Below, piece by piece: positions 1 through 64,000 of a stretch of DNA of 64,000 nt (position 1 is the first letter of the stretch; the number at the start of each line of letters is the position of its first letter). Origin of the DNA: Solobacterium moorei. Its GTDB lineage: Bacteria; Bacillota_I; Bacilli_A; Erysipelotrichales; Erysipelotrichaceae. Under the pieces are notes generated by a model that was not told the DNA's origin, made no database searches, and was given only the letters and a program-made list of their open reading frames with translations. The DNA lies in NCBI RefSeq assembly GCF_036323475.1, contig NZ_AP028934.1, forward strand, positions 682,001 to 746,000. The letters run 5' to 3'. Position numbers and translations under genes: made by a program.

Positions 1-1
1 G

Positions 2-1708
2 ATGAAACTTGTAATTGCTGAAAAGCCAAGTGTTGCAATTTCTATTGCAAAAGTAATTGGAGCTACAAAAAAGAAAGACGGATATTATGAAGGAAACGGA
101 TATAAGGTAAGCTGGTGTGTTGGACATTTAATTCAAATGGCAAATCCTGATAGTTATGATGAAAAATATGCGAAGTGGAATATGGCGGATTTACCGATTA
201 TTCCAAAGGAATATAAGTATGAGATTGCAAAGTCCACAAAGAAACAATTTACGATTCTTAAAAAGCTAATGAATGATAAGGACATAGATATTGTGATAAA
301 TGCCTGCGATGCAGGACGTGAAGGAGAAGCCATCTTTAGGCTTGTATATAATCAGGCAAATTGTAAAAAGAAGATGAAACGCCTTTGGATTTCATCAATG
401 GAAGATAGTGCAATTAAAGAGGGCTTTGATAACCTAAAAGATGGAAGTTCTTACGATAATCTGTTTGAGTCTGCACAAGCAAGGGCAATAGCAGATTGGC
501 TTGTGGGAATGAATTTAAGCAGACTGTATTCGTGCCTATATAAACAGAGTTATTCTGTTGGGAGGGTACAAACACCAACTCTTGCAATGATTGTAAATAG
601 AGATGATGAGATAGCAAATTTTAAGAAAGAAAAATATTATACATTGGAATTAAGTCTTAATGGCTTTACACTATCAACAGATAGAATTGATGATGAAATA
701 ACAGCGGAACAGCTCTTAAATTTAGTAGGCGATAAGATAGAAATTACCGATGTTATTCAAAAGGAAAAGATAACAAAGCCTGAGCTGCCATTTGACCTTA
801 CAACGCTTCAAAGAGAGTGCAATAAGTATTTTGGATATAGTGCAAAGCAGACATTAGATTATGCTCAAAGCCTCTATGAGAAGAAACTTATCACATATCC
901 TCGAACAGACAGCAGATGCTTAACGGAAGATATGATTGTAAGTACGGTTAATAACATTTTAGGGAAAAATGATTTTGATACAGAGCGTATCAAGACGGTA
1001 TTTAACTCTAAAAAGGTTACAGACCATCATGCGATTATACCGACAGCAAGCAGTATGAATGAGGACTTAACTTCTCTTCCGGAAAGTGAATTGAAGGTAT
1101 ATGAACTTATTTTAAATAAGCTACATGCAAGTGTAGGCTATCCTTTAATTGAGAATACAACGAAGATTGTGGCTGAATTTGATGGATTTGAATTTACAAG
1201 CAGTGGCAAGGTGATTGTAGATGAAGGCTTTACCAAATACCTAAACGAATATGTAAAAAAGAAAAATGAAGATACAGTGCTTCCGGATGTAAAGATTGGT
1301 GATAGTCTTGATATTAAAGATAAAGAGATAAAAGAAAAATACACATCATCGCCTAAACATTTTACGGAAGATCTTCTCCTAAAGGCTATGGAGCTTGCAG
1401 GAAATGACGCATTGGAAAAAGGTGTAGAAGTTGAGCGAAAAGGACTTGGAACACCTGCAACAAGAGCAGGGATTATTGAAAATCTGATTTTCAAGGGATT
1501 TGTAGAAAGAGATAAAAAGAACCTTATTGCCACACATAAGGGAATAAGTCTTGTAACGATTGTAGCCGATACTTTTAAATCAGCAGAAACAACCGCAAAG
1601 TGGGAAATGGAGTTATCGGATATTGCAAAGGGAAAATCTTCAAAGGAAAAATTTTTAAAAGCGATTGAAAATGAGATAAAAGAAGTGGTTTCAACTTATA
1701 TCAAGTAA
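2..1708 (+). CDS. topB: DNA topoisomerase III (type IA), element-borne
   Basis: Type IA topoisomerase that passes single strands and probably resolves DNA during transfer or replication of the mobile element. The Toprim domain opens the protein (Glu7 in IAEKP; acidic motif CDAGREGE with Asp103 and Glu107). The catalytic tyrosine is Tyr299 in LITYPRTDS. SVGRVQTPTL at about residues 185-194 is another family signature. It has 568 residues, shorter than chromosomal TopB of about 700, and lacks a zinc-rich tail, as is usual for the versions on conjugative elements. The ATG is the second base of the window, so its ribosome binding site is not visible. An AbrB-like gene and an AlbA_2 gene follow on the same strand. 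Confidence 0.93.
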   Translation: MKLVIAEKPSVAISIAKVIGATKKKDGYYEGNGYKVSWCVGHLIQMANPDSYDEKYAKWNMADLPIIPKEYKYEIAKSTKKQFTILKKLMNDKDIDIVINACDAGREGEAIFRLVYNQANCKKKMKRLWISSMEDSAIKEGFDNLKDGSSYDNLFESAQARAIADWLVGMNLSRLYSCLYKQSYSVGRVQTPTLAMIVNRDDEIANFKKEKYYTLELSLNGFTLSTDRIDDEITAEQLLNLVGDKIEITDVIQKEKITKPELPFDLTTLQRECNKYFGYSAKQTLDYAQSLYEKKLITYPRTDSRCLTEDMIVSTVNNILGKNDFDTERIKTVFNSKKVTDHHAIIPTASSMNEDLTSLPESELKVYELILNKLHASVGYPLIENTTKIVAEFDGFEFTSSGKVIVDEGFTKYLNEYVKKKNEDTVLPDVKIGDSLDIKDKEIKEKYTSSPKHFTEDLLLKAMELAGNDALEKGVEVERKGLGTPATRAGIIENLIFKGFVERDKKNLIATHKGISLVTIVADTFKSAETTAKWEMELSDIAKGKSSKEKFLKAIENEIKEVVSTYIK

Positions 1709-1727
1709 GATGGCACTAATTTCAAGG

Positions 1728-1756
1728 TGGAAAAAATGCCCTAAAAATGCTATAAT
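1728..1756 (+). promoter_or_regulatory. Probable promoter of the AbrB-like gene
   Basis: A perfect TATAAT lies at 1751-1756, with a weak -35 (TGGAAA, 1728-1733) 17 bases upstream. It sits between the topB stop and the AbrB-like start at 1792, so the regulator can be transcribed independently of topB. Confidence 0.45.
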
Positions 1757-1791
1757 CTTTTGTAGGAAAAGTAGGGGGAAAGGAAACGGGT

Positions 1792-1971
1792 ATGAAAGAT
1801 ACATTTATGGATACTGCAAAAGTTATGTCAAAAGGGCAGGTTACTATTCCGAAAAGGATAAGAGAACTTTTGGACTTACAAAATGGAGATTATGTTACTT
1901 TTGTAGTTAATAACGATAAAGTGCAAATTCAAAACTCCAAAATTTTTATTGAAGAAAATATTGATAAATAA
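1792..1971 (+). CDS. AbrB/SpoVT-family DNA-binding protein (small)
   Basis: A 59-residue swapped-hairpin transcription factor. The N-terminal segment VMSKGQVTIPKRIRELL is the classic AbrB/MazE/SpoVT signature, followed by a hydrophobic strand and short tail. The start is chosen for the GGGGGAAAGG ribosome site about 10 bases upstream and for agreement with the family's N-terminus. It lies between topB and the AlbA_2 gene and probably controls this part of the element. A longer ORF in another frame over the same bases has no family resemblance and was ignored. Confidence 0.8.
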   Translation: MKDTFMDTAKVMSKGQVTIPKRIRELLDLQNGDYVTFVVNNDKVQIQNSKIFIEENIDK

Positions 1972-1990
1972 AGGTGGTGAAATAACAAAG

Positions 1991-3418
1991 ATGACGATAG
2001 ATGAAATAAAAAAGTTAATTCAAAACGGAGAAAAGATAGATGTTGAATTTAAAGAATCAAGGAATGCTTTAACCAAAGATGTCTTTGATACAGTATGCTC
2101 TTTCAACAATAGAAATGGAGGACATATTTTACTTGGTGTAAATGATAAAAGAGATATTGTTGGTGTTAGTGAAGATAAAGTGGATAAGGTTATTAAAGAA
2201 TTTACAACATCTATCAACAATTCGCAGAAGATGTACCCACCACTTTATTTATTACCGGAAGTATTTGAGATTGACAGTAAAAAAGTCATTTATATCCGAG
2301 TGCCTGAAGGATATCAGGTATGCAGGCATAATGGAAGAATATGGGACAGGTCTTATGAAGGAGACATCAATATCACAGACCATGCAGAACTTGTCTATAA
2401 GCTATATGCGAGGAAACAGGGAAGCTATTTTGTGAATAAGGTGTATCCAAACCTCGATATGGAATTTCTTGATACTGATGTTATTGATAAAGCCAAGAGA
2501 ATGGCAGTAGCAAGAAATAAAAATCATGTCTGGGAAAATATGAGTTATGAGGAACTGCTCCGAAGTGCAAATCTCATTCTGACAGATCCTGAAACAAAGC
2601 ATGAGGGCATTACATTAGCGGCAATTTTGCTATTTGGAAAAGACAACTCTATTATGTCAGTTCTCCCACAGCATAAAACTGATGCAATATTTAGAGTTGA
2701 AAACAAGGATAGGTATGACGATAGAGATGTTGTCATAACAAATCTGATTGATAGCTACGATAGGCTTATTGCGTTTGGACAGAAGCATTTGAATGACTTA
2801 TTTGTCTTAGACGGAATTGTAAATGTCAATGCAAGGGATAGAATACTTAGAGAAATTGTTTCTAATACATTGGCTCACAGAGATTATTCAAGTGGTTTCC
2901 CTGCAAAAATGATTATTGACGATGAGAAGATTATGATTGAAAACAGTAACTTAGCTCATGGCATGGGAGCATTGGATTTACAAAAGTTTGAACCTTTTCC
3001 TAAAAATCCGGCTATTTCAAAAGTATTTAGAGAAATAGGACTTGCTGATGAGCTTGGTTCAGGTATGAGAAACACCTATAAATATACAAGGCTATATTCA
3101 GGTGTTGATCCTCTGTTTGAGGAGGGAGATATATTTAGAACGATTATTCCTTTGAAGAAAATAGCGACTCAAAAAGTTGGAGGAAGCGGTGTCGCTCAGG
3201 ATGTCGCTCACAGTGTCGCTCAGGATGTCGCTCACGATAAGATAGCTCTTGCAGAGTTTATAAAAGAAAAAATAAGAGGAAACAACAAGATTACAAGAAA
3301 AGCAATTGCAGATGAAGCTGGAGTTAGTGTAAAGACTATAGAAAGAACCATTAAAGAAATGGATAATCTACAATATGTAGGAAGTGGAAGTAATGGTCAT
3401 TGGGAACTGAATGAATAG
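1991..3418 (+). CDS. AlbA_2 (Schlafen-like) / RecG-related ATPase-domain regulator
   Basis: 475-residue protein. The N-terminal AlbA_2 DNA-binding domain carries EFKES at residues 19-23 and NRNGGHILLGV after it. A HATPase_c_4-type domain of the 'RecG-like' group follows (REIVSNTLAHRDYS, then ENSNLA). The C-terminus is a winged helix (RKAIADEAGVSVKTIERTI). Proteins of this layout are usually annotated as putative transcriptional regulators; their biochemistry is poorly known. The start at 1991 is preferred over an in-frame ATG at 1949 because AAGGTGGTGA lies 10 bases upstream and the family begins there. A short tandem repeat encodes VAQDVAH units near residues 400-415. A terminator hairpin follows the stop and has been hit by an IS110 copy. 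Confidence 0.82.
   Translation: MTIDEIKKLIQNGEKIDVEFKESRNALTKDVFDTVCSFNNRNGGHILLGVNDKRDIVGVSEDKVDKVIKEFTTSINNSQKMYPPLYLLPEVFEIDSKKVIYIRVPEGYQVCRHNGRIWDRSYEGDINITDHAELVYKLYARKQGSYFVNKVYPNLDMEFLDTDVIDKAKRMAVARNKNHVWENMSYEELLRSANLILTDPETKHEGITLAAILLFGKDNSIMSVLPQHKTDAIFRVENKDRYDDRDVVITNLIDSYDRLIAFGQKHLNDLFVLDGIVNVNARDRILREIVSNTLAHRDYSSGFPAKMIIDDEKIMIENSNLAHGMGALDLQKFEPFPKNPAISKVFREIGLADELGSGMRNTYKYTRLYSGVDPLFEEGDIFRTIIPLKKIATQKVGGSGVAQDVAHSVAQDVAHDKIALAEFIKEKIRGNNKITRKAIADEAGVSVKTIERTIKEMDNLQYVGSGSNGHWELNE
3190..3236 (+). repeat. In-frame tandem repeat encoding VAQDVAH/SVAQDVAH
   Basis: Two near-identical 24-base units built on GTCGCTCAGGATGTCGCTCA, coding for a linker between the ATPase-like domain and the C-terminal winged helix. 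The unit length is a multiple of three, so copy-number change would alter linker length without a frameshift. Confidence 0.6.
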
Positions 3419-3443
3419 CAGTAAGTTGTAGCACACAGAATTT

Positions 3444-3477
3444 AAAGGTGATTAGAGTAAAATCTAACCGCCTTTTT
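3444..3477 (+). terminator. Rho-independent terminator of the AlbA_2 gene, IS110 insertion site
   Basis: Stem 3444-3456 pairs with 3463-3475 (12 of 13 pairs, one G.U), loop GTAAAA, followed by TTTTT at 3473-3477. The IS110 copy begins within this T-tract, and its own first five bases are T, so the terminator is kept intact. Confidence 0.75.
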
Positions 3478-3599
3478 CTATTATGAAATCAGGAATAATC
3501 TAGTCCTGATCATAGAGAAAAAACTTCAGAAGAAGAATATGATATAGAGGTCAGGGACACTAGAATGTTTCTGGCCTTTCTCGTACAGGCATGTATGGG

Positions 3600-3770
3600 A
3601 ATTGGTCTGGGTAAAGTGAGAACGTGCCATCTTTTAGACCATTGATATCATTGAGTCCGTCATAAAAAGCGTTCTGCTTCCCTCCTATATTCTTAGGCTG
3701 CTTTATCAAGATGACAATCCAGGAAACAGTTAGATATGTCGTATATAAGCCAGAAAAATAGTCGGATGTG
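3600..3770 (+). ncRNA. Putative bridge RNA of IS110 copy 1
   Basis: The leader contains two stem-loops with the layout known for IS110 bridge RNAs. Donor loop: outer stem 3696-3700/3759-3763 and inner stem 3711-3716/3738-3743. Between them TTATCAAG (3703-3710) is identical to the right end of the element, and AGAAAAA (3752-3758) is complementary to its left end TTTTTCT. Target loop: perfect stem AGAACG 3619-3624 / CGTTCT 3670-3675 enclosing a 45-base loop with T-rich and A-rich sides. Exact RNA ends are unknown. The bridge-RNA mechanism is established for IS621 and relatives; applying it here is inference from these matches. Confidence 0.6.
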
Positions 3771-3827
3771 GGGATGGGGAAGTTTACCAAGACATTATGC
3801 ATATCAGAAAGAAAGGAGTATTCCATC

Positions 3828-5048
3828 ATGGAAGGACCAATCATTACAGTGGATGTATCAAAGGGTTCCTGTCACTACCAGCCCTTCATAGAGAATGGAC
3901 ATCCAATGCGAAAACCAAAGCAGCTTTCAGCTACGATCGATGGTTTCCAGAAATTAGGGCAAACTATCAAAGACCTTGAAGCTAAGACAGAACGAGAAGA
4001 TATACCAGTTATCTTTGAGGCTACAGGTGTCTATCATCGACCACTACAAAAATATCTTGAAGACCACAAGATAAGGTACTACATCATTTCTCCATTATTA
4101 TCTGCGACCTATCGCAAGACCTCCCTACATAGTAATAAGACAGACGCATTAGACTGTGCATATATCGCAAAAGCGTACTATTGTGAGAAGGAACTAAGAC
4201 AATATCAAGCACAACCACAAGAGTACAAAAGACTCTATCAATTGAGCCGTATATATGAAAGTGAGTTGGTTCATCTTCGGAAACGCAAAGTGAGTTTGAG
4301 ATCCATGCTGGATATCATATATCCAAGGATTGATAAGACCTTTAAAGGGAATCAAAATCTGTATGATCCACTCCCAATGGAGATATTAAAAAGATATCCT
4401 CATCCATCCTTACTATTGGGCCATAGAGAGGATACCATCGTTAAGACCGTTGGGCATCGTACAGGTCATTTAAAAGGATATACAGAAAGAATCGTACATA
4501 AGATTTACGAGAAGGCAAAGGAGTGCTATTCAGGATGTGATATCGATGATATAGAAGTAGTCAAATTGCCAAGCTTGATAGAGAACGTGCAGGAACAGAA
4601 GAAAAAATGCGATTCACTATTGAAGGAAATGATAGAGATAGCACGAACATGTCCTTATTTTGCATCTGTTGTTAGTATTGTTGGAATCGGAGAGAATCTG
4701 GCAGCCCGTATCATAGCAGAGCTTGGAGATGTAAGCCGATTTGATAACAGAGCGGCTATCGTGGCATATGCAGGCTTGAATCCAAAGATACAACAATCCG
4801 GAGATATTGATGGACTGCATCTCAAGATATCAAAGAAAGGCAATAAGCATTTGCGATGCCTTTTATACCTTGGTGCACAATGTAATTATCGATTGCGCAA
4901 AGAAGATCCACTATATGAATTCACCAAAAAGAAAAGACAGCAGACCCAATGCCCATTGTCGTCTAAAGCTGCCTATACTGCTAGTGCTCATAAATTACTG
5001 GTCATAATCTATAGCCTATGTAAGAATGGTACTCTATATCATTCTTAG
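3828..5048 (+). CDS. IS110-family transposase (DEDD recombinase), copy 1
   Basis: 406-residue IS110 transposase. The RuvC-like DEDD domain at the N-terminus shows Asp9 (ITVDVSKG), FEATGVYHRPL and NKTDALDCAYIAK. The C-terminal transposase_20 domain shows VVSIVGIGENLAARIIAELGD and the family's catalytic-serine region AIVAYAGLNPKIQQSG. The start at 3828 follows GAAAGGAG and gives the canonical N-terminus; the in-frame upstream ATG at 3768 is rejected. The protein is identical to copy 2 except for Tyr instead of His after DALDCA. Confidence 0.95.
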   Translation: MEGPIITVDVSKGSCHYQPFIENGHPMRKPKQLSATIDGFQKLGQTIKDLEAKTEREDIPVIFEATGVYHRPLQKYLEDHKIRYYIISPLLSATYRKTSLHSNKTDALDCAYIAKAYYCEKELRQYQAQPQEYKRLYQLSRIYESELVHLRKRKVSLRSMLDIIYPRIDKTFKGNQNLYDPLPMEILKRYPHPSLLLGHREDTIVKTVGHRTGHLKGYTERIVHKIYEKAKECYSGCDIDDIEVVKLPSLIENVQEQKKKCDSLLKEMIEIARTCPYFASVVSIVGIGENLAARIIAELGDVSRFDNRAAIVAYAGLNPKIQQSGDIDGLHLKISKKGNKHLRCLLYLGAQCNYRLRKEDPLYEFTKKKRQQTQCPLSSKAAYTASAHKLLVIIYSLCKNGTLYHS

Positions 5049-5201
5049 CAACAGTATAAACCTAATCTAGCAAAATGGGAGATATAATTTCTCTTGTTTT
5101 AATAATGCACAAAACGAAAAAGAAGAAATCACTAAAGATTAGAAATTTCTTCTTGACTTAAGTTATCAAGTTTTTGTTTGTAAAAAAAGAAGGAGGTAAA
5201 C

Positions 5202-8200
5202 ATGCGAATAAATGATTTTCATAACATTTTGGAGCTGATAAAACAAGATGTTCTGCAGAGTGAAGCAGAGTATCTGAAGCTCTTAAAAGTTGTCGGGAAC
5301 AATCAGAAGTACGATTTTAGAAGTCAGTTAAGTATTTATGATAAAAATCCTGAAGCGACAGCTTGTGCCAAGTTTGACTACTGGAGGGAACGTTTTAATC
5401 GAACAGTAATGCGAGGACAGAAAGGGATCCCCATTTTAGAGGACTATGGCACATTCAAAAAAGTGGACTATATTTTTGATATAGGTCAGACAGTTTCAAG
5501 AAACAGAGATGTCAACGAAGTAAATCTTTGGAAGTTTGACAAAGAAAATCATCAAGATGTGTTAAAGGAAATGATAAAAAGCGAGGGCTATGAGGAAAGT
5601 GAAAGCACACTTGAAAACATCTTTTCTTTAAGCAGACTCTACGGTGATGAAAAAATAGATACCTTAATGAATGAACTTAGAGTAGCGGATGAGGATGGAA
5701 TATCCTTTACCAAGTTTGTAAGGGACTCGGTAAGCTATGCGGTAGCGTCAAGATTTAAGTTAGATTATTCGATAGATTATGAGCTTTTAAGAGAGAATTT
5801 TCAAAGACTTGACAGCATATCTCTAATGAGTCTTGGTGAAAGCGTATCGGATATTAGCGGAAAGATTATTGATGCGACCATTCAAAAAAGCAAAGAACTT
5901 GAGCTTCAAAAAGAAGTTTTAAGAGGAAAAGAAGCGAGATATAATAAGATTAAAGAAGAATTAGAGGAAGGAGAAGATAAAAATGTACTTCGACGAGATG
6001 ATCAGAAAAGAAATGAAAACGAGCGAGTTCTCCGAAATGGAGAGTACGGACGAGATAATAGAGAAAATCAGGGAGAATACGCTAAACAGCTTGGAGGAAG
6101 AGACGGACTTCATAAGGAAGTATCCAAATCCGACCTACGCAGTGATGAGGCTGGAGTTTCTTTCACAGAGCGAGGAGCAGAGCCACTTCGAGATGCTTTT
6201 AGATCTATACAAGGAGAAGAAACTGACAGGACACCTGATGGACATTCAGAAACAAGCGATAGAATTTATGAGAAGAGAGAAACCGAAACTGATGGCAGCT
6301 TGGAAGATAGAGGACGAGAACAATCCGCAGTATGGGGCGATGATTTCAGCTCTCAAAGAAATGACCATCAAGGAAGTAGTGGAAATTTAAAAGAAAATAC
6401 TAAGGCAGAGATAAGAGAAGCTGATAAAGCTTCTTTTTCTTTACCTGAAAATTCTTATGGACAGATAAGCCTTACTATACCACTAACCGAGAATGATATA
6501 GATACCGTTCTTGTTAACGGAGGAAATCACGATGGCGGTAGACTTCCTGTTATTGCTGAGTTTTCCAAAGAAAAAACAGTAGAAGAATTGGGAGAATACC
6601 TCAAAGATACCTTTAAAGGAGGAAATGGATTTTACATTGATGAAAAAGAAGTATCTTCCTGGTATTCGGATAAAGGAATTCATTTAGCTTACGGAACATC
6701 GGCAAGAGAAGATGATACGCAGGTTTTAAGTTGGAGTGATGCTGCAAAGAGGATAAACGAACTTCTTAATAACGGAGGGTTTGCCACAAATGTAGAGATT
6801 TCTGAAGCTCTTGATTATGAAAGAAATCGGATTTCAGAATCTCTATTGTATTTATCTAATGATTTAAGTGAAGAAGGAAAAGAGCAAGGATATTTTGAAC
6901 TTTTTGAAAGAGGTGGGGGCTTTCCGGAAGAAACAAAAAGACTCTCTGAGGCATTAGAAAATCCTGAATACCTAAAACAAATAATCAAAGAATACAGCAG
7001 ATTTTTAGCAGGATACAAAGAAAATAGGAATGTACTAAGATTTCACTATCACAAGGTAGATAGCCTTTATCAGAAATTACAAGAACTTGAGCTACCACGA
7101 AAGGAATATAGCACCAATTTGGCAGAACTTCCGAAGGTAAAGTCCTTTATTACAGAAGATGAAGTCCTTGAAAGCCTTTCAAGGGGAAGTGGCGTTGATA
7201 GAGGAAAAGAACGAATCACCAAGTTTTTTAAAGAAAATCATACGCTTCAAGAAAAAGCGAATTTCCTAAAAGACGAATATGGAATTGGAGGACATTCCCA
7301 TGCTGTTTCCGGAGCAATGGGAAGTGATGAATGGCACGATGCTAAGGGACTTAAATTACAGAAACATGATTGTAATGATGTGTTTCTTACTTGGACAAGT
7401 GTTGCAAAGCATATCGACGAGCTGTTTTCTAAAAATCTTTATCTTGAAGAAAAGGAAACAGAAAACAAGTCAGAGATTGAAGAACCACAATATTATTCCA
7501 AAGATGATCCTGAAAACTTAATGACCGATGAAATGCTTGAAAGAGTGCCGGAGCTTTACGCACAGGAGGATGTAGCTTTAGCGGATAAAGAGGTTCATGC
7601 TGCATATATCATTCCTTTCCGTTCTAATTGGACTTGGTATATGACGGAATATGATAGAGAAAGCGGCGATGCCTTTGGACTTGTGCTTGGGATTGAGCCT
7701 GAATGGGGATATTTTAATCTTAAGGAGCTGGAAGAACTAAACGCACAAAGGCTTATTTTAGAGGATTTCCCAAAGACCTTTAGAGAGCTTAAAGACAGTG
7801 AACTTAAAAAGCAGATGGACGAGCAGGAGCTTCAATCCGTCTTTAATGGAGAACTTAGCTTTGAAGAAGAAGAACTTGAAGCACCTGAAGAAACAGAAGA
7901 AGTTAGAAGGGCTGACACAGTTCAAGCTACCTTATTTGATTACCTAAAGGATAGAGAAGAAGTAGAGCTCAATGAAAAAGAGGGAAACCATTTAGAGGAT
8001 TTTTTAGTTAAAGCTGGTGATACAGTCTATTTTCATCATGAAGGATACAAAGTCAGAGAAATTTCTAAAAATGAAATCACAGGAAGAAATGACTTGTGGC
8101 TTGATCCTGTAAGACAAGGCAATCATCAAATTCCGATTGTAGCCTTTACAGATAATGAGGATCTTCTGAAGCAGATAAGCCTTAAAAGACCGAACTTTAT

Positions 8201-11200
8201 TGTCGGTGATGAAGTTAAATACAAGGATAAAGACTATACCATCACACGCTTTGATGATATGGGAAACAACCTAAAGACGGTAACAGTTAAAGATAATACA
8301 GAATATCTTGGCGGTATGATAACAGACTCTGATGTCATTCCTTATCGTCTGGAAAGCGACCTTGAGAGGATATTTGAAAATCTGACATATCAGAGTCCTG
8401 AAAAGACAACTGAAGAAATTGAAATAAAGAAAGCTGAGGCTCATAACTTCCAAATTAAAGAAGAAACGCTACCTGACAAGTTATCTCCAAGTGAGAGATT
8501 AAACAATAACCTTGAAGCAATCTCGATGTTAAGTCGAATTGAAAGAGGTGAGAGAGATTTAGATATTACCGCTCAGGAAGTTTTAGCAAGGTATGTAGGC
8601 TGGGGAGGACTTGCTGATGTATTCGATGAAGAAAAAGGCGGACAGTGGAAAGAAGCGAGGAGCTTTCTAAAAGAGAACTTATCTCAGGCAGAATATGAAG
8701 CTGCAAGAGAATCTACTTTAACGAGCTTTTATACACCGAAAACAGTGATTGACGGAGTGTATAAGACGCTTTCGGATATGGGATTTAAACAGGGAAACAT
8801 TTTAGAGCCAAGTATGGGAATAGGGAACTTTATAGGCAATATCCCTGATGAAATGAATAAGTCTAAGTTTTATGGTGTAGAGCTTGACTCTGTAAGCGGT
8901 CGAATTGGAAAGCTGTTATACCCTGAAAGTGATATACAGATTAAGGGGCTTGAAGAAACTTCTTTCTCAAATAACTTCTTTGATGCGATTATCGGCAATG
9001 TACCCTTTGGAGAATACAAGGTAAATGACAGGGAGTATAACAAAAATAACTTCCTTATCCATGATTATTTCTTTGCCAAGTCCATTGATAAAGTAAGAAA
9101 CGGTGGTATTATCGCCTTTATTACATCAAGTGGAACGATGGATAAAAAGGACGAAAGTGTAAGACGCTACCTTGCAGCAAGAGCAGAGTTTTTAGGAGCG
9201 ATAAGACTTCCGAACGATACCTTTAAGGGCGTAGCAGGAACAGAAGTAACCTCAGATATTATCTTCCTAAAGAAAAGGGACAGTATCAGAGAAAGGGATG
9301 AGGGCTGGATTCACCTTGCTGAAGATGAAAACGGGCTTTTATATAACAAATACTTTGTTGATCATCCTGAACAGGTGCTTGGTTCTATGGAAGAAATATC
9401 CGGGAGATTTGGGAATGCAATAGCTTGCCTGCCAAAAGAAAACACAGACTTAAAGGAGCTACTGACAAAAGCAAGCGAAGAAATCTCTAAAAATGCTAAT
9501 TATGAAGAAATAGAGCTACTTGATGATGAAATTACCTCAATTCCTGCCACAGATGATGTTAAAAACTTTTCATATACCATAATTGATGATGAAGTTTATT
9601 ACAGAGAAAACTCCCTGTTTGTAAAGAAAGAAGTAACGGATAAAAACAAGGAAAAGATTAAGGACTATCTTGAGTTAAATGCTGCCTTAAAGGACGTTAT
9701 TTACAAACAGAAAGAAGATTTTTCAGATGATGAAGTAAAGAAAGCTCAGGAAAAACTAAATGAAATTTATGACAGCTTTTCTAAGAAGCATGGATATGTC
9801 AATAACCTTTCTAATACCAGAGCCTTAAAAGAGGATAGCAACTTCCCGCTTGTTTCTTCCATTGAAATCCTTGATGAAGAAGAAAACTTCAAAGCAAAGG
9901 GAGATATTTTCTCCAAGCGAACAATCACAAAGGCGAAGGTTATCGACCATGTAGACACTTCCCTTGAAGCTCTTGTTTTATCGGTATCAGAAAAAGGATA
10001 TGTGGATTTTGAGTATATGGGAAGCCTTACAGATAAAGACAGACCGACTTTGATAGAAGAACTTAGAGGGGAAATCTATCTAAACATCAGAGAAGAACAA
10101 AACTTTTATAGACCATTATCTTTTAACCTTGAAGATGGAGATCTACCTTTTGCCTGTGCAAACGGCAGTAATTCATATAAGTACGGCTATGTAACAAAGG
10201 ATGAGTATCTAAGCGGAAATATCAGGGACAAAATTGCCATAGTAGACAGTTACCTTGCAAAGTTAAGACAAACCGAAAGAGAGTTACCTCATCTTGGCTA
10301 TGCGGAAGATGGCAAAGAAAAAGAGCTGATAAGCTATGAGATGAACCGTTTGGAATATCAAAAGGCAGAGCTTACAAAAGTCCTTCCAAAGGAGCTTGAA
10401 GCAAGTGAAATCAATGTAAGACTCGGAGCTACTTGGATACCGAATAAGGATATTGAAAAATTCATCTTTGAAACGCTGAAAACTCCGGGATATGCCAAAT
10501 GGGATATTAAGGTTAAATTTTCAAATCTGACAAGTGAATGGAATGTTGAAGGAAAGAGCAGGGACAGAGGAAATGACCTTGCAGAGATGACATACGGCAC
10601 CTCAAGGGTAAATGCCTATAAGCTGATTGAAGATGCTCTGAACTTAAAAGAAACAAAGGTATTTGACCAGATTGTAAATCCGGACGGTTCAAAAACTTCT
10701 GTACTAAATAAAAAGGAAACGCTTCTTGCAGGACAAAAGCAGGAGCTTCTAAAAGAAGAATTTAAGAACTGGATATTTAGCGACCAAGAACGTAGAAACA
10801 GGCTTGTAAAGTTATATAACGAGCGTTTTAACTCTATCCGTAACAGAGAATATGACGGCAGCAAGCTCTCCTTTGAGGGAATGACCACAGAAATTGATTT
10901 AAGACCTCATCAAAGAAATGCCATAGCAAGAAGCCTTTATGGAGGAAATACCCTTCTTGCTCATGTAGTAGGAAGTGGTAAGACCTTTGAAATGGTGGCG
11001 TCTGCGATGGAAAGTAAAAGGCTTGGAATGTGCAGTAAGTCCTTGTTTGTTGTCCCCAATCATTTAACAGGGCAAATCGGTCGTGAGTTTATGCAGCTAT
11101 ATCCGTCAGCTAACATTATGGTTGCAGATAAGAAAGACTTTGAGCCGAAAAACAGAAAAAGATTTATCGGAAGAATTGCCACAGGAGAGTATGATGCCGT

Positions 11201-12533
11201 TGTAATCGGGCATACGCAGTTTGAAAAAATCCCGATGAGTAAGGAATATCAGGAGAAGCATATCCAAGATCAGATTGATGAAATTATAAACTATGTGGAG
11301 GAATATAAGCATGACAGAAATCAGAACTTTACGGTAAAGCAGCTTGAAAAAACAAAAAAGAAGCTGGAAACAAGGCTTGAAAAGTTAAACGATGATTTTA
11401 AAAAAGACGATGTCATTACCTTTGAAGAATTAGGTGTAGATAAGCTCTTTATTGACGAGGCACATAATTACAAAAATCTCTACCTTTATACAAAAATGAG
11501 GAATGTAGCAGGTATTGGACAGTCTGAAGCCTTTAAGTCCTCCGATATGTTTATGAAGTGCAGATACATGGATGAAATGACAGGTGGAAAAGGTATTGTC
11601 TTTGCCACAGGAACGCCTGTCAGTAACTCGATGACAGAGCTTTATACTATGCAGCGTTATCTTCAGTATGAAAGCCTTAAAAAGAATAATTTGGAGCATT
11701 TTGATAGCTGGGCTTCTACCTTTGGTGAAACGCAGTCAGCTTTTGAATTATCTCCTGAAGGGACAGGGTATAGAGTAAAGACGAGATTTTCCAAGTTCTA
11801 TAACCTTCCTGAACTAATGTCTATGTTTAAAGAAGTTGCGGATATTCAGACAGCAGATATGCTAAATCTTCCAACACCTGAAGCACACTATGAAGTTATT
11901 AAAACTTTGCCAAGTGAGGAACAGAAGGAAATCCTAAAGAGCTTATCGGAAAGAGCTGATGATGTAAGAAACAGGGTAGTAGAGCCTGACGAAGATAATA
12001 TGCTTAAAATTACCAATGACGGTAAGAAACTCGCCTTAGATCAGCGTTTAATCAATCCTTTACTTCCTGACAATCCTGACAGCAAGGTCAATGTGTGCGT
12101 GAAAAATGTCTTTTCCATTTGGGATAAGACAAGAGAAAATAAGTCCACACAGCTTCTTTTCTCCGATATGTCAACTCCAAAAGGAAATGGAGAGTTTAAT
12201 ATTTACGATGATATTAGAGAAAAACTTGTGGCAATGGGAATACCGAAAGAAGAAATAGCCTTTATCCATGAAGCAAATTCCGATAAGCAAAAGGATGAAC
12301 TCTTTGCAAAGGTAAGAAAAGGCGAAATTCGTATTTTGATGGGTTCTACACAGAAAATGGGAGCCGGAACGAATGTGCAAAACAAGCTGATTGCACTTCA
12401 TGACCTCGATGTCCCATGGCGTCCTGCCGACCTTGAGCAGAGAGCCGGAAGAATTGTAAGACAGGGAAATGAAAATAAAGAAGTCAGCATATACAGATAT
12501 GTAACGGAGAATACCTTTGATGCGTACCTTTGG
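5202..12533 (+). CDS. Giant ArdC / N6-adenine methylase / SNF2 helicase protein, exon 1
   Basis: First 2444 codons of a 2906-residue protein interrupted by a group II intron. An ArdC-like ssDNA-binding domain occupies roughly residues 1-115 (RFNRTVMRGQKGIPIL). A charged linker spans about 260-420. An N6-adenine methylase follows, with motif I EPSMGIGNF near residue 1204 and GNVPFGEY as motif IV. An SNF2-type helicase follows, with Walker A GSGKT near 1924, IDEAHNYKN near 2084, FATGTPVSNS and RAGRIVRQGN. Such proteins are common on clostridial conjugative elements and are thought to protect or process incoming DNA. The start has AAGGAGG eight bases upstream. Without splicing, translation ends at 12554 after a few intron-coded residues. 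Confidence 0.88.
5983..6390 (+). CDS. TnpV-like protein overprinted inside the giant gene
   Basis: 135-residue ORF in the +1 frame relative to the giant gene, lying entirely over its charged linker. It has its own ATG and a strong GAGGAAGGAG about nine bases upstream. The product resembles transposon-encoded TnpV proteins (MRLEFLSQSEEQ, LTGHLMDIQKQAIEFM, then ALKEMTIKEVVEI). The host frame here is low complexity, rich in R, E, D, G and N, as expected if the overlapping frame carries the conserved fold. Family assignment is by eye and moderate. Function of TnpV proteins is unknown. Confidence 0.55.
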   Translation: MYFDEMIRKEMKTSEFSEMESTDEIIEKIRENTLNSLEEETDFIRKYPNPTYAVMRLEFLSQSEEQSHFEMLLDLYKEKKLTGHLMDIQKQAIEFMRREKPKLMAAWKIEDENNPQYGAMISALKEMTIKEVVEI

Positions 12534-13109
12534 GTGCGACATGAAGTCGCTTAATTTAACTGTTTGGCATAATGACCAAACCAACTATTCCGTTAGTTGA
12601 GCCAAGTATCGACTGCACTCAGGTGTGGTAAGCCGATATTAAAGTAGCCCTACTTGAGGTTGAACCGTGAGGGAATACCGAAACTGCCAGCAACAAGGCG
12701 GTTAGGGAGCAAGGCTTGATAATATGGCTAACATATGTGAACTACTGATAAATGCCGTTAAGGCGAACAGGCTAAAGTTGCTGACAAGCCTGAACCAAAA
12801 TGGTGCGTAGTCGGATAATCCTTTCCACAGTGGGATTACACGGACAAAATGACTACCGGCAGAGAGGTAGAGCCTAAGTTATCAATGTTAATTAAGTGGA
12901 ACATGGTAAGCCTGTACCGTTGCCAAAAGGCAAGGCAAATCGTAAGAAATGCTGATAATGGTGCAGGTAAAGGATAATGGAAAAAGCGAACGCCATCTTG
13001 TAATGAGATGGATAGGGGTTCAAAATTTGCCCTAACTTGAAAGAGTGCAGACTTCCATTTGGTTTTTAATCACAAGAGAACTTGTAGAATTTTTGAAAGG
13101 AGAAAGCAA

Positions 13110-14780
13110 ATGAACAGTAAAATGTGTGCTACTACTAACAGAGCTAAAGACTGGGAAAGTATAGATTTTTCAGTAGCAGAAAGCTATGTTAAAAAACTAC
13201 AAATGCGTATTGTGAAAGCGTGGAAAATGAGTAAATACGGAAAGGTAAAATCTTTACAGCATTTACTCACAACTTCATTTTATGCAAAAGCCTTGGCTAT
13301 TAAGAGGGTAACTGAAAACCAAGGCAAGAAAACAAGTGGTGTTGACGGCGAACTATGGCTAACACCACAGGCAAAGTATAATGCAATAGGAAAGTTAAAC
13401 TTAAGAGGATATAAACCTAAACCTCTTAAAAGAGTGTATATACCAAAGAAAAATGGTAAGAAAAGACCTCTTAGCATTCCTACAATGACAGACAGAGCAA
13501 TGCAAACACTATATAAATTTGCACTTGAACCTATTGCAGAAACAACAGCTGATTTTAACTCTTATGGATTTAGAGCTAAAAGGTGTACGCAGGATGCTAT
13601 TGAGCAATGCTTTACATCTCTAAATAAAAAGAAATCTGCAAAATGGGTGCTTGAAGGAGATATAAAAGGTTGCTTTGATAATATTAGCCACGAATGGATA
13701 ATGAATAATATCCCAATGAACAAGAAATTATTAAAACTCTGGCTTGAGTGTGGATATATAGAAAAACAAAAACTATTTCCAACAGAAACAGGAAGTCCCC
13801 AAGGCTCACCAATATCACCTATTATTTCCAATATGGTATTAGATGGTTTAGAAAAAGCAATCAAAGAGAAATACCATAGAAGAACAGTAAATAAGAAAGC
13901 ATATTTCCCAAAAGTTAATTTTGTCAGATATGCAGATGATTTTATCGTTACAGGGGAAAGTGCAGAATTGCTTGAAAATGGTGTAAAGCCAATCATTGTA
14001 AAATTCTTGGCTGAAAGAGGTTTAGAATTATCAGAGGAAAAGACACTCATAACACACATAAATGACGGTTTCGATTTTCTTGGAGTTAATATTAGGATGT
14101 ATAAAGATAAATTACTAACAAAACCATCCGAAAAGAACTTCAAGGCTATTGTTGATAAAATAAGACAAATCATAAAAGATAATCCGTCAATGAAACAAGA
14201 AATTCTGATTAGAAAATTAAATCCAATTATTATAGGTTGGATAAACTATCAGAAATATAATGTTTCATCTAAAGCCTTTGAAAAACTTGATTATGAAATA
14301 TATAAAAGCTTGTGGACCTGGTGCGTTCGTAGACATCCTAAGAAAGGTAGAAAATGGATAGCTAAAAAGTATTTCCATACGATTGGAAATAGAACTTGGA
14401 CTTTCAGTGTAGCAACTGGAGACAGAATGGAAAATGGCGATAAATACTATCTTCGTCTTAAATATGCTACAGACACTGATATTAAAAGATTTACCAAGAT
14501 ACAAGCTGAAGCAAATCCATTTGATGAAAATTGGCAAATATACTTTGAAGAAAGAGAAGAGTTAAAAATACGAAACGAACTTAAAGGACGTACAGTTATA
14601 AATAGACTGTATAAAACGCAAGATGGAATATGCCCTGTTTGTGGAGAGAAAATAACTATTGATACAGACTTTAGAGTACATCAAACAATTCAAAATAACA
14701 TTACCCTTAAAACTTTAGTACACCCTTGGTGTCATAGAAAATTGCATATAAATGATGAAGAAAACACGCTGGCTCTTTAA
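13110..14780 (+). CDS. ltrA: Group II intron-encoded reverse transcriptase/maturase with HNH domain
   Basis: 556 residues. The reverse transcriptase has the catalytic motif RYADDFIV (YADD near residue 274), LEGDIKGCFDNI and TGSPQGSPISPI. A maturase X domain follows (LNPIIIGWINYQKYN). The C-terminal HNH endonuclease has CPVCGEK and a PWCHRKLH end. The protein splices the intron RNA and drives retrohoming. ATG at 13110 is chosen because AAAGGAGAAAG lies just upstream; an earlier in-frame start at 13059 lacks one. The frame is intact, so the intron looks competent. Confidence 0.93.
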   Translation: MNSKMCATTNRAKDWESIDFSVAESYVKKLQMRIVKAWKMSKYGKVKSLQHLLTTSFYAKALAIKRVTENQGKKTSGVDGELWLTPQAKYNAIGKLNLRGYKPKPLKRVYIPKKNGKKRPLSIPTMTDRAMQTLYKFALEPIAETTADFNSYGFRAKRCTQDAIEQCFTSLNKKKSAKWVLEGDIKGCFDNISHEWIMNNIPMNKKLLKLWLECGYIEKQKLFPTETGSPQGSPISPIISNMVLDGLEKAIKEKYHRRTVNKKAYFPKVNFVRYADDFIVTGESAELLENGVKPIIVKFLAERGLELSEEKTLITHINDGFDFLGVNIRMYKDKLLTKPSEKNFKAIVDKIRQIIKDNPSMKQEILIRKLNPIIIGWINYQKYNVSSKAFEKLDYEIYKSLWTWCVRRHPKKGRKWIAKKYFHTIGNRTWTFSVATGDRMENGDKYYLRLKYATDTDIKRFTKIQAEANPFDENWQIYFEEREELKIRNELKGRTVINRLYKTQDGICPVCGEKITIDTDFRVHQTIQNNITLKTLVHPWCHRKLHINDEENTLAL

Positions 14781-14799
14781 TTAGGGCTTATAAAAACTT

Positions 14800-14833
14800 G
14801 AGCCGTGTGAGGGGAAACTCTCATGCACGGTTC
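14800..14833 (+). ncRNA. Group II intron domain V
   Basis: Compact hairpin beginning GAGCCGTGTGAGGGGAAACT and closing with CACGGTTC, the most conserved catalytic domain of bacterial group II introns. It lies 19 bases after the maturase stop; domain VI and the 3' splice site at 14874 follow. Confidence 0.85.
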
Positions 14834-14874
14834 TTAGAGGGGAAAGGGATAGTAATATCCCCGACCTACTCGAC

Positions 14875-16263
14875 CAGACCATCGAGAATAAACAGAAGTT
14901 CATTTCTCAGATTATGACAAGTAAAACGCCTGTAAGAGTTGCAGAAGATGTGGACGAAAGCAGCTTAAACTATGCAGAGATTAAGGCACTTGCAACAGGT
15001 GATCCAAAAATCAAGGAAAAGATGGATTTGGATAATGAAGTTACAAAACTTAAAATGCTTGAAGCGAACTACAAGTCCAATCGTTATAGATTAGAGGATA
15101 AGGTAGCTAAAAACTATCCGGAAGAAATTTCAAGAACAGAAAAACTCATTGAGGCTGTAAAGAAAGATATTAAAGATGTAGAAGCAAAAGCTGAAGGAGA
15201 GGAAAAGTTTACTTCTATTACTATCGGTGGTGAGAAGATATTAGATAAAAAGTTAGCCGGAGAAAAGCTGCTTGAAGCTATTTCTAAAGTAAAAATCAAT
15301 GAAAGCAAAGTTATCGGTAAGTATAGAAACATGGATTTAGAGGTAAGTTACAACTTCTTCACCAATGAGCATAACTTCAGCTTAAACGGTGCTGCAAAGC
15401 ATTCAGGAGAGCTTGGAACGAGTGCGGACGGTAATATTACAAGACTGGATAATGCTCTTGAGAAAATGCCTGAGAAATTAAAGAGGCTTGAAGAAAAGCT
15501 CATCGGGACAAAAGAACAGCTTGAAAATGCCAAAGAGGAATTACAAAAGCCTTTTGAAAAAGCTGATGAACTAAAGGATAAGGTGCTTCGCTTGGCAGAA
15601 CTGAATAAGCTCCTTGATATGGGGGATGTGGAAGAAAAGAGAAATGACAATCCCCTTGTAGAAGATGTAAAACGAGCCATCATTGACTTCTGCAACAGAG
15701 AGTATGAAGAAAATCATAGTTATGATGAGTTTGATACTCTATATCCTGACCTAAAGCACATCGGCATCGCCTATACCAATACACCTGACGAAAGACACAG
15801 CATCCAATATGAGCTTAACTTAGAGGATAAGAGATGGACACAGTATATTGAAGATATACCGATTAAAACGGAGAGTTTTGATTATGAAAACAAAGGAGAA
15901 AACGAAGCTCTACGAAATATGAAAAATGAGATTGAGCTGTCTTCTTTTAGTGATTTGGTCTATGTCGATTCGGAAGATTTAAGGGTGGCACTTGGACTTG
16001 AAATTGATGATGAAGGTAACTTCTATGATCCACTTTCTAAAGACCTTGATAATGATGGAATTGCTGACAGATATGACAATGACTTTAAGGACAGCGATTA
16101 TTTTGAGTCAACCTATGATGTTGAAGATAATCTGCATACCAAAGAGGAAGCTACACAGAAAACAGAGGATAAGCCGTCTATTTTAGGACAAATTAGAGCC
16201 TATCAGGAAGAAAGTAAAACAGAAGAAAAACAAACTGCAAAAGAACAGGAATATGTACGATAA
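14875..16263 (+). CDS. Giant ArdC / methylase / helicase protein, exon 2
   Basis: Last 462 codons of the giant protein, in frame with exon 1 once the intron is removed (junction YLW/QTIENKQ). It is mainly charged coiled coil (repeated L/E/K heptad-like stretches around EKLKRLEEKLIGTKEQ), typical of the C-terminus of these element helicases. An internal ATG at 14914 could in principle start a free C-terminal fragment, but I see no convincing ribosome site there. A hairpin immediately follows the stop and the ssDNA-binding-like gene comes next. Confidence 0.85.
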   Translation, partial: QTIENKQKFISQIMTSKTPVRVAEDVDESSLNYAEIKALATGDPKIKEKMDLDNEVTKLKMLEANYKSNRYRLEDKVAKNYPEEISRTEKLIEAVKKDIKDVEAKAEGEEKFTSITIGGEKILDKKLAGEKLLEAISKVKINESKVIGKYRNMDLEVSYNFFTNEHNFSLNGAAKHSGELGTSADGNITRLDNALEKMPEKLKRLEEKLIGTKEQLENAKEELQKPFEKADELKDKVLRLAELNKLLDMGDVEEKRNDNPLVEDVKRAIIDFCNREYEENHSYDEFDTLYPDLKHIGIAYTNTPDERHSIQYELNLEDKRWTQYIEDIPIKTESFDYENKGENEALRNMKNEIELSSFSDLVYVDSEDLRVALGLEIDDEGNFYDPLSKDLDNDGIADRYDNDFKDSDYFESTYDVEDNLHTKEEATQKTEDKPSILGQIRAYQEESKTEEKQTAKEQEYVR

Positions 16264-16283
16264 GGGAGGGAAACCTCCCTTTT
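16263..16283 (+). terminator. Short hairpin between giant gene and ssb-like gene
   Basis: AGGGAGG (16263-16269), loop GAAA, CCTCCCT (16274-16280), then TTT. Compact and GC-rich with a short T-run; probably an attenuator or partial terminator. The AGGAG ribosome site of the next gene lies just beyond it. Confidence 0.5.
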
Positions 16284-16303
16284 ACCATGAAAGGAGAAAA
16301 AAC

Positions 16304-16963
16304 ATGGATTACAAAACAATTAGAAATCAGATAGAAGATATGGTAAATGATAATCACAAGGACTTTGTTAAGGCGGTTATCAGCATGGAAAAAGGTATCA
16401 ACGATGAAAGTGCTTTGGATAAGCTCTATGAGGCTTATATGGACAATGACACCGTTAATTTACTGCATGAGGAATTTGATTACATGATTGAAGATTTAAG
16501 AGAACAGGGGCAGATTAAAGATCTTCCTTATGTTCAAGAGGAGAAAGATAATCTTGTCAATATCGTTGGAAATGTTGTAGGAAAGATCGATGTAGTTGAA
16601 AGGGAAAATAAGAACGGCGAAGCCTTTCAGGTAGTAAATTTCTCTGTGGCATCTAAAGATGATGAGGGGAATAAGGTATATCATAATTGCTCCGCATACG
16701 GAGAAAAGGGTGATATTCCAAAAGACTTTAAGCAGGGAGATTTTGTAAAACTCTTTGGACAGATCAGAACTTCCGTTGACGATAACGGCAAGGAACATAC
16801 TAACATCAGGATACTTTCTTCAAAGCTCTTAAAGGCAAAAGAACAGATGAAAGGTCGAGATGAAAAGAAAGAGTCTGTGCTTGGAGCCATTAAAAAATAT
16901 CAGGCTGAAGATAAGGAAAAGCCTAAAGAAAAGAAAGAAACATCAAAAGAAGCTGAGAGATAA
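16304..16963 (+). CDS. OB-fold ssDNA-binding-like protein of the element
   Basis: 219 residues. An N-terminal helical part (MDYKTIRNQIEDMVND) precedes an OB-fold-like middle (NIVGNVVGKIDVVERE, FQVVNFSVASKDDEGN, FVKLFGQIRTS) resembling single-strand-binding proteins, with a lysine/glutamate-rich tail. ATG at 16304 follows AAAGGAGAAAAAAC; the in-frame upstream start at 16253 lies before the hairpin and is rejected. It probably coats transferred single-strand DNA alongside the helicase protein. A strong terminator follows. Assignment is by pattern; I would not give it an ssb symbol. Confidence 0.65.
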   Translation: MDYKTIRNQIEDMVNDNHKDFVKAVISMEKGINDESALDKLYEAYMDNDTVNLLHEEFDYMIEDLREQGQIKDLPYVQEEKDNLVNIVGNVVGKIDVVERENKNGEAFQVVNFSVASKDDEGNKVYHNCSAYGEKGDIPKDFKQGDFVKLFGQIRTSVDDNGKEHTNIRILSSKLLKAKEQMKGRDEKKESVLGAIKKYQAEDKEKPKEKKETSKEAER

Positions 16964-16970
16964 ATTTATG

Positions 16971-17007
16971 GTCGGTGTGGTCTTAGGACTGCACCGGCTC
17001 TTTTTTT
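16971..17007 (+). terminator. Rho-independent terminator
   Basis: 12-bp stem (16971-16982 with 16987-16998, three G.U pairs), tetraloop TTAG, followed by seven T at 17001-17007. It closes the helicase/ssb-like transcription unit. Confidence 0.85.
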
Positions 17008-17020
17008 AGTTGAGGAATTA

Positions 17021-17029
17021 TGTTATAAT
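17021..17029 (+). promoter_or_regulatory. Extended -10 promoter of the XRE regulator
   Basis: TGTTATAAT gives a perfect TGnTATAAT extended -10 element about 45 bases upstream of the regulator's ATG; no good -35 is seen, as is usual for this class. Confidence 0.6.
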
Positions 17030-17073
17030 ACATGAAGTATAAATTCAATAATATGAATATAAAGGGTGCAAAA

Positions 17074-17295
17074 ATGAAAGTGAACTATAATGGGTTATGG
17101 AAGCTATTGATAGACAAGAACATGAATAAAAAAAACTTAAAGGAAAAGCTTGGTATTGCCCCTGCAACCATAGCAAAAATGGGTAAAGGAGAATTTGTTA
17201 GTATGGAAATTCTTTATAGAATTTGTGTTGCTCTCAATACCGATTTTGGAGAGCTAATCTCAGTAAGCAGATCTATTACTGACGATGAGCAATAG
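17074..17295 (+). CDS. XRE-family (Cro/C1) regulator, 73 aa
   Basis: Small helix-turn-helix protein starting MKVNYNGLWKLLIDKNM, with the recognition region KEKLGIAPATIAKMGKGEF and a YRICVALNTDFGELI tail. It belongs to the same small XRE group as the protein at 42597-42800 (both have LWK-LIDKNMNK). The start at 17074 follows AAAGGGTG; an in-frame ATG 14 codons earlier lacks a site. It precedes the BceAB/RS-type module and may control it or the element. Confidence 0.78.
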   Translation: MKVNYNGLWKLLIDKNMNKKNLKEKLGIAPATIAKMGKGEFVSMEILYRICVALNTDFGELISVSRSITDDEQ

Positions 17296-17316
17296 CATAT
17301 ATTTCTATGAAGATTT

Positions 17317-17361
17317 CTTACATCATCCGTAAGTGTTATTTTAGTTCGCCACAGACTAAAA
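17317..17361 (+). promoter_or_regulatory. Two inverted repeats upstream of the Bce-type operon
   Basis: CTTAC (17317-17321) / GTAAG (17329-17333), and TTTTAGT (17339-17345) / ACTAAAA (17355-17361) with a nine-base centre. They lie just before the ATPase gene whose operon encodes its own response regulator, so they are candidate operator sites. A regulatory role is inference. Confidence 0.35.
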
Positions 17362-17391
17362 TTAGATTAACAAATTATGGAGGTGTTATCT

Positions 17392-18165
17392 ATGGAAATA
17401 ATTTTAAAAGTAGAATCATTAAAAAAATATTATGGAAAAGATCCTAACATAACAAAGGCACTAAATGGTATATCCTTTCAGGTTATGAAAGGTGAATTCT
17501 TGGGGATTATGGGTAGCAGTGGTTCAGGAAAAACTACACTGCTTAATTGCCTTGCGACCATAATCAAACCGACTGATGGTTTAATTCAAATGCAAAATCA
17601 GGATTTAAGTAAATTGAAAGGAAACAGCTTAGCTGATTATAGAGGTAAAATGATTGGCTATCTATTTCAAAACTTTGAACTTTTAGATAATCTGACGGCA
17701 AAAGAAAATATATTACTGCCGCTATCTTTGCATAATGTGGATGAAAAAGAAAGTAAAAGAAGATTGGAATTGCTTGCAGGATATTTTGATATTTCTGAAC
17801 TTCTTAACAAATTTCCCACGCAGATGTCAGGTGGTCAAAGACAGAGGGTGGCTGCTGCAAGGGCTTTGATTTTAGATCCTAAGATTGTCTTTGCAGACGA
17901 ACCGACAGGTGCATTGGATTCAAAAAATGCAAATATTCTAATGCAAAAGTTATCAGCTATGAATGAAATAGAGGAAACAACAATTCTTATGGTTACTCAT
18001 GATTCAGTAGCAGCAAGTTTCTGTAACAGGATTTTATTTATTCAGGACGGAAAGCTATTCCACGAAATAAGACGAGATTATCCAAGAGAAACTCAAGAAG
18101 ATTTTTACCAAAGAATATTGAAGGTCATGTCAACACTTTCCGGAGGTGATCTTAATGTTTTCTAA
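17392..18165 (+). CDS. BceA-type ABC transporter ATPase (peptide-antibiotic resistance)
   Basis: 257-residue ATPase. Walker A GSSGSGKTT (residues 41-49), Q-loop in YLFQNFELL, signature MSGGQRQRVAAARAL, Walker B IVFADEPTGALDS and the switch His in VTHDS. The MacB/BceA style ending FADEPTGALDSKN fits peptide-resistance modules. The start at 17392 follows GGAGGT; five extra upstream codons are possible. It is followed by the permease gene with an 11-base overlap, then by a two-component system, the standard BceRS-BceAB arrangement that senses and removes cell-wall-targeting peptides such as bacitracin or lantibiotics. Substrate unknown. Confidence 0.9.
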   Translation: MEIILKVESLKKYYGKDPNITKALNGISFQVMKGEFLGIMGSSGSGKTTLLNCLATIIKPTDGLIQMQNQDLSKLKGNSLADYRGKMIGYLFQNFELLDNLTAKENILLPLSLHNVDEKESKRRLELLAGYFDISELLNKFPTQMSGGQRQRVAAARALILDPKIVFADEPTGALDSKNANILMQKLSAMNEIEETTILMVTHDSVAASFCNRILFIQDGKLFHEIRRDYPRETQEDFYQRILKVMSTLSGGDLNVF

Positions 18166-20209
18166 ATTGGTTGCAAGAAATAGTAAGAGAGATAGAAAAA
18201 ACAACGGATTATATTTCGGCTCAATGATTATATCAATTATTGCTTTTTACATCATTCTTTCGTTATCACATCAGGATGTTATGATTTTTTTGCAGAAAAT
18301 GGAGAGTGATGCGGTAAGCAGACTTTTTACAATCATTCCGATTTTTTATATATCAACTCTGATAATACTGTTCTTTTTAGTATATTTTGCAAGTAGCATG
18401 CAGATGGAAAGAAGAAAGCATGAATTTGGTGTTTATCTCACATTAGGAATGCGTAGACAACATCTATTTTCTATGCTCATGCTTGAGGACTTTAGAAACA
18501 ATATAATCGCTCTTGGAATCGGGCTTCCTATTGCAATAATGATTTCGGAACTAATCAGTCTTGTAACAGCAAAAATAGTTGGACTTGGCATTATTGGTCA
18601 TAGATTCTCGCTGTCATTTATGGCAATATTGTTTACTATTGTCGGATTTATGATTGTAAAATTTATTGCTTTTATAATTTTAAGTACAAGAATAGCAAAC
18701 AAGGAAATTGGAGGGCTTCTTTTATATTCCCCTTCTGGAGTTAAAAGAATGCTGCCAAAAGGAATTTATTTAGTTGGTTCTATTATAGGTATTATGTTTC
18801 TTGTCAAAGCGTATCATTATGGAATAAGTGGTGAAGCGTGGGACAGCACAAGAAATATGGGAATCACAGTTTTGCTCGGTACTTTGGGTACGATTTTACT
18901 ATTCTTTGGAATACGCTTATTTATAGGTGCTTTGGTAAGCTTAGGAGGTAAACGCAAACTTCGTGCTTATAATTTTAGGCAGATTCAGGAATTAGTCATC
19001 CAGCGTTCCACTGTACTTGCAATTTGTTCTCTTTTGATTTTTTCTGCGTTATGTTTGTTTGGAGCAGGTGTTGCAATTTCAAGCAATAGTTCAAATAATC
19101 AAGCACATATTTTGGATTATACATTTAAGGATAATGATCTTGCTGCAGATGAAAATATTGATGTGAATAAAGTAGTAAAAAAACTTAAAGATGCAGGTCT
19201 GGAATCTCAATTTGAAAAAATAATTGAAATTAAGATAGGAAATCCAAAAGCGGATGGGGAAGTATCATTTGAGAATATTGTAAATATCCTAAAAAACTTG
19301 AAAGATAGCAAAAACAAAGAGATTTTGATTCATAACTTGGAGCAATATGATGATTGTGAGTTGATTTCCCTTTCCGGATATAATGAATTAAGAAAGGCTG
19401 CAAAATTAAAACCCATTGAATTAAAAGATAATGAAGCTGCTTTATACATGGGGCAAGAGTTTTTAATTGATTCGGATTTAATGAATGCTGTTGTTCAGGC
19501 AAATCCGCACATAAAAATTATGGGGAAAACTTTTAAAATCACCGAAGATGTGCAGTCTTTACCAATCGTAACTGATCGTGAGATTACAATTGCAGTAGCA
19601 ATGGTGGTTTCAGACGATGTTTTTGCAGAATACACAGACGGTACACACTCAAATTATGTCAGTGGAATTTTAGCTCCGAATATTGTTGAAGAAAAAGGAT
19701 TGATGCAGGCTATTTCTGCTACAAACGAAAAACTGGACAAGGCTTCCATTGAATATGAAAGCTATATACAAAATATGGGCAGACAGCTATTCTTTGTTAT
19801 ATCAGCAAGTTATATCACCATTTATCTTGCAGTTATTTTCCTTGTGGTTGCGAATACTATAATTGGTGTACAGTTCTTGATGGGACAAAGAAAATCACAT
19901 AGACGATACCAAACTTTGATTCATCTTGGTGCTACTTATGAAACACTTTGCAAATCATCGGGGAAACAAATCAACTGGTATTTCGGCTTACCAATAGTCA
20001 TTGCACTTATAAACAGTTTCTTTGGAGTTCGCTCGCTGTTTACGGGTATCTTGCCATCAAGTGTAAAGGCAAATATATCACAAGTATTTATTATAGCGAT
20101 TTTCATGATACTTTTGTTAGGTATATTTGAGGTTATATATATGGGAGTTGTAAAGAGAAATAGCAATAAATATTTGCTGTCTTTAATGGAACCCAAAAGA
20201 GAAGAATAA
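18155..20209 (+). CDS. BceB-type FtsX-domain permease
   Basis: 684-residue membrane protein with an N-terminal helix, two FtsX-like blocks (one near residues 55-205, one at the C-terminus), about ten membrane segments and a large extracellular domain between helices 7 and 8 (roughly residues 310-530) that in this family contacts the peptide ligand. MERRKHEFGVYLTLGMR is a BceB hallmark. ATG at 18155 is preferred to GTG at 18146 because GGAGG lies eight bases upstream. The overlap with the ATPase gene indicates translational coupling. Confidence 0.9.
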   Translation: MFSKLVARNSKRDRKNNGLYFGSMIISIIAFYIILSLSHQDVMIFLQKMESDAVSRLFTIIPIFYISTLIILFFLVYFASSMQMERRKHEFGVYLTLGMRRQHLFSMLMLEDFRNNIIALGIGLPIAIMISELISLVTAKIVGLGIIGHRFSLSFMAILFTIVGFMIVKFIAFIILSTRIANKEIGGLLLYSPSGVKRMLPKGIYLVGSIIGIMFLVKAYHYGISGEAWDSTRNMGITVLLGTLGTILLFFGIRLFIGALVSLGGKRKLRAYNFRQIQELVIQRSTVLAICSLLIFSALCLFGAGVAISSNSSNNQAHILDYTFKDNDLAADENIDVNKVVKKLKDAGLESQFEKIIEIKIGNPKADGEVSFENIVNILKNLKDSKNKEILIHNLEQYDDCELISLSGYNELRKAAKLKPIELKDNEAALYMGQEFLIDSDLMNAVVQANPHIKIMGKTFKITEDVQSLPIVTDREITIAVAMVVSDDVFAEYTDGTHSNYVSGILAPNIVEEKGLMQAISATNEKLDKASIEYESYIQNMGRQLFFVISASYITIYLAVIFLVVANTIIGVQFLMGQRKSHRRYQTLIHLGATYETLCKSSGKQINWYFGLPIVIALINSFFGVRSLFTGILPSSVKANISQVFIIAIFMILLLGIFEVIYMGVVKRNSNKYLLSLMEPKREE

Positions 20210-20241
20210 AATCATAAAAACTATGGAAAGGAGGGACTGAT

Positions 20242-20925
20242 ATGAAGCACATTTTAGTAATTGAAGATGAGCCGTTGATTAGAGATGAGATTGTAATTCT
20301 GTTAGAAAAAGCTGGATATCAAGTTGGTAAAATAACTGATTTTAAAGAAACCACTAAACAGGTGCAGAGATATGAAACAGATTTAATTATATTAGATTTA
20401 AATTTACCGGGAGAAACTGGATTTCAAATTTGTAAAAACTTAAAAACTAAAAGCTCTATACCCATATTAGTCCTTACTTCCCGTGAGCAGTTAAAAGATG
20501 AAATTTACGCTTTAAAGTTAGGAGCAGACGAATATTTGACAAAGCCTTTCAGAAAAGAAAGGCTTTTGGCACGCATAGAAAATCTATTAAAACGCTATGA
20601 AGGAAGAAATAATCTACTCGAAAAAGATAATTTTTTGCTGGATAGAAATACATACACACTTTATATTGATGGGAATTCTATCCTGCTTCCTCAAAATCAA
20701 GGAAAGCTATTAGAAGCTCTGTTGACAACGGACGACAATGTGGTAACAAAAGAAGATCTTAGCATGAAGCTCTGGAATACCACTGAATTTATTGACGAAA
20801 ATGCTTTGCAAGTAAATATTACAAGATTAAAAAAAGTGATGAAAGAAGTGGGCATTGCTTTTCAAGTTAAGTCTGTAAGGGGGATAGGATATAAATTGGA
20901 AAGGGTGGTGAACAATGAAGAATAA
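20242..20925 (+). CDS. OmpR-family response regulator (BceR-type)
   Basis: 227 residues. Receiver domain with acidic pocket Glu8-Asp9, phospho-acceptor Asp52 in IILDLNLPGETG, Thr/Ser switch in VLTSREQ and Lys in GADEYLTKPF. C-terminal winged helix with LEALLTTDDNVVTKEDL and VKSVRGIGYKLE. AAAGGAGGG upstream. It overlaps the kinase gene by 11 bases. It probably activates the upstream transporter genes in response to peptide antibiotics. Confidence 0.93.
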   Translation: MKHILVIEDEPLIRDEIVILLEKAGYQVGKITDFKETTKQVQRYETDLIILDLNLPGETGFQICKNLKTKSSIPILVLTSREQLKDEIYALKLGADEYLTKPFRKERLLARIENLLKRYEGRNNLLEKDNFLLDRNTYTLYIDGNSILLPQNQGKLLEALLTTDDNVVTKEDLSMKLWNTTEFIDENALQVNITRLKKVMKEVGIAFQVKSVRGIGYKLERVVNNEE

Positions 20926-21913
20926 ATTAAAATATTTGGACGCATATTTACCTTGGTTATTTATTCTTTTAGGGTTTGATATGTTCACTGTAATCTTGCT
21001 TTGGCTTTCAGATATAAGAATATTTCAGGCGCTTTCAGTCCTTTTGATTTTAACCACGATAGTATTATTTTCAATCTTATCAACTGTACTTGTAGGAAAA
21101 GAAATAAAAAAGATAAATGGGTATAAGGTATTTTTATCTTATCCTGAAAAAAACACTGAACTTGAATTGTTGCGACTATGCAGTGAATCGGAAAAAGAAT
21201 GTATTAAGGAAATGGCATCTGCTTTTTATGAAAAACAGATGGATATAGAAAGGGGAAAATCTTTATTATCAGAATATGAAGAATATGTTGAGATGTGGGC
21301 TCATGAAATTAAATTGCCTCTTTCTCTTCTTTCTCTTGTTCTGGATAATCAAAATGAGAACTTACCTAAAGATGTTGCTTTTAAATTAGATTATGTAAGA
21401 AATCAAATTCAAAGCAATGTATCTCAAATTTTGTTTTATCACAGAATAAAAAGTGATAAAAAAGATTTCCTCTTTGAAGATGTTGATCTACAAGAAAGTA
21501 TATGCGATGTTTTAGAGAGCTTTAAACCCTTATTGGAAGAAAAGAATTTTAAAGTTGAACTAAATTGCATTCACGGAATATCTTATACAGATCGTCGTAG
21601 CTTTGAATTCATCATTTCTCAACTCATTTCTAATGCAGCAAAATATAGCACAGAAAATCCTGAACTAAATATTTCAATGAAAAAATGTGATGAAAAGAAT
21701 GTTATTGTTATTAGAGATAATGGATGTGGAGTTAAGGCTTGCGACTTGCCTCATTTATTTGAAAAAGGATTTACTGGAGATTCCGGGAATACAAGGAAGA
21801 AATCAACAGGAATGGGATTATATCTTGTAAAACAGTTAGCGGATGCTTTAAAAATAGATATTGAAGTAAGAAGCGACTGGACAAAAGGTTTTGAGATTAA
21901 TCTTTATCTTTAG
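20915..21913 (+). CDS. Intramembrane-sensing histidine kinase (BceS-type)
   Basis: 332 residues. Two membrane helices within the first 60 residues with almost no external loop, then a linker and a short dimerization region with the phospho-acceptor His130 in MWAHEIKLPLSLL. ATP-binding boxes include ISNAAKYS (N), IRDNGCGVK (G1) and STGMGLYLVKQLA (G2). Kinases of this type do not bind the drug themselves but read transporter activity. The stop is followed within a few bases by an IS110 copy, which may have displaced the original terminator. Confidence 0.92.
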   Translation: MKNKLKYLDAYLPWLFILLGFDMFTVILLWLSDIRIFQALSVLLILTTIVLFSILSTVLVGKEIKKINGYKVFLSYPEKNTELELLRLCSESEKECIKEMASAFYEKQMDIERGKSLLSEYEEYVEMWAHEIKLPLSLLSLVLDNQNENLPKDVAFKLDYVRNQIQSNVSQILFYHRIKSDKKDFLFEDVDLQESICDVLESFKPLLEEKNFKVELNCIHGISYTDRRSFEFIISQLISNAAKYSTENPELNISMKKCDEKNVIVIRDNGCGVKACDLPHLFEKGFTGDSGNTRKKSTGMGLYLVKQLADALKIDIEVRSDWTKGFEINLYL

Positions 21914-22052
21914 AATTTTTTAAATAAAAACTTGATAACTTAAGTCAAGAAGAAATTTCTAATCTTTAGTGATTTCTTCTTTTTCGTTTTGTGCATTATT
22001 AAAACAAGAGAAATTATATCTCCCATTTTGCTAGATTAGGTTTATACTGTTG

Positions 22053-23273
22053 CTAAGAATGATATAGAGTACCATTCTTACATAGGCTATAGATTATGAC
22101 CAGTAATTTATGAGCACTAGCAGTATAGGCAGCTTTAGACGACAATGGGCATTGGGTCTGCTGTCTTTTCTTTTTGGTGAATTCATATAGTGGATCTTCT
22201 TTGCGCAATCGATAATTACATTGTGCACCAAGGTATAAAAGGCATCGCAAATGCTTATTGCCTTTCTTTGATATCTTGAGATGCAGTCCATCAATATCTC
22301 CGGATTGTTGTATCTTTGGATTCAAGCCTGCATATGCCACGATAGCCGCTCTGTTATCAAATCGGCTTACATCTCCAAGCTCTGCTATGATACGGGCTGC
22401 CAGATTCTCTCCGATTCCAACAATACTAACAACAGATGCAAAATAAGGACATGTTCGTGCTATCTCTATCATTTCCTTCAATAGTGAATCGCATTTTTTC
22501 TTCTGTTCCTGCACGTTCTCTATCAAGCTTGGCAATTTGACTACTTCTATATCATCGATATCACATCCTGAATAGCACTCCTTTGCCTTCTCGTAGATCT
22601 TATGTACGATTCTTTCTGTATATCCTTTTAAATGACCTGTACGATGCCCAACGGTCTTAACGATGGTATCCTCTCTATGGCCCAATAGTAAGGATGGATG
22701 AGGATATCTTTTTAATATCTCCATTGGGAGTGGATCATACAGATTTTGATTCCCTTTAAAGGTCTTATCAATCCTTGGATATATGATATCCAGCATGGAT
22801 CTCAAACTCACTTTGCGTTTCCGAAGATGAACCAACTCACTTTCATATATACGGCTCAATTGATAGAGTCTTTTGTACTCTTGTGGTTGTGCTTGATATT
22901 GTCTTAGTTCCTTCTCACAATAGTACGCTTTTGCGATATGTGCACAGTCTAATGCGTCTGTCTTATTACTATGTAGGGAGGTCTTGCGATAGGTCGCAGA
23001 TAATAATGGAGAAATGATGTAGTACCTTATCTTGTGGTCTTCAAGATATTTTTGTAGTGGTCGATGATAGACACCTGTAGCCTCAAAGATAACTGGTATA
23101 TCTTCTCGTTCTGTCTTAGCTTCAAGGTCTTTGATAGTTTGCCCTAATTTCTGGAAACCATCGATCGTAGCTGAAAGCTGCTTTGGTTTTCGCATTGGAT
23201 GTCCATTCTCTATGAAGGGCTGGTAGTGACAGGAACCCTTTGATACATCCACTGTAATGATTGGTCCTTCCAT
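22053..23273 (-). CDS. IS110-family transposase (DEDD), copy 2
   Basis: 406 residues, identical to the copy at 3828-5048 apart from His replacing Tyr in DALDCAHIAKAYYC. Catalytic regions ITVDVSKG, FEATGV and KTDALD are intact, as is the C-terminal AGLNPKIQQSG segment, so it looks functional. The start follows GAAAGGAG. Confidence 0.95.
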   Translation of the reverse strand: MEGPIITVDVSKGSCHYQPFIENGHPMRKPKQLSATIDGFQKLGQTIKDLEAKTEREDIPVIFEATGVYHRPLQKYLEDHKIRYYIISPLLSATYRKTSLHSNKTDALDCAHIAKAYYCEKELRQYQAQPQEYKRLYQLSRIYESELVHLRKRKVSLRSMLDIIYPRIDKTFKGNQNLYDPLPMEILKRYPHPSLLLGHREDTIVKTVGHRTGHLKGYTERIVHKIYEKAKECYSGCDIDDIEVVKLPSLIENVQEQKKKCDSLLKEMIEIARTCPYFASVVSIVGIGENLAARIIAELGDVSRFDNRAAIVAYAGLNPKIQQSGDIDGLHLKISKKGNKHLRCLLYLGAQCNYRLRKEDPLYEFTKKKRQQTQCPLSSKAAYTASAHKLLVIIYSLCKNGTLYHS

Positions 23274-23330
23274 GATGGAATACTCCTTTCTTTCTGATAT
23301 GCATAATGTCTTGGTAAACTTCCCCATCCC

Positions 23331-23501
23331 CACATCCGACTATTTTTCTGGCTTATATACGACATATCTAACTGTTTCCTGGATTGTCATCTTGATAAAG
23401 CAGCCTAAGAATATAGGAGGGAAGCAGAACGCTTTTTATTACGGACTCAATGATATCACTGGTCTAAAAGAAGGTACGTTCTCACTTTACCCAGACCAAT
23501 T
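23331..23501 (-). ncRNA. Putative bridge RNA of IS110 copy 2
   Basis: Mirror of the leader RNA in copy 1, with the same donor-loop sequences TTATCAAG and AGAAAAA. The target loop differs by four bases. On its A-rich side the copy reads AATAAAAA, an exact complement of this copy's own right flank TTTTTATT. RNA ends are unknown. Confidence 0.6.
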
Positions 23502-23623
23502 CCCATACATGCCTGTACGAGAAAGGCCAGAAACATTCTAGTGTCCCTGACCTCTATATCATATTCTTCTTCTGAAGTTTTTTCTCTATGATCAGGACTA
23601 GATTATTCCTGATTTCATAATAG

Positions 23624-23651
23624 AAAAATAGGAGATAAAGATTATCTCTCC
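23624..23651 (-). terminator. Relaxase terminator used as IS110 target
   Basis: On the minus strand GAGATA (23648-23643) pairs with TATCTC (23637-23632), then CTA and T5 at 23628-23624. It overlaps the relaxase stop codon. The IS110 copy starts inside the T-tract. Confidence 0.65.
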
Positions 23652-24973
23652 ATCTCCTTATCCATATAAATTCCATAGTTCTTTCGTATTTGATAAAGCT
23701 CGTCCATAGTGGATTTTGAGGAAGAATACTCTTGCATAAGGGTATTCTTTTTTTCTTGTAATTTATCAAGCTCAGCTAAAATATCCTTTGAATTTGGGAG
23801 CTTGGAATAAGATTTTTTAAGCTCTGAGAGAGCATTTTCATATAGGGTAATCTGAGCTTTGTACTCTTCAAAAAATGCCTTGTCAGACGGATTAGCAGTA
23901 TATTCCTTGTAGCACGCTCTGTATTTTTTAACGGTATGAACTTGCTCCATAGTGGTAGAAAGCTTCTGCATTTCCTTATCAATAGCCTTGATTTTCTCTT
24001 GTATATTTTGCCTTTCATCGGCTGCTTTTTGAATATACTCGTCAAGCTGTTTAACGGATTTAATGCCATGTTCTCTGATATAAATAACAGACTCAGCCAT
24101 TGTATTAAGGTTATGTTTGGTTGCCCAATATTCATAGCCTCTGCTCTCTTTCACTTTGGCATTAGTATTCATATTGATAACATTTCCGATTCGTTTTTTG
24201 ACAGGCGGAGCTTTAATAGATTGATTTTCTGTAAGACGCTCTTTTAATCTTTCTTCTGTATAATCTTCACCAATCGTCTTAGCTCTTGTAAATCTCTGCT
24301 TATCTTTTGGCTTAAAGGCAATGTGTTTGCCATGTTTTATTTCATAACCAAGTTCCGCCATTTTCTTTAGAAATTCTTCCCAATCATTAGAATGTTTTAT
24401 TAAACGATCAATGTCAAATTGAAGCCTGCTTTTCCAAGAAGTACCTTTCTTAGATTGCTCATTTTCATACCATGACTTACCATTTGTTTTGTACTTTTTC
24501 TTATAGCTCTCGTAGAACTCGTCAATCACAGATAGGTTGTTTTCTTTGCATAGCTTATCGCTTTGATACCTGATCTGGTGGTAACTTCTTTTGTTAGACT
24601 GATAGCACTTGCCTGTTACCATATTTACATTATTGAATATGATATGATTGTGGATATGCCCTTTATCTATGTGGGTAGATAGGACATATTCGTACTCATC
24701 CTTTAATATCTTTTTACACAGTTCAAGACCGATTTGATGTGCCATTTCAGGACTTGCTTCTCCGGGTAAAAAGGATTGAATAAGGTGTCTTGCAAGAACA
24801 GTTCCGTTTGTGCCGGCATCATTTCTTGTTCTTAAAAACTGGGTATGAGCAGTTTCCTGATGACATTTATGAGTGCTTACTAAGATTTGCTCATCTGTTT
24901 TTTCTCCATTAATAATATATGAAATGGCAAGATTAAGGGTTGATTTTATAGGATGTATTTTTGTAATAGCCAT
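23642..24973 (-). CDS. mobA: MobA-type relaxase (MOBP-like mobilization nuclease)
   Basis: 443 residues. The relaxase domain occupies the N-terminal half: an early tyrosine (ISYIINGEK), and the metal-binding triad in HIDKGHIHNHIIFN (His101, His106, His108/110). The C-terminal half is coiled coil. It nicks oriT and leads the strand into the recipient. GGAGGTGATT upstream overlaps the end of mobC, so the two are co-transcribed. The gene is on the opposite strand to topB and the helicase, facing the Bce module. Confidence 0.92.
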   Translation of the reverse strand: MAITKIHPIKSTLNLAISYIINGEKTDEQILVSTHKCHQETAHTQFLRTRNDAGTNGTVLARHLIQSFLPGEASPEMAHQIGLELCKKILKDEYEYVLSTHIDKGHIHNHIIFNNVNMVTGKCYQSNKRSYHQIRYQSDKLCKENNLSVIDEFYESYKKKYKTNGKSWYENEQSKKGTSWKSRLQFDIDRLIKHSNDWEEFLKKMAELGYEIKHGKHIAFKPKDKQRFTRAKTIGEDYTEERLKERLTENQSIKAPPVKKRIGNVINMNTNAKVKESRGYEYWATKHNLNTMAESVIYIREHGIKSVKQLDEYIQKAADERQNIQEKIKAIDKEMQKLSTTMEQVHTVKKYRACYKEYTANPSDKAFFEEYKAQITLYENALSELKKSYSKLPNSKDILAELDKLQEKKNTLMQEYSSSKSTMDELYQIRKNYGIYMDKEMER

Positions 24974-24978
24974 AAGTT

Positions 24979-25329
24979 TTAATCACCTCCGGAAGTTCTG
25001 TTAAGAAGCAGGGAATGTATTTGCCACAACTCTTTTGAGAAATATTCAATCTGCTTTTTCATATCGTTTATATCGTCCTTATAGATTATGCCGGTGGAAT
25101 TTACACGCTTTGCAATCTGATTGATGTTGCTTGTAGCGTTGGAAAGTAAGCCCTGTAAATCTCTAAATGGCTCTAAATCCACTTGATATATTTCCTTTTC
25201 TAAAACGCACTTGCGAATGAAATGGCTCATATTTCTGCATTTAGCAAGTTTTCTTTTCTCCTCAAAAAGAGCCTTTTCTTCTTCGGTTAATTTAATTTCA
25301 AGTCTTTCATTTCGTATTCTATTTGCCAT
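24979..25329 (-). CDS. mobC: MobC-like relaxosome protein
   Basis: 116 residues. Ribbon-helix-helix-like N-terminus (LEIKLTEEEKALFEEKRK, CRNMSHFIRKCVL) and the MobC C-terminal pattern NINQIAKRVNSTG. It binds oriT and helps the relaxase open the DNA. The stop is five bases before the relaxase ATG. The ribosome site is AAAGGAGG. Confidence 0.88.
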   Translation of the reverse strand: MANRIRNERLEIKLTEEEKALFEEKRKLAKCRNMSHFIRKCVLEKEIYQVDLEPFRDLQGLLSNATSNINQIAKRVNSTGIIYKDDINDMKKQIEYFSKELWQIHSLLLNRTSGGD

Positions 25330-25600
25330 AGGTAAATCCTCCTTTGAATGTATTTCGGGGTCTTAGGGTACACCCTAACAAGTTAAAAATTGATAAAAAA
25401 AGAAGCAGATCCCAGAGGGCTGCTTCATCAATTTTTTCGTAAGTGTCCGTACACTTACTGTGCTTGCTACAAAAGAATGATTTGTAGATTAAGCGTTAAG
25501 CAAGTTTTGAATTTATAGCTGTATTATAACAAACAATTATGGTCTATTCTATATAAAGATTGCCAAAATACAGATAATGATTGAGGTTACAGAACTGTTA
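25330..25600 (-). other. Probable oriT region
   Basis: 270 bp without a gene upstream of mobC. It contains three inverted repeats: TTAGGGT/ACCCTAA (25363-25378), a hairpin GAAGCAG/CTGCTTC (25402-25426) followed by a T-run, and a perfect GTAAGTGT-CCGT-ACACTTAC (25439-25458). Clustered inverted repeats beside mobC-mobA are the normal setting of oriT. The nick site cannot be assigned from sequence alone. Confidence 0.5.
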
Positions 25601-25603
25601 ATA

Positions 25604-26593
25604 TCATAAATACTTTTTAGAAGTTGAAATTGTAGAACTAAAGCTGTGGAAATTAGAATTATCTTTTCTATATTCACGTGGCGTGCATCCTACATGTTGT
25701 TTGAAAATATAAGTAAAACTGCTTTGATGAGAATACCCTACGGTTGTAGCAATTTGTTGAATAGATAACTCATTTTCTAATAATAATCTTTTTGCTTTAT
25801 CTATACGGCAGTTCTTAATAAATTCTACAATTGTACATCCATATATTGAGTGAAATAGTTCAGACAGTTTAGATTTGCTCATATTACACATGCGTGCATA
25901 CATTTGAATGTTCGTTGGATTGGAAAAGTTTTGTTCTAAATAGTGACCAAGACGATGAAGTGCTTTTGAATCTTCTTTGTCTATAACTTTGTGAACAGCA
26001 TTGCTTTTCCAAGATAAAAGTGCGGTGATTATTTCTAATATTTTAGCCTCATAGAATAGTTCCGAGATTTCTGATGTTGGTGTGTATGTGGCAATATCAT
26101 CAAGTATTGTTGAGATTTTTGGTATAAATAGGTCTGTACCAATTTGAGGGACTATTTCTGAAAGTGAAGAAAAATCTTGATGAAATATTTTTGGAAGGTA
26201 TTCTTCGTAATATTCAGGAAAAATTGAAACTCCAACACTGTCATGCCAAATCCCGGCAGGAATTGTATATTCATGCTCGCCATTGTCAAGGTAATAACCA
26301 ATAAGTTGATTTTTTTGATTACAATTATTTTTTATTGCTCTTGCAACATAATATGAACTTTGGGAAATTACCAACATTTTAGGGTGATAATATCTGTAAT
26401 GCATTTCATTATAAAAACAAAGATGGTAAATATTTATAGAACAAAATGCATTTACAGGGTATGTCCATAGATATCCTTCGCCAGTATTATCTTTTGGCAC
26501 CATGGTAAAACCGCCACTAGGTTTGATATCAGATTTATCGGGAATTAGATTTAGTTGAGATAATAAACCTGAATAAAGTTTATCAGCATACAT
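25604..26593 (-). CDS. AraC-family transcriptional regulator
   Basis: 329 residues. N-terminal sensing domain of unknown ligand, and a C-terminal double helix-turn-helix (MYARMCNMSKSKLSELF, IQQIATTVGYSHQSSFTYIF, VGCTPREYRK). ATG at 26593 follows AAAGGAG; the in-frame ORF start 18 codons upstream lacks one. Divergent from the ECF transporter operon, which it probably activates. The pairing of an AraC protein with transporter genes is like YbtA-type metal or siderophore loci, but the ligand is unknown. Confidence 0.88.
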   Translation of the reverse strand: MYADKLYSGLLSQLNLIPDKSDIKPSGGFTMVPKDNTGEGYLWTYPVNAFCSINIYHLCFYNEMHYRYYHPKMLVISQSSYYVARAIKNNCNQKNQLIGYYLDNGEHEYTIPAGIWHDSVGVSIFPEYYEEYLPKIFHQDFSSLSEIVPQIGTDLFIPKISTILDDIATYTPTSEISELFYEAKILEIITALLSWKSNAVHKVIDKEDSKALHRLGHYLEQNFSNPTNIQMYARMCNMSKSKLSELFHSIYGCTIVEFIKNCRIDKAKRLLLENELSIQQIATTVGYSHQSSFTYIFKQHVGCTPREYRKDNSNFHSFSSTISTSKKYL

Positions 26594-26698
26594 TTGCGAC
26601 GCTCCTTTTATAAAATGTCCAGAACTTTTAGTATAATGTCCAAACAAAATTTAGAGATATTGCAAAGAATAACTTTGAATATTATACTAAAATATATT

Positions 26699-26716
26699 GG
26701 TTAGTCATGTCTAACC
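26699..26716. promoter_or_regulatory. Palindrome GGTTAG-N6-CTAACC in the divergent promoter region
   Basis: Perfect 6-bp arms around TCATGT, lying between the AraC gene and the ECF operon. On the minus strand a TATAAT lies just downstream, so a protein bound here would act on the AraC promoter and possibly on both. The arms resemble iron-type repressor half-sites (GGTTAG), which is only suggestive. Confidence 0.4.
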
Positions 26717-26858
26717 TTTTGAATATATTATATGCTGAACCACAAGGAAAATCAAGCAAAATGAGTTTATAAATTAATAATATGTATTGGATAAAATGCT
26801 AAGTGATATTTCCTGAGTATCAAGCGTAAATATAAAAAAATTAAGGAGGATGTATTAC

Positions 26859-27470
26859 ATGACAGATAAGAAAGGTTCGAATACAAACAAATTAAATGGT
26901 AAAGATTTAATCAATGCGGGGATTTTTTCAGCGATTTATCTGGTTATTATTATTGCAGTCGCATGCACTTTGGGGTTGATTCCAATTGGCTTTTTACTTC
27001 TCGCTTTTGTTGTCCCATTTATAGGAGGTATTCCGATGATGCTTTATTTTACAAAAATAAAAAAATTTGGAATGCTAATAATTTTGCAGACTGTAATTGG
27101 AATAGCCATGATTTTAACAGGAATGGGATATGATCTATTGATTTGGGCAATCATAACAGGAATTGTTGGAGAACTTATTTTGAAAGCTTCCAAATACCAA
27201 AAGAGCATGGGGTGTGTTCTTGCATATGCAGTATCAAGTATATGTATTGCGGGAAATTATGTACATTGGCTCACAGCGAGTCAGGAATGGTTAAAGAATA
27301 AGGCAGCTAGCTATGGAGAAACATTTATGTATTCTATTTATGGATGGTTTCATAGTAACTGGTGGTTATTCCCTCTTTTGATTGTTTCTTGCTTTGTGGG
27401 CGGATTTCTTGGCGGGATGATTGGTCGTAAGGTTTTGAGGAAACATTTTGAAAGAAGCGGGTTGGTGTAA
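26859..27470 (+). CDS. ECF transporter S component (Trep_Strep/MptS family)
   Basis: 203-residue membrane protein with about six hydrophobic segments, starting MTDKKGSNTNKLNGKDLINAG. The motif NGKDLINAGIFSAIYLV and a C-terminal FVGGFLGGMIGRKVLRKHF are typical of the Trep_Strep family that serves as substrate-binding membrane subunit for an EcfT/EcfA module. ATG at 26859 follows AAGGAGGATG. The stop overlaps the ecfT start, and ecfA follows, making a complete dedicated ECF importer. Substrate unknown. Confidence 0.87.
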   Translation: MTDKKGSNTNKLNGKDLINAGIFSAIYLVIIIAVACTLGLIPIGFLLLAFVVPFIGGIPMMLYFTKIKKFGMLIILQTVIGIAMILTGMGYDLLIWAIITGIVGELILKASKYQKSMGCVLAYAVSSICIAGNYVHWLTASQEWLKNKAASYGETFMYSIYGWFHSNWWLFPLLIVSCFVGGFLGGMIGRKVLRKHFERSGLV

Positions 27471-28213
27471 TGATTTCTGAACTATATCAGAAAAATGCAA
27501 CGTCGGATAAACTATATCTTGATCCACGAACAAAGATATTGATGTGTTTGCTTGTATCAACTACTTTGCTCAGTGGTTCTCCTGTTGGATATTTAAAAGT
27601 TTTTCACACGATACTTTCACTTTTGCCGTTTGTTTTTTTGATTGTTTTAAAGAAGGTGCGAGCTGTAGTTTATTTTTTTGCTTTGTATCTTTTTGCACTA
27701 TTTGTTCCAGATCTTCTTGCACCGCATTTACCAACTTGGTTTAACCTCTTGTTTACGGGAATAATTGCATTTTCGGTAGAAATTATTCCTGGTTATATGA
27801 TGGCATATTTTATTTTTTCAACAACATCTGTAGGCGAGTTTATTGCAGCTATGGATAGAATGCATGTTACGAAAAAACTTACAATTCCTATTTCGGTAAC
27901 ATTTCGGTTTTTTCCTACCATTAGAGAAGAATATGTAAATGTGCGAGATGCTATGAAATTGCGAGGGATAGGTTCTTTTCGCAACCCTCTTATGATGTTA
28001 GAGTTTAGGATGGTTCCATTTTTAACAAGCATTGTATCTATTGGTAATGATTTGGCTGCTTCTGCACTTACAAGGGGACTTGCAGCACCTAATGAAAGAA
28101 CTAATGTAAGTAATATTGGGTTTATGTGGAGAGACTATCTTGTTTTCGGCAGTTTAATTATTTTTTATATCATTTATTTTATTCTTATGTTCAAGCAAAA
28201 GGGGGCTTTATGA
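27470..28213 (+). CDS. ecfT: ECF transporter transmembrane component EcfT
   Basis: 247 residues with about five to six membrane segments. The cytoplasmic coupling motif appears in RDAMKLRGIGSF and a second Ala-Arg-Gly-type motif in SALTRGLAAP. The N-terminus LDPRTKILMCLLVS is the family hallmark. It links the S component to the ATPase. The start overlaps the upstream stop and the end overlaps the ecfA start, consistent with a tight operon. Confidence 0.9.
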   Translation: MISELYQKNATSDKLYLDPRTKILMCLLVSTTLLSGSPVGYLKVFHTILSLLPFVFLIVLKKVRAVVYFFALYLFALFVPDLLAPHLPTWFNLLFTGIIAFSVEIIPGYMMAYFIFSTTSVGEFIAAMDRMHVTKKLTIPISVTFRFFPTIREEYVNVRDAMKLRGIGSFRNPLMMLEFRMVPFLTSIVSIGNDLAASALTRGLAAPNERTNVSNIGFMWRDYLVFGSLIIFYIIYFILMFKQKGAL

Positions 28214-29694
28214 TTAAATTTGAAAATGCAAGTTTTGTATATAAGAATGGGCAGAGAGATAATGGTATGCGAGATGTGAGCTTAAATATTCCGGAAGGTC
28301 AAGTTGTCTTGCTTTGTGGTGAATCTGGTTGTGGAAAAACAACTCTTACAAGAATGATAAATGGTCTAGTTCCGCATTTTTATGAAGGGGAAATGTCAGG
28401 TGAAGTTTTTGTTTGCGGAAACAATGTAGCTGAATGTGAACTGTATCAGCTAGCGTATTATGTAGGATCAGTATTTCAGAATCCAAAATCTCAGTTTTAT
28501 ACAGTTAAAACAGATACAGAAGTAGTATTCACATGTGAAAATCTTGGAATGGAGAAACAACTTATTTTTGAACGTTTTGAAAATATTGTTGAAGCTCTTG
28601 ATATTACTGCATTGTTAGGGAAAAGCCTGTTTTCTCTATCTGGCGGAGAAAAACAGAGGGTTGCTTGTGCTTCCGCTATAGCACCTAATCCTCCAATAGT
28701 CGTTATGGACGAGCCTACTTCCAATTTAGACACGCATACTATCGCACAGCTGCGAAAGATTATTAAAAAATGGAAGCAGGATAGAAAAACGGTGATAATT
28801 GCTGAACATCGTTTGGAATGGCTAATGGATTTAGCTGATCGTGTGATATATATGAAAAACGGACGAATTATAAATGATTATACAATAGAACAATTTAAGA
28901 AAATCAGTAAAGAACAATTAAAAATTATGGGGCTTAGAAGTAAGCCTGAATTTCAAAAAGAGAATAGAGCAACGGATAATGCTGGAAAAATAGAGTTTGT
29001 TGATTTTAGTTATACTTACAAAGGAGAAAATAAACCGGCTCTTTCTATTCCTTATATAAATCTTCCGGAAAAGTCTATTATCGGCATTGTTGGAAACAAT
29101 GGAGCAGGTAAATCTACTTTCGGACATGCTTTCTGTGGTTTGGGAAAAAGGTCGAAAGGGGATATCTTTCTAAATGGAGAAAGTTTTAAAAGAAAAAATC
29201 GAATCGAAAGTACTTATATTGTTATGCAGGATGTAAATCAGCAGCTTTTTACCGAAAGTGTATTTGAAGAAGTCAGATTATCTATGGAGAGGTTAGGATT
29301 ATCTCATGAAGAGCAGGAGAAAAGAACAAATATAATTCTGAAAGAGTTAGGTTTAGAAGAGTTTAAAAACTCTCATCCCATGTCTTTGTCTGGAGGACAA
29401 AAACAACGGGTTGCAATGGCTAGTGCACTTGCATCTGATAAAAGATTTCTTTTATATGATGAACCGACTAGTGGGCTTGATTATATTCATGTGATTGAAG
29501 TGGCAGATGCTATAAAATGTATGAAGGCGGCGGGACGAACACAATTTGTAATTACACATGATTCGGAGCTTGTTTCAAGATGCTGTGATTATATTCTGTT
29601 TCTTGAATGTGGCAAAGTAAAATGCATTGGAAATATAAATGATATGAGCATACAGGAGAGACTTCAAGAACTTTGGAATCAGGTATATATGTAG
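28210..29694 (+). CDS. ecfA: Fused EcfA ATPase (two ABC domains)
   Basis: 494 residues containing two nucleotide-binding domains in tandem. First: GESGCGKTT, LSGGEKQRVACASAI, VVMDEPTSNLD, AEHRLEW. Second: GNNGAGKST, LSGGQKQRVAMASAL, LYDEPTSGLD, THDSE. The fused form replaces separate EcfA1 and EcfA2. ATG at 28210 follows GGGGGC and is the family start; 28 extra upstream codons overlap ecfT and are rejected. Confidence 0.92.
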   Translation: MIKFENASFVYKNGQRDNGMRDVSLNIPEGQVVLLCGESGCGKTTLTRMINGLVPHFYEGEMSGEVFVCGNNVAECELYQLAYYVGSVFQNPKSQFYTVKTDTEVVFTCENLGMEKQLIFERFENIVEALDITALLGKSLFSLSGGEKQRVACASAIAPNPPIVVMDEPTSNLDTHTIAQLRKIIKKWKQDRKTVIIAEHRLEWLMDLADRVIYMKNGRIINDYTIEQFKKISKEQLKIMGLRSKPEFQKENRATDNAGKIEFVDFSYTYKGENKPALSIPYINLPEKSIIGIVGNNGAGKSTFGHAFCGLGKRSKGDIFLNGESFKRKNRIESTYIVMQDVNQQLFTESVFEEVRLSMERLGLSHEEQEKRTNIILKELGLEEFKNSHPMSLSGGQKQRVAMASALASDKRFLLYDEPTSGLDYIHVIEVADAIKCMKAAGRTQFVITHDSELVSRCCDYILFLECGKVKCIGNINDMSIQERLQELWNQVYM

Positions 29695-29780
29695 ATCAAA
29701 CGATGAATTAAGCTTTAGCTTCTTTTTTAAAATAATGGACAAAATAAATCAGCAACTTTGATTGTTTATTTTGATTTTGC

Positions 29781-29814
29781 TTTTGCAAGAGGTACTAAGA
29801 TGCCTCTTGCAAAA
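29781..29814. terminator. Long perfect hairpin after the ECF operon
   Basis: TTTTGCAAGAGG (29781-29792) and CCTCTTGCAAAA (29803-29814), a perfect 12-bp stem with a 10-base loop, then eight A. The flanking T and A runs favour termination on the minus strand, but it can also close the ECF transcript. Confidence 0.6.
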
Positions 29815-29825
29815 AAAATAACATA

Positions 29826-29846
29826 ATTGATAGTACTATTATCAAT
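29826..29846 (+). promoter_or_regulatory. Candidate TetR operator
   Basis: ATTGATA-N7-TATCAAT, perfect 7-bp arms, immediately upstream of the TetR-family gene and its GGGGGA ribosome site. It would suit autoregulation by a TetR dimer; the regulator is now broken. Confidence 0.45.
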
Positions 29847-29863
29847 GTACAAGGGGGAATTTT

Positions 29864-30475
29864 ATGGCGAACCAAGATATTAGCATTACTCCTAGATTAT
29901 TGGAAAATGCAAAAAAAGAATTTAAACGGAATGGGTTTGAAAAAACTTCTTTAAATGTAATTTGTAAAAATGTAGGCATAACTACTGGAGCGTTATACAA
30001 GAGATTTAGTACTAAAGAAGATTTATTTAATAGCCTAGTTGAAAAACCCGCAAATAGACTTAAAGAATTCCTTGATAAAGAACATAGAGATTACAAAAAA
30101 TTATCCAAAGAGGAACAAATAAATTGTGTCTTTAAAAATTGGGAGAATGAAGATAGATTTATTGGATTTATATATGAATACAAGTAAGAATTTTTAATGA
30201 TTTTAAATTTATCAGGTGGAACAAAATATGAGTTCTATTTTGATGAAATTTCTAAAATAATTACAGATGCAACCATACAATTTATTAGAACTAACAATAA
30301 AAGTGATGTAGATGAATTTATTTTGTATGAACTTGTTCATATATAAGTTTGTTCATATATAAAGGGAATTTTAGTACCTCTTTCCCAAAATATGAATTTA
30401 AATGAAGCTAATATTTACATTCAACACGTTAAAAAATTCTTCTATGCTGGATGGAAAGATTTGCTGAGAATATAA
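29864..30475 (+). pseudogene. TetR-family regulator interrupted by two in-frame stops
   Basis: The N-terminal helix-turn-helix is intact (KNVGITTGALYKRFSTKEDL, a typical TetR recognition region). The frame stops at 30185-30187 (TAA) after GFIYEYK, continues in the same frame as a plausible ligand domain, stops again at 30344-30346, and resumes to 30475 (full length would be 203 residues). The second stop lies in a near-duplicated 16-17 bp stretch (TTGTTCATATATAAG occurs twice in tandem). The remaining product is a 107-residue DNA-binding fragment, which could still repress or be inert. It would normally control the ABC pair that follows. Confidence 0.8.
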
Positions 30476-30491
30476 GATTTGGAGAAGAAAA

Positions 30492-32234
30492 ATGTTTAAA
30501 TTATACAAAAAATTATTTAAATATGTTCCTGAAAGGAAAATATTTGCATACGGTTCGATGTTATTAGCTGCTATTTCATCAATATGTTTAATGGCGTCTT
30601 ACTGGTATTTATGGGATTTGTTTTGCGAATTATTAGTTACTAAAAATTATAATATGGCTCTAAAAGATAGTGAATTGGTCGTAATTTACATGGTATCGTA
30701 TGGAGTTATTTACTTTTTGGCATTGATGGTATCTCATATGCTTGGCTTTAGATTGGAAACAAATCTCAGAAAAACTGGGCTAAAAAATCTAATCAATGCT
30801 TCTTTTGCTTTCTTTGATACGAACCCTTCAGGAAAAGTAAGAAAAATTATTGACGATAACGCTGGAGAAACACATTCTACAGTGGCACATTTGATTCCTG
30901 ATAATGTTGTTGCGGGAATGTTGCCAATTTTGATGTTTATTTTGACCTTTGCTGTTGATTATAGACTTGGTATTTTATTGGCTATAACAATTGTAGTAGG
31001 CATTTTTCAATACAAATCAATGCATGGTGGAGAAGAATTTATGATGGCATATTCTAATTCTCTGGAGAAAATGAGTTCAGAGATAATTGAATATGTTAGA
31101 GGTATGCAAGTATTGAAGATTTTTGGGATAACCGTTCGTTCCTATAAAAGTTTATTGGATGCAATTCTCCAATACTCAAAATACACTTATGAATATTCCT
31201 TAAGTTGCAGGAGACCATATGTGTCGTTTCAAACATTGTTTAATGTGTACTATTTGATATGCATTCCTTGCAGTATTTATTTTATTACAAAAGGGGAACA
31301 GGCAAGTATGATTCTTGCGAAAGTAATCTTCTTTACTTGTTTTTCTGGAGTTATATTTTCATCATTTATGAAAGTTATGTTTGCTTCGCAAAATAACTTT
31401 AACGCCGGACAGGTTATAGATCGTTTAGAAAATTTGATAGATGGAATGAGAAAGGAGAAATTAGAACATGGGGAGAAAAAAGAATTTAAACATTACGATA
31501 TTGAGTTTGATAAAGTTTTCTTCAAATACGATGAAAAATATATTATAGAAAATTTGAGTTTAAAGTTGGATGGAGGGAAAACTTTCGCTTTAGTTGGACC
31601 ATCTGGATCTGGTAAATCTACTATCGCAAAATTGATATCAGGTTTCTATTCTTTAGACAGTGGCACTATAAAAATTGGTGGTTGTGATATACGAGAATAC
31701 AGTGAAGAAACATTGCTTCAAAATATTTCATTTGTATTTCAAAATTCAAAATTATTTAAAACCTCTATCTATGAAAATGTCAAAGTAGGTAATCAAAATG
31801 CCACAAGAGAAGAAATTATGAATGCTTTGCATTTGGCAAAGTGTGAAAACATTTTGAAAAAATTTCCTGCAAGGGAGAATACTATTATAGGCTCAAAGGG
31901 CGTTCATTTATCAGGTGGTGAAGTACAAAGGATTGCAATTGCAAGGGCTATTTTGAAAAAAACCAAGATTATTATTCTTGATGAAGCTTTAGCAGCAGCA
32001 GATCCGGAAAATGAATATGAGCTTCAACAAGCATTTTCAAATTTAATGAAGGGTAAGACGACTATAATGATTGCTCATAGATTATCTTCAATCAGAAATG
32101 TTGATGAAATATTATTCATTGAGAATGGTAAAGTTACTGAACGAGGCAATGATGCTAAATTAATGGACTTAAATGGAAGATATAGAAAGCTTCAAAGTTT
32201 ATATGCAAAAGCGAATGATTGGAGGGTAATGTAA
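30492..32234 (+). CDS. ABC half-transporter 1 (exporter fold)
   Basis: 580 residues. Six-helix membrane domain, then an ATPase with GPSGSGKST, LSGGEVQRIAIARAIL, Walker B IIILDEALAAADPENE and switch His in AHRLSS. Pairs with the next gene. The two form a heterodimer of the exporter fold; related pairs next to AraC/ECF genes include siderophore importers (YbtPQ/IrtAB) as well as drug exporters, so direction of transport is unresolved. It ends in the ribosome site of gene 2, so translation is coupled. Confidence 0.88.
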   Translation: MFKLYKKLFKYVPERKIFAYGSMLLAAISSICLMASYWYLWDLFCELLVTKNYNMALKDSELVVIYMVSYGVIYFLALMVSHMLGFRLETNLRKTGLKNLINASFAFFDTNPSGKVRKIIDDNAGETHSTVAHLIPDNVVAGMLPILMFILTFAVDYRLGILLAITIVVGIFQYKSMHGGEEFMMAYSNSLEKMSSEIIEYVRGMQVLKIFGITVRSYKSLLDAILQYSKYTYEYSLSCRRPYVSFQTLFNVYYLICIPCSIYFITKGEQASMILAKVIFFTCFSGVIFSSFMKVMFASQNNFNAGQVIDRLENLIDGMRKEKLEHGEKKEFKHYDIEFDKVFFKYDEKYIIENLSLKLDGGKTFALVGPSGSGKSTIAKLISGFYSLDSGTIKIGGCDIREYSEETLLQNISFVFQNSKLFKTSIYENVKVGNQNATREEIMNALHLAKCENILKKFPARENTIIGSKGVHLSGGEVQRIAIARAILKKTKIIILDEALAAADPENEYELQQAFSNLMKGKTTIMIAHRLSSIRNVDEILFIENGKVTERGNDAKLMDLNGRYRKLQSLYAKANDWRVM

Positions 32235-33958
32235 TGAGAAAATATTTACAAAAGAAATTTCAATTAACTGATGCAGGAGCAAGAGGACTTGAAAAATCAG
32301 TTTGGTCTTCATTTGCCTATTATACTATCTATATGCTTCCGATGATGTTAATGATGTTTTTTGTTCAATCCATCTTGGAAAGTAAGGGAAATAGAATTGA
32401 AACCTTTGTTTTAGGAATCGGGATAATCACAGTACTTGTTTATGTAGTAACGAATATAAATTATAAAACCACATATAACGAAACTTATAAAGAAGCTGCA
32501 AATTTAAGGATTGAAATAGCAGACATTTTAAAGAAGTTGCCATTAGATTATTTTTCAAAACATGATATTTCTGATTTATCACAGACTGTTGTGGTAGATG
32601 TTGCTGCAATTGAACATGCTTTAGCTCATGCAATCGGTCATACCATTGGGTATATTTACTTTTTTGTTGTTATAGGCATGATGATGTTAATCGGAGATTT
32701 TAAACTTGGGATTTGTGTGCTGCTTCCATTGTTACTTTCAGTCGGGATTTTATATTTATCAAAAAAAAGTCAAATAAATGTGCGAGGAAATCATTATGAA
32801 AAATTAAGAGGAATTTCAGAAGAGTTTCAATCATCTATTGAAATGAGTCAAGAAATAAAAAGTTATGGATTAAAGGAAAATACGATAGAAAACATTTCTA
32901 AAAAGCTTGACGAATCCGAAAAAATTCAAATGAGAGCAGAAATTGTTCAAGCTGTCCCAGTAAGCTTGGCTGGATGGATCACAAAGTTATCTATAGGTAT
33001 TACAAGTGTTGTTGGACTCCATATGTTTATAAGTAATGAGGTGCCTTTGTTATATTTAGTTGGATATATTATTGCAGCAACTAAAATCTCTGAAGGTTTA
33101 GAAGGTATTTATATGTATCTTGGAGAAATTTTTTATCTTGATGCAAGAATTAATAGAATTAAAGAGTTAAGAAATACTAAAGTCCAAATTGGAAATAATG
33201 TAGATTTTGATAATTATGATATTAGTTTTCAAAATGTGGATTTCTCATATTCAGGGAAAAATAAGAAAGTTATCAATAATGTTACTTTTACAGCAAAACA
33301 GAACCAAATTACTGCACTTATTGGACCATCAGGTTGTGGAAAATCAACATTATTAAAATTGATGTCAAGACTTTACGATTATGATAGCGGTCGGATTTTA
33401 ATTGGGGGTCATGATATTAAAACAGTAGATACTGAGTGCTTATTTAAAAAAATTTCAGTTGTATTTCAAGATGTTGTACTGTTTAACACTTCTATTATGG
33501 AAAATATACGCATAGGAAATACGAATGCAACGGACGATGAAGTGAGAGAAGTTGCTCGAATTGCCGGTTGTCAAGAAATTATAGACAGGCTTCCTGAGGG
33601 CATACAAACAATTGTGGGAGAAAATGGGGCAAAATTATCAGGAGGTGAAAGACAGAGAATTTCAATTGCAAGAGCCATTTTGAAAGATGCACCAATTATT
33701 CTTCTTGACGAAATTGCAGCTTCATTGGATGTAGAAAATGAAGCAAAAATTCAAGAAGGATTAAATAAACTTATAAAGAATAAAACGGTTGTCATTATTT
33801 CACATAGATTAAAATCTATTCAAAATGTAAACCAGATAATTTTGCTTGATGAGGGCAAAGTTGTGTCAAATGGTACACATGATGAAATTTATAATGAATC
33901 ACAGTTATATAGAAATATGATTGAAAAATCTGATTTGACTGAAATGTATTCGTATTAG
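32234..33958 (+). CDS. ABC half-transporter 2 (exporter fold)
   Basis: 574 residues with six membrane helices and a complete ATPase: GPSGCGKST, VVFQDVVLFNTSI, LSGGERQRISIARAIL, LLDEIAASLDVENE, SHRLKS. The start at 32234 follows GGAGGG and overlaps the stop of half-transporter 1 by one base. Both halves retain a catalytic Glu after Walker B, so both sites look active. Confidence 0.88.
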   Translation: MRKYLQKKFQLTDAGARGLEKSVWSSFAYYTIYMLPMMLMMFFVQSILESKGNRIETFVLGIGIITVLVYVVTNINYKTTYNETYKEAANLRIEIADILKKLPLDYFSKHDISDLSQTVVVDVAAIEHALAHAIGHTIGYIYFFVVIGMMMLIGDFKLGICVLLPLLLSVGILYLSKKSQINVRGNHYEKLRGISEEFQSSIEMSQEIKSYGLKENTIENISKKLDESEKIQMRAEIVQAVPVSLAGWITKLSIGITSVVGLHMFISNEVPLLYLVGYIIAATKISEGLEGIYMYLGEIFYLDARINRIKELRNTKVQIGNNVDFDNYDISFQNVDFSYSGKNKKVINNVTFTAKQNQITALIGPSGCGKSTLLKLMSRLYDYDSGRILIGGHDIKTVDTECLFKKISVVFQDVVLFNTSIMENIRIGNTNATDDEVREVARIAGCQEIIDRLPEGIQTIVGENGAKLSGGERQRISIARAILKDAPIILLDEIAASLDVENEAKIQEGLNKLIKNKTVVIISHRLKSIQNVNQIILLDEGKVVSNGTHDEIYNESQLYRNMIEKSDLTEMYSY

Positions 33959-33973
33959 GAGAAATAGTTAAAT

Positions 33974-34230
33974 ATGAAAGAACAATTAATAGCAAAAGAC
34001 CGATAGATTTATTCTTTCAGGTATCTATTCCGGCAGTAATAACAATGATAGTTATTGGTCTTTATCCACTTATTTATGGAGTGCTTATGATGCTTATATT
34101 TATCTATAATGAACGGAGGGAAAGGGAGATGAACAAGTGTATAAGTTTCCTTGTAGAATTGAAATGGAATAAAAATACTCCTTTCTTCTATAATTCTTGT
34201 AGTTGTCTGTCTTTACATATTCTCGTCTAA
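33974..34230 (+). pseudogene. Debris of a MATE-type transporter start and other membrane protein
   Basis: After the ABC pair, an ATG at 33974 begins a frame broken early; read with one frame change it gives RPIDLFFQVSIPAVI and MIVIGLYPLIYG, like the start of a MATE drug/Na+ antiporter. It stops after about 40 codons and runs into an unrelated frame. A complete gene is not present. The next 120 bases to the sigma-like gene hold further short open fragments that I cannot identify. Confidence 0.4.
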
Positions 34231-34355
34231 ACAATTAAATATAGTAAAAGAAAGAACGGATTTCTTTCATTTCAGAGGACTTCTTATGCCAAGATGCAGG
34301 AGTCCTCCTTTTTTGTTTGAAAACAAAAAGACAAAAAAGAAATGGAGGAAACTTT

Positions 34356-34772
34356 ATGGTAAAAGAATATTACCTTTATGTCAGAGGGCAAAAGGTAAAA
34401 GTCAGTGAAGATATTTATAAAGTCTACTGGCGAGAAAAAGAACACGAAAAGTATTTAGAGCAGGTGGACAAGAAAAACCACTTGCTCTTTTTTTCATCAT
34501 TGGATCATGACGGGAATTTTGTAGATAACCTTGCTGATGAAAGTGTGGATGTAGAAAAAATAATTGAAACACAGATTTTAATTGAAACAGTCAGAAAGGC
34601 TGTGTCAAGGCTGAATGATGAAGAAAGAGACATCATAGAGCGTTTGTATTTTAATGATGAAACATTATCGAGTGTAGCAAGAAGTAAGAAAGTGAGCTAT
34701 CAAGCTATACAATGGCGAAAAAACAATATTCTTAAAAAGTTAAAGGTGCTTTTGAAAGAATTCATAAAGTAA
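34356..34772 (+). CDS. Sigma-70-like helix-turn-helix protein of the element
   Basis: 138 residues. A short N-terminal part (YLYVRGQKVKVSEDIYKVYW) typical of the Tn916-type 'orf7' group, then region-4-like helices (LNDEERDIIERLYFNDE, LSSVARSKKVSYQAIQWRKN). ATG at 34356 follows TGGAGGAAAC. These proteins regulate excision or transfer in many Gram-positive conjugative elements. It lies in the recombination end of the element, upstream of the serine recombinase. Confidence 0.82.
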   Translation: MVKEYYLYVRGQKVKVSEDIYKVYWREKEHEKYLEQVDKKNHLLFFSSLDHDGNFVDNLADESVDVEKIIETQILIETVRKAVSRLNDEERDIIERLYFNDETLSSVARSKKVSYQAIQWRKNNILKKLKVLLKEFIK

Positions 34773-34869
34773 ACGCCTTGTAGATGGGGGCAGATTTTCC
34801 TTTATAAATTGAAGGGAGATCTGTCCTTATATTTTATTTAAGGAAGTGATGAAAACAATAAAGTTGAAG

Positions 34870-35190
34870 AGAATCTCTCTTAAAGCCGTTAGGCTATTGT
34901 TCCTTGAAAACTGAATAGACCATGACGGGACTTTTAATTACTTAGTGAGCGTAAGGAATTTACGCCATGACTTTCCTGCTGAAGAAATTCGGTTTAAATG
35001 AATACTGTCAAAGACAAGGATAGAAGGAAACGAGCGATAAATAAATTTTCTTAAAGCAAAGAACGAGGATAACTTTGCGAGCGATGACCTAAGTAATGAT
35101 AATGATACTTCTTTAGTGAAAGCCGGCTCATCTTAACAGGGGCGGTGGTGAGATTCCAATGTTGCTTATCCTAAGCACCCGTTAATGTCA
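34870..35190 (+). ncRNA. Gene-free, hairpin-rich region upstream of the recombinase
   Basis: No ORF in about 450 bp, yet several clean hairpins: GCGTAA/TTACGC (34949-34965), GCAAAG/CTTTGC (35056-35078) and TGCTTA/TAAGCA (35163-35177). The near-repeats AACGAGCGATAA and TGCGAGCGATGA also occur. CCTTGAAAACTGAATAG near 34904 resembles ribosomal spacer text. A structured leader or small RNA is plausible. Its nature is inference; no Rfam family is recognised by eye. Confidence 0.35.
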
Positions 35191-35227
35191 TAAAACTTTA
35201 GATAAAATTATATGAGGAGGATTTAGA

Positions 35228-35374
35228 ATGAATAATGAACTATTAAGATATAGCCTCCAATTATCTATGCTGTCTATGTTACTTTCTAAGCACTTGCTCA
35301 GTGATATTGAATATAAAAAGATAAAACTAAAGCTGATGAAAAAGTATAATATCTCTACAGAATTATATTTATAA
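35228..35374 (+). CDS. Small conserved element protein, 48 aa
   Basis: Starts MNNELLRYSLQLSML and ends with KIKLKLMKKYNIS, a short amphipathic protein with a SHOCT-like C-terminal helix (LLSDIEYKKIKLKLMKKY). Strong GAGGAGG ribosome site. It directly precedes the serine recombinase, as similar small ORFs do in related elements. Function unknown; a recombination accessory role is only contextual. Confidence 0.65.
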   Translation: MNNELLRYSLQLSMLSMLLSKHLLSDIEYKKIKLKLMKKYNISTELYL

Positions 35375-35433
35375 TGTTTTGCAAGTGTGGTATAATAGAA
35401 CTGCATAGAAAGATACAAAAAGGAGGCAGTGCA

Positions 35434-37254
35434 GTGAAAAAGGATGTTAAAGTTATTAAAGGTGATACCACACTGAAAAGAACTGCATCAGGGTGTGTTC
35501 AACGCTCAATAAAGAGAGTGGCAGCTTATTGCAGAGTTAGTACGGATACTGAAGATCAGATTAATAGCTATAATTCTCAGGTAGAACATTACACAGAATT
35601 TATACAGAAAAATAAAGAGTGGACTCTTGCCGGAATATATGCTGACGAGGCGATAACAGGAACACAGGTTGATCGAAGAATTGACTTTCAAAGATTAATA
35701 AATGACTGTATGAACGGCGATATAGATATGATAATTACAAAGTCTATATCAAGATTTGCAAGAAATACATTAGACACCTTAAAGTATGTAAGAAAGTTGA
35801 AAGAGTTTAATGTTGCGGTCTTTTTTGAAGAGGAAAACATAAACACCTTAACAATGGACGGAGAGTTGCTTTTAACAATTTTAAGTTCAGTTGCGCAACA
35901 GGAAGTAGAGAACATTTCAGCCAATGTCAAAAAAGGTTTGAGAATGAAGATGGAAAGAGGAGAAATGGTAGGCTTTCAAGGGTGTTTAGGCTATGACTAT
36001 GATCCGGAAACTAAAAGCATTTCTATCAATGAAAAAGAAGCTGAGATTGTAAGATATATTTTCAGAAGATATATTGAAGGTGTTGGCGGTATGGTAATCT
36101 CCAGAGAACTTGAAGAACAAGGATATTTATCGCCAAGAGGAAATAAAAGATGGACGGAAACAACAGTTTTAGGAATCATAAAAAATGAGAAATATAAAGG
36201 GGATCTTATGATGGGAAAGACCTATACGGTTGATCCTATTTCAAAGAGAAGATTGGATAATTTCGGAGAACAGGATAAGTTTTATATAGAGAACCATCAC
36301 GAGCCAATCATTTCGGAAGAAGATTTTGAAAAAGCTCAAGGTATTAGATTAAGAAGGTCAAAAAACAGAAATACCGTTGCTAATAATGGCGGTAAGAGAG
36401 AAAAGTATTCAAGAAAATATGCTTTTAGCAGTATGCTTGAATGTGGATTTTGTGGTCATAATCTTTCAAGAAGAAATTGGCATTCGAGTTCAGAGTATAC
36501 AAAAGTTATATGGCAGTGTGTCAATGCTACTAAAAACGGAAAGAAGTATTGTCCGCATAGTAAAGGGATTGAAGAAGAAGCCATAGAAAAAGCATTCATG
36601 GAAAGTTATCGTCAGGTATGCCACAATAATGTTGAAATTACTAATGAATTCCTTAAAACTGTGGAAGAAGAATTGAAAGACAACAGTTTAGCTAAAGACC
36701 TGAAGAAGATAACAAATCAACTTGATAAGATACTAAAGAAAGAAAAGGATCTTGTTGAGTTAAGGCTGAATGAGTCAATCAGCATGGATATATATCAGGA
36801 TAAGTATAATGAAATAGCTATTAGTAAAGAGAAATTACTTGCAGAAAAAAGGACTTTAGAAGTAACACTCACTGATGAAAAAGCGTTGAAGAAAAGGCTC
36901 GAGGGGTTTAAAAAATTACTTGAGTCCAATAAATATCTTGAGGAATTTGATAGGGCAGTATTTGAAAGTATAGTAGATAAAATCATCATTGGGGGAACTA
37001 ACGATGAAGGTGAAATTGATCCTGCAATGATTACTATCATATATAAGACTGGAAAAAAAGATTCTCAGGACGGAAGATTATTCAAGAGCAGAAGAAAAAA
37101 TGCCAAGGAAGTTAATGAGGAAACTGACAACAAATTGTATCCTCATTCAAGCGACGAGGTTAATAATTTGTATTCCTATCCTATTGACAACACATGTGGA
37201 GTGCGTGGTATTGATGTCAAGGGTGAAGGACTAAAAGCACATAAAAAGGCTTGA
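35434..37254 (+). CDS. Large serine recombinase (element integrase)
   Basis: 606 residues. Resolvase domain with the catalytic Ser36 in YCRVST and the conserved region KSISRFARNTLDTL. Recombinase domain follows (MGKTYTVDPISKRRL), then a zinc ribbon (CGFCGHNLSRRNW ... CPHSKG) and a coiled-coil C-terminus. GTG at 35434 is chosen because AAGGAGGCAG lies just upstream; the ORF opens earlier without a site. It performs integration and excision (TndX/TnpX type) and marks the right end of the element. A terminator follows. Confidence 0.93.
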   Translation: MKKDVKVIKGDTTLKRTASGCVQRSIKRVAAYCRVSTDTEDQINSYNSQVEHYTEFIQKNKEWTLAGIYADEAITGTQVDRRIDFQRLINDCMNGDIDMIITKSISRFARNTLDTLKYVRKLKEFNVAVFFEEENINTLTMDGELLLTILSSVAQQEVENISANVKKGLRMKMERGEMVGFQGCLGYDYDPETKSISINEKEAEIVRYIFRRYIEGVGGMVISRELEEQGYLSPRGNKRWTETTVLGIIKNEKYKGDLMMGKTYTVDPISKRRLDNFGEQDKFYIENHHEPIISEEDFEKAQGIRLRRSKNRNTVANNGGKREKYSRKYAFSSMLECGFCGHNLSRRNWHSSSEYTKVIWQCVNATKNGKKYCPHSKGIEEEAIEKAFMESYRQVCHNNVEITNEFLKTVEEELKDNSLAKDLKKITNQLDKILKKEKDLVELRLNESISMDIYQDKYNEIAISKEKLLAEKRTLEVTLTDEKALKKRLEGFKKLLESNKYLEEFDRAVFESIVDKIIIGGTNDEGEIDPAMITIIYKTGKKDSQDGRLFKSRRKNAKEVNEETDNKLYPHSSDEVNNLYSYPIDNTCGVRGIDVKGEGLKAHKKA

Positions 37255-37260
37255 AATCAA

Positions 37261-37311
37261 GGGATTCCGAAGAACTGTCCGGTTTGAACAGATAATCGGA
37301 ATCCCTTTTTT
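37261..37311 (+). terminator. Rho-independent terminator after the recombinase
   Basis: GGGATTCCGA (37261-37270) with TCGGAATCCC (37296-37305), perfect 10-bp stem, 25-base loop, then T7. Confidence 0.88.
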
Positions 37312-37312
37312 A

Positions 37313-37486
37313 GGTAGTTTGACAACAGTTTTGACCACTGAAAATTAGAGGGTTATAACTACAGAACTGATTTTTGCCGTATTGAGACTACAGAAATGTT
37401 TTCAGAGGTGGCATTGGAAATATTGAGACTATGAAACTACTGTTTATCCAGTTAGTAATTTGTATAACAAGGGAACTGTTAGTGGG
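37313..37486. other. Gene-free junction, probable right end of the element
   Basis: About 170 bp between the recombinase terminator and the next promoter. ATTGAGACTA occurs twice (37381-37390, 37422-37431). For large-serine-recombinase elements the attachment site usually lies close to the recombinase's 3' end, so attR is expected here; I cannot place the crossover without an empty site. Confidence 0.35.
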
Positions 37487-37515
37487 TTGATTTCAGACTA
37501 AAAATAGTTTATAAT
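37487..37515 (+). promoter_or_regulatory. Strong sigma-A type promoter
   Basis: TTGATT at 37487-37492, 17-base spacer, TATAAT at 37510-37515, located 30 bases upstream of the AbrB-like gene start. Confidence 0.7.
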
Positions 37516-37545
37516 TAGTCCGAAAGAAGTGGAGGGAAGAAAAAT

Positions 37546-37743
37546 ATGGTAGATTCATACATTTACCTTGATACATACGTTTTGCAACAGGATATGAGGG
37601 TCAGGCTGCCGAAAGCAATTCTCTCGAATATGGGTGTCAAAAAAGGTAAGACAAAATTTGATATTTATTTAGATTCGAAAGATAATACTTTGGTATTTCG
37701 TATCCATAATGGAAATGAAGGAGCTGCTAACAATGACAAATAA
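37546..37743 (+). CDS. AbrB/MazE-like small DNA-binding protein
   Basis: 65 residues starting MVDSYIYLDTYVLQQDMRVR, with the AbrB-like turn RLPKAILSNMGVKKGKTKFDIYL. GTGGAGGG ribosome site. Overlaps the start of the cytosine methyltransferase pseudogene by 11 bases, suggesting it once regulated that gene. Intact. Confidence 0.65.
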   Translation: MVDSYIYLDTYVLQQDMRVRLPKAILSNMGVKKGKTKFDIYLDSKDNTLVFRIHNGNEGAANNDK

Positions 37744-38486
37744 TTTGACTGCGGTTTCACTGTTTACCGGAGCCGGTGGAATGGATATAGGATTTGAGAC
37801 TGCAGGTGTAAAGGTTGTATTTGCCAACGAACTGATGGCTGAAGCGGCTGCAACCTACAACGCTAATCATGCAGAAGGTGTCATGGTCAACGGTGATATT
37901 AATAATGTAATGGATACTCTGGATCAATATCAAGGTGTTGATCTTGTGTTCGGAGGTCCTCCATGTCAAGGGTTTTCTGTTGCTGGAAAGATGAATCCGG
38001 ATTAAGCTGATTTTTACATTCCTTGATGTTGTTGAGAGAGTTCGTCCAAAAGCATTTGTAATGGAGAACGTTAAGGCCCTGGGAGTGCTGGAAAAATGGG
38101 AACCGATACGCAAGAGATACTTCAAAAGAGTTGATTAGTTGGGATATAATTGTGCGCCGTTTATTCTAAAAGCAACAGAATATGGTGTTTCTCAAAAACG
38201 AGAAAGAGTGTTCTTTATCGGGATTCGAGATAACGGCAATCCGTTTTTTACATATTTTATGAATGACTTTCTTCTTCAACAGAAAAACAAAGCTCCTGTT
38301 GTACGAGATTTATTAAAATCTTTAGGTCGAGCTGGTACAGAGCAGAATCCAAATACTTGTACGGCTAAAATTACGTTTGCCACACATCCAACTATGAGAA
38401 AGTCACCATACGCTGGTATGTATTTTAATGGTCAGGGAAGGCCGATTGATGTAGATGGGTATGCAAATACTCTTCCAGCTCCTTAG
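37733..38486 (+). pseudogene. DNA cytosine-5 methyltransferase, broken and truncated
   Basis: Motif I (VSLFTGAGGMDIGFETAG) and motif IV (FGGPPCQGFSVAGKMNPD) are intact, then a frame change with loss of a few codons gives TAA at 38003-38005. The frame continues as KLIFTFLDVVERVRP and the ENV motif (VMENVKALG), meets TAG just before 38139, and runs on as GVSQKRERVFFIGIRD to NTLPAP. The target-recognition region and C-terminal motifs IX-X are missing, replaced by relaxase-tail sequence. Inactive; no partner restriction gene is visible. Confidence 0.85.
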
Positions 38487-39274
38487 TAGGAAAATTTCAA
38501 ACAAAGTATTATGAATATAAGCAAGAGAAAAAAGACGAACTGGATAACAAAGCAGAACTTTTTAATCTCTATGAATACATCTCTATTTATCACGACTTGC
38601 AGGGAGAAAAAGCAAGAGCATTAAAACCTTATGCAAGCAATAAAAAGATGGCTGCTGACCTTAGAAGATTTTCAAAAGCATTCTATTACCTTAGAGATAA
38701 TAAGCTACAAACCATAGCAGACCCGCAAGAAAAAATAGGAACTCTTCAAGCAGAAAATAAGAACATCAATCAAGAAGTTAAGGTTAAAAGCAAAAGAATA
38801 GAAAACTTAAATAAGTGTTTCACTTATGCAGATATTATCAAAGACAACAAAGCAATCTATGAGGAATGGAGCAATAAAGCCTTATTCAAAGATAGCTTTT
38901 ACAAGTACCATAAAGATGAAATAGACAAATACAAAAGAGCAAGGGCAATCCTTGAAAAAATAACAGGTTCATCTGCGATTAAGAGTAAAGATTGGCAAAA
39001 AGAAATGAAAAGTCTTGAAGATGAAATTACGAAGCTCAATAAACAAGCTCAAACTATCAAAGAAGAATATGAAAATATTAACCATATCAAATATGCAGTA
39101 AAGATAGTCAATGATGATTATGGAATAGATTTATCCATTGAAATAGACAAGGCAATCAAGCGTGGAGAGAAACCAAGTGTAATTGCACAGATTAAAAAGT
39201 ACCAAGAGCAACAGGAAAAATACGAAAAGAAAAAAGAGAGAACAAAAGATAGTTATAGGAATTCGGAAAGGTAA
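38487..39274 (+). pseudogene. C-terminal fragment of a relaxase (coiled-coil tail)
   Basis: An open frame continuous from the methyltransferase break to 39274, about 260 codons, starting without a start codon. The sequence is helical and charged, with the pattern KKMAADLRRFSKAFYYL, then YADIIKDNKAIYEEW and IAQIKKYQEQQ, as in tails of MobA/relaxases of clostridial transposons. The nuclease half is missing, so this is the scar of another mobilizable element recombined into the methyltransferase gene. Confidence 0.6.
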
Positions 39275-39362
39275 GATGTTTTAACTTTATTAGGGGACTT
39301 TCAAGCACCGTAGGAAGCTGATATAGAAAAAATGATATAATGCATATGAATGGGGGCCTGAT

Positions 39363-40841
39363 GTGAAGAAGAAACTAAAACCGTTAGTTGATCATATAAT
39401 CTTAGTTTTATATTCAATTTGTATGTATATTTTATGGAAACTTTGTAAGTTAGGAGGAACACATTATTGGCTTAGAATGATGTTGCCTTTTGTGATTTTA
39501 CTGATTATCTTACTGTTAGTCAGATTAATATTAAAACATAGAGGGTATCGAGCAAGTTATTTTAAATTCCGTTTTGTTTTATTTGTTGCGATAAGTCTAG
39601 TGTTTGGAGGAATGATAGTACATACAGCAATCCCTTATAATGGAGCTTTATCTTGGAAAATTGATGATTTTTTAAATCATAAAAAGATAAATTTCACTCA
39701 TAATAATATTTATAAAAATGGTATTAATGGAGTGATAGACGATGTAGGAGAAAAAATTTCTTTGCCAGAAAAACTTTATGTATCCGATGATTTCTGTATT
39801 GAATTCACAGAAGACGGAACAATTACAAATGTAGAAACAATGCTATATGGAGAAAACGACAAGGGACAGTTGAAAGGCTTTTTGCTTTCTTATGATTATA
39901 AAAAAGAGAATAGAATCAATGTATGGCTTAATGAAGGTGAAGGTCTTAGTATTAATCCGGATAAGTTGTTAAATCCTTTTTTTGCAATTCTTAAGCAATC
40001 CTCTTATAAAGAACAAGTTCATAGTTGGAATTTGGTAAAACAGGATCAAACATACGCCTTTTTATATTCAGGAAAGCAAACGGTTAATTCAGAAGATGGA
40101 CTCTTTATACTAGATGGAGATGCAGATGGTGATGGAAAATATAATTCAGGATTATCGACTTCTAAATTAGCAAGCGGAGGAGAATTTAATGGGTATAAGG
40201 CGTCTCTTTATATAAAAAATCACAAAGACATACCTTCTGTTAGTTATCTTATGGAGCCGCAATATATATCATCGAAAATGCTTGAAAATAGGCATAACAG
40301 CAAAATGCTTAAAGATGCAAAGAGTTCAAAAAGCTGGATTACAGATGAAAATAATGGTACGGTATACACCTTTACTCTTGATAATAAAAAAGTAGGATAT
40401 AGGCTTAAAGTTGTGGATGCTGCGGCTGGTTCAAGGTTCTATGCATTAGAAAAAACAATAGATGGTGGGAATAATTGGAAAATGATTAATGAGAATCCTT
40501 TTATGGATAACGCAGGTGTAGCAGAAGGAATAATATTCTTTTCAAATGATTTTGGTTTTATTGGAATTCAGGGGGCATCTGGAGAATACTCTCAAATATA
40601 TAACACAAAAGATGGAGGACTTACTTTTAGCGAGGTTAATTTACCTATGGATAAGGTGACCGATATACCAAAAGAGGGAAAAGAAATTGGACTAAAATTG
40701 GATGATTATAAGTATCTTTCTATGCCTGAAAGTAAGGGGAATAAATTATATATTACTGTTACAGTAGGAGAATATGAATCCAATGGGATTCAATTTTATT
40801 CTGAAGATGATGGAGAAAATTGGAATATTTTAACGAAATAA
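39363..40841 (+). CDS. Membrane-anchored BNR/Asp-box repeat protein, unknown function
   Basis: 492 residues. About three N-terminal membrane helices (residues 5-85), then a large external region with repeated Asp-box patterns (TIDGGNNWKMI, TKDGGLTFSEV, SEDDGENWNIL), as in beta-propellers of sialidase or Ycf48-like type. GTG start after a GGGGG stretch; modest. No catalytic motif recognised. Clusters with a broken small membrane gene and a lipoprotein downstream, which may form one surface unit. Confidence 0.65.
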   Translation: MKKKLKPLVDHIILVLYSICMYILWKLCKLGGTHYWLRMMLPFVILLIILLLVRLILKHRGYRASYFKFRFVLFVAISLVFGGMIVHTAIPYNGALSWKIDDFLNHKKINFTHNNIYKNGINGVIDDVGEKISLPEKLYVSDDFCIEFTEDGTITNVETMLYGENDKGQLKGFLLSYDYKKENRINVWLNEGEGLSINPDKLLNPFFAILKQSSYKEQVHSWNLVKQDQTYAFLYSGKQTVNSEDGLFILDGDADGDGKYNSGLSTSKLASGGEFNGYKASLYIKNHKDIPSVSYLMEPQYISSKMLENRHNSKMLKDAKSSKSWITDENNGTVYTFTLDNKKVGYRLKVVDAAAGSRFYALEKTIDGGNNWKMINENPFMDNAGVAEGIIFFSNDFGFIGIQGASGEYSQIYNTKDGGLTFSEVNLPMDKVTDIPKEGKEIGLKLDDYKYLSMPESKGNKLYITVTVGEYESNGIQFYSEDDGENWNILTK

Positions 40842-40876
40842 AAAATTTGAACTTGAGAATGATTTAGGTAGAATAA

Positions 40877-41313
40877 ATGAAAAAATTTCTTTTTATTACT
40901 ATGCTAGTTTGTTTTGTTGTAATAGACGGCTATACTGCTTTATTAGTTTTAGGTGATTTGATAATACCTACAACTACAATAGAAGTTACCAATCAAAGCG
41001 AGGATATTGTTGCAAAGGTAAAAGAGCAATTTAACATTAATTATGAGATAAAGGAAATTGAATATAGCCGGGTTTTCCAGATGGATATGAATTAGAAATA
41101 TATGATTCTGTAGGAGCTAAAGAACATTTTTTTGAAGATGATGGATTTGAAAATAGTGAAATAGATGCTTACTTTCAGAAATTAAATATAGACACACCTA
41201 AATATTTGAAAGTTTTAATAATAGAAATCATTCTTGAATATCTTCTAATTATAGCAATAATTAGAAGATATAAAATCAAGCAAATAAATCACAAGAAGAT
41301 AAATAGATATTAA
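40877..41313 (+). pseudogene. Small membrane protein with one frameshift
   Basis: Begins MKKFLFITMLVCFVVIDGY (signal/anchor helix) and reads to EIEYSR, then frame-shifts at a GGG run (41070-41072) and stops at 41095. The other frame continues GFPDGYELEIYDS through a second helix (LIIEIILEYLLIIAIIRR) to TAA at 41311-41313. One missing G would restore a 146-residue two-helix protein. No family recognised. Confidence 0.55.
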
Positions 41314-41344
41314 TGCTTATTTGTGAAGAAAGAGGTTTATAATT

Positions 41345-42004
41345 ATGCCTTTAATCAGAAAGATAACAGTAATAATTATGATATTGTTAATTGTGGGATC
41401 TATTACATCTTGTAAATCTGAAAATTTTGAAGTTGAGCCACTTAATGTAAAAATAATTGATGATACTAATCCTGCCTTTAATTTCTCGGTTGCAAAATAT
41501 GTTGAGCAATATAACAAGTATTATGAGAAAGATTATGGAGAAAAATATTTAATTCCAACTCCAGCTAAAGAGGCTGATTCATATGGGTTCAAGGAGGATG
41601 AGAAGCTTTTTTCTCTCCCTGAATTAGGAATATCATCAAAAGGTAGTGGCAATGAGGTAAGGCAGGTTACGATTACATTTGACTGGCACAGTTATTCTGA
41701 TACATTATATAAAAAACATGAAAAGATGTCTTTTTACGCACTTAAAGTAGTATTGCCAGATATGAAAGATGACGAAATTAAAGAAATTTACTCTAAAGCT
41801 ATGGATATCGGATATAATAATCCTAGAGATAAATGGTACGACCAAAATGAAGCACCATATGCGTTGTTTTATAGAGGAAATGTTGGGATATATACATATT
41901 TCTCGTTGGGTGAAAGTCAGTTTTTTTGTATTATACCGGTAACAAAAAATACACTTGAGGAGTATTCAAATAAAGATGTTAAGTTATTTGAAGTTAAAAA
42001 GTAA
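41345..42004 (+). CDS. Putative lipoprotein, unknown function
   Basis: 219 residues. A basic N-terminus and hydrophobic stretch end in a lipobox-like GSITSC (Cys about residue 23), so it is probably lipid-anchored. The rest is mixed, with no recognised domain. Starts 31 bases after the broken gene; the ribosome site is AAGAGG-like. Terminator 100 bases downstream. Confidence 0.6.
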   Translation: MPLIRKITVIIMILLIVGSITSCKSENFEVEPLNVKIIDDTNPAFNFSVAKYVEQYNKYYEKDYGEKYLIPTPAKEADSYGFKEDEKLFSLPELGISSKGSGNEVRQVTITFDWHSYSDTLYKKHEKMSFYALKVVLPDMKDDEIKEIYSKAMDIGYNNPRDKWYDQNEAPYALFYRGNVGIYTYFSLGESQFFCIIPVTKNTLEEYSNKDVKLFEVKK

Positions 42005-42107
42005 ATGATTACAAGCGTTAAAATATTGTGATGGAATTCTACTAAAATATAAGAATAGCTAAATCTAAATTTGTTAAACTAACAATATAATAAAAATTAA
42101 AACAGGA

Positions 42108-42137
42108 ACAGTAAATCAAGAAGGTTTACTGTTTTTT
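42108..42137 (+). terminator. Rho-independent terminator
   Basis: ACAGTAAA (42108-42115) pairs with TTTACTGT (42125-42132), loop of nine, followed by T6. Confidence 0.75.
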
Positions 42138-42166
42138 CTTTGCCCAAAAGATGGAAAGGAGGACTT

Positions 42167-42331
42167 ATGGAAGAAGAAAAAAGAGGAACAAAAGCACCGC
42201 CTAATAAACGGTTAATTATGGATATTGGAAAGACAAAATACACTGTAAACTTGCATTTTAAGCAAGGAACAGGCGAAACATACAAAGATAAAATACTAAA
42301 GTTAATTAAGAGAGAAACAGAAAAGATATAA
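42167..42331 (+). CDS. TnpW-like transposon protein, 54 aa
   Basis: 54 residues starting MEEEKRGTKAPPNKRLIMDI, with the TnpW-like pattern IGKTKYTVNLHFKQG and KDKILKLIKRE. AAAGGAGG ribosome site seven bases upstream decides the start at 42167. TnpW-like genes accompany clostridial mobile elements; function unknown. Confidence 0.6.
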   Translation: MEEEKRGTKAPPNKRLIMDIGKTKYTVNLHFKQGTGETYKDKILKLIKRETEKI

Positions 42332-42363
42332 ATTTATCAAAGAATTTTTATTTATGTCCTTGA

Positions 42364-42540
42364 CAAATCTTCCCAAATGGGGCAGACATCCATGAAATAA
42401 TCGTGATTTGTCGCAAAGAAGACTGCCCACCCGATATGAAACTGAGCGGCCTTCATGGATATCTTGGTAGCTTTGCATACCAGGACATGATGTATTATTA
42501 CTGGGATATTTATGAATGGATTGCGAATACATTGCACTGA
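42364..42540 (+). pseudogene. Unrecognised coding remnant (58 codons)
   Basis: Open frame without a start codon reading FPNGADIHEIIVICRKEDC to LHGYLGSFAYQDMMYYYWDI and a TGA. The composition looks protein-like, but I recognise no family. Probably the tail of a lost element gene. Confidence 0.3.
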
Positions 42541-42596
42541 ACGGATGAGGTGTTCATATCGAGTGTAACAATATTCAGCACGATATTACCTCCTCG

Positions 42597-42800
42597 TTAG
42601 TCTTTTACCGTTTCCATGATGTCCTCCAGTGTGCAGTCCATAGCTACACAGATTTTTAGAAGCACATCTGTGGTGATATTTGCTCCTTTGCTCAGTTTGG
42701 CAATGGAGGCCGAACTGACACCGCTTCTTTCGGCGAGATCACGCTTGTTCATGTTTTTATCTATCAGCATTTTCCATAATTTATTGTAGCTAATACGCAT
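42597..42800 (-). CDS. XRE-family regulator, 67 aa
   Basis: Starts MRISYNKLWKMLIDKNMNK, recognition region AERSGVSSASIAKLSKGA, tail LLKICVAMDCTLEDIM. Same small XRE group as the protein at 17074-17295. AGGAGGAAG ribosome site. It lies 37 bases after the ABC-3C ATPase gene on the same strand and may regulate that system. Confidence 0.75.
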   Translation of the reverse strand: MRISYNKLWKMLIDKNMNKRDLAERSGVSSASIAKLSKGANITTDVLLKICVAMDCTLEDIMETVKD

Positions 42801-42836
42801 ATCTTCCTCCTGCTTTGCGTGATAATAATAAGGAAA

Positions 42837-44316
42837 TTACAAATCCTCTGGGTTATAAACATCGTTCAAAAAACCATAGCGCCCTTCGGTTTTGTTTCGT
42901 GAAAATCTAATCACATGGATACCGGCTTCAGCATTCTCGTCAGGAACAAACGGCATACGTTTTGTCTGTTCTACGATAATGACCTGGCGCTCATGAGCGT
43001 TGGCAATAAGATACTCAATGAAATTTTGCTTAATCGTATCGCTTTGTTCCTTGTGCTCTGCCTCGGATAATTGGGTCAGCGAGGAGTCTACCGCATAAAA
43101 ACCGGGAGCATTCCTCTTCAAATCCAGATAACCTGGGCTGTAGTTGCTCGGAAATCATAGCATCAATATCATTTTTCTTTTCTTCCAGTGTGCGAATTGT
43201 AGTAATAATGGCTTCTTGCTGATGTTCTAAGCTTTGCTGTGCATCACTCAGTTCTGACAGATTACGTTTGATTTTTTCAAGTTCCGCTGCAGATGCGTTA
43301 ATAAATGAGGTGTTCTGTACGCGTTCGGTTTCTTCTCCACAGATAGGGCATTTGACTTTTTTGCGAATTGCTGAAACAGTTGATGCGCCGTCAACAATAA
43401 AACCAATACGTCTTATGTCAGATTGGTATTGCTGCCTAAGAACGGCAAAATTATGTCCGACTGTCCTGGATTCAGAAAGTTTACCGTTCCACTCATAAAT
43501 CTGTGTCATTAATTGCTGACTTTCTCGGGCAGCAGTATCCACTTGTACTTGTAATTTTGCGATTTCTTTTTTTATCTGCTCAACACTTGAACGAGGGTTT
43601 GTAATATTGGATGAAGAGAGTGTTTCCTCCAACGTTTCACGCTTTCTTGTCAACTCATCGACCTTTTCCTGAATATAGCCAATGAGGGCTTTCTTCTTTG
43701 CTTCGCTTATTTTTGGATCTTCATCTGCGATGAGATTGTTTGCATCCTGTCCTGTTAGAAGATATAACAAGACAGCAGCGGATGCCGTATGTCCAACACT
43801 CCCGGGTGCCAGCAATGCGGAACTTTCCCTTGCAACATCTGCTTGCCGGATAAAAAAGAGGTGAAGCATACTTCGCCATGTCAAGTCCTGTGTCTTTGAT
43901 CCCTGTTCAGCTGAACGAACAGAATGAACCCCATCAATTCCAAGTAGATGAAGATACACGGCGTTGATATTCTTTTTTGCTTTATGACCTACGCTATAAG
44001 TACCATGATCAACTGTTGGATCGGTACCGCTGACAGTAATTTTTGTATCCCCTATTGTACGTTCGAGAATGACTGTTCCGTTTGCTGTTACCAAATGGAG
44101 TGCAATACGTTCATAACCATAGTTGTTATCTACGATTTTTGAAGGATGATTCTTTCTGGGAGTAAAGCCAAATGCATAATCCAAACAGTCCATCACAAGG
44201 CTCTTTCCGGTATTAGATGGTCCAAGAATAAAATTCAAACCCGGTTTAAAGTCAATTACTGTTGTTTTGTGTCCACCGCCGGACACGGTGAGTTTATCAA
44301 TATAGAACCTATTCAT
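42837..44316 (-). pseudogene. ABC-3C ATPase (SMC-like) with internal deletion
   Basis: N-terminal P-loop half is intact: GLNFILGPSNTGKSLVMDCL (Walker A near residue 32), a zinc-like CPICGEE in the coiled coil, ending at DAMISEQLQPRLS. At about 43150 the frame changes and reads GYLDLKRNAPGFYAVDSSLT (Walker B/D-loop) and on to GRYGFLNDVYNPEDL. The second half of the coiled coil and the ABC signature between them, about 200 residues, are missing. The first frame ends at 43030. Overlaps the middle component by eight bases. The ATPase, and therefore the system, is probably dead. Confidence 0.8.
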
Positions 44317-44770
44317 GTCCGACCTCCTTTAATGATTGAATAGTAAGCTTGTTGATTTCCTTCAACATGTTAGGCGCATCTGTTTTATCAAAACTATCGA
44401 CCACGGATTGAACTACGAGAATGTATTCCTTGGCATAGCCACTTGTAAGTTTAGAGCATAGCGTTTTACCGGAATCCAAAAGTGAATACCTGTATCCACT
44501 CGAAGTGGGATATAGCCGAACATACTTATCCAAAACGAGATTTTTCAATGCTGAAGAAACCATCTGCTTTCTTGCAGGAAATTCGCTATATCTGTAGTTG
44601 CTATAACCGTGAAGGTTCTCATCGAGCAATCCAAAATCCGCAGCATAAACAGCTATAAAATCAATCTCTCCTATTTGTTGTTCGTCTAATTTTGCAGGCG
44701 AGAGTTCATTCAACATCAGAAGGATACGGAGAGATATTTCAAAGGCAGAGCCGATGGCTGATTCATTCAT
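44309..44770 (-). CDS. ABC-three component system, middle component 2
   Basis: 153 residues beginning MNESAIGSAFEISLRILLML, with IDFIAVYAADFGLLDENLHG and a winged-helix-like C-terminus, matching the ABC-3C middle component. ATG at 44770 is chosen because it forms an ATGA overlap with the stop of the upstream gene, has AAGGAG upstream and agrees with the family start; an in-frame ATG eight codons earlier is rejected. It connects the ATPase with the effector-type component. Confidence 0.8.
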   Translation of the reverse strand: MNESAIGSAFEISLRILLMLNELSPAKLDEQQIGEIDFIAVYAADFGLLDENLHGYSNYRYSEFPARKQMVSSALKNLVLDKYVRLYPTSSGYRYSLLDSGKTLCSKLTSGYAKEYILVVQSVVDSFDKTDAPNMLKEINKLTIQSLKEVGHE

Positions 44771-45699
44771 TGCTTCTTTCTTCTCCTTGTCCATGTCAGT
44801 TTTCCGTCATTAACGAGGTGGTGACACACACCTTTTTTGATTCTTCCGCTTATCCAATAGGGTGATGCACTTAGTATGTAGTTTGTGACTGGAGCGATAA
44901 CTGCTTGTTCCATAACGGCAAGCAGTCGTTCATATCCATTGGGGTGTGTTCGCCTTGCAGTGTCTTTTATACCGTTATAAGTTTCATCTTTTAATACATC
45001 AAATTGTCCTGTCAGGCTGTTTCCCTTTAACTCCAATACACCGCGCCGAATTGTTTCCGCAGCATAGAAATCAATGCGGCGGTCTTCAAAGTCGTCAGAG
45101 TAATCAGGAAACGATGAGAGTTCATCTGTCGAGAATGAATCCATTCCCTCGGCATCACCGTATGCCAGACATAGTTCTTCAATATATTTTTGCTCATACT
45201 GGGTCGCTACCTTCGGCACCGGCACATTTGTCGGGCGAGGTAGCGATTTTATTTTTCTCTGGATGTCATCAATAAGCTTTAAATCAAGATCAGTTTCCTG
45301 TGTAGCTTGGGTTATAGGAGTGGAGTTGATGATATCCAGGACTATGCTCTCAAGTATATCAGCACAGGCGGTAGAAGGATCATCGTTTGAGATGCTAATG
45401 CTATCCAGCCATGCCACAACATTGTCATAGGAGTCGGACTCATCCATTCTTTCCCATATCCAATTCGAGAATTTGCTTTTGTCACGATGGTCGTAGAGGA
45501 ACTGCGCGTCCCTTGGCTGAATCGTGCGGTCACCTTTTATGTAGCGGTATTTTGTGTCAGGCTTTCGCTTCATGAGTTTACAGGAGTCCATAGCGGCATC
45601 TTGTACGAAGTTGCCGATAAGTTCTGTGAAATATTCGTGTTCAGATTTGCCGAACGAAATGAACGGCGAAAGGCCTGAAGCATATTCAGAAAACGTCAT
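44767..45699 (-). CDS. ABC-three component system, effector/CTD component
   Basis: 310 residues. Variable N-terminus (EYFTELIGNFV, FLYDHRDKSKFSNWIWERM) and the conserved C-terminal ABC-3C domain with RIDFYAAETIRRGVLEL, FDVLKDETYNGI, YERLLAVMEQA and KKGVCHHLVNDGKL. In this family of predicted conflict systems the component carries the toxic or sensing module; no nuclease motif is visible. First gene of the three-gene operon; AGGAGG ribosome site. Intact, unlike the ATPase. Confidence 0.78.
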   Translation of the reverse strand: MTFSEYASGLSPFISFGKSEHEYFTELIGNFVQDAAMDSCKLMKRKPDTKYRYIKGDRTIQPRDAQFLYDHRDKSKFSNWIWERMDESDSYDNVVAWLDSISISNDDPSTACADILESIVLDIINSTPITQATQETDLDLKLIDDIQRKIKSLPRPTNVPVPKVATQYEQKYIEELCLAYGDAEGMDSFSTDELSSFPDYSDDFEDRRIDFYAAETIRRGVLELKGNSLTGQFDVLKDETYNGIKDTARRTHPNGYERLLAVMEQAVIAPVTNYILSASPYWISGRIKKGVCHHLVNDGKLTWTRRRKKQ

Positions 45700-45791
45700 G
45701 CCCTATTTCCTCCTGTTTCAAGATTTACCTCTGTCCGTGAGTGTCCGAGTGCGTCCGTCAAGTCCGATTTTCAAAGATACGATTTTACTAA

Positions 45792-46205
45792 ACTGGTATA
45801 TGTAAGGCGGGCGAAAAGCTGTACCTCGATCCGTCTCTGGAGTCCTTTGCCCAGGAAGAGCAGCGCGAAGCGATGGAGCAGGATGACCGAGAAGGTATCG
45901 TGCGTGAGTATCTGGATATGCTCCTGCCCGACGCCTGGGACGATATGGATATGTACCGCCGCCGGGATTATTTCCGCGATCCCACCGATCCCACAAGGCC
46001 GGAAGGCGTGAGGAAGCGCATGGAGGTATCCAACCTTGAGATCTGGTGCGAGTGTTTCGGCAATCCGAAGGAGGATATCAAACCATCCGACAGATATGCC
46101 ATCGCCGCCATCATGAAACGGCTGAAGGACTGGGAGAAAACGGACATCAGAAAGCGCATCCCGGCCTACGGTCAGCAGCGGGTCTATATCAGAAAGAAGG
46201 AGTGA
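45792..46205 (+). pseudogene. C-terminal fragment of a VapE-like phage protein
   Basis: Open frame without its own start, reading AGEKLYLDPSLESFAQEE and the typical end WCECFGNPKEDIKPSD, IAAIMKRLKDW and AYGQQRVYIRKKE of virulence-associated protein E/phage primase-helicases. The GC content (near 60%) is far above both neighbours, marking it as foreign. The left break lies just before 45792. Confidence 0.75.
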
Positions 46206-46416
46206 CAAGCCATACCCGGTTGTCACACCAATGGCAGATCGTCACGCGAGGAAACATAAGGCTTTGACGGTTTATGACGGACAAGACAGAAAAATCTATA
46301 TTAAATTAAATCTTTATTCATTAAGTATAGCGTACCCGTAACACGTGTATTTCGCGCGTATAGGGATTTTTGGCACTTGTCCGTCATCTCGTCACAAACA
46401 GATTGGAGGAATCATC

Positions 46417-46752
46417 ATGGTAAGCAAAAAAGAAAGAACAATGGAAAGATACATGAAAGCGGGTGCCGAGATGCGTCTGTTCAAGAACCTGGGGGCAAAA
46501 ATGATCACCGATATCAGCTGTGTGCTGTCGGCGGCTGACCAAGACAAACTGATGAGGGCGATGGATAAGGTGAGCGAGGTCTGCTCCCGTGCGGAGGACA
46601 ATATGTTCCGCGACCATCCGCAGCTCTCCAATGAGTACACTGATGTGTTCTATGGGAACGTGGAGAGTGAACCGAGAAATGATGTGGACAGAAAGATCAT
46701 CGGGATGGCAAGGGAGGCAGCGGATGGACTCTTTACGGGAAAAAGACATTGA
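46417..46752 (+). CDS. Small phage protein of unknown function
   Basis: 111 residues starting MVSKKERTMERYMKAGAEMR, GC-rich, with TTGGAGGA eight bases upstream. It contains CVLSAADQDKLMRAMDKV and ends GLFTGKRH. Proteins of this size lie between VapE and VRR-NUC genes in Firmicute prophages. Overlaps the VRR-NUC start by 29 bases. Confidence 0.6.
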   Translation: MVSKKERTMERYMKAGAEMRLFKNLGAKMITDISCVLSAADQDKLMRAMDKVSEVCSRAEDNMFRDHPQLSNEYTDVFYGNVESEPRNDVDRKIIGMAREAADGLFTGKRH

Positions 46753-46990
46753 GAAGAAATTTGTGGCGGCGGTCAGGAAGGCCGACAGTCTTGCACCGAA
46801 GTTTACAAGTCCGGGATGGGATGGTGTGCCTGACCGCATCGTCCTCCTCCCTGCCGGACGCATCGCTTTTGTGGAACTTAAAGCGCCCGGGAAAGTGATG
46901 CGGCCTCTGCAGGTGAGAAGGAAAAAGCAGCTGGAGAGCCTGGGCTTTCGGGTCTTCTGCGTGGACAGGCCGGAGCAGATCGGAGGTGTG
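46724..46990 (+). pseudogene. VRR-NUC phage nuclease lacking its C-terminus
   Basis: Starts MDSLREKDIEKKFVAAVRKA, with the nuclease core SPGWDGVPDRIVLLP and AFVELKAPGK, and reaches FCVDRPEQIGG. No stop codon: the frame runs directly into the next gene at about 46990, where base composition falls sharply. Replication-fork-type VRR nucleases are standard in such prophages. This is the right edge of the prophage scrap. Confidence 0.75.
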
Positions 46991-46996
46991 GTTATA

Positions 46997-47761
46997 ATGT
47001 TAATATATTTTTCTGCGACAGGAAATACAAAACATGTGGTAGACGAAATAAAACATGAAAATGAACAGATAGTTTCGATTGAAGAAGCGTATAAGAACAA
47101 TTTGTATAAATATGATTTACAGGATGATAGAATTGGTATTCTTAGTCCGACATATGATTGGGGACTACCAAGCATTGTATATGAATTTCTAGAAAAACTA
47201 GAAATTCATTATACACATAGACCATATACTTTTTATGTAGGGACTTTTGGAACTACGACTGGGCGCTGCCTCTTCGATTATGGCTGGACTTTTAAAGAGA
47301 ACTGGATTAAATTTAGATGCAAAATTTGATATTCGTATGCCAGATACATGGACAGTGATTTTTGATTTATCAAATTCTAATCGTGTAAATAAAATGATTA
47401 CTAATGCAGAAAAAGAAATTGAGATTCTAAAGAAACAACTAGAGAGAAAAATACTGGGGAAATATATGGACTTCACTGCTCCTGGATTTATTGGCAAGAT
47501 TTCAAAGTCTATCTATGATAATAAAGTTAGAAAGACTGCAAATTTATCTGTTTCAGATGCTTGTATTGGATGTACATTATGTGCAAAAAATGCCCGGCAA
47601 CGGCTATTGAAATGAGAGAGAATAAACCAGTTTGGGTCAAAGAGGAATGTACAATGTGTCTAGGCTGTTTACATCGATGTCCAAAACATGCCATTTTTTA
47701 TGGGAGTGGTAAAGCGACAAATGTACACGGACAATATATTTATCATAAACCACGAAACTAA
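46997..47761 (+). pseudogene. EFR1-type flavodoxin-ferredoxin protein with two frameshifts
   Basis: ATG at 46997 begins MLIYFSATGNTKHVVDEI (flavodoxin fold), reads to FVGTFGTTTG-like text and shifts at GGG 47261-47263. A second frame carries AASSIMAGLLKRTGLNLDA to SDACIGCTLCAK. A third, after A6 at 47585-47590, carries KCPATAIEM and CTMCLGCLHRCPKHAIF, completing two [4Fe-4S] motifs. One base too many and one too few, both in homopolymers, would restore about 254 residues. The GGAGGTG used as ribosome site belongs to the upstream nuclease fragment. Confidence 0.8.
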
Positions 47762-47820
47762 GTTATTTTCAAATCGGCGCAACTTATATGATATTGAAAC
47801 GTTATTAATTGATATGGTAG

Positions 47821-47973
47821 ATGTCTGCTGGTGTATCTCAAGGAAATATCGAATGTAATGATGGTGTTTGTTATCGTGGAGAATTGGCTTTATACAAAGG
47901 TGATTATTGCTTTAAGGTTTTAGAAAGTAGTGTAGATTTACTGGACTTCCAGCAATATTTGGATGAATCATAG
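47821..47973 (+). CDS. Hypothetical small ORF, 50 aa
   Basis: Reads MSAGVSQGNIECNDGVCYRG and ends VDLLDFQQYLDES. The protein-like composition suggests the tail of a larger gene or a small gene. No good ribosome site; the preceding bases hold no continuing frame I can trust. A terminator follows directly. Confidence 0.35.
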   Translation: MSAGVSQGNIECNDGVCYRGELALYKGDYCFKVLESSVDLLDFQQYLDES

Positions 47974-47990
47974 AACTAAATAATAAAAAG

Positions 47991-48031
47991 TGTTATGCAC
48001 ATTACCTTTCAGGAGGTGTATAACATTTTTT
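47991..48031 (+). terminator. Rho-independent terminator
   Basis: TGTTATGCAC (47991-48000) pairs with GTGTATAACA (48016-48025, one G.U), then T6. Confidence 0.75.
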
Positions 48032-48072
48032 GATGACCTAATATATAATGATGACAAGGAGATGAGATAGGT

Positions 48073-48402
48073 ATGAGTAATCTATTATTCTTGATAATAA
48101 TGGTTCCTTCTAGTCTTTTGTTCACTGGTATTGGAATTTATGCTTGGAGGAGAAAGAAGCCTATGTGGTTTTGGGCAGGTGATACTGTATCTGAGGATGA
48201 GATTACGGATGTTCGTGCATATAATCGGGCAAATGGAGTGATGTGGCTCTGCTTTTCATTGCCACTTTGGATAGGAACATATGTGGGTGTGTGTCATAGT
48301 ATGATTCTGGCTGGTAATATTTTTCTTGTAGATGCTACAGTCGGATTAGTACTTATGATGATAACTTATACATTTATTCGTAAAAAATATAAAAAGATAT
48401 AG
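48073..48402 (+). CDS. Small membrane protein (three helices)
   Basis: 109 residues with three hydrophobic segments (about 2-24, 53-75, 80-100) and a middle loop reading FWAGDTVSEDEITDVRAYN. Resembles the DUF3784/SdpI-like group of small membrane proteins by pattern, with low certainty. AAGGAGATG ribosome site 13 bases upstream. Confidence 0.6.
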   Translation: MSNLLFLIIMVPSSLLFTGIGIYAWRRKKPMWFWAGDTVSEDEITDVRAYNRANGVMWLCFSLPLWIGTYVGVCHSMILAGNIFLVDATVGLVLMMITYTFIRKKYKKI

Positions 48403-48525
48403 TATTGATATTTACTGAATGGTAGCAAAAATATGCATGCATGTATACTTTTTCCAATCAGTGGCTAAGATGTTTTTGAATCTGCAAAATATATTAGATA
48501 TCAATATGGTTACGGTGTAGTTCAG

Positions 48526-48534
48526 TGCTATAAT
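48526..48534 (+). promoter_or_regulatory. Extended -10 promoter of the CPBP gene
   Basis: TGCTATAAT (TGnTATAAT) about 45 bases before the CPBP start; no clear -35. Confidence 0.5.
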
Positions 48535-48577
48535 GCATATAGTGAAAGTTTAAAATAAATCAAACAAGAGGTATCCT

Positions 48578-49336
48578 ATGGATAAGAGTATTTCTAATAA
48601 TAAAAAGGCGTTCCTATATTCTATAATCACTGTTGTATGCACATTTATTCTAGGTGGAATTATCTTTGTGATAGCACCAGAGAAATCTAATCCGCCAGCT
48701 AGTATTCTCTTTATACTATTAAATCTCATTCCGATGATTATGGCATTTATATTCACGTATCAATCAAAAGAAGTTCGTGGATTATGGCAGTTTTTGGAGA
48801 AGGTATTCTGTGGAGAAGATCGTTCTATAGTTTGGTTGTTTGTTTTACTTGTGCCAGTTGTTTATTATGGTATTTCTGTTGTATTAGGGAATGTAAAATT
48901 TACAGGTATGGCATTAGGCGCTGTGATAGCTTACTTTCCATGGACATTGTTTCAAGGTGGACTGGAAGAAGTGGGTTGGAGATGGTATCTACAAGAACAT
49001 CTTCAGTGTAAGAATTTCATTCTTAAAATGTTTGTAATATCTGTCGTTTGGTTTGTATGGCATCTACCAATTTATAGGTTGCCATGGATTACAGCAGGGT
49101 CTACAAATTACCTACTGTTTTATCTGATGATACTTGGAAATACATTTATGCTTGGCGCAATCAAGGAATTCTCCAAGGGAGCGATACCATGCGTACTTGC
49201 ACATATGTTGATTGATAGTCTAGCGATACTCATGTTAGTGAAGAGTACGCTTGTACCACTTATCATTCTCGTGGCGATTGAAGTAATAATATCGCTAGTT
49301 GCTGTGTATTTCTTGAAAGATAAAAGCATGAAATAA
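48578..49336 (+). CDS. CPBP-family intramembrane metalloprotease
   Basis: 252 residues with seven or eight hydrophobic segments. The Abi/CPBP motifs are EExxxR (Glu130-Glu131, Arg135 in GGLEEVGWRW), WHLP with His162, and a late AHMLID histidine. In lactic bacteria such proteins act in bacteriocin self-immunity, but the role here is not known. AAGAGGT ribosome site. A MarR gene follows. Confidence 0.85.
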   Translation: MDKSISNNKKAFLYSIITVVCTFILGGIIFVIAPEKSNPPASILFILLNLIPMIMAFIFTYQSKEVRGLWQFLEKVFCGEDRSIVWLFVLLVPVVYYGISVVLGNVKFTGMALGAVIAYFPWTLFQGGLEEVGWRWYLQEHLQCKNFILKMFVISVVWFVWHLPIYRLPWITAGSTNYLLFYLMILGNTFMLGAIKEFSKGAIPCVLAHMLIDSLAILMLVKSTLVPLIILVAIEVIISLVAVYFLKDKSMK

Positions 49337-49430
49337 TCTTATGAATGTAGAAGCTCATTAAGTGGGCTTCTTTTCATTTGTGTAATTTGTAACTATTGAC
49401 GATATACATAGCACGCTATATAATTTTCTC

Positions 49431-49871
49431 ATGACAAGAAAAATAGATTGTGGTGAATATATTCACTGGATAAGCGATATATTAGAAAAGCGGACAGAAA
49501 TGTTATTGGCCAAGGGAGGTTTAACGTTGTCACAGATGATGGTCATTGAATCTTTCCGCCATAGTAAAGATGGGTATCAAACAGTACAAGATATTCAGAA
49601 TGCACTACATGTTGCACAACCTACAGCTAGTGGACTTGTAAAACGAATGGAGAAAAAAGGTCTTTTAAAACGTGTGGATTCAAAAGATAAACGCGAAAAG
49701 GTAATTTCTCTTACAGAAGAAGGACATGCGGCAATCACCAATGCTAGAAAAGGAATGGTATCAGCAGAATCTATCTTGCTAGCCAGTTTGAGTGAAAAAG
49801 AAAGCAAACAGTTCCATTCTCTATTAAATAAAGTTTGGAATTCATTGGATGATTTAAAAAAGAATAGGTAA
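49431..49871 (+). CDS. MarR-family transcriptional regulator
   Basis: 146 residues. Winged helix with LTLSQMMVIESFRH, TVQDIQNALHVAQPTASGLV and the wing KRVDSKDKREKVISLTEEG. Typical dimeric repressor. Before IS insertion its stop lay only five bases before the TatA start, so the two were probably one unit. Confidence 0.88.
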   Translation: MTRKIDCGEYIHWISDILEKRTEMLLAKGGLTLSQMMVIESFRHSKDGYQTVQDIQNALHVAQPTASGLVKRMEKKGLLKRVDSKDKREKVISLTEEGHAAITNARKGMVSAESILLASLSEKESKQFHSLLNKVWNSLDDLKKNR

Positions 49872-49952
49872 TTTTTATGAAAAACCTTATTTTGCAGAAG
49901 TGTGCTAATCCGCATATAATCTATATGTTATCTTTAGATAACATATGAATGA

Positions 49953-50016
49953 TTACTTAAGCGGGTAACAGTGTCATCTAGTTTGGCGACTTCTGCACTG
50001 TTATCCACTTAAGTAA
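49953..50016 (+). promoter_or_regulatory. Long leader hairpin of the IS1595 element
   Basis: Arms 49953-49973 and 49996-50016 pair over 21 positions with two G.U, enclosing 22 bases, ending 13 bases before the transposase ATG. A second perfect hairpin with TGTTATCT/AGATAACA arms lies upstream. Could shield the element from outside transcription. Confidence 0.5.
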
Positions 50017-50029
50017 CAGAGGTCGCCAA

Positions 50030-51046
50030 ATGAAAAATAATAAATATCATTCTCATTCTAGGAGAAAAACACCTTGGGATGAGGAAGAAGAAGTTAGTGA
50101 TGTAGCTTCTTTTGTTCGTGATGAATATAGAAGTCATTATTTCTATCATCACCGTCCTTTAAGTGAAACAGGAGATAGTAAACTGCTAAACAAGTTCATT
50201 CCTCAATCGTGCCCGTATTGCCATGGTAAGAAGTATAAGAGAAATGGTCATACCACATATGGTCTACAGAAATATAAATGCATTGACTGCAAGAGAAATT
50301 TTACGATTACAACAGGCACTATATTTCAAGACCATAAGCTTTCAATATCCGAATGGATTGAATACTTATTAAACCTATTTGGATATAGTTCGATCAATCT
50401 GAATTCCAGGATAAATAAGAACTCAGAAACCACTTCTAAATATTGGCTTGCAAAAATCTTCATGTTATTGAGTGATTATCAAAAGGATATCATTTTAAGT
50501 GACTGTGTCATGATAGATGAAACATATTATAGTGTCATCAAGAGTGATATCATCACAAAAGATAAGAAGAAACTAAGAGGTCTTTCAAAAAATAAATATT
50601 GTATTGGGATTGGGTGTGATGACCAATGTCTGTATTGCAAATTAGAAGGAAAGGCCAAGACATCGGATACCAAAACGGTACAGGCATTTAAGGAACATAT
50701 CAGACCATATTCACATTTGATTCATGACGATGAAAAATCACATCATGTCCTTGTGCAGGCATTACATCTTAAAAGTGAATCATATAAATCGACATATCTA
50801 TCTGAACTTAACGATAAAGATAATCCCTTAGATAAGATCAATCATTATTGTGATTTATTAAAGAAGTTTCTAAATGCCCATTCAGGATTCAACAGAGAAG
50901 AATTACAGGGATATCTGAATCTCTTCTCCTTTATGATGAATCCACCACATAACAAGCTAGAGAAGGTTGAGATTCTATTAAAGTTTGCGCTAAATTACCG
51001 CAAAACAATGACTTTTAGAGGCTACTATATGAAGAATCCCTATTAA
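50030..51046 (+). CDS. IS1595-family (ISXO2-like) transposase, copy A
   Basis: 338 residues. N-terminal zinc ribbon (CPYCHGKKYKRNG ... KCIDCKRNF) that recognises the element ends. DDE-type catalytic domain with the first Asp in MIDETYYS, the second in IHDDEKSH and the terminal N/E region near NHYCDLLKKFL. GAGGT ribosome site. Identical to the inverted copy at 53951-54967. Confidence 0.93.
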   Translation: MKNNKYHSHSRRKTPWDEEEEVSDVASFVRDEYRSHYFYHHRPLSETGDSKLLNKFIPQSCPYCHGKKYKRNGHTTYGLQKYKCIDCKRNFTITTGTIFQDHKLSISEWIEYLLNLFGYSSINLNSRINKNSETTSKYWLAKIFMLLSDYQKDIILSDCVMIDETYYSVIKSDIITKDKKKLRGLSKNKYCIGIGCDDQCLYCKLEGKAKTSDTKTVQAFKEHIRPYSHLIHDDEKSHHVLVQALHLKSESYKSTYLSELNDKDNPLDKINHYCDLLKKFLNAHSGFNREELQGYLNLFSFMMNPPHNKLEKVEILLKFALNYRKTMTFRGYYMKNPY

Positions 51047-51088
51047 AATGGGGATTTGGTAGCACACTTCTGCAAAATAAGGTTTTTT

Positions 51089-51310
51089 ATGAAAATAGGA
51101 ACACTAGAAATCGTAGTGATTGTAATTGTTGCGTTATTTGTTATCGGACCGGATAATCTATCATCCTATGCCAAGAAGTTTGGTGAAGTATTAAAGAGCT
51201 TACGAGCTACGACAGCAGACTTAAGTAAAGATGTTCAAGAGAATATTGTGGAACCTCTAAACGAAGCCCAAAGGCCATGCTTGCACAGGCTCACTACAAT
51301 CATAAGATGA
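51089..51310 (+). CDS. tatA: TatA/TatB-like translocase subunit, C-terminus altered
   Basis: 73 residues. Starts MKIGTLEIVVIVIVALFVIG with the single membrane helix and the FG-type amphipathic helix (YAKKFGEVLKSLRATTADL). After PLNEAQRP the sequence becomes CLHRLTTIIR, unlike the family, and shares its last 34 bases with the S41 gene in another frame. This looks like the scar of a deletion. The ATG lies inside the IS1595 target duplication, and the AAGG of the IS end stands six bases upstream as a substitute ribosome site. Confidence 0.75.
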   Translation: MKIGTLEIVVIVIVALFVIGPDNLSSYAKKFGEVLKSLRATTADLSKDVQENIVEPLNEAQRPCLHRLTTIIR

Positions 51311-52410
51311 CGCCAATCATGCTGTTACAAGCAGTCTCACAATACTTATCAAATCTACGTGATCGTAATTTGAAATTTACGATGGATCCTGATGAAAACT
51401 ATCAACCATTCTCAAGAGGTTTCTATGTACGTAGATGTGATGAAGGATTATTTGTTGATGAAGTGACCAGTGAGACCAGACTTCAAGTTGGGGACAAAGT
51501 CCTAACCATCAACGGACAGACACCAGAAAGAATTGCAAGTACACTACCAAATCCACTTCTAGCATCCGATATACCAGAGCGTGAACAGTGGACGGGATAT
51601 TTGAAACTCGCAAATCATATGATTGTTGAACACGCAGATGGAACGCAAGAAGATATTGTATTTCAAAAATATCCACTTGATCTTCCAAAAGAGCCACAGT
51701 TTGAAAAAAGAGAGAATACAGTTATTTTAAAATTCTCAAAGTTTGAATTCTGTGAAGATACGGAGAAGTTCTTACAAGCACATCAAAAAGACATCGAACA
51801 ATGTAAACGATTGATCATTGATTTACGTAAGAATATCGGTGGAAGTGAAGAAGGTTATCTACCATTGCTTGGATATATTGTAAAAAATGATGGATTTTTA
51901 AAGAATATCTATGGTAATCGTACAATTTGGACAAATTACTCTGAAACGAATTGCCAGCGTTCAATTGATAATCTACAACCATATCTTGAAAGTGAAGATG
52001 CAGCGGTTAAAGAATATGTACAATCTGCAATCACCTACTATGAACAGATGAAATCAGCAGGATGGATTAAAGGTGAACAAGAGTTATTTGCGGATGCGGA
52101 AACATGCATTACAAAAGTTGGTCCTGAAGATGTAGTCATTCTGATTGATACTTGGTGCGAAAATGAAGCAGAACAGTTCGTGCGTATCGCTAAGGAACAA
52201 GGACGTGCAAAATTAATTGGTATACCTACAATGGGTGATATTGATTATTTAAATCCAGTTAAAGTACGCTATGAAAACTATGAGTTTACATATCCAATCT
52301 CTAAGACAGATGCGGCTAAAAATGGAAGTGGTGTAAATGATAAAGGAATTGAGCCTAATCAATATATTCCATTTACAAGTTCAGAATTAATGGAAGATAC
52401 ATTTTTATAA
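51277..52410 (+). CDS. S41-family (C-terminal processing) peptidase, probably N-truncated
   Basis: 377 residues. PDZ-like region near residues 35-85 (GLFVDEVTSETRLQVGDKVL), then an S41 core (RLIIDLRKNIGGSEEGYL, VILIDTWCENEAEQFV, and the late block GIPTMGDIDYLNPVKV). The usual Ser of the Ser/Lys dyad appears replaced (DTWCENEAEQ), so activity is uncertain. The start ATG at 51277 overlaps the altered TatA gene and has a poorly spaced AAAGG; the normal N-terminus seems missing. Confidence 0.7.
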   Translation: MLAQAHYNHKMTPIMLLQAVSQYLSNLRDRNLKFTMDPDENYQPFSRGFYVRRCDEGLFVDEVTSETRLQVGDKVLTINGQTPERIASTLPNPLLASDIPEREQWTGYLKLANHMIVEHADGTQEDIVFQKYPLDLPKEPQFEKRENTVILKFSKFEFCEDTEKFLQAHQKDIEQCKRLIIDLRKNIGGSEEGYLPLLGYIVKNDGFLKNIYGNRTIWTNYSETNCQRSIDNLQPYLESEDAAVKEYVQSAITYYEQMKSAGWIKGEQELFADAETCITKVGPEDVVILIDTWCENEAEQFVRIAKEQGRAKLIGIPTMGDIDYLNPVKVRYENYEFTYPISKTDAAKNGSGVNDKGIEPNQYIPFTSSELMEDTFL

Positions 52411-52492
52411 TAATTGTACGATAATCACAATAGTGCTAAAATTCTAGTTAGATAAAACTAACTTGAATTTTAATTATTGAAAGGTGGAAAAT

Positions 52493-52981
52493 ATGAAAAA
52501 GAATCATCTTCCAATTCTTGGGGTTGGACCAATGTATGTCATTATCATTGTTGGTATGACGATTATTAGTATCATTCTTTCTGCTACAAACATCATACCA
52601 ATTATCACAATCAAAAATCTAAGATGGATATTGATTCTACTTGGTGTTTTGTGCGTAGTCACTGGAATCACACTATGGTTAAAGGCGGTTATATTTGATA
52701 GATTAGACGCGCATATCATCAAGAATGAGTTAGTTACTACAGGTGCGTATGCATATGTTAGAAATCCAGTCTATAGTGCATTTATGCTTGTTTGTACAGG
52801 TATCTTATTTGGGTATGGAAATATCGTGTTATTGATATTACCATTTTTCTACTGGGCTTTTATGACAGTGCTTATGAAGTTGACGGAAGAGAAATGGCTA
52901 GAAGATCTATATGGACAAGAATATATCAGCTACTGCAAGAGCGTAAATCGCTGTATTCCATGGAAAGGGAAAAAGTTATGA
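52493..52981 (+). CDS. Isoprenylcysteine carboxyl methyltransferase-like membrane protein
   Basis: 162 residues with four to five membrane helices and the family core LVTTGAYAYVRNPVYSAFML, EEKWLEDLYGQEYISYCKSV. A SAM-dependent membrane methyltransferase by family; bacterial substrates are mostly unknown. ATG at 52493 follows AAAGGTGG; GTG at 52484 lies in that site. Its stop overlaps the next methyltransferase start by four bases (ATGA). Confidence 0.85.
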   Translation: MKKNHLPILGVGPMYVIIIVGMTIISIILSATNIIPIITIKNLRWILILLGVLCVVTGITLWLKAVIFDRLDAHIIKNELVTTGAYAYVRNPVYSAFMLVCTGILFGYGNIVLLILPFFYWAFMTVLMKLTEEKWLEDLYGQEYISYCKSVNRCIPWKGKKL

Positions 52982-53787
52982 ATAGTACAGACTGTTTTCA
53001 AGGAGTCGAAGATACATTGTATATTCCTTTGTATGCGAGAATTTATGCATCGAAAAATTTCTCAAATTATTTCTATGATGTAAAAGCACTATCGCTGGAA
53101 AAGGATTTGCCCCTACTGTCTAATATGCGGGATACACCAGAGTATTTCAATATGGCTAGTGTTTGTAGACAGCAAACAATTGATAAAAAGATTGTTAGAT
53201 TTCTAGAGGATAACCATGCATGTAATGTTGTGTTTCTAGGTGCTGGTTTAGAAACAGCATACTTCCGCATCGGAAATAAAGTTGCGAACTTTTATGAAGT
53301 AGATTTAGAACATGTAATCGCAGTTAGGGAAAGATTTCTCGGTCATGGTGAAAATGAGATACTCATTGGTTGTGATATGTTTTCGCTAGAGTGGATAAAG
53401 AATATGGATACACATCTACACACATTGATTGTTTTAGCAGGCGTATTTCAATATTTTACAAAAGATAGAATCACTCATTTTATCCATCAAATTCAAAGTA
53501 GAATTCCAAAATGTGAGATGGTATTTGATGCGACGAATACTACTGGATTAAAGTATGCGAATAAATTTGTTAAAAGCACTGGTAATGTGAATGCACAGAT
53601 GTATTTTGCGATAGATGATCCGTATGAATTCGCAAAAGAAACTAATACAAAACTAATTGGCGTAAGTGGTTTCTTTGCGGATTCACTGAAGCAATGCAAA
53701 GGCCTAAAATTCATATCTAAGCTTATGATGTTTGTCGCGGATAAATTAAAACGAACCATGGTAATTCACTTACGTTTAAATCAATAA
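52978..53787 (+). CDS. LCM-family SAM-dependent methyltransferase
   Basis: 269 residues starting MNSTDCFQGVEDTLYIPLYA. SAM-binding segment NVVFLGAGLETAYFRI, acidic end FYEVDLEHVIAVRERF, then LIVLAGVFQYFTKDRI. Matches leucine carboxyl methyltransferase-type/PPM1-like proteins. Start chosen by the ATGA overlap with the previous gene, implying coupling of two methyltransferases; the longer in-frame ORF over the ICMT gene is rejected. Confidence 0.85.
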   Translation: MNSTDCFQGVEDTLYIPLYARIYASKNFSNYFYDVKALSLEKDLPLLSNMRDTPEYFNMASVCRQQTIDKKIVRFLEDNHACNVVFLGAGLETAYFRIGNKVANFYEVDLEHVIAVRERFLGHGENEILIGCDMFSLEWIKNMDTHLHTLIVLAGVFQYFTKDRITHFIHQIQSRIPKCEMVFDATNTTGLKYANKFVKSTGNVNAQMYFAIDDPYEFAKETNTKLIGVSGFFADSLKQCKGLKFISKLMMFVADKLKRTMVIHLRLNQ

Positions 53788-53911
53788 ATGCTCAATAAAT
53801 ATCTAAAAAAGTATTTCACTGCTGTTGAAATGCTTTTTATAATATTAATCATTTAGGTATAATGATTATAATAAAGTCAAATGAGGTTATATTATGAGTA
53901 TAATAATAAAT

Positions 53912-55115
53912 AAACCTTATTTTGCAGAAGTGTGCTACCAAATCCCCATTTTAATAGGGATTCTTCATATAGTAGCCTCTAAAAGTCATTGTTTTGCGGT
54001 AATTTAGCGCAAACTTTAATAGAATCTCAACCTTCTCTAGCTTGTTATGTGGTGGATTCATCATAAAGGAGAAGAGATTCAGATATCCCTGTAATTCTTC
54101 TCTGTTGAATCCTGAATGGGCATTTAGAAACTTCTTTAATAAATCACAATAATGATTGATCTTATCTAAGGGATTATCTTTATCGTTAAGTTCAGATAGA
54201 TATGTCGATTTATATGATTCACTTTTAAGATGTAATGCCTGCACAAGGACATGATGTGATTTTTCATCGTCATGAATCAAATGTGAATATGGTCTGATAT
54301 GTTCCTTAAATGCCTGTACCGTTTTGGTATCCGATGTCTTGGCCTTTCCTTCTAATTTGCAATACAGACATTGGTCATCACACCCAATCCCAATACAATA
54401 TTTATTTTTTGAAAGACCTCTTAGTTTCTTCTTATCTTTTGTGATGATATCACTCTTGATGACACTATAATATGTTTCATCTATCATGACACAGTCACTT
54501 AAAATGATATCCTTTTGATAATCACTCAATAACATGAAGATTTTTGCAAGCCAATATTTAGAAGTGGTTTCTGAGTTCTTATTTATCCTGGAATTCAGAT
54601 TGATCGAACTATATCCAAATAGGTTTAATAAGTATTCAATCCATTCGGATATTGAAAGCTTATGGTCTTGAAATATAGTGCCTGTTGTAATCGTAAAATT
54701 TCTCTTGCAGTCAATGCATTTATATTTCTGTAGACCATATGTGGTATGACCATTTCTCTTATACTTCTTACCATGGCAATACGGGCACGATTGAGGAATG
54801 AACTTGTTTAGCAGTTTACTATCTCCTGTTTCACTTAAAGGACGGTGATGATAGAAATAATGACTTCTATATTCATCACGAACAAAAGAAGCTACATCAC
54901 TAACTTCTTCTTCCTCATCCCAAGGTGTTTTTCTCCTAGAATGAGAATGATATTTATTATTTTTCATTTGGCGACCTCTGTTACTTAAGTGGATAACAGT
55001 GCAGAAGTCGCCAAACTAGATGACACTGTTACCCGCTTAAGTAATCATTCATATGTTATCTAAAGATAACATATAGATTATATGCGGATTAGCACACTTC
55101 TGCAAAATAAGGTTT
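53912..55115 (-). mobile_element. IS1595-type insertion sequence, copy B (1204 bp, inverted)
   Basis: Same length and ends as copy A (26-base inverted repeats beginning AAACCTTATTTTGCAG). Its own 8-bp target duplication is TAATAAAT (53904-53911 and 55116-55123), different from copy A's. It inserted inside the ABM gene next to the older 528-bp element. Confidence 0.95.
53951..54967 (-). CDS. IS1595-family transposase, copy B
   Basis: 338 residues, same sequence as copy A at 50030-51046: zinc ribbon CPYCHGKKYKRNG, MIDETYYS and IHDDEKSH catalytic regions. Leader hairpin 54981-55044 is also present. Intact. Confidence 0.93.
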   Translation of the reverse strand: MKNNKYHSHSRRKTPWDEEEEVSDVASFVRDEYRSHYFYHHRPLSETGDSKLLNKFIPQSCPYCHGKKYKRNGHTTYGLQKYKCIDCKRNFTITTGTIFQDHKLSISEWIEYLLNLFGYSSINLNSRINKNSETTSKYWLAKIFMLLSDYQKDIILSDCVMIDETYYSVIKSDIITKDKKKLRGLSKNKYCIGIGCDDQCLYCKLEGKAKTSDTKTVQAFKEHIRPYSHLIHDDEKSHHVLVQALHLKSESYKSTYLSELNDKDNPLDKINHYCDLLKKFLNAHSGFNREELQGYLNLFSFMMNPPHNKLEKVEILLKFALNYRKTMTFRGYYMKNPY

Positions 55116-55128
55116 TAATAAATATTTA

Positions 55129-55656
55129 TCTAACAGTAAACAAAAATGGCCTATGGAAATGCGATGAAATCAAGTATTTCTCTTATATGTTCCGTTGAAT
55201 AATATCAAATGTCGTAAAATTCTATCCATCTTTGGCCACAGTTCTACTGCACCTTTTACTCTAAACAGATATACAAACCAATTTAAATAGGATTGTAGAT
55301 TAGTCATTCTCATCCCAATGAAGCGATAGATATACCTTTTTAACCACGAGCACATATTGTTTATCAATGCCATGTTCTCTAGATATTCTTTGTCGTGTTT
55401 ATTGGCTTTATAGAATTCATCTTTCAAATCTAATTCTTTTATCAGCTTGTCATGTGCTCTTTCGCCATCATGTACTAGTGTTGATCCGGAAGCGATATGA
55501 TTCTTTAGTGCTTCAAAGATACGTGAAGCAGATGGCTTTCCATGACCACAAATAACAGCGTATGTATTTTTGTGACAATCGATTGCCACAACGATACAGA
55601 GTTGGCTCTTAGATAATCCTCTCTTCTTGTCTAGGCCATTTTTGTTTACTGTTAGA
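55129..55656 (-). mobile_element. Internally deleted IS1595-like element (528 bp)
   Basis: Perfect 23-base terminal inverted repeats beginning TCTAACAGTAAAC at both ends and an 8-bp target duplication AATATTTA (55121-55128, 55657-55664). It contains only the 3' part of a transposase gene. The ends differ from those of the 1204-bp element, so it derives from a separate IS1595-group member. Confidence 0.9.
55170..55640 (-). pseudogene. 3' part of an IS1595-like transposase
   Basis: Open frame from the deletion point (KNGLDKKRGLSKSQLCIVVA) to the stop, with the second catalytic region TLVHDGERAHDKLI and the terminal NMCSWLKRYIYRF. The zinc ribbon and first catalytic Asp are gone, so it cannot act alone. 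Confidence 0.8.
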
Positions 55657-56001
55657 AATATTTATTATACAGGTACAAATGGAAATGCTAGACAATTTGC
55701 AAGTGAGATGGAATATAGCGGACTCAAAAAGAAGATTCGTGAAGAAGAGGGAAACTTGAGATATGAATATTTCTATCCTATAAATGATGATGAAACAGTA
55801 TTGTTAATTGATTCTTGGAAAGATCAGAAATCAATTGATTTTCATCATGCTTCGTCAATGATGGTAGAGATTGCAAAGCTGCGTGATAAATATGATTTAC
55901 ATATGCGTGTTGAAAGATATGTTTTGGATGATACAAACGAAAATATCGACCGCAAATTCATTAGAGAATAGGGATATTTAAAAGAAAGGTGCCAAAATAA
56001 T

Positions 56002-56808
56002 ATGTTAGAAGAAATTACTTCTTTAGATAGATGTGAAGCATTCATCAATGAAGTATGTAGTGATGCAAACTATGTAGATCCTCATTATCTGTATGATAAT
56101 AATAATCTGTATCGTGCTTTTGAAAAAAGAGACCAACATGTATATGTATATTTTGAAGATGGTAAAATCAATGGAATATTTGTATTACTGATTTTACCAA
56201 CGGAAAAATATGTAGAAATGATGATTGGCTTATCTAAGTCAGAACATGCATACAGAGAATTGTTTAAATATCTGAAAAAGAATTATAAAGGTTATCGTTG
56301 TGACTTCGTCATAAATCCGAAAAATATCCTGTTAAAGAATATACTTACTTCAAAGAATGCAATCTTTGAAAATGAACAACAAAGAATGATTGCTAGACAA
56401 GCATCACAGAAAGAGTATTCGCTGGATATTCAACTATATAGCGATAAGTGGAAACGCTCCTACGTTGATATGCACGTAAAAGAAACCTATTGGACAGCAG
56501 AAAAGGTATTATCTGCACTGGATCGGTTCAGAGTATTCCTGGCAATTGATAAAGAACAGTTGGCTGGATATTTAGATGTGACATACGCATACAAACAAAA
56601 TGAGCCATATAGCTTAGTTGTATTGCCACAGTATCAAAATCAAGGATACGAAGAAGCACTGCTATCAAACGCTATTGGGTTGAATGGCACAAATACAATG
56701 ATGACTTTGGTGGATGTAAACGCAAAGGAAGAAATCAGAATTTATCAAGAGGCTGGTTTTGAGACTATCGAAGGACAGAATAGTATCTTTGCAACAATTA
56801 CAATTTAA
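56002..56808 (+). CDS. Tandem GNAT-type acetyltransferase-like protein
   Basis: 268 residues. A degenerate N-terminal GNAT-like half (YVYFEDGKINGIFVLL) and a C-terminal half with the acetyl-CoA region YSLVVLPQYQNQGYEEALL and EEIRIYQEAGFETI. Substrate unknown. AAAGGTGCC upstream. Starts 30 bases after the ABM gene, probably one operon. Confidence 0.78.
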   Translation: MLEEITSLDRCEAFINEVCSDANYVDPHYLYDNNNLYRAFEKRDQHVYVYFEDGKINGIFVLLILPTEKYVEMMIGLSKSEHAYRELFKYLKKNYKGYRCDFVINPKNILLKNILTSKNAIFENEQQRMIARQASQKEYSLDIQLYSDKWKRSYVDMHVKETYWTAEKVLSALDRFRVFLAIDKEQLAGYLDVTYAYKQNEPYSLVVLPQYQNQGYEEALLSNAIGLNGTNTMMTLVDVNAKEEIRIYQEAGFETIEGQNSIFATITI

Positions 56809-56894
56809 GGTGAATGGTTCACTCTTTGTTAATACGAATTGAAAGAGAACAGAACTTATACTATGATTTTGGTAACAAGCAATATGGTGATAAG

Positions 56895-58058
56895 ATGAAA
56901 AAAAAGAGTACATTTGTATTTACCGGTGATATCGGTTTTGATAAATATATGGATCGAAAATGGGAAGACAAACATCTGATTACAGATGGTGTTTTACGCT
57001 TTTTGCATAGTAGTGACCATGTTGTGGCAAATGTAGAAGGAGCACTCATTGATTTACCTCCACAAGATGATACTTCTGGTGTAAAACAGCTGATTCACGC
57101 AATGAATCCGAATGCTATCAAGGTTTTGAATCACATGCATGCAGATGTGTGGAATTTGTGTAATAATCATATTCTTGATGCTGGTGAAGAAGGTGTAGCA
57201 CAAACAATTAAACTTGCAAAAGAGAATCATGTTCAAACAGTTGGGGCAGGGATGAACATTGAGGAAGCTGCTAGATCGCTAGTATTTGATGAAGCAGGTG
57301 GAATCGGTTTGTTTAGTGTTGGTTATCGTAGAGGTTGTAAACCGGCGGATGTAAATCGTGCTGGATGTCTTCTTTGGAATGATATGGAACGCATCCAGAA
57401 AAATATTGATGAAATCAAAAAGATATGTCGTTGGTGCGTGATTGTTTGCCATGGTGGTGAGGAGTTTACATCGCTACCATCTTCCTATACAAGAGATCGT
57501 TATCATAAATTTTTAGAGATGGGTGCGGATATTGTAGTAGCACATCATCCTCACGTTCCAATGAACTATGAAACAGTAAATGATAAAGTTATTTTCTATT
57601 CCCTAGGAAATTTTATTTTTGATACAGATTATCAACGTGCACAATACAATACAGAGCATGGTATCTTGGTTAAAATTAACTTCACTGAAAAGAAGTTTAC
57701 TTGGGATGCTTGTGGTATTCGCATCAATCGTGATCTAGAACATGTACGTACTGCAAAATTGCCTGATATTTTTACGGATGTCCAGGAAGAAGAGTATAAA
57801 AAATTAGAAGCACTTGCGGCGAAGATGATGGTGTCTGCGTATAAGAGACAATTAATCTACTTAAATCCAAAGGAATATCAAAACGTAAGTGAAGAAAAAT
57901 GGAAAGAAAATTTCATGAATCCAAAACGTAGTGGTCGTGTGGAAGGAGAAGCACTTGACTTCCAAATCATCTATCCACTTGCCAAAACTGCTGATGATGG
58001 TGAATGGGAAAAGAGTAAACTAAAAAAAGTTATCAAATATATCCAAAAACAAATATAG
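56895..58058 (+). CDS. CapA-family metallophosphatase-like protein
   Basis: 387 residues starting MKKKSTFVFTGDIGFDKYM. Metal-binding motifs GDIGFD, VANVEGAL, LCNNHILDAG, VCHGGEE, AHHPHV and FYSLGNFIFD are those of CapA/PgsA-type poly-gamma-glutamate proteins. No signal peptide is seen, so it may act in the cytoplasm. ATG at 56895 gives the family N-terminus; an earlier in-frame ATG adds 27 unrelated residues. Confidence 0.85.
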   Translation: MKKKSTFVFTGDIGFDKYMDRKWEDKHLITDGVLRFLHSSDHVVANVEGALIDLPPQDDTSGVKQLIHAMNPNAIKVLNHMHADVWNLCNNHILDAGEEGVAQTIKLAKENHVQTVGAGMNIEEAARSLVFDEAGGIGLFSVGYRRGCKPADVNRAGCLLWNDMERIQKNIDEIKKICRWCVIVCHGGEEFTSLPSSYTRDRYHKFLEMGADIVVAHHPHVPMNYETVNDKVIFYSLGNFIFDTDYQRAQYNTEHGILVKINFTEKKFTWDACGIRINRDLEHVRTAKLPDIFTDVQEEEYKKLEALAAKMMVSAYKRQLIYLNPKEYQNVSEEKWKENFMNPKRSGRVEGEALDFQIIYPLAKTADDGEWEKSKLKKVIKYIQKQI

Positions 58059-58100
58059 ATAGGGGAACACTATGAGCAGAAAAAGGATTAATGGCAGTAC

Positions 58101-58955
58101 TTGAGTTTTTTTGAAAAACATCGTGATGAATGTGAAGGAAAAAGTCAAGAAGAGATTCAGGGATTACTCAACCAGTTTATGCAAGAATATAGTTATCAGA
58201 TATTTAACCAAGCACCACTTACTGAGAATACAGCAAAAACTGCTGATGATTGGTATGATTTAGCATGTGAGGCAAAATCTAGACGCAAGGCGATTAAATA
58301 TTGCGAGAATGCTTTAGAACTTAAACCTGATTATTTGGATGCTGAATTAATGATTGCGGACATAACTACATGTAGTGATTTTGAACACCTAGAGCGACTG
58401 GAAAAAGTTTGCAAGCATGGTGAAGAGTTAATGAAAAAAGAAGGTCTTCTTCCGGATAGTATTGGAGCATTCTGGGGAATTCTTGAAACGAGACCATACA
58501 TGAGAGCGCTATGTTCTAAACTTCAGGCCTTAATAGAAATGGGCATGATGAAGAAGGCTATTGACGTGGCTGAAGAAATGTTAACGCTATGCGAAAGTGA
58601 TAATATGGGTATTCGCTTTCAATTAGTAAGTTTATATGCGTACTTTGAAGACGCAATGAATGCAAATCGAATTTTGGAAAAGTATCCAGGTCATGCAACG
58701 TCAATGTTAATGCCGCTTTCACTGTTATATTTTAAATTGGGTGATTTGGAGCTTTCGAAGAAATATCTAAATACACTCATGGAAATAAACAAAGACTTCA
58801 AAGAGTTCTTGAAGTATACAAATAGTTATACAGTACAAAGTTTTTATGATGATGCAATAAGACAGGGTTATAGACCGAATTCAATGGGTGAAATTATTAT
58901 GTGCTTGATGGATTCTACTTTCCTGTTTGAGCGTGCGGATGCTTATTTCGAATAG
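58101..58955 (+). CDS. TPR-like repeat protein; start near a T7 run
   Basis: 284 residues of helical repeats (AIKYCENALELKPDYLDAEL, AIDVAEEMLTLCES, LSKKYLNTLMEINKDF), resembling TPR/ST7-type proteins; a scaffold role is probable. The frame opens only with TTG at 58101. If the T7 run at 58106-58112 had six T, the gene would start at ATG 58091 as MAVLEFFEKHRDE with AAAGGA upstream. So this is either a rare start, slippage or a sequence error. Terminator downstream. Confidence 0.65.
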   Translation: MSFFEKHRDECEGKSQEEIQGLLNQFMQEYSYQIFNQAPLTENTAKTADDWYDLACEAKSRRKAIKYCENALELKPDYLDAELMIADITTCSDFEHLERLEKVCKHGEELMKKEGLLPDSIGAFWGILETRPYMRALCSKLQALIEMGMMKKAIDVAEEMLTLCESDNMGIRFQLVSLYAYFEDAMNANRILEKYPGHATSMLMPLSLLYFKLGDLELSKKYLNTLMEINKDFKEFLKYTNSYTVQSFYDDAIRQGYRPNSMGEIIMCLMDSTFLFERADAYFE

Positions 58956-59068
58956 GCAAATCAAATATGCAATCCAAAGAAGACAAAGAAAAAGAAGAGT
59001 ACCACCAAGAAATAAGACAACGTATCTTGCTAATAAAGAAAAAGATTGAATCATAATTGAATAGACTC

Positions 59069-59105
59069 AAAACCACTACATAGAGAATATCTGAGTGGTG
59101 GTTTT
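59069..59105 (+). terminator. Rho-independent terminator
   Basis: AAAACCACTA (59069-59078) pairs with the GTGGTGGTTTT arm (59095-59105), followed by T6. Confidence 0.8.
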
Positions 59106-59216
59106 TTGATGAGAAATACCTTTTATAGAATTGATTGGAATCACTCTTCTGTATGTTTATTTCAAAAAAGTTGTGGTATTCTAATAATGAAGTTTAAATC
59201 GAAAAGGAGTAAAAAT

Positions 59217-60881
59217 ATGACAGATTTATCACCACTACAAAAAGCTAGATATCAGTATGCGCCAAAGCTTCCAAAGATGCTAAGAAATGGTATCTCTGAG
59301 ATTTCAGTTTTGGAAGGGGAAGAGACAACAAGTGTTGCAGATCAGGAAAAGATCAAGGCTTTATTCCCAAATACTTATGGTAAGAAGGAAATCACATTCC
59401 AAAAGGGACAGAATACATCTGTAGCGAAGAAGCAGGTTGTAGGTGTTATCCTTTCTGGTGGACAGGCACCTGGTGGACACAACGTAGTGTGCGGTCTATA
59501 TGATGCTTTAAAGGCAACAAATCCTGAAAACGTATTATATGGATTTAAGAAGGGTCCAAGTGGATTACTTGAAGATGATTATTTAATTTTCGATGATGCT
59601 TATATCGATCAGTATAGAAATACTGGTGGTTTCGATATCATCGGTTCTGGTAGAACAAAGCTTGAAACAGAAGAGCAGTTCGCAGTTGCGGCTGAAGTTT
59701 GTAAGAAGCACGATATCACAGCGATTGTTATTATCGGTGGTGATGACTCCAATACAAACGCTGCTGTTTTAGCTGAGTACTTTGCAGCACATGATGCTGG
59801 TGTACAGGTAATCGGTTGCCCTAAGACAATCGATGGTGACTTAAAGAATGAAGATATCGAATGTTCTTTCGGTTTCGATACAGCTACTAAGACATATAGC
59901 GAAGTTATCGGTAACATTGAAAGAGATGCTAACTCTGCTAAGAAGTACTGGCATTTCGTTAAGGTAATGGGACGTTCTGCTTCTCACGTTGCTTTGGAAT
60001 GTGCATTACAGACACAACCAAACGTTTGCTTGATTTCTGAAGAGGTTGCTGAAAAGAAGATGTCCTTATCACAGATTGCAGACTATATCGCTGATTCTGT
60101 AGAAGCTAGAGCTGCTAAGGGTATGAACTTCGGTGTTGCAATTATCCCTGAAGGTGTCGTTGAATTCGTTCCAGAGTTCTCTGCATTAATCGCTGAAATT
60201 AATGAATTACTTGCTGGTAGTAAGGCAGAAACATTCAATGCTTTACCGAACTGGAAAGAAAAGTATGCATTTATTGAAAAAGGTTTATCTAAGGAAGCGA
60301 TGTCAGTATTTGCCATTCTTCCAGAGGGAATCCAACAGCAGTTATTCTTAGAAAGAGACCCACACGGAAACGTACAGGTATCTCTTATTGAATCTGAGAA
60401 GTTATTCTCTGCTATCGTGAAAGCTAAGTTAGAAGAGAGAAAGGCTGCAGGTACTTACAAGGGTAAGTTCAATGCTCTACATCACTTCTTCGGTTATGAA
60501 GGAAGATGTGCATTCCCATCTAACTTTGACGCAGACTATTGCTATTCATTAGGTTACAATGCATTCATGTTAATCCAATATGGATACAATGGATACTTGT
60601 CAAAGGTTTCTAACCTATCTAAGTCTGCTGATGAATGGGTAGCTGGTGGTATGCCAATCACTAAGATGATGAACATCGAAAGAAGACATGGTGAAGACAA
60701 GCCAGTTATCAGAAAGGCACTTGTTGAACTCGATGGTAAGCCATTCAAGTTCTTCGAAGCACACAGAGAACAGTGGGCTAAGGAAACATGCTACACATAC
60801 CCAGGCGCAATTCAGTACTATGGACCAGCTGAGGTTTGTGATCTAACAACTAGAACACTAGCTCTTGAAAAGGGTGAATAA
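59217..60881 (+). CDS. pfp: PPi-dependent 6-phosphofructokinase
   Basis: 554 residues, the long plant-like PFP class. Phosphate-binding GGDDSNTNA (Gly174-Asp177; the second Asp marks PPi rather than ATP use), PKTIDGDL (residues 202-209) with the catalytic Asp206, and [14 protein letters not shown]. Converts fructose-6-phosphate and PPi to fructose-1,6-bisphosphate and phosphate in glycolysis, reversibly. ATG at 59217 follows AAAAGGAG; a longer ORF upstream is rejected. Codon use favours highly expressed genes (frequent AAG, GGT, TTC). Terminator follows. Confidence 0.95.
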
Positions 60882-60895
60882 TTGATGTTTAAAGA

Positions 60896-60924
60896 CACAG
60901 TAGAAACTCTACTGTGTTTTTTTG
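60896..60924 (+). terminator. Rho-independent terminator of pfp
   Basis: ACACAGTAG (60896-60904) with CTACTGTGT (60910-60918), loop AAACT, then T6. Confidence 0.88.
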
Positions 60925-60925
60925 T

Positions 60926-60934
60926 GATATAATG
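60926..60934 (+). promoter_or_regulatory. Extended -10 promoter of the S66 gene
   Basis: TGATATAAT (TGnTATAAT) directly after the pfp terminator and 26 bases before the next ATG. Confidence 0.6.
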
Positions 60935-60959
60935 CTAAAAATTATACGAGGTTAGTGTT

Positions 60960-61994
60960 ATGAAGAAAGTGAAAACAATCGGAATCGTCAGTTTATCCAG
61001 TGGTATTCTTGGGGAAGATTTTGTACAACATGAAGTAAAACTAGGATTGGAACGATTAGAGAAACTGGGTATCCAAGTGAAGTTTATGGGACATGCATGC
61101 AAAGGATTGAAATATATCTCCGAACATCCAGAAGATAGGGCGAAAGATCTACTGAATGCATTCCAAGATGATTCAATCGATATGATACTATGTGCAATTG
61201 GTGGTGAGGATACGTATCGTTTACTACCTTATCTTTTTGAGCATGATGAATTAAAGAATGCTGTAAAAGAAAAGATATTCCTTGGCTTTTCCGATACAAC
61301 CTTTAATCACTTAATGTTACATAAAGTAGGTCTCAATACATTCTATGGACAAGCATTTCTTCCGGATGTATGTGAATTGGATGAAGAGATGTTGCCATAC
61401 ACTGAGAAGTATTTCTTGGAATTATTAGAAACTGGGACAATCCATGAAATAACACCAAGTGATGTATGGTATGAGGAACGTAGTGATTATAGTGCAGAAG
61501 CTGTCGGCACAAAACGCATCATGCATGCAAACCAAGGATTTGAATTATTACAAGGAAGTGGATTCTTTGCAGGAAAGATTCTCGGTGGTTGTATCGATAG
61601 TTTGTATGATGTTTTTGATTCAACAAGATACTGTAATTCGGTTGAACTTTGTAAAAGGTATAATCTCTTTCCTAGTTTAGATGATTGGAAAGGAAAGATA
61701 TTATTACTGGAATCCAGTGAAGAACAGCCAACCCCTGAAAAATATCGTCACATGATAGAAGCTTTAAAGAATACAGGTATCTTTGATGTGATTAATGGGA
61801 TTCTTGTTGGAAAGCCAATGGATGAATTATATACAAAGGAATATCAGGAAATTCTGATAGATGTTGTAAATAATCCGAACTTGCCAATTGTATGGAACCT
61901 TAATGTTGGTCATGCGACACCACGGGCGATTGTTCCGTTTGGTGTTATGGCAAGAGTTGATGTTGAAAAGCAGAAGATAAGCTTTAAGTACTGA
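60960..61994 (+). CDS. S66-family peptidase (LdcA/MccF-like)
   Basis: 344 residues. Nucleophile Ser111 in LGFSDTTFNHLML, an oxyanion-type IGGEDTYRLLPYL, and the Glu/His region later (LLESSEEQPTPEKY, LNVGHATPRAIVPFG). The family includes LD-carboxypeptidases of cell-wall recycling and MccF peptides-antibiotic resistance proteins; which applies is not shown. No signal peptide. ACGAGGTTAG ribosome site. Confidence 0.88.
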   Translation: MKKVKTIGIVSLSSGILGEDFVQHEVKLGLERLEKLGIQVKFMGHACKGLKYISEHPEDRAKDLLNAFQDDSIDMILCAIGGEDTYRLLPYLFEHDELKNAVKEKIFLGFSDTTFNHLMLHKVGLNTFYGQAFLPDVCELDEEMLPYTEKYFLELLETGTIHEITPSDVWYEERSDYSAEAVGTKRIMHANQGFELLQGSGFFAGKILGGCIDSLYDVFDSTRYCNSVELCKRYNLFPSLDDWKGKILLLESSEEQPTPEKYRHMIEALKNTGIFDVINGILVGKPMDELYTKEYQEILIDVVNNPNLPIVWNLNVGHATPRAIVPFGVMARVDVEKQKISFKY

Positions 61995-62017
61995 ATATAA
62001 CAAGTTCAGTACTTTTT
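61987..62017 (+). terminator. Terminator of the S66 gene
   Basis: AGTACTGAA (61987-61995, overlapping the stop) pairs with TTCAGTACT (62005-62013), then T5. Confidence 0.85.
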
Positions 62018-62021
62018 ATAA

Positions 62022-62046
62022 AAAAAGAAGGCCATTTTAGACCTTC
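62022..62046 (-). terminator. Terminator of the ABC ATPase gene
   Basis: On the minus strand GAAGG and CCTTC arms around TCTAAAATGG are followed by seven T. Confidence 0.7.
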
Positions 62047-62054
62047 GATTAAGT

Positions 62055-63689
62055 TTACTGAATTGTTACTGAACCAGAAGCGATGAGCTTTCCTGATTTT
62101 CTATCATACAGAAGAATATCGTATGGAAGAATTGTGATATGAACCCGATCACCAATGACAAAGGATTGAGAACCAAAGATAACAGATGTAAGAAGATAGT
62201 TATTGACGTTAAGCTTTAATGTTGACTCCATACCAGTAGGCATAGAGCCATCGACTGCTGCATCTAACTTACCATTTACATCGACTGTAATCTTTTCTGG
62301 ACGGATACCTAAGATGAAGTCCTCATTTGTAATGATTACATCATCATCGCTGATATAGTCCTCATTAACTTTTTGGATGTGATATTTGAATACTTCATCT
62401 TTATTTTCTTTTTCAACCTTAGTGCTAGATTTTTCATCAAGATCATTAGAATGTTTTTCTGCATCACGCTGTTCAAACCATTCTTGCATGTTGAATTTAT
62501 GCTCTGGTGTAAAGACTGCTGTCTTATCATCTAATACTGTAAATGTAAATGTTCCATCTGAGTTCTGCTTTCCTTTTGCTTCTAAGAAGTTAATTGATGG
62601 ATTTCCGACGAAGTCGGCACAGAATAGGTTATTTGGCTTATTATAGAGTGACAATGGATAATCATATTGTTGTAGTAAGCCATTATTCATTAAGCAGATC
62701 TTTGTTGAAAGTGTCATTGCTTCCATTTGATCATGTGTAACGTATACAAATGTTGAACCAGTTTCTACATGCAATCTCTGTAATTCATAACGCATTTCTA
62801 AGCGTAGCTTTGCATCAAGGTTAGATAATGGTTCATCCATAAATAGAACCTGTGGTTCAGGTGCTAAGGTACGAGCGATGGCAACACGCTGCTGTTGTCC
62901 ACCGGAAAGTTCAGCTGGATAACGATCCATAAACATACCAATCTTTACGATTCTTGCAACACGATTTACTGATAAGTCGATTTCCTCATTGCTTAATCTA
63001 CGAATGATCGTTTTCGTTATACCATTCTCTACAACTTCAAATTTCTCATTTACAGTTTCGTTCTTAGCTTGATGTGCAGCAATTAATTTATTCTTTTTCT
63101 CTTCAAATTGTTGAATATACTTTTTAGCATCTTGTTCGATAGCATTTGATGAATGTAAGTTGAACTTGAAGATCTTTTCTGCTGTATGTTTTGAAATTGT
63201 ATAGGTATTGATCAGTTTTAGAAGAAGACGCTTCTTATCAATTTTACCTGCTTTTTCTCTACATTCTTCAAAGATTTGTGTGAGTTTATTTGTGTTTTGT
63301 AATGAACGAATGACATCACTGGTTGTTTTTAATTCTATGTCCATTACCGGAAGCTCTTCTTTGATGTTTTTTAATCCAAAGGAGATGTTGTCATAAACAG
63401 TCATGTTTGGCCATAACGCATAGTTTTGGAATAAGAATCCTACTTTACGTTTGTTTGGTGGAATATTAATTCCTTGGTCGGAGTCAAATACAATTTGATC
63501 ACCAATTTTAATCTGACCGCTTGTAGGTGTTTCTAGACCAGCAATCATACGTAGTGTTGTTGTTTTACCACAACCGGATGGTCCTAAGATCGTAATAAAT
63601 GAATTGTTTTCAATATGTAGGTTGAGGTTATCTACAGCATAGAATTTTCCCCAACGCTTTGTGATATTTGTTAGTTTGATTTCAGGCAT
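62055..63689 (-). CDS. MalK/FbpC-type ABC importer ATPase with a large insertion
   Basis: 544 residues. Walker A GPSGCGKTTT (36-45), Q-loop Gln88, signature LSGGQQQRVA (261-270), Walker B VLFMDEPLSNLD, switch His in VTHDQMEAM, and a C-terminal TOBE-like part (EDFILGIRPEKITVDVNG). Between Q-loop and signature it has about 120 extra residues (roughly 111-233), mostly charged helix, where relatives have none. The C-terminus also carries a charged insertion near 420-460. GAGGAAAAAA upstream. The permease gene precedes it on the same strand. Confidence 0.88.
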   Translation of the reverse strand: MPEIKLTNITKRWGKFYAVDNLNLHIENNSFITILGPSGCGKTTTLRMIAGLETPTSGQIKIGDQIVFDSDQGINIPPNKRKVGFLFQNYALWPNMTVYDNISFGLKNIKEELPVMDIELKTTSDVIRSLQNTNKLTQIFEECREKAGKIDKKRLLLKLINTYTISKHTAEKIFKFNLHSSNAIEQDAKKYIQQFEEKKNKLIAAHQAKNETVNEKFEVVENGITKTIIRRLSNEEIDLSVNRVARIVKIGMFMDRYPAELSGGQQQRVAIARTLAPEPQVLFMDEPLSNLDAKLRLEMRYELQRLHVETGSTFVYVTHDQMEAMTLSTKICLMNNGLLQQYDYPLSLYNKPNNLFCADFVGNPSINFLEAKGKQNSDGTFTFTVLDDKTAVFTPEHKFNMQEWFEQRDAEKHSNDLDEKSSTKVEKENKDEVFKYHIQKVNEDYISDDDVIITNEDFILGIRPEKITVDVNGKLDAAVDGSMPTGMESTLKLNVNNYLLTSVIFGSQSFVIGDRVHITILPYDILLYDRKSGKLIASGSVTIQ

Positions 63690-63700
63690 ATTTTTTCCTC

Positions 63701-64000
63701 CTAATTACCAATTCCTTCATCAAGGCTTGCACCAGTTAATTTATTTACAATCAAGTTTGAAAGCATGATTGTTACAATTAAGATCAGGTTGATTGCACTT
63801 GAGAAAGCATATAGTCCCATTTCATCAAAGTAATCTAATGTAGTTGATAAGATAAATCCTTGCGTACATAGTAATAAGAATAGTGATAACTCACGTAAGC
63901 AAGTCATGAATGGTAACATGAACCCACTGATGATAGAAGACTTTTGAATTGGGATGATAATGCGTGTCATACGTTTGATCCAAGGGATATCTTGGATGAT
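63701..64000 (-). CDS. ABC transporter permease, C-terminal part
   Basis: The last 99 codons; the gene runs out of the window. Reads IQDIPWIKRMTRIIIPIQKS (the EAA loop region), FMTCLRELSLFLLLCT, and two last membrane helices ending DEGIGN. The layout fits binding-protein-dependent permeases of the iron(III)/thiamine type. Its stop is 11 bases before the ATPase start, so both form one importer operon. Confidence 0.8.
   Translation of the reverse strand: MIQDIPWIKRMTRIIIPIQKSSIISGFMLPFMTCLRELSLFLLLCTQGFILSTTLDYFDEMGLYAFSSAINLILIVTIMLSNLIVNKLTGASLDEGIGN

What the first reader, a model, noticed from the sequence alone, without database searches (positions are those of the whole stretch)
3473..5175. 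IS110 leader encodes a bridge-RNA-like structure with donor guides matching both element ends
The non-coding leader holds TTATCAAG (3703-3710), identical to the base run next to the right-end T5 (5163-5170), and AGAAAAA (3752-3758), the exact complement of the left-end TTTTTCT (3473-3479). They are on opposite sides of one predicted loop, as the donor guides are in IS621-type bridge RNAs. A second stem-loop (3619-3675) with T-rich and A-rich sides would be the target loop. I know of no description of this particular element.
Basis: partly seen in the sequence, partly recalled or inferred. Interest (0 to 1): 0.85.

Follow-up and report, generated by a model that had tools for sequence, protein, structure and literature searches.

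The report
RNA-guided jumping gene targeting transcription terminators
This is a bacterial jumping gene whose leader encodes a two-loop guide RNA: sequence comparisons show that one loop spells its own ends and the other the place where it inserts, which is nearly always the run of Ts in a gene's "stop transcribing" hairpin.

Summary
Window 3478-5170 is an IS110-group insertion sequence with 10 near-identical copies in this genome, two of them in the window. Its leader (3580-3793) encodes a bridge RNA, supported by 13 doubly compensated base pairs in 14 relatives and by a covariance model that finds it in 14 unseen distant relatives. An unbiased scan of relatives' leaders against their own flanks and ends recovers three guides: left target guide (3624-3635), right target guide (3661-3668) and left donor guide (3703-3710). 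The right donor guide (3752-3758) follows the left-end sequence between subclades. Empty sites show the circular form joins its ends through TTTT, which makes a TTGACT-17-TATTAT promoter.

The target guides spell a stem foot plus T-run; 8 of 10 insertions here, and 25 of 28 in relatives, sit in the T-run of a hairpin-plus-T (terminator-like) site, in one orientation. Comparable genomic T-runs have a hairpin 20-29% of the time. Guide matching plus survival of insertions downstream of genes may suffice; hairpin sensing is not shown. Mechanism known (IS621); the terminator niche was not found described in the papers searched. Transcription and activity are untested.

The parts
3447..3477 (+). Target site, left part: hairpin 3447-3472 plus T5, an intrinsic-terminator-like structure downstream of the 489-aa ORF (left target LT and core)
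   Evidence: hairpin dG -8.5 kcal/mol; empty site with T6 in a related genome
3478..5170 (+). IS110-group element (1693 bp between the T-runs; net insertion 1697 bp counting the T4 of the circle junction)
   Evidence: 10 near-identical copies aligned; empty sites
3479..3484 (+). TATTAT, -10 box of the promoter formed at the circle junction
   Evidence: 17-bp spacer to TTGACT 5153-5158 when ends are joined by T4
3580..3793 (+). Predicted bridge RNA: 5' hairpin, target-binding loop, donor-binding loop
   Evidence: consensus fold with 13 doubly compensated pairs; covariance model R1
3619..3675 (+). Target-binding stem-loop (stem 3619-3625 / 3669-3675)
3626..3635 (+). Left target guide GCCATCTTTT (ACCTTCTTTT in seven of ten copies)
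   Evidence: tracks the left flank across relatives: permutation z about 10, 0/20000; top of an unbiased scan
3661..3668 (+). Right target guide CATAAAAA, complementary to TTTTTATG right flanks
   Evidence: permutation z about 8, 0/20000; top of scan, z 5.3
3677..3782 (+). Donor-binding stem-loop (CTTCCC ... GGGGAAG)
3703..3710 (+). Left donor guide TTATCAAG, identical to the right end 5163-5170
   Evidence: tracks the right end across relatives (z 4.4)
3752..3758 (+). Right donor guide AGAAAAA, complementary to the left end
   Evidence: CCAGAAAA with CTATT ends, ACGAAAA with CGTATT ends, CACGAG with the CT-core element L063, read by eye
3828..5048 (+). IS110 recombinase (406 aa): DEDD_Tnp_IS110 plus Transposase_20 domains
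   Evidence: Pfam; PDB relatives IS621 8wt6 and ISCro4 9t56, catalytic E, D, D and S aligned
5153..5158 (+). TTGACT, -35 box of the circle-junction promoter
5163..5175 (+). Right end TTATCAAG and T-run shared with the target
21931..23623 (-). Second copy of the same element in the window, also inserted at a hairpin plus T-run

Best explanation
An IS110-group insertion sequence that moves by bridge-RNA-guided recombination. The excised circle joins right end to left end through TTTT, creating a sigma-70 promoter (TTGACT-17-TATTAT) that would transcribe the leader. The leader RNA folds into two loops. The donor loop pairs with the joined ends (TTATCAAG on one side, TTTTCT on the other). The target loop pairs with a stem foot plus T-run (left guide) and with the T-run plus the 3-5 bases after it (right guide). 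The DEDD/serine recombinase exchanges strands at a core dinucleotide in the T-run, probably TT next to CTATT. Because the guides spell stem foot plus U-tract, insertions land in the U-tract of intrinsic-terminator-like sites in one orientation, and the left end brings Ts so the upstream hairpin keeps a T-tract. Shown by sequence: element boundaries, empty sites, RNA structure by covariation, guide-to-end and guide-to-flank tracking, enrichment of hairpins at insertion sites. Inferred: transcription, RNA binding, strand exchange, exact core, that the hairpins act as terminators, retained termination.
For: Ten copies with clean ends; empty sites, four of them identical to the L005 flanks in the same genome, give circle T4; recombinase domains and IS621/ISCro4 relatives; RNA structure 97.7% paired, 13 pairs with double changes versus 6.6 in shuffles; covariance model finds 14 unseen distant relatives, E from 4e-3 to 1e-14; target guides track flanks, 0 of 20000 permutations; unbiased scan recovers left target, right target and left donor guides; this genome's 10 targets fit the guides better than random T-runs or hairpin T-runs; hairpin at 8/10 own and 23/26 homologous sites versus 20% of T-runs; two later-found class-level relatives, L128 and L130, fit the same rule.
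Against: No expression or activity data. Own target matches are partial (6-9 of 9 bases). The two guide haplotypes among the 10 copies do not discriminate their own flanks (p 0.36 and 0.26). Two of ten own insertions (L004, L009) lack a hairpin; L009 appears to lie inside a gene. L054, L055 and L070 have a one-base outer mismatch between donor guide and right end. Guides of distant relatives were picked by eye, although the scan used fixed alignment columns of the close set. The single-sequence fold is only modestly stable (z -1.6).
Confidence: 0.93

Rival explanations
1. The element is bridge-RNA guided, but terminator sites are chosen by more than base pairing: the recombinase or its complex prefers the hairpin, a cruciform, or DNA opened by paused RNA polymerase at terminators.
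For: Guide-matched T-runs carry a hairpin only 18.6% of the time, 25% if also intergenic, against 80% of own insertions; about 33 of 38 sites over the clade have one.
Against: Among guide-matched T-runs within 100 nt downstream of a same-strand ORF, 58% have a hairpin and the excess is no longer significant for the own copies (p 0.19), so base pairing plus loss of harmful insertions can account for it. L065 has no hairpin yet a perfect left-guide match.
Confidence: 0.15
2. The repeats and leader structure are a regulatory 5' UTR of the transposase mRNA, and the matches to the element ends are remnants of end duplication, not guides.
For: The leader is transcribed towards the recombinase gene, and small RNAs regulating an IS110 member, ISPpu9, are cited in PMC11208160.
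Against: Leader segments track the host flanks, which are not element sequence, at exactly the loop positions.
Confidence: 0.03
3. Chance: A/T-rich sequence yields short matches, and T-runs make guides and flanks look alike.
For: AGAAAAA occurs in 8.5% of shuffled leaders, and T-runs inflate raw match counts (random pairing gives 6.4 of 9).
Against: Permutations keep the T-runs and still give 0/20000 for both guides; compensatory base changes exceed all shuffles and slides.
Confidence: 0.01

Closest known systems
IS621 bridge recombinase system (IS110 group; Durrant et al. 2024 PMC11208160, Hiraizumi et al. 2024 PMC11208158)
   Same: DEDD plus serine recombinase; RNA in the long left end; target loop then donor loop; four guides with the same strand logic; promoter formed at the circle junction; natural covariation of guides with target and donor
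   Different: IS621 goes to REP sequences with a CT core; this one goes to T-runs, mostly behind hairpins, with a probable TT core; right donor guide adapted to CTATT ends; sequence similarity in the recombinase is remote (E 1.7e-10)
seekRNA systems of IS1111 and IS110 types (Siddiquee et al. 2024 PMC11187229)
   Same: non-coding region RNA chooses the target; NCR upstream of the transposase gene as in the IS110 type
   Different: 'terminator' appears there only as a plasmid part, not as a target
IS1272 (PMC5678879, title and abstract read only)
   Same: another insertion sequence associated with inverted-repeat/stem-loop targets
   Different: described there as an inverted repeat-replacing mechanism; no bridge RNA is mentioned in what was read
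IS elements that target REP palindromes (PMC1525189, title and abstract read only)
   Same: extragenic palindromes used as insertion sites
   Different: REP sequences rather than terminator-like hairpins plus T-tract

Membership tests
IS110 family (IS110 group) | DEDD N-terminal domain plus Transposase_20 C-terminal domain with catalytic acidic residues and serine | tested here: met
   PF01548 and PF02371 above cut-off; IS621 E60, D102, D105 and the serine of the SG motif aligned; the first Asp was not in the alignment but ITVDVSK is present
IS110 family (IS110 group) | Long non-coding left end upstream of the recombinase, short right end, no long terminal inverted repeats | tested here: met
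   350 nt from 3478 to 3827, 122 nt from 5049 to 5170; no terminal inverted repeat seen on reading the aligned ends
IS110 family (IS110 group) | Conservative insertion of a circle at a core shared with the target | tested here: met
   filled minus empty T count is 4 at three sites (L005, L001, L003); circles themselves not observed
[quoted passage not shown]
Bridge RNA system | Left and right target guides pair with flanks of the insertion site | tested here: met
   permutation 0/20000 for each; unbiased scan
Bridge RNA system | Left and right donor guides pair with the element's own ends | tested here: met
   left donor guide tracks the right end; right donor guide follows CTATT versus CGTATT ends, read by eye
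Bridge RNA system | Promoter reconstituted at the circle junction | tested here: met
   TTGACT-17-TATTAT with T4 from empty sites; sequence only
Bridge RNA system | RNA expressed, bound by recombinase, needed for recombination | not testable with these tools
   needs RNA sequencing and recombination assays
Terminator-targeting clade | Insertion in the T-run directly behind a hairpin, one orientation | tested here: met
   8/10 own, 23/26 homologues, plus L128 and L130; background 20% (29% intergenic)
Terminator-targeting clade | Hairpin itself needed for targeting | tested here: inconclusive
   excess over guide-matched T-runs, not significant against guide-matched T-runs downstream of genes for own copies

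The most novel reading that the evidence does not exclude
A whole Bacilli-wide IS110 clade has specialised in terminators as safe harbours: each element's target guides spell its own stem foot plus U-tract, the left end re-supplies the U-tract, and target choice also senses the hairpin or the terminating transcription complex, not sequence alone.
Probability: 0.15. Interest if true: 0.75.

Novelty: new member of a known kind. Interest (0 to 1): 0.52.

Why it matters
It gives an independent, assay-free confirmation of bridge-RNA logic in a remote IS110 clade and a natural set of about 25 guide/target pairs that differ from one another. It names an ecological niche for the clade, intrinsic-terminator-like sites, where insertion need not break a gene or its terminator. 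A low-complexity T-run core also makes the specificity and slippage limits of bridge recombinases directly testable, and the element is a candidate recombinase with a TT core.

Tried and rejected
Rfam (gathering threshold) has no match in the element. No relative on phage records; only about 30%-identity IS110s on plasmids; no DNA match on plasmids. The two guide haplotypes among the ten own copies were tested for tracking their own flanks: no signal with n=10. T3730C/G3749A co-vary between copies but do not form a standard pair, so were not used. A sigma-70 promoter inside the integrated leader was looked for; scan hits were no more than in shuffles. Hairpin recognition beyond guide pairing was tested against progressively stricter backgrounds and could not be established. 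Other IS110 elements of this genome (L011-L016) are not at T-runs as far as their right ends show and were not pursued. Structure prediction of the recombinase was not needed given the PDB relatives.

Full report
WHAT IS THERE. The window holds an IS110-group element at 3478-5170 (+) and a second copy at 21931-23623 (-). The genome has ten copies at least 99% identical in protein, plus six copies of two unrelated IS110 elements. The recombinase (3828-5048) has both IS110 Pfam domains and finds IS621 (8wt6) and ISCro4 (9t56) among solved structures, with the catalytic E, two D and the SG serine aligned. Relatives at 60-67% identity occur in the same genus and family, 36-50% relatives across the family, order and class.

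ENDS AND TARGETS. Aligning the ten copies gives a constant stretch CTATTATG...TTATCAAG flanked by T-runs. Empty sites were found: four copies of the L005 site in the same genome, identical over the 115 flanking bases aligned (CCATC-T7-GTTG), and diverged but clear ones for L001 (T6) and L003 (T5) in related genomes. Filled minus empty is four Ts each time, so the circle joins its ends as TTATCAAG-TTTT-CTATTATG. That places TTGACT (5153-5158) 17 bp from TATTAT (3479-3484), a sigma-70 promoter facing the leader, as IS621 has (PMC11208160).

THE RNA. Fourteen leaders of close relatives fold into one consensus: a 5' hairpin, a target loop closed by 3619-3625/3669-3675 and a donor loop closed by 3677-3682/3776-3782. 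97.7% of cells pair, 13 pairs have changes on both sides, all five measures exceed 500 of 500 shuffles, and slid versions collapse to 36-46% paired. A covariance model built from this set finds the RNA in 14 more distant clade members it was not built from (E 4e-3 to 1e-14), and not in the other IS110 elements supplied apart from one marginal, wrong-strand hit in L015.

THE GUIDES. Without choosing positions, every 5-base stretch of the aligned leaders was compared with each element's own left flank, right flank and right end. The best left-flank identity is at 3624-3632, the best right-flank complementarity at 3661-3668 (4.8-5.0 of 5 bases), and the best meaningful right-end identity at 3705-3710; a few higher z values with observed equal to expected come from near-zero variance and were discarded. 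A separate permutation test over 34-35 insertions gives 0/20000 for both target guides. Examples: L021 guide GCGGTTTTTT, flank TGCGGTTTTTT; L072 right guide reads TTTTTTCTGAC, flank TTTTTCTGTCC; L055 reads TTTTTAGTTAC, flank TTTTAGTTATT; L062 guide GGCACTTTTT, flank GGCACTTTTT. The right donor guide follows the left end: CCAGAAAA with TTTTCTATT, ACGAAAA with TTTTCGTATT, and CACGAG in L063, whose core reads CT (by eye). L063 suggests that the core here is the TT next to CTATT; the T-run prevents proof.

TERMINATORS. The left flanks are hairpins directly followed by the T-run: 8 of 10 own sites and 23 of 26 homologous ones at -4 kcal/mol or better, always with the hairpin on the left-end side. 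In 459 kb of this genome only 19.5% of T5-7 runs have such a hairpin, 28.9% if intergenic. Two class-level relatives found afterwards, L128 (GAGGTTGC-TCGT-GCAACCTC-TTTT, guide GACCTCTTTT) and L130 (AGCCCGTTTCGGGCTTTT, guide CGGGCCTTT), fit too. Own targets also fit the guides better than random T-runs or random hairpin T-runs. So guides and hairpin context both mark the sites. Guide-matched T-runs within 100 nt downstream of genes carry a hairpin 58% of the time, not significantly below the own 80%, so loss of harmful insertions plus guide pairing can explain the pattern; direct hairpin sensing is open. That these hairpins terminate transcription is inferred from their form. Exceptions: L004 and L009 have no hairpin; L063 and L065 use a non-T left target (GGGTAGTCA, TAGTCATTT) that their guides match just as well, which is what RNA guidance predicts.

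LITERATURE. Bridge RNAs and seekRNAs are established (PMC11208160, PMC11208158, PMC11187229). The word terminator is absent from the first and appears only for plasmid parts in the third. Searches pairing IS110 with terminators found no report of this target class. The library is open-access papers only, with no bioRxiv collection, and supplements could not be read, so the claim of novelty for the niche is provisional.

VERDICT. Observation confirmed, interpretation supported. The element is a new member of a known kind; the terminator targeting of its clade is the new biology.

Noticed in passing
window 3546-3578: A conserved hairpin with a short T-tract (GGTCAGG...CCTGGCC-TTTCT in relatives) precedes the bridge RNA, with a conserved TATGAT/TACAAT just upstream; in distant relatives the hairpin contains TATAAT and a longer T-run. 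Could be a second start or an insulating terminator.
   Followed up: partly
window 12581-14874: Group II intron (Rfam RF02012 and RF00029) directly after the 2450-aa ORF, whose reading frame ends at 12554 just before it.
   Followed up: no
window 35099-35162: pemK RNA (RF02913) match.
   Followed up: no
L005 and L080, L095-L097: The L005 insertion sits in a multi-copy repeat of this genome with at least four uninterrupted copies.
   Followed up: partly
L062, L073, L076, L077 (genome G197): Four copies of a 44% relative share a similar repeated left flank, and three of them one right flank; L077 shows a second right end downstream of the first, as if in tandem or rearranged.
   Followed up: no
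L063 and L065: Two distant relatives use non-T left targets (GGGTAGTCA, TAGTCATTT), L063 with an apparent CT core like IS621, so targets in the clade have shifted.
   Followed up: partly
L129: Left part of the leader is replaced by unrelated sequence while target loop and donor loop remain.
   Followed up: no
own copies L001-L010, window 3626-3749: Leader variants occur in mosaic combinations among copies, suggesting exchange between them.
   Followed up: partly
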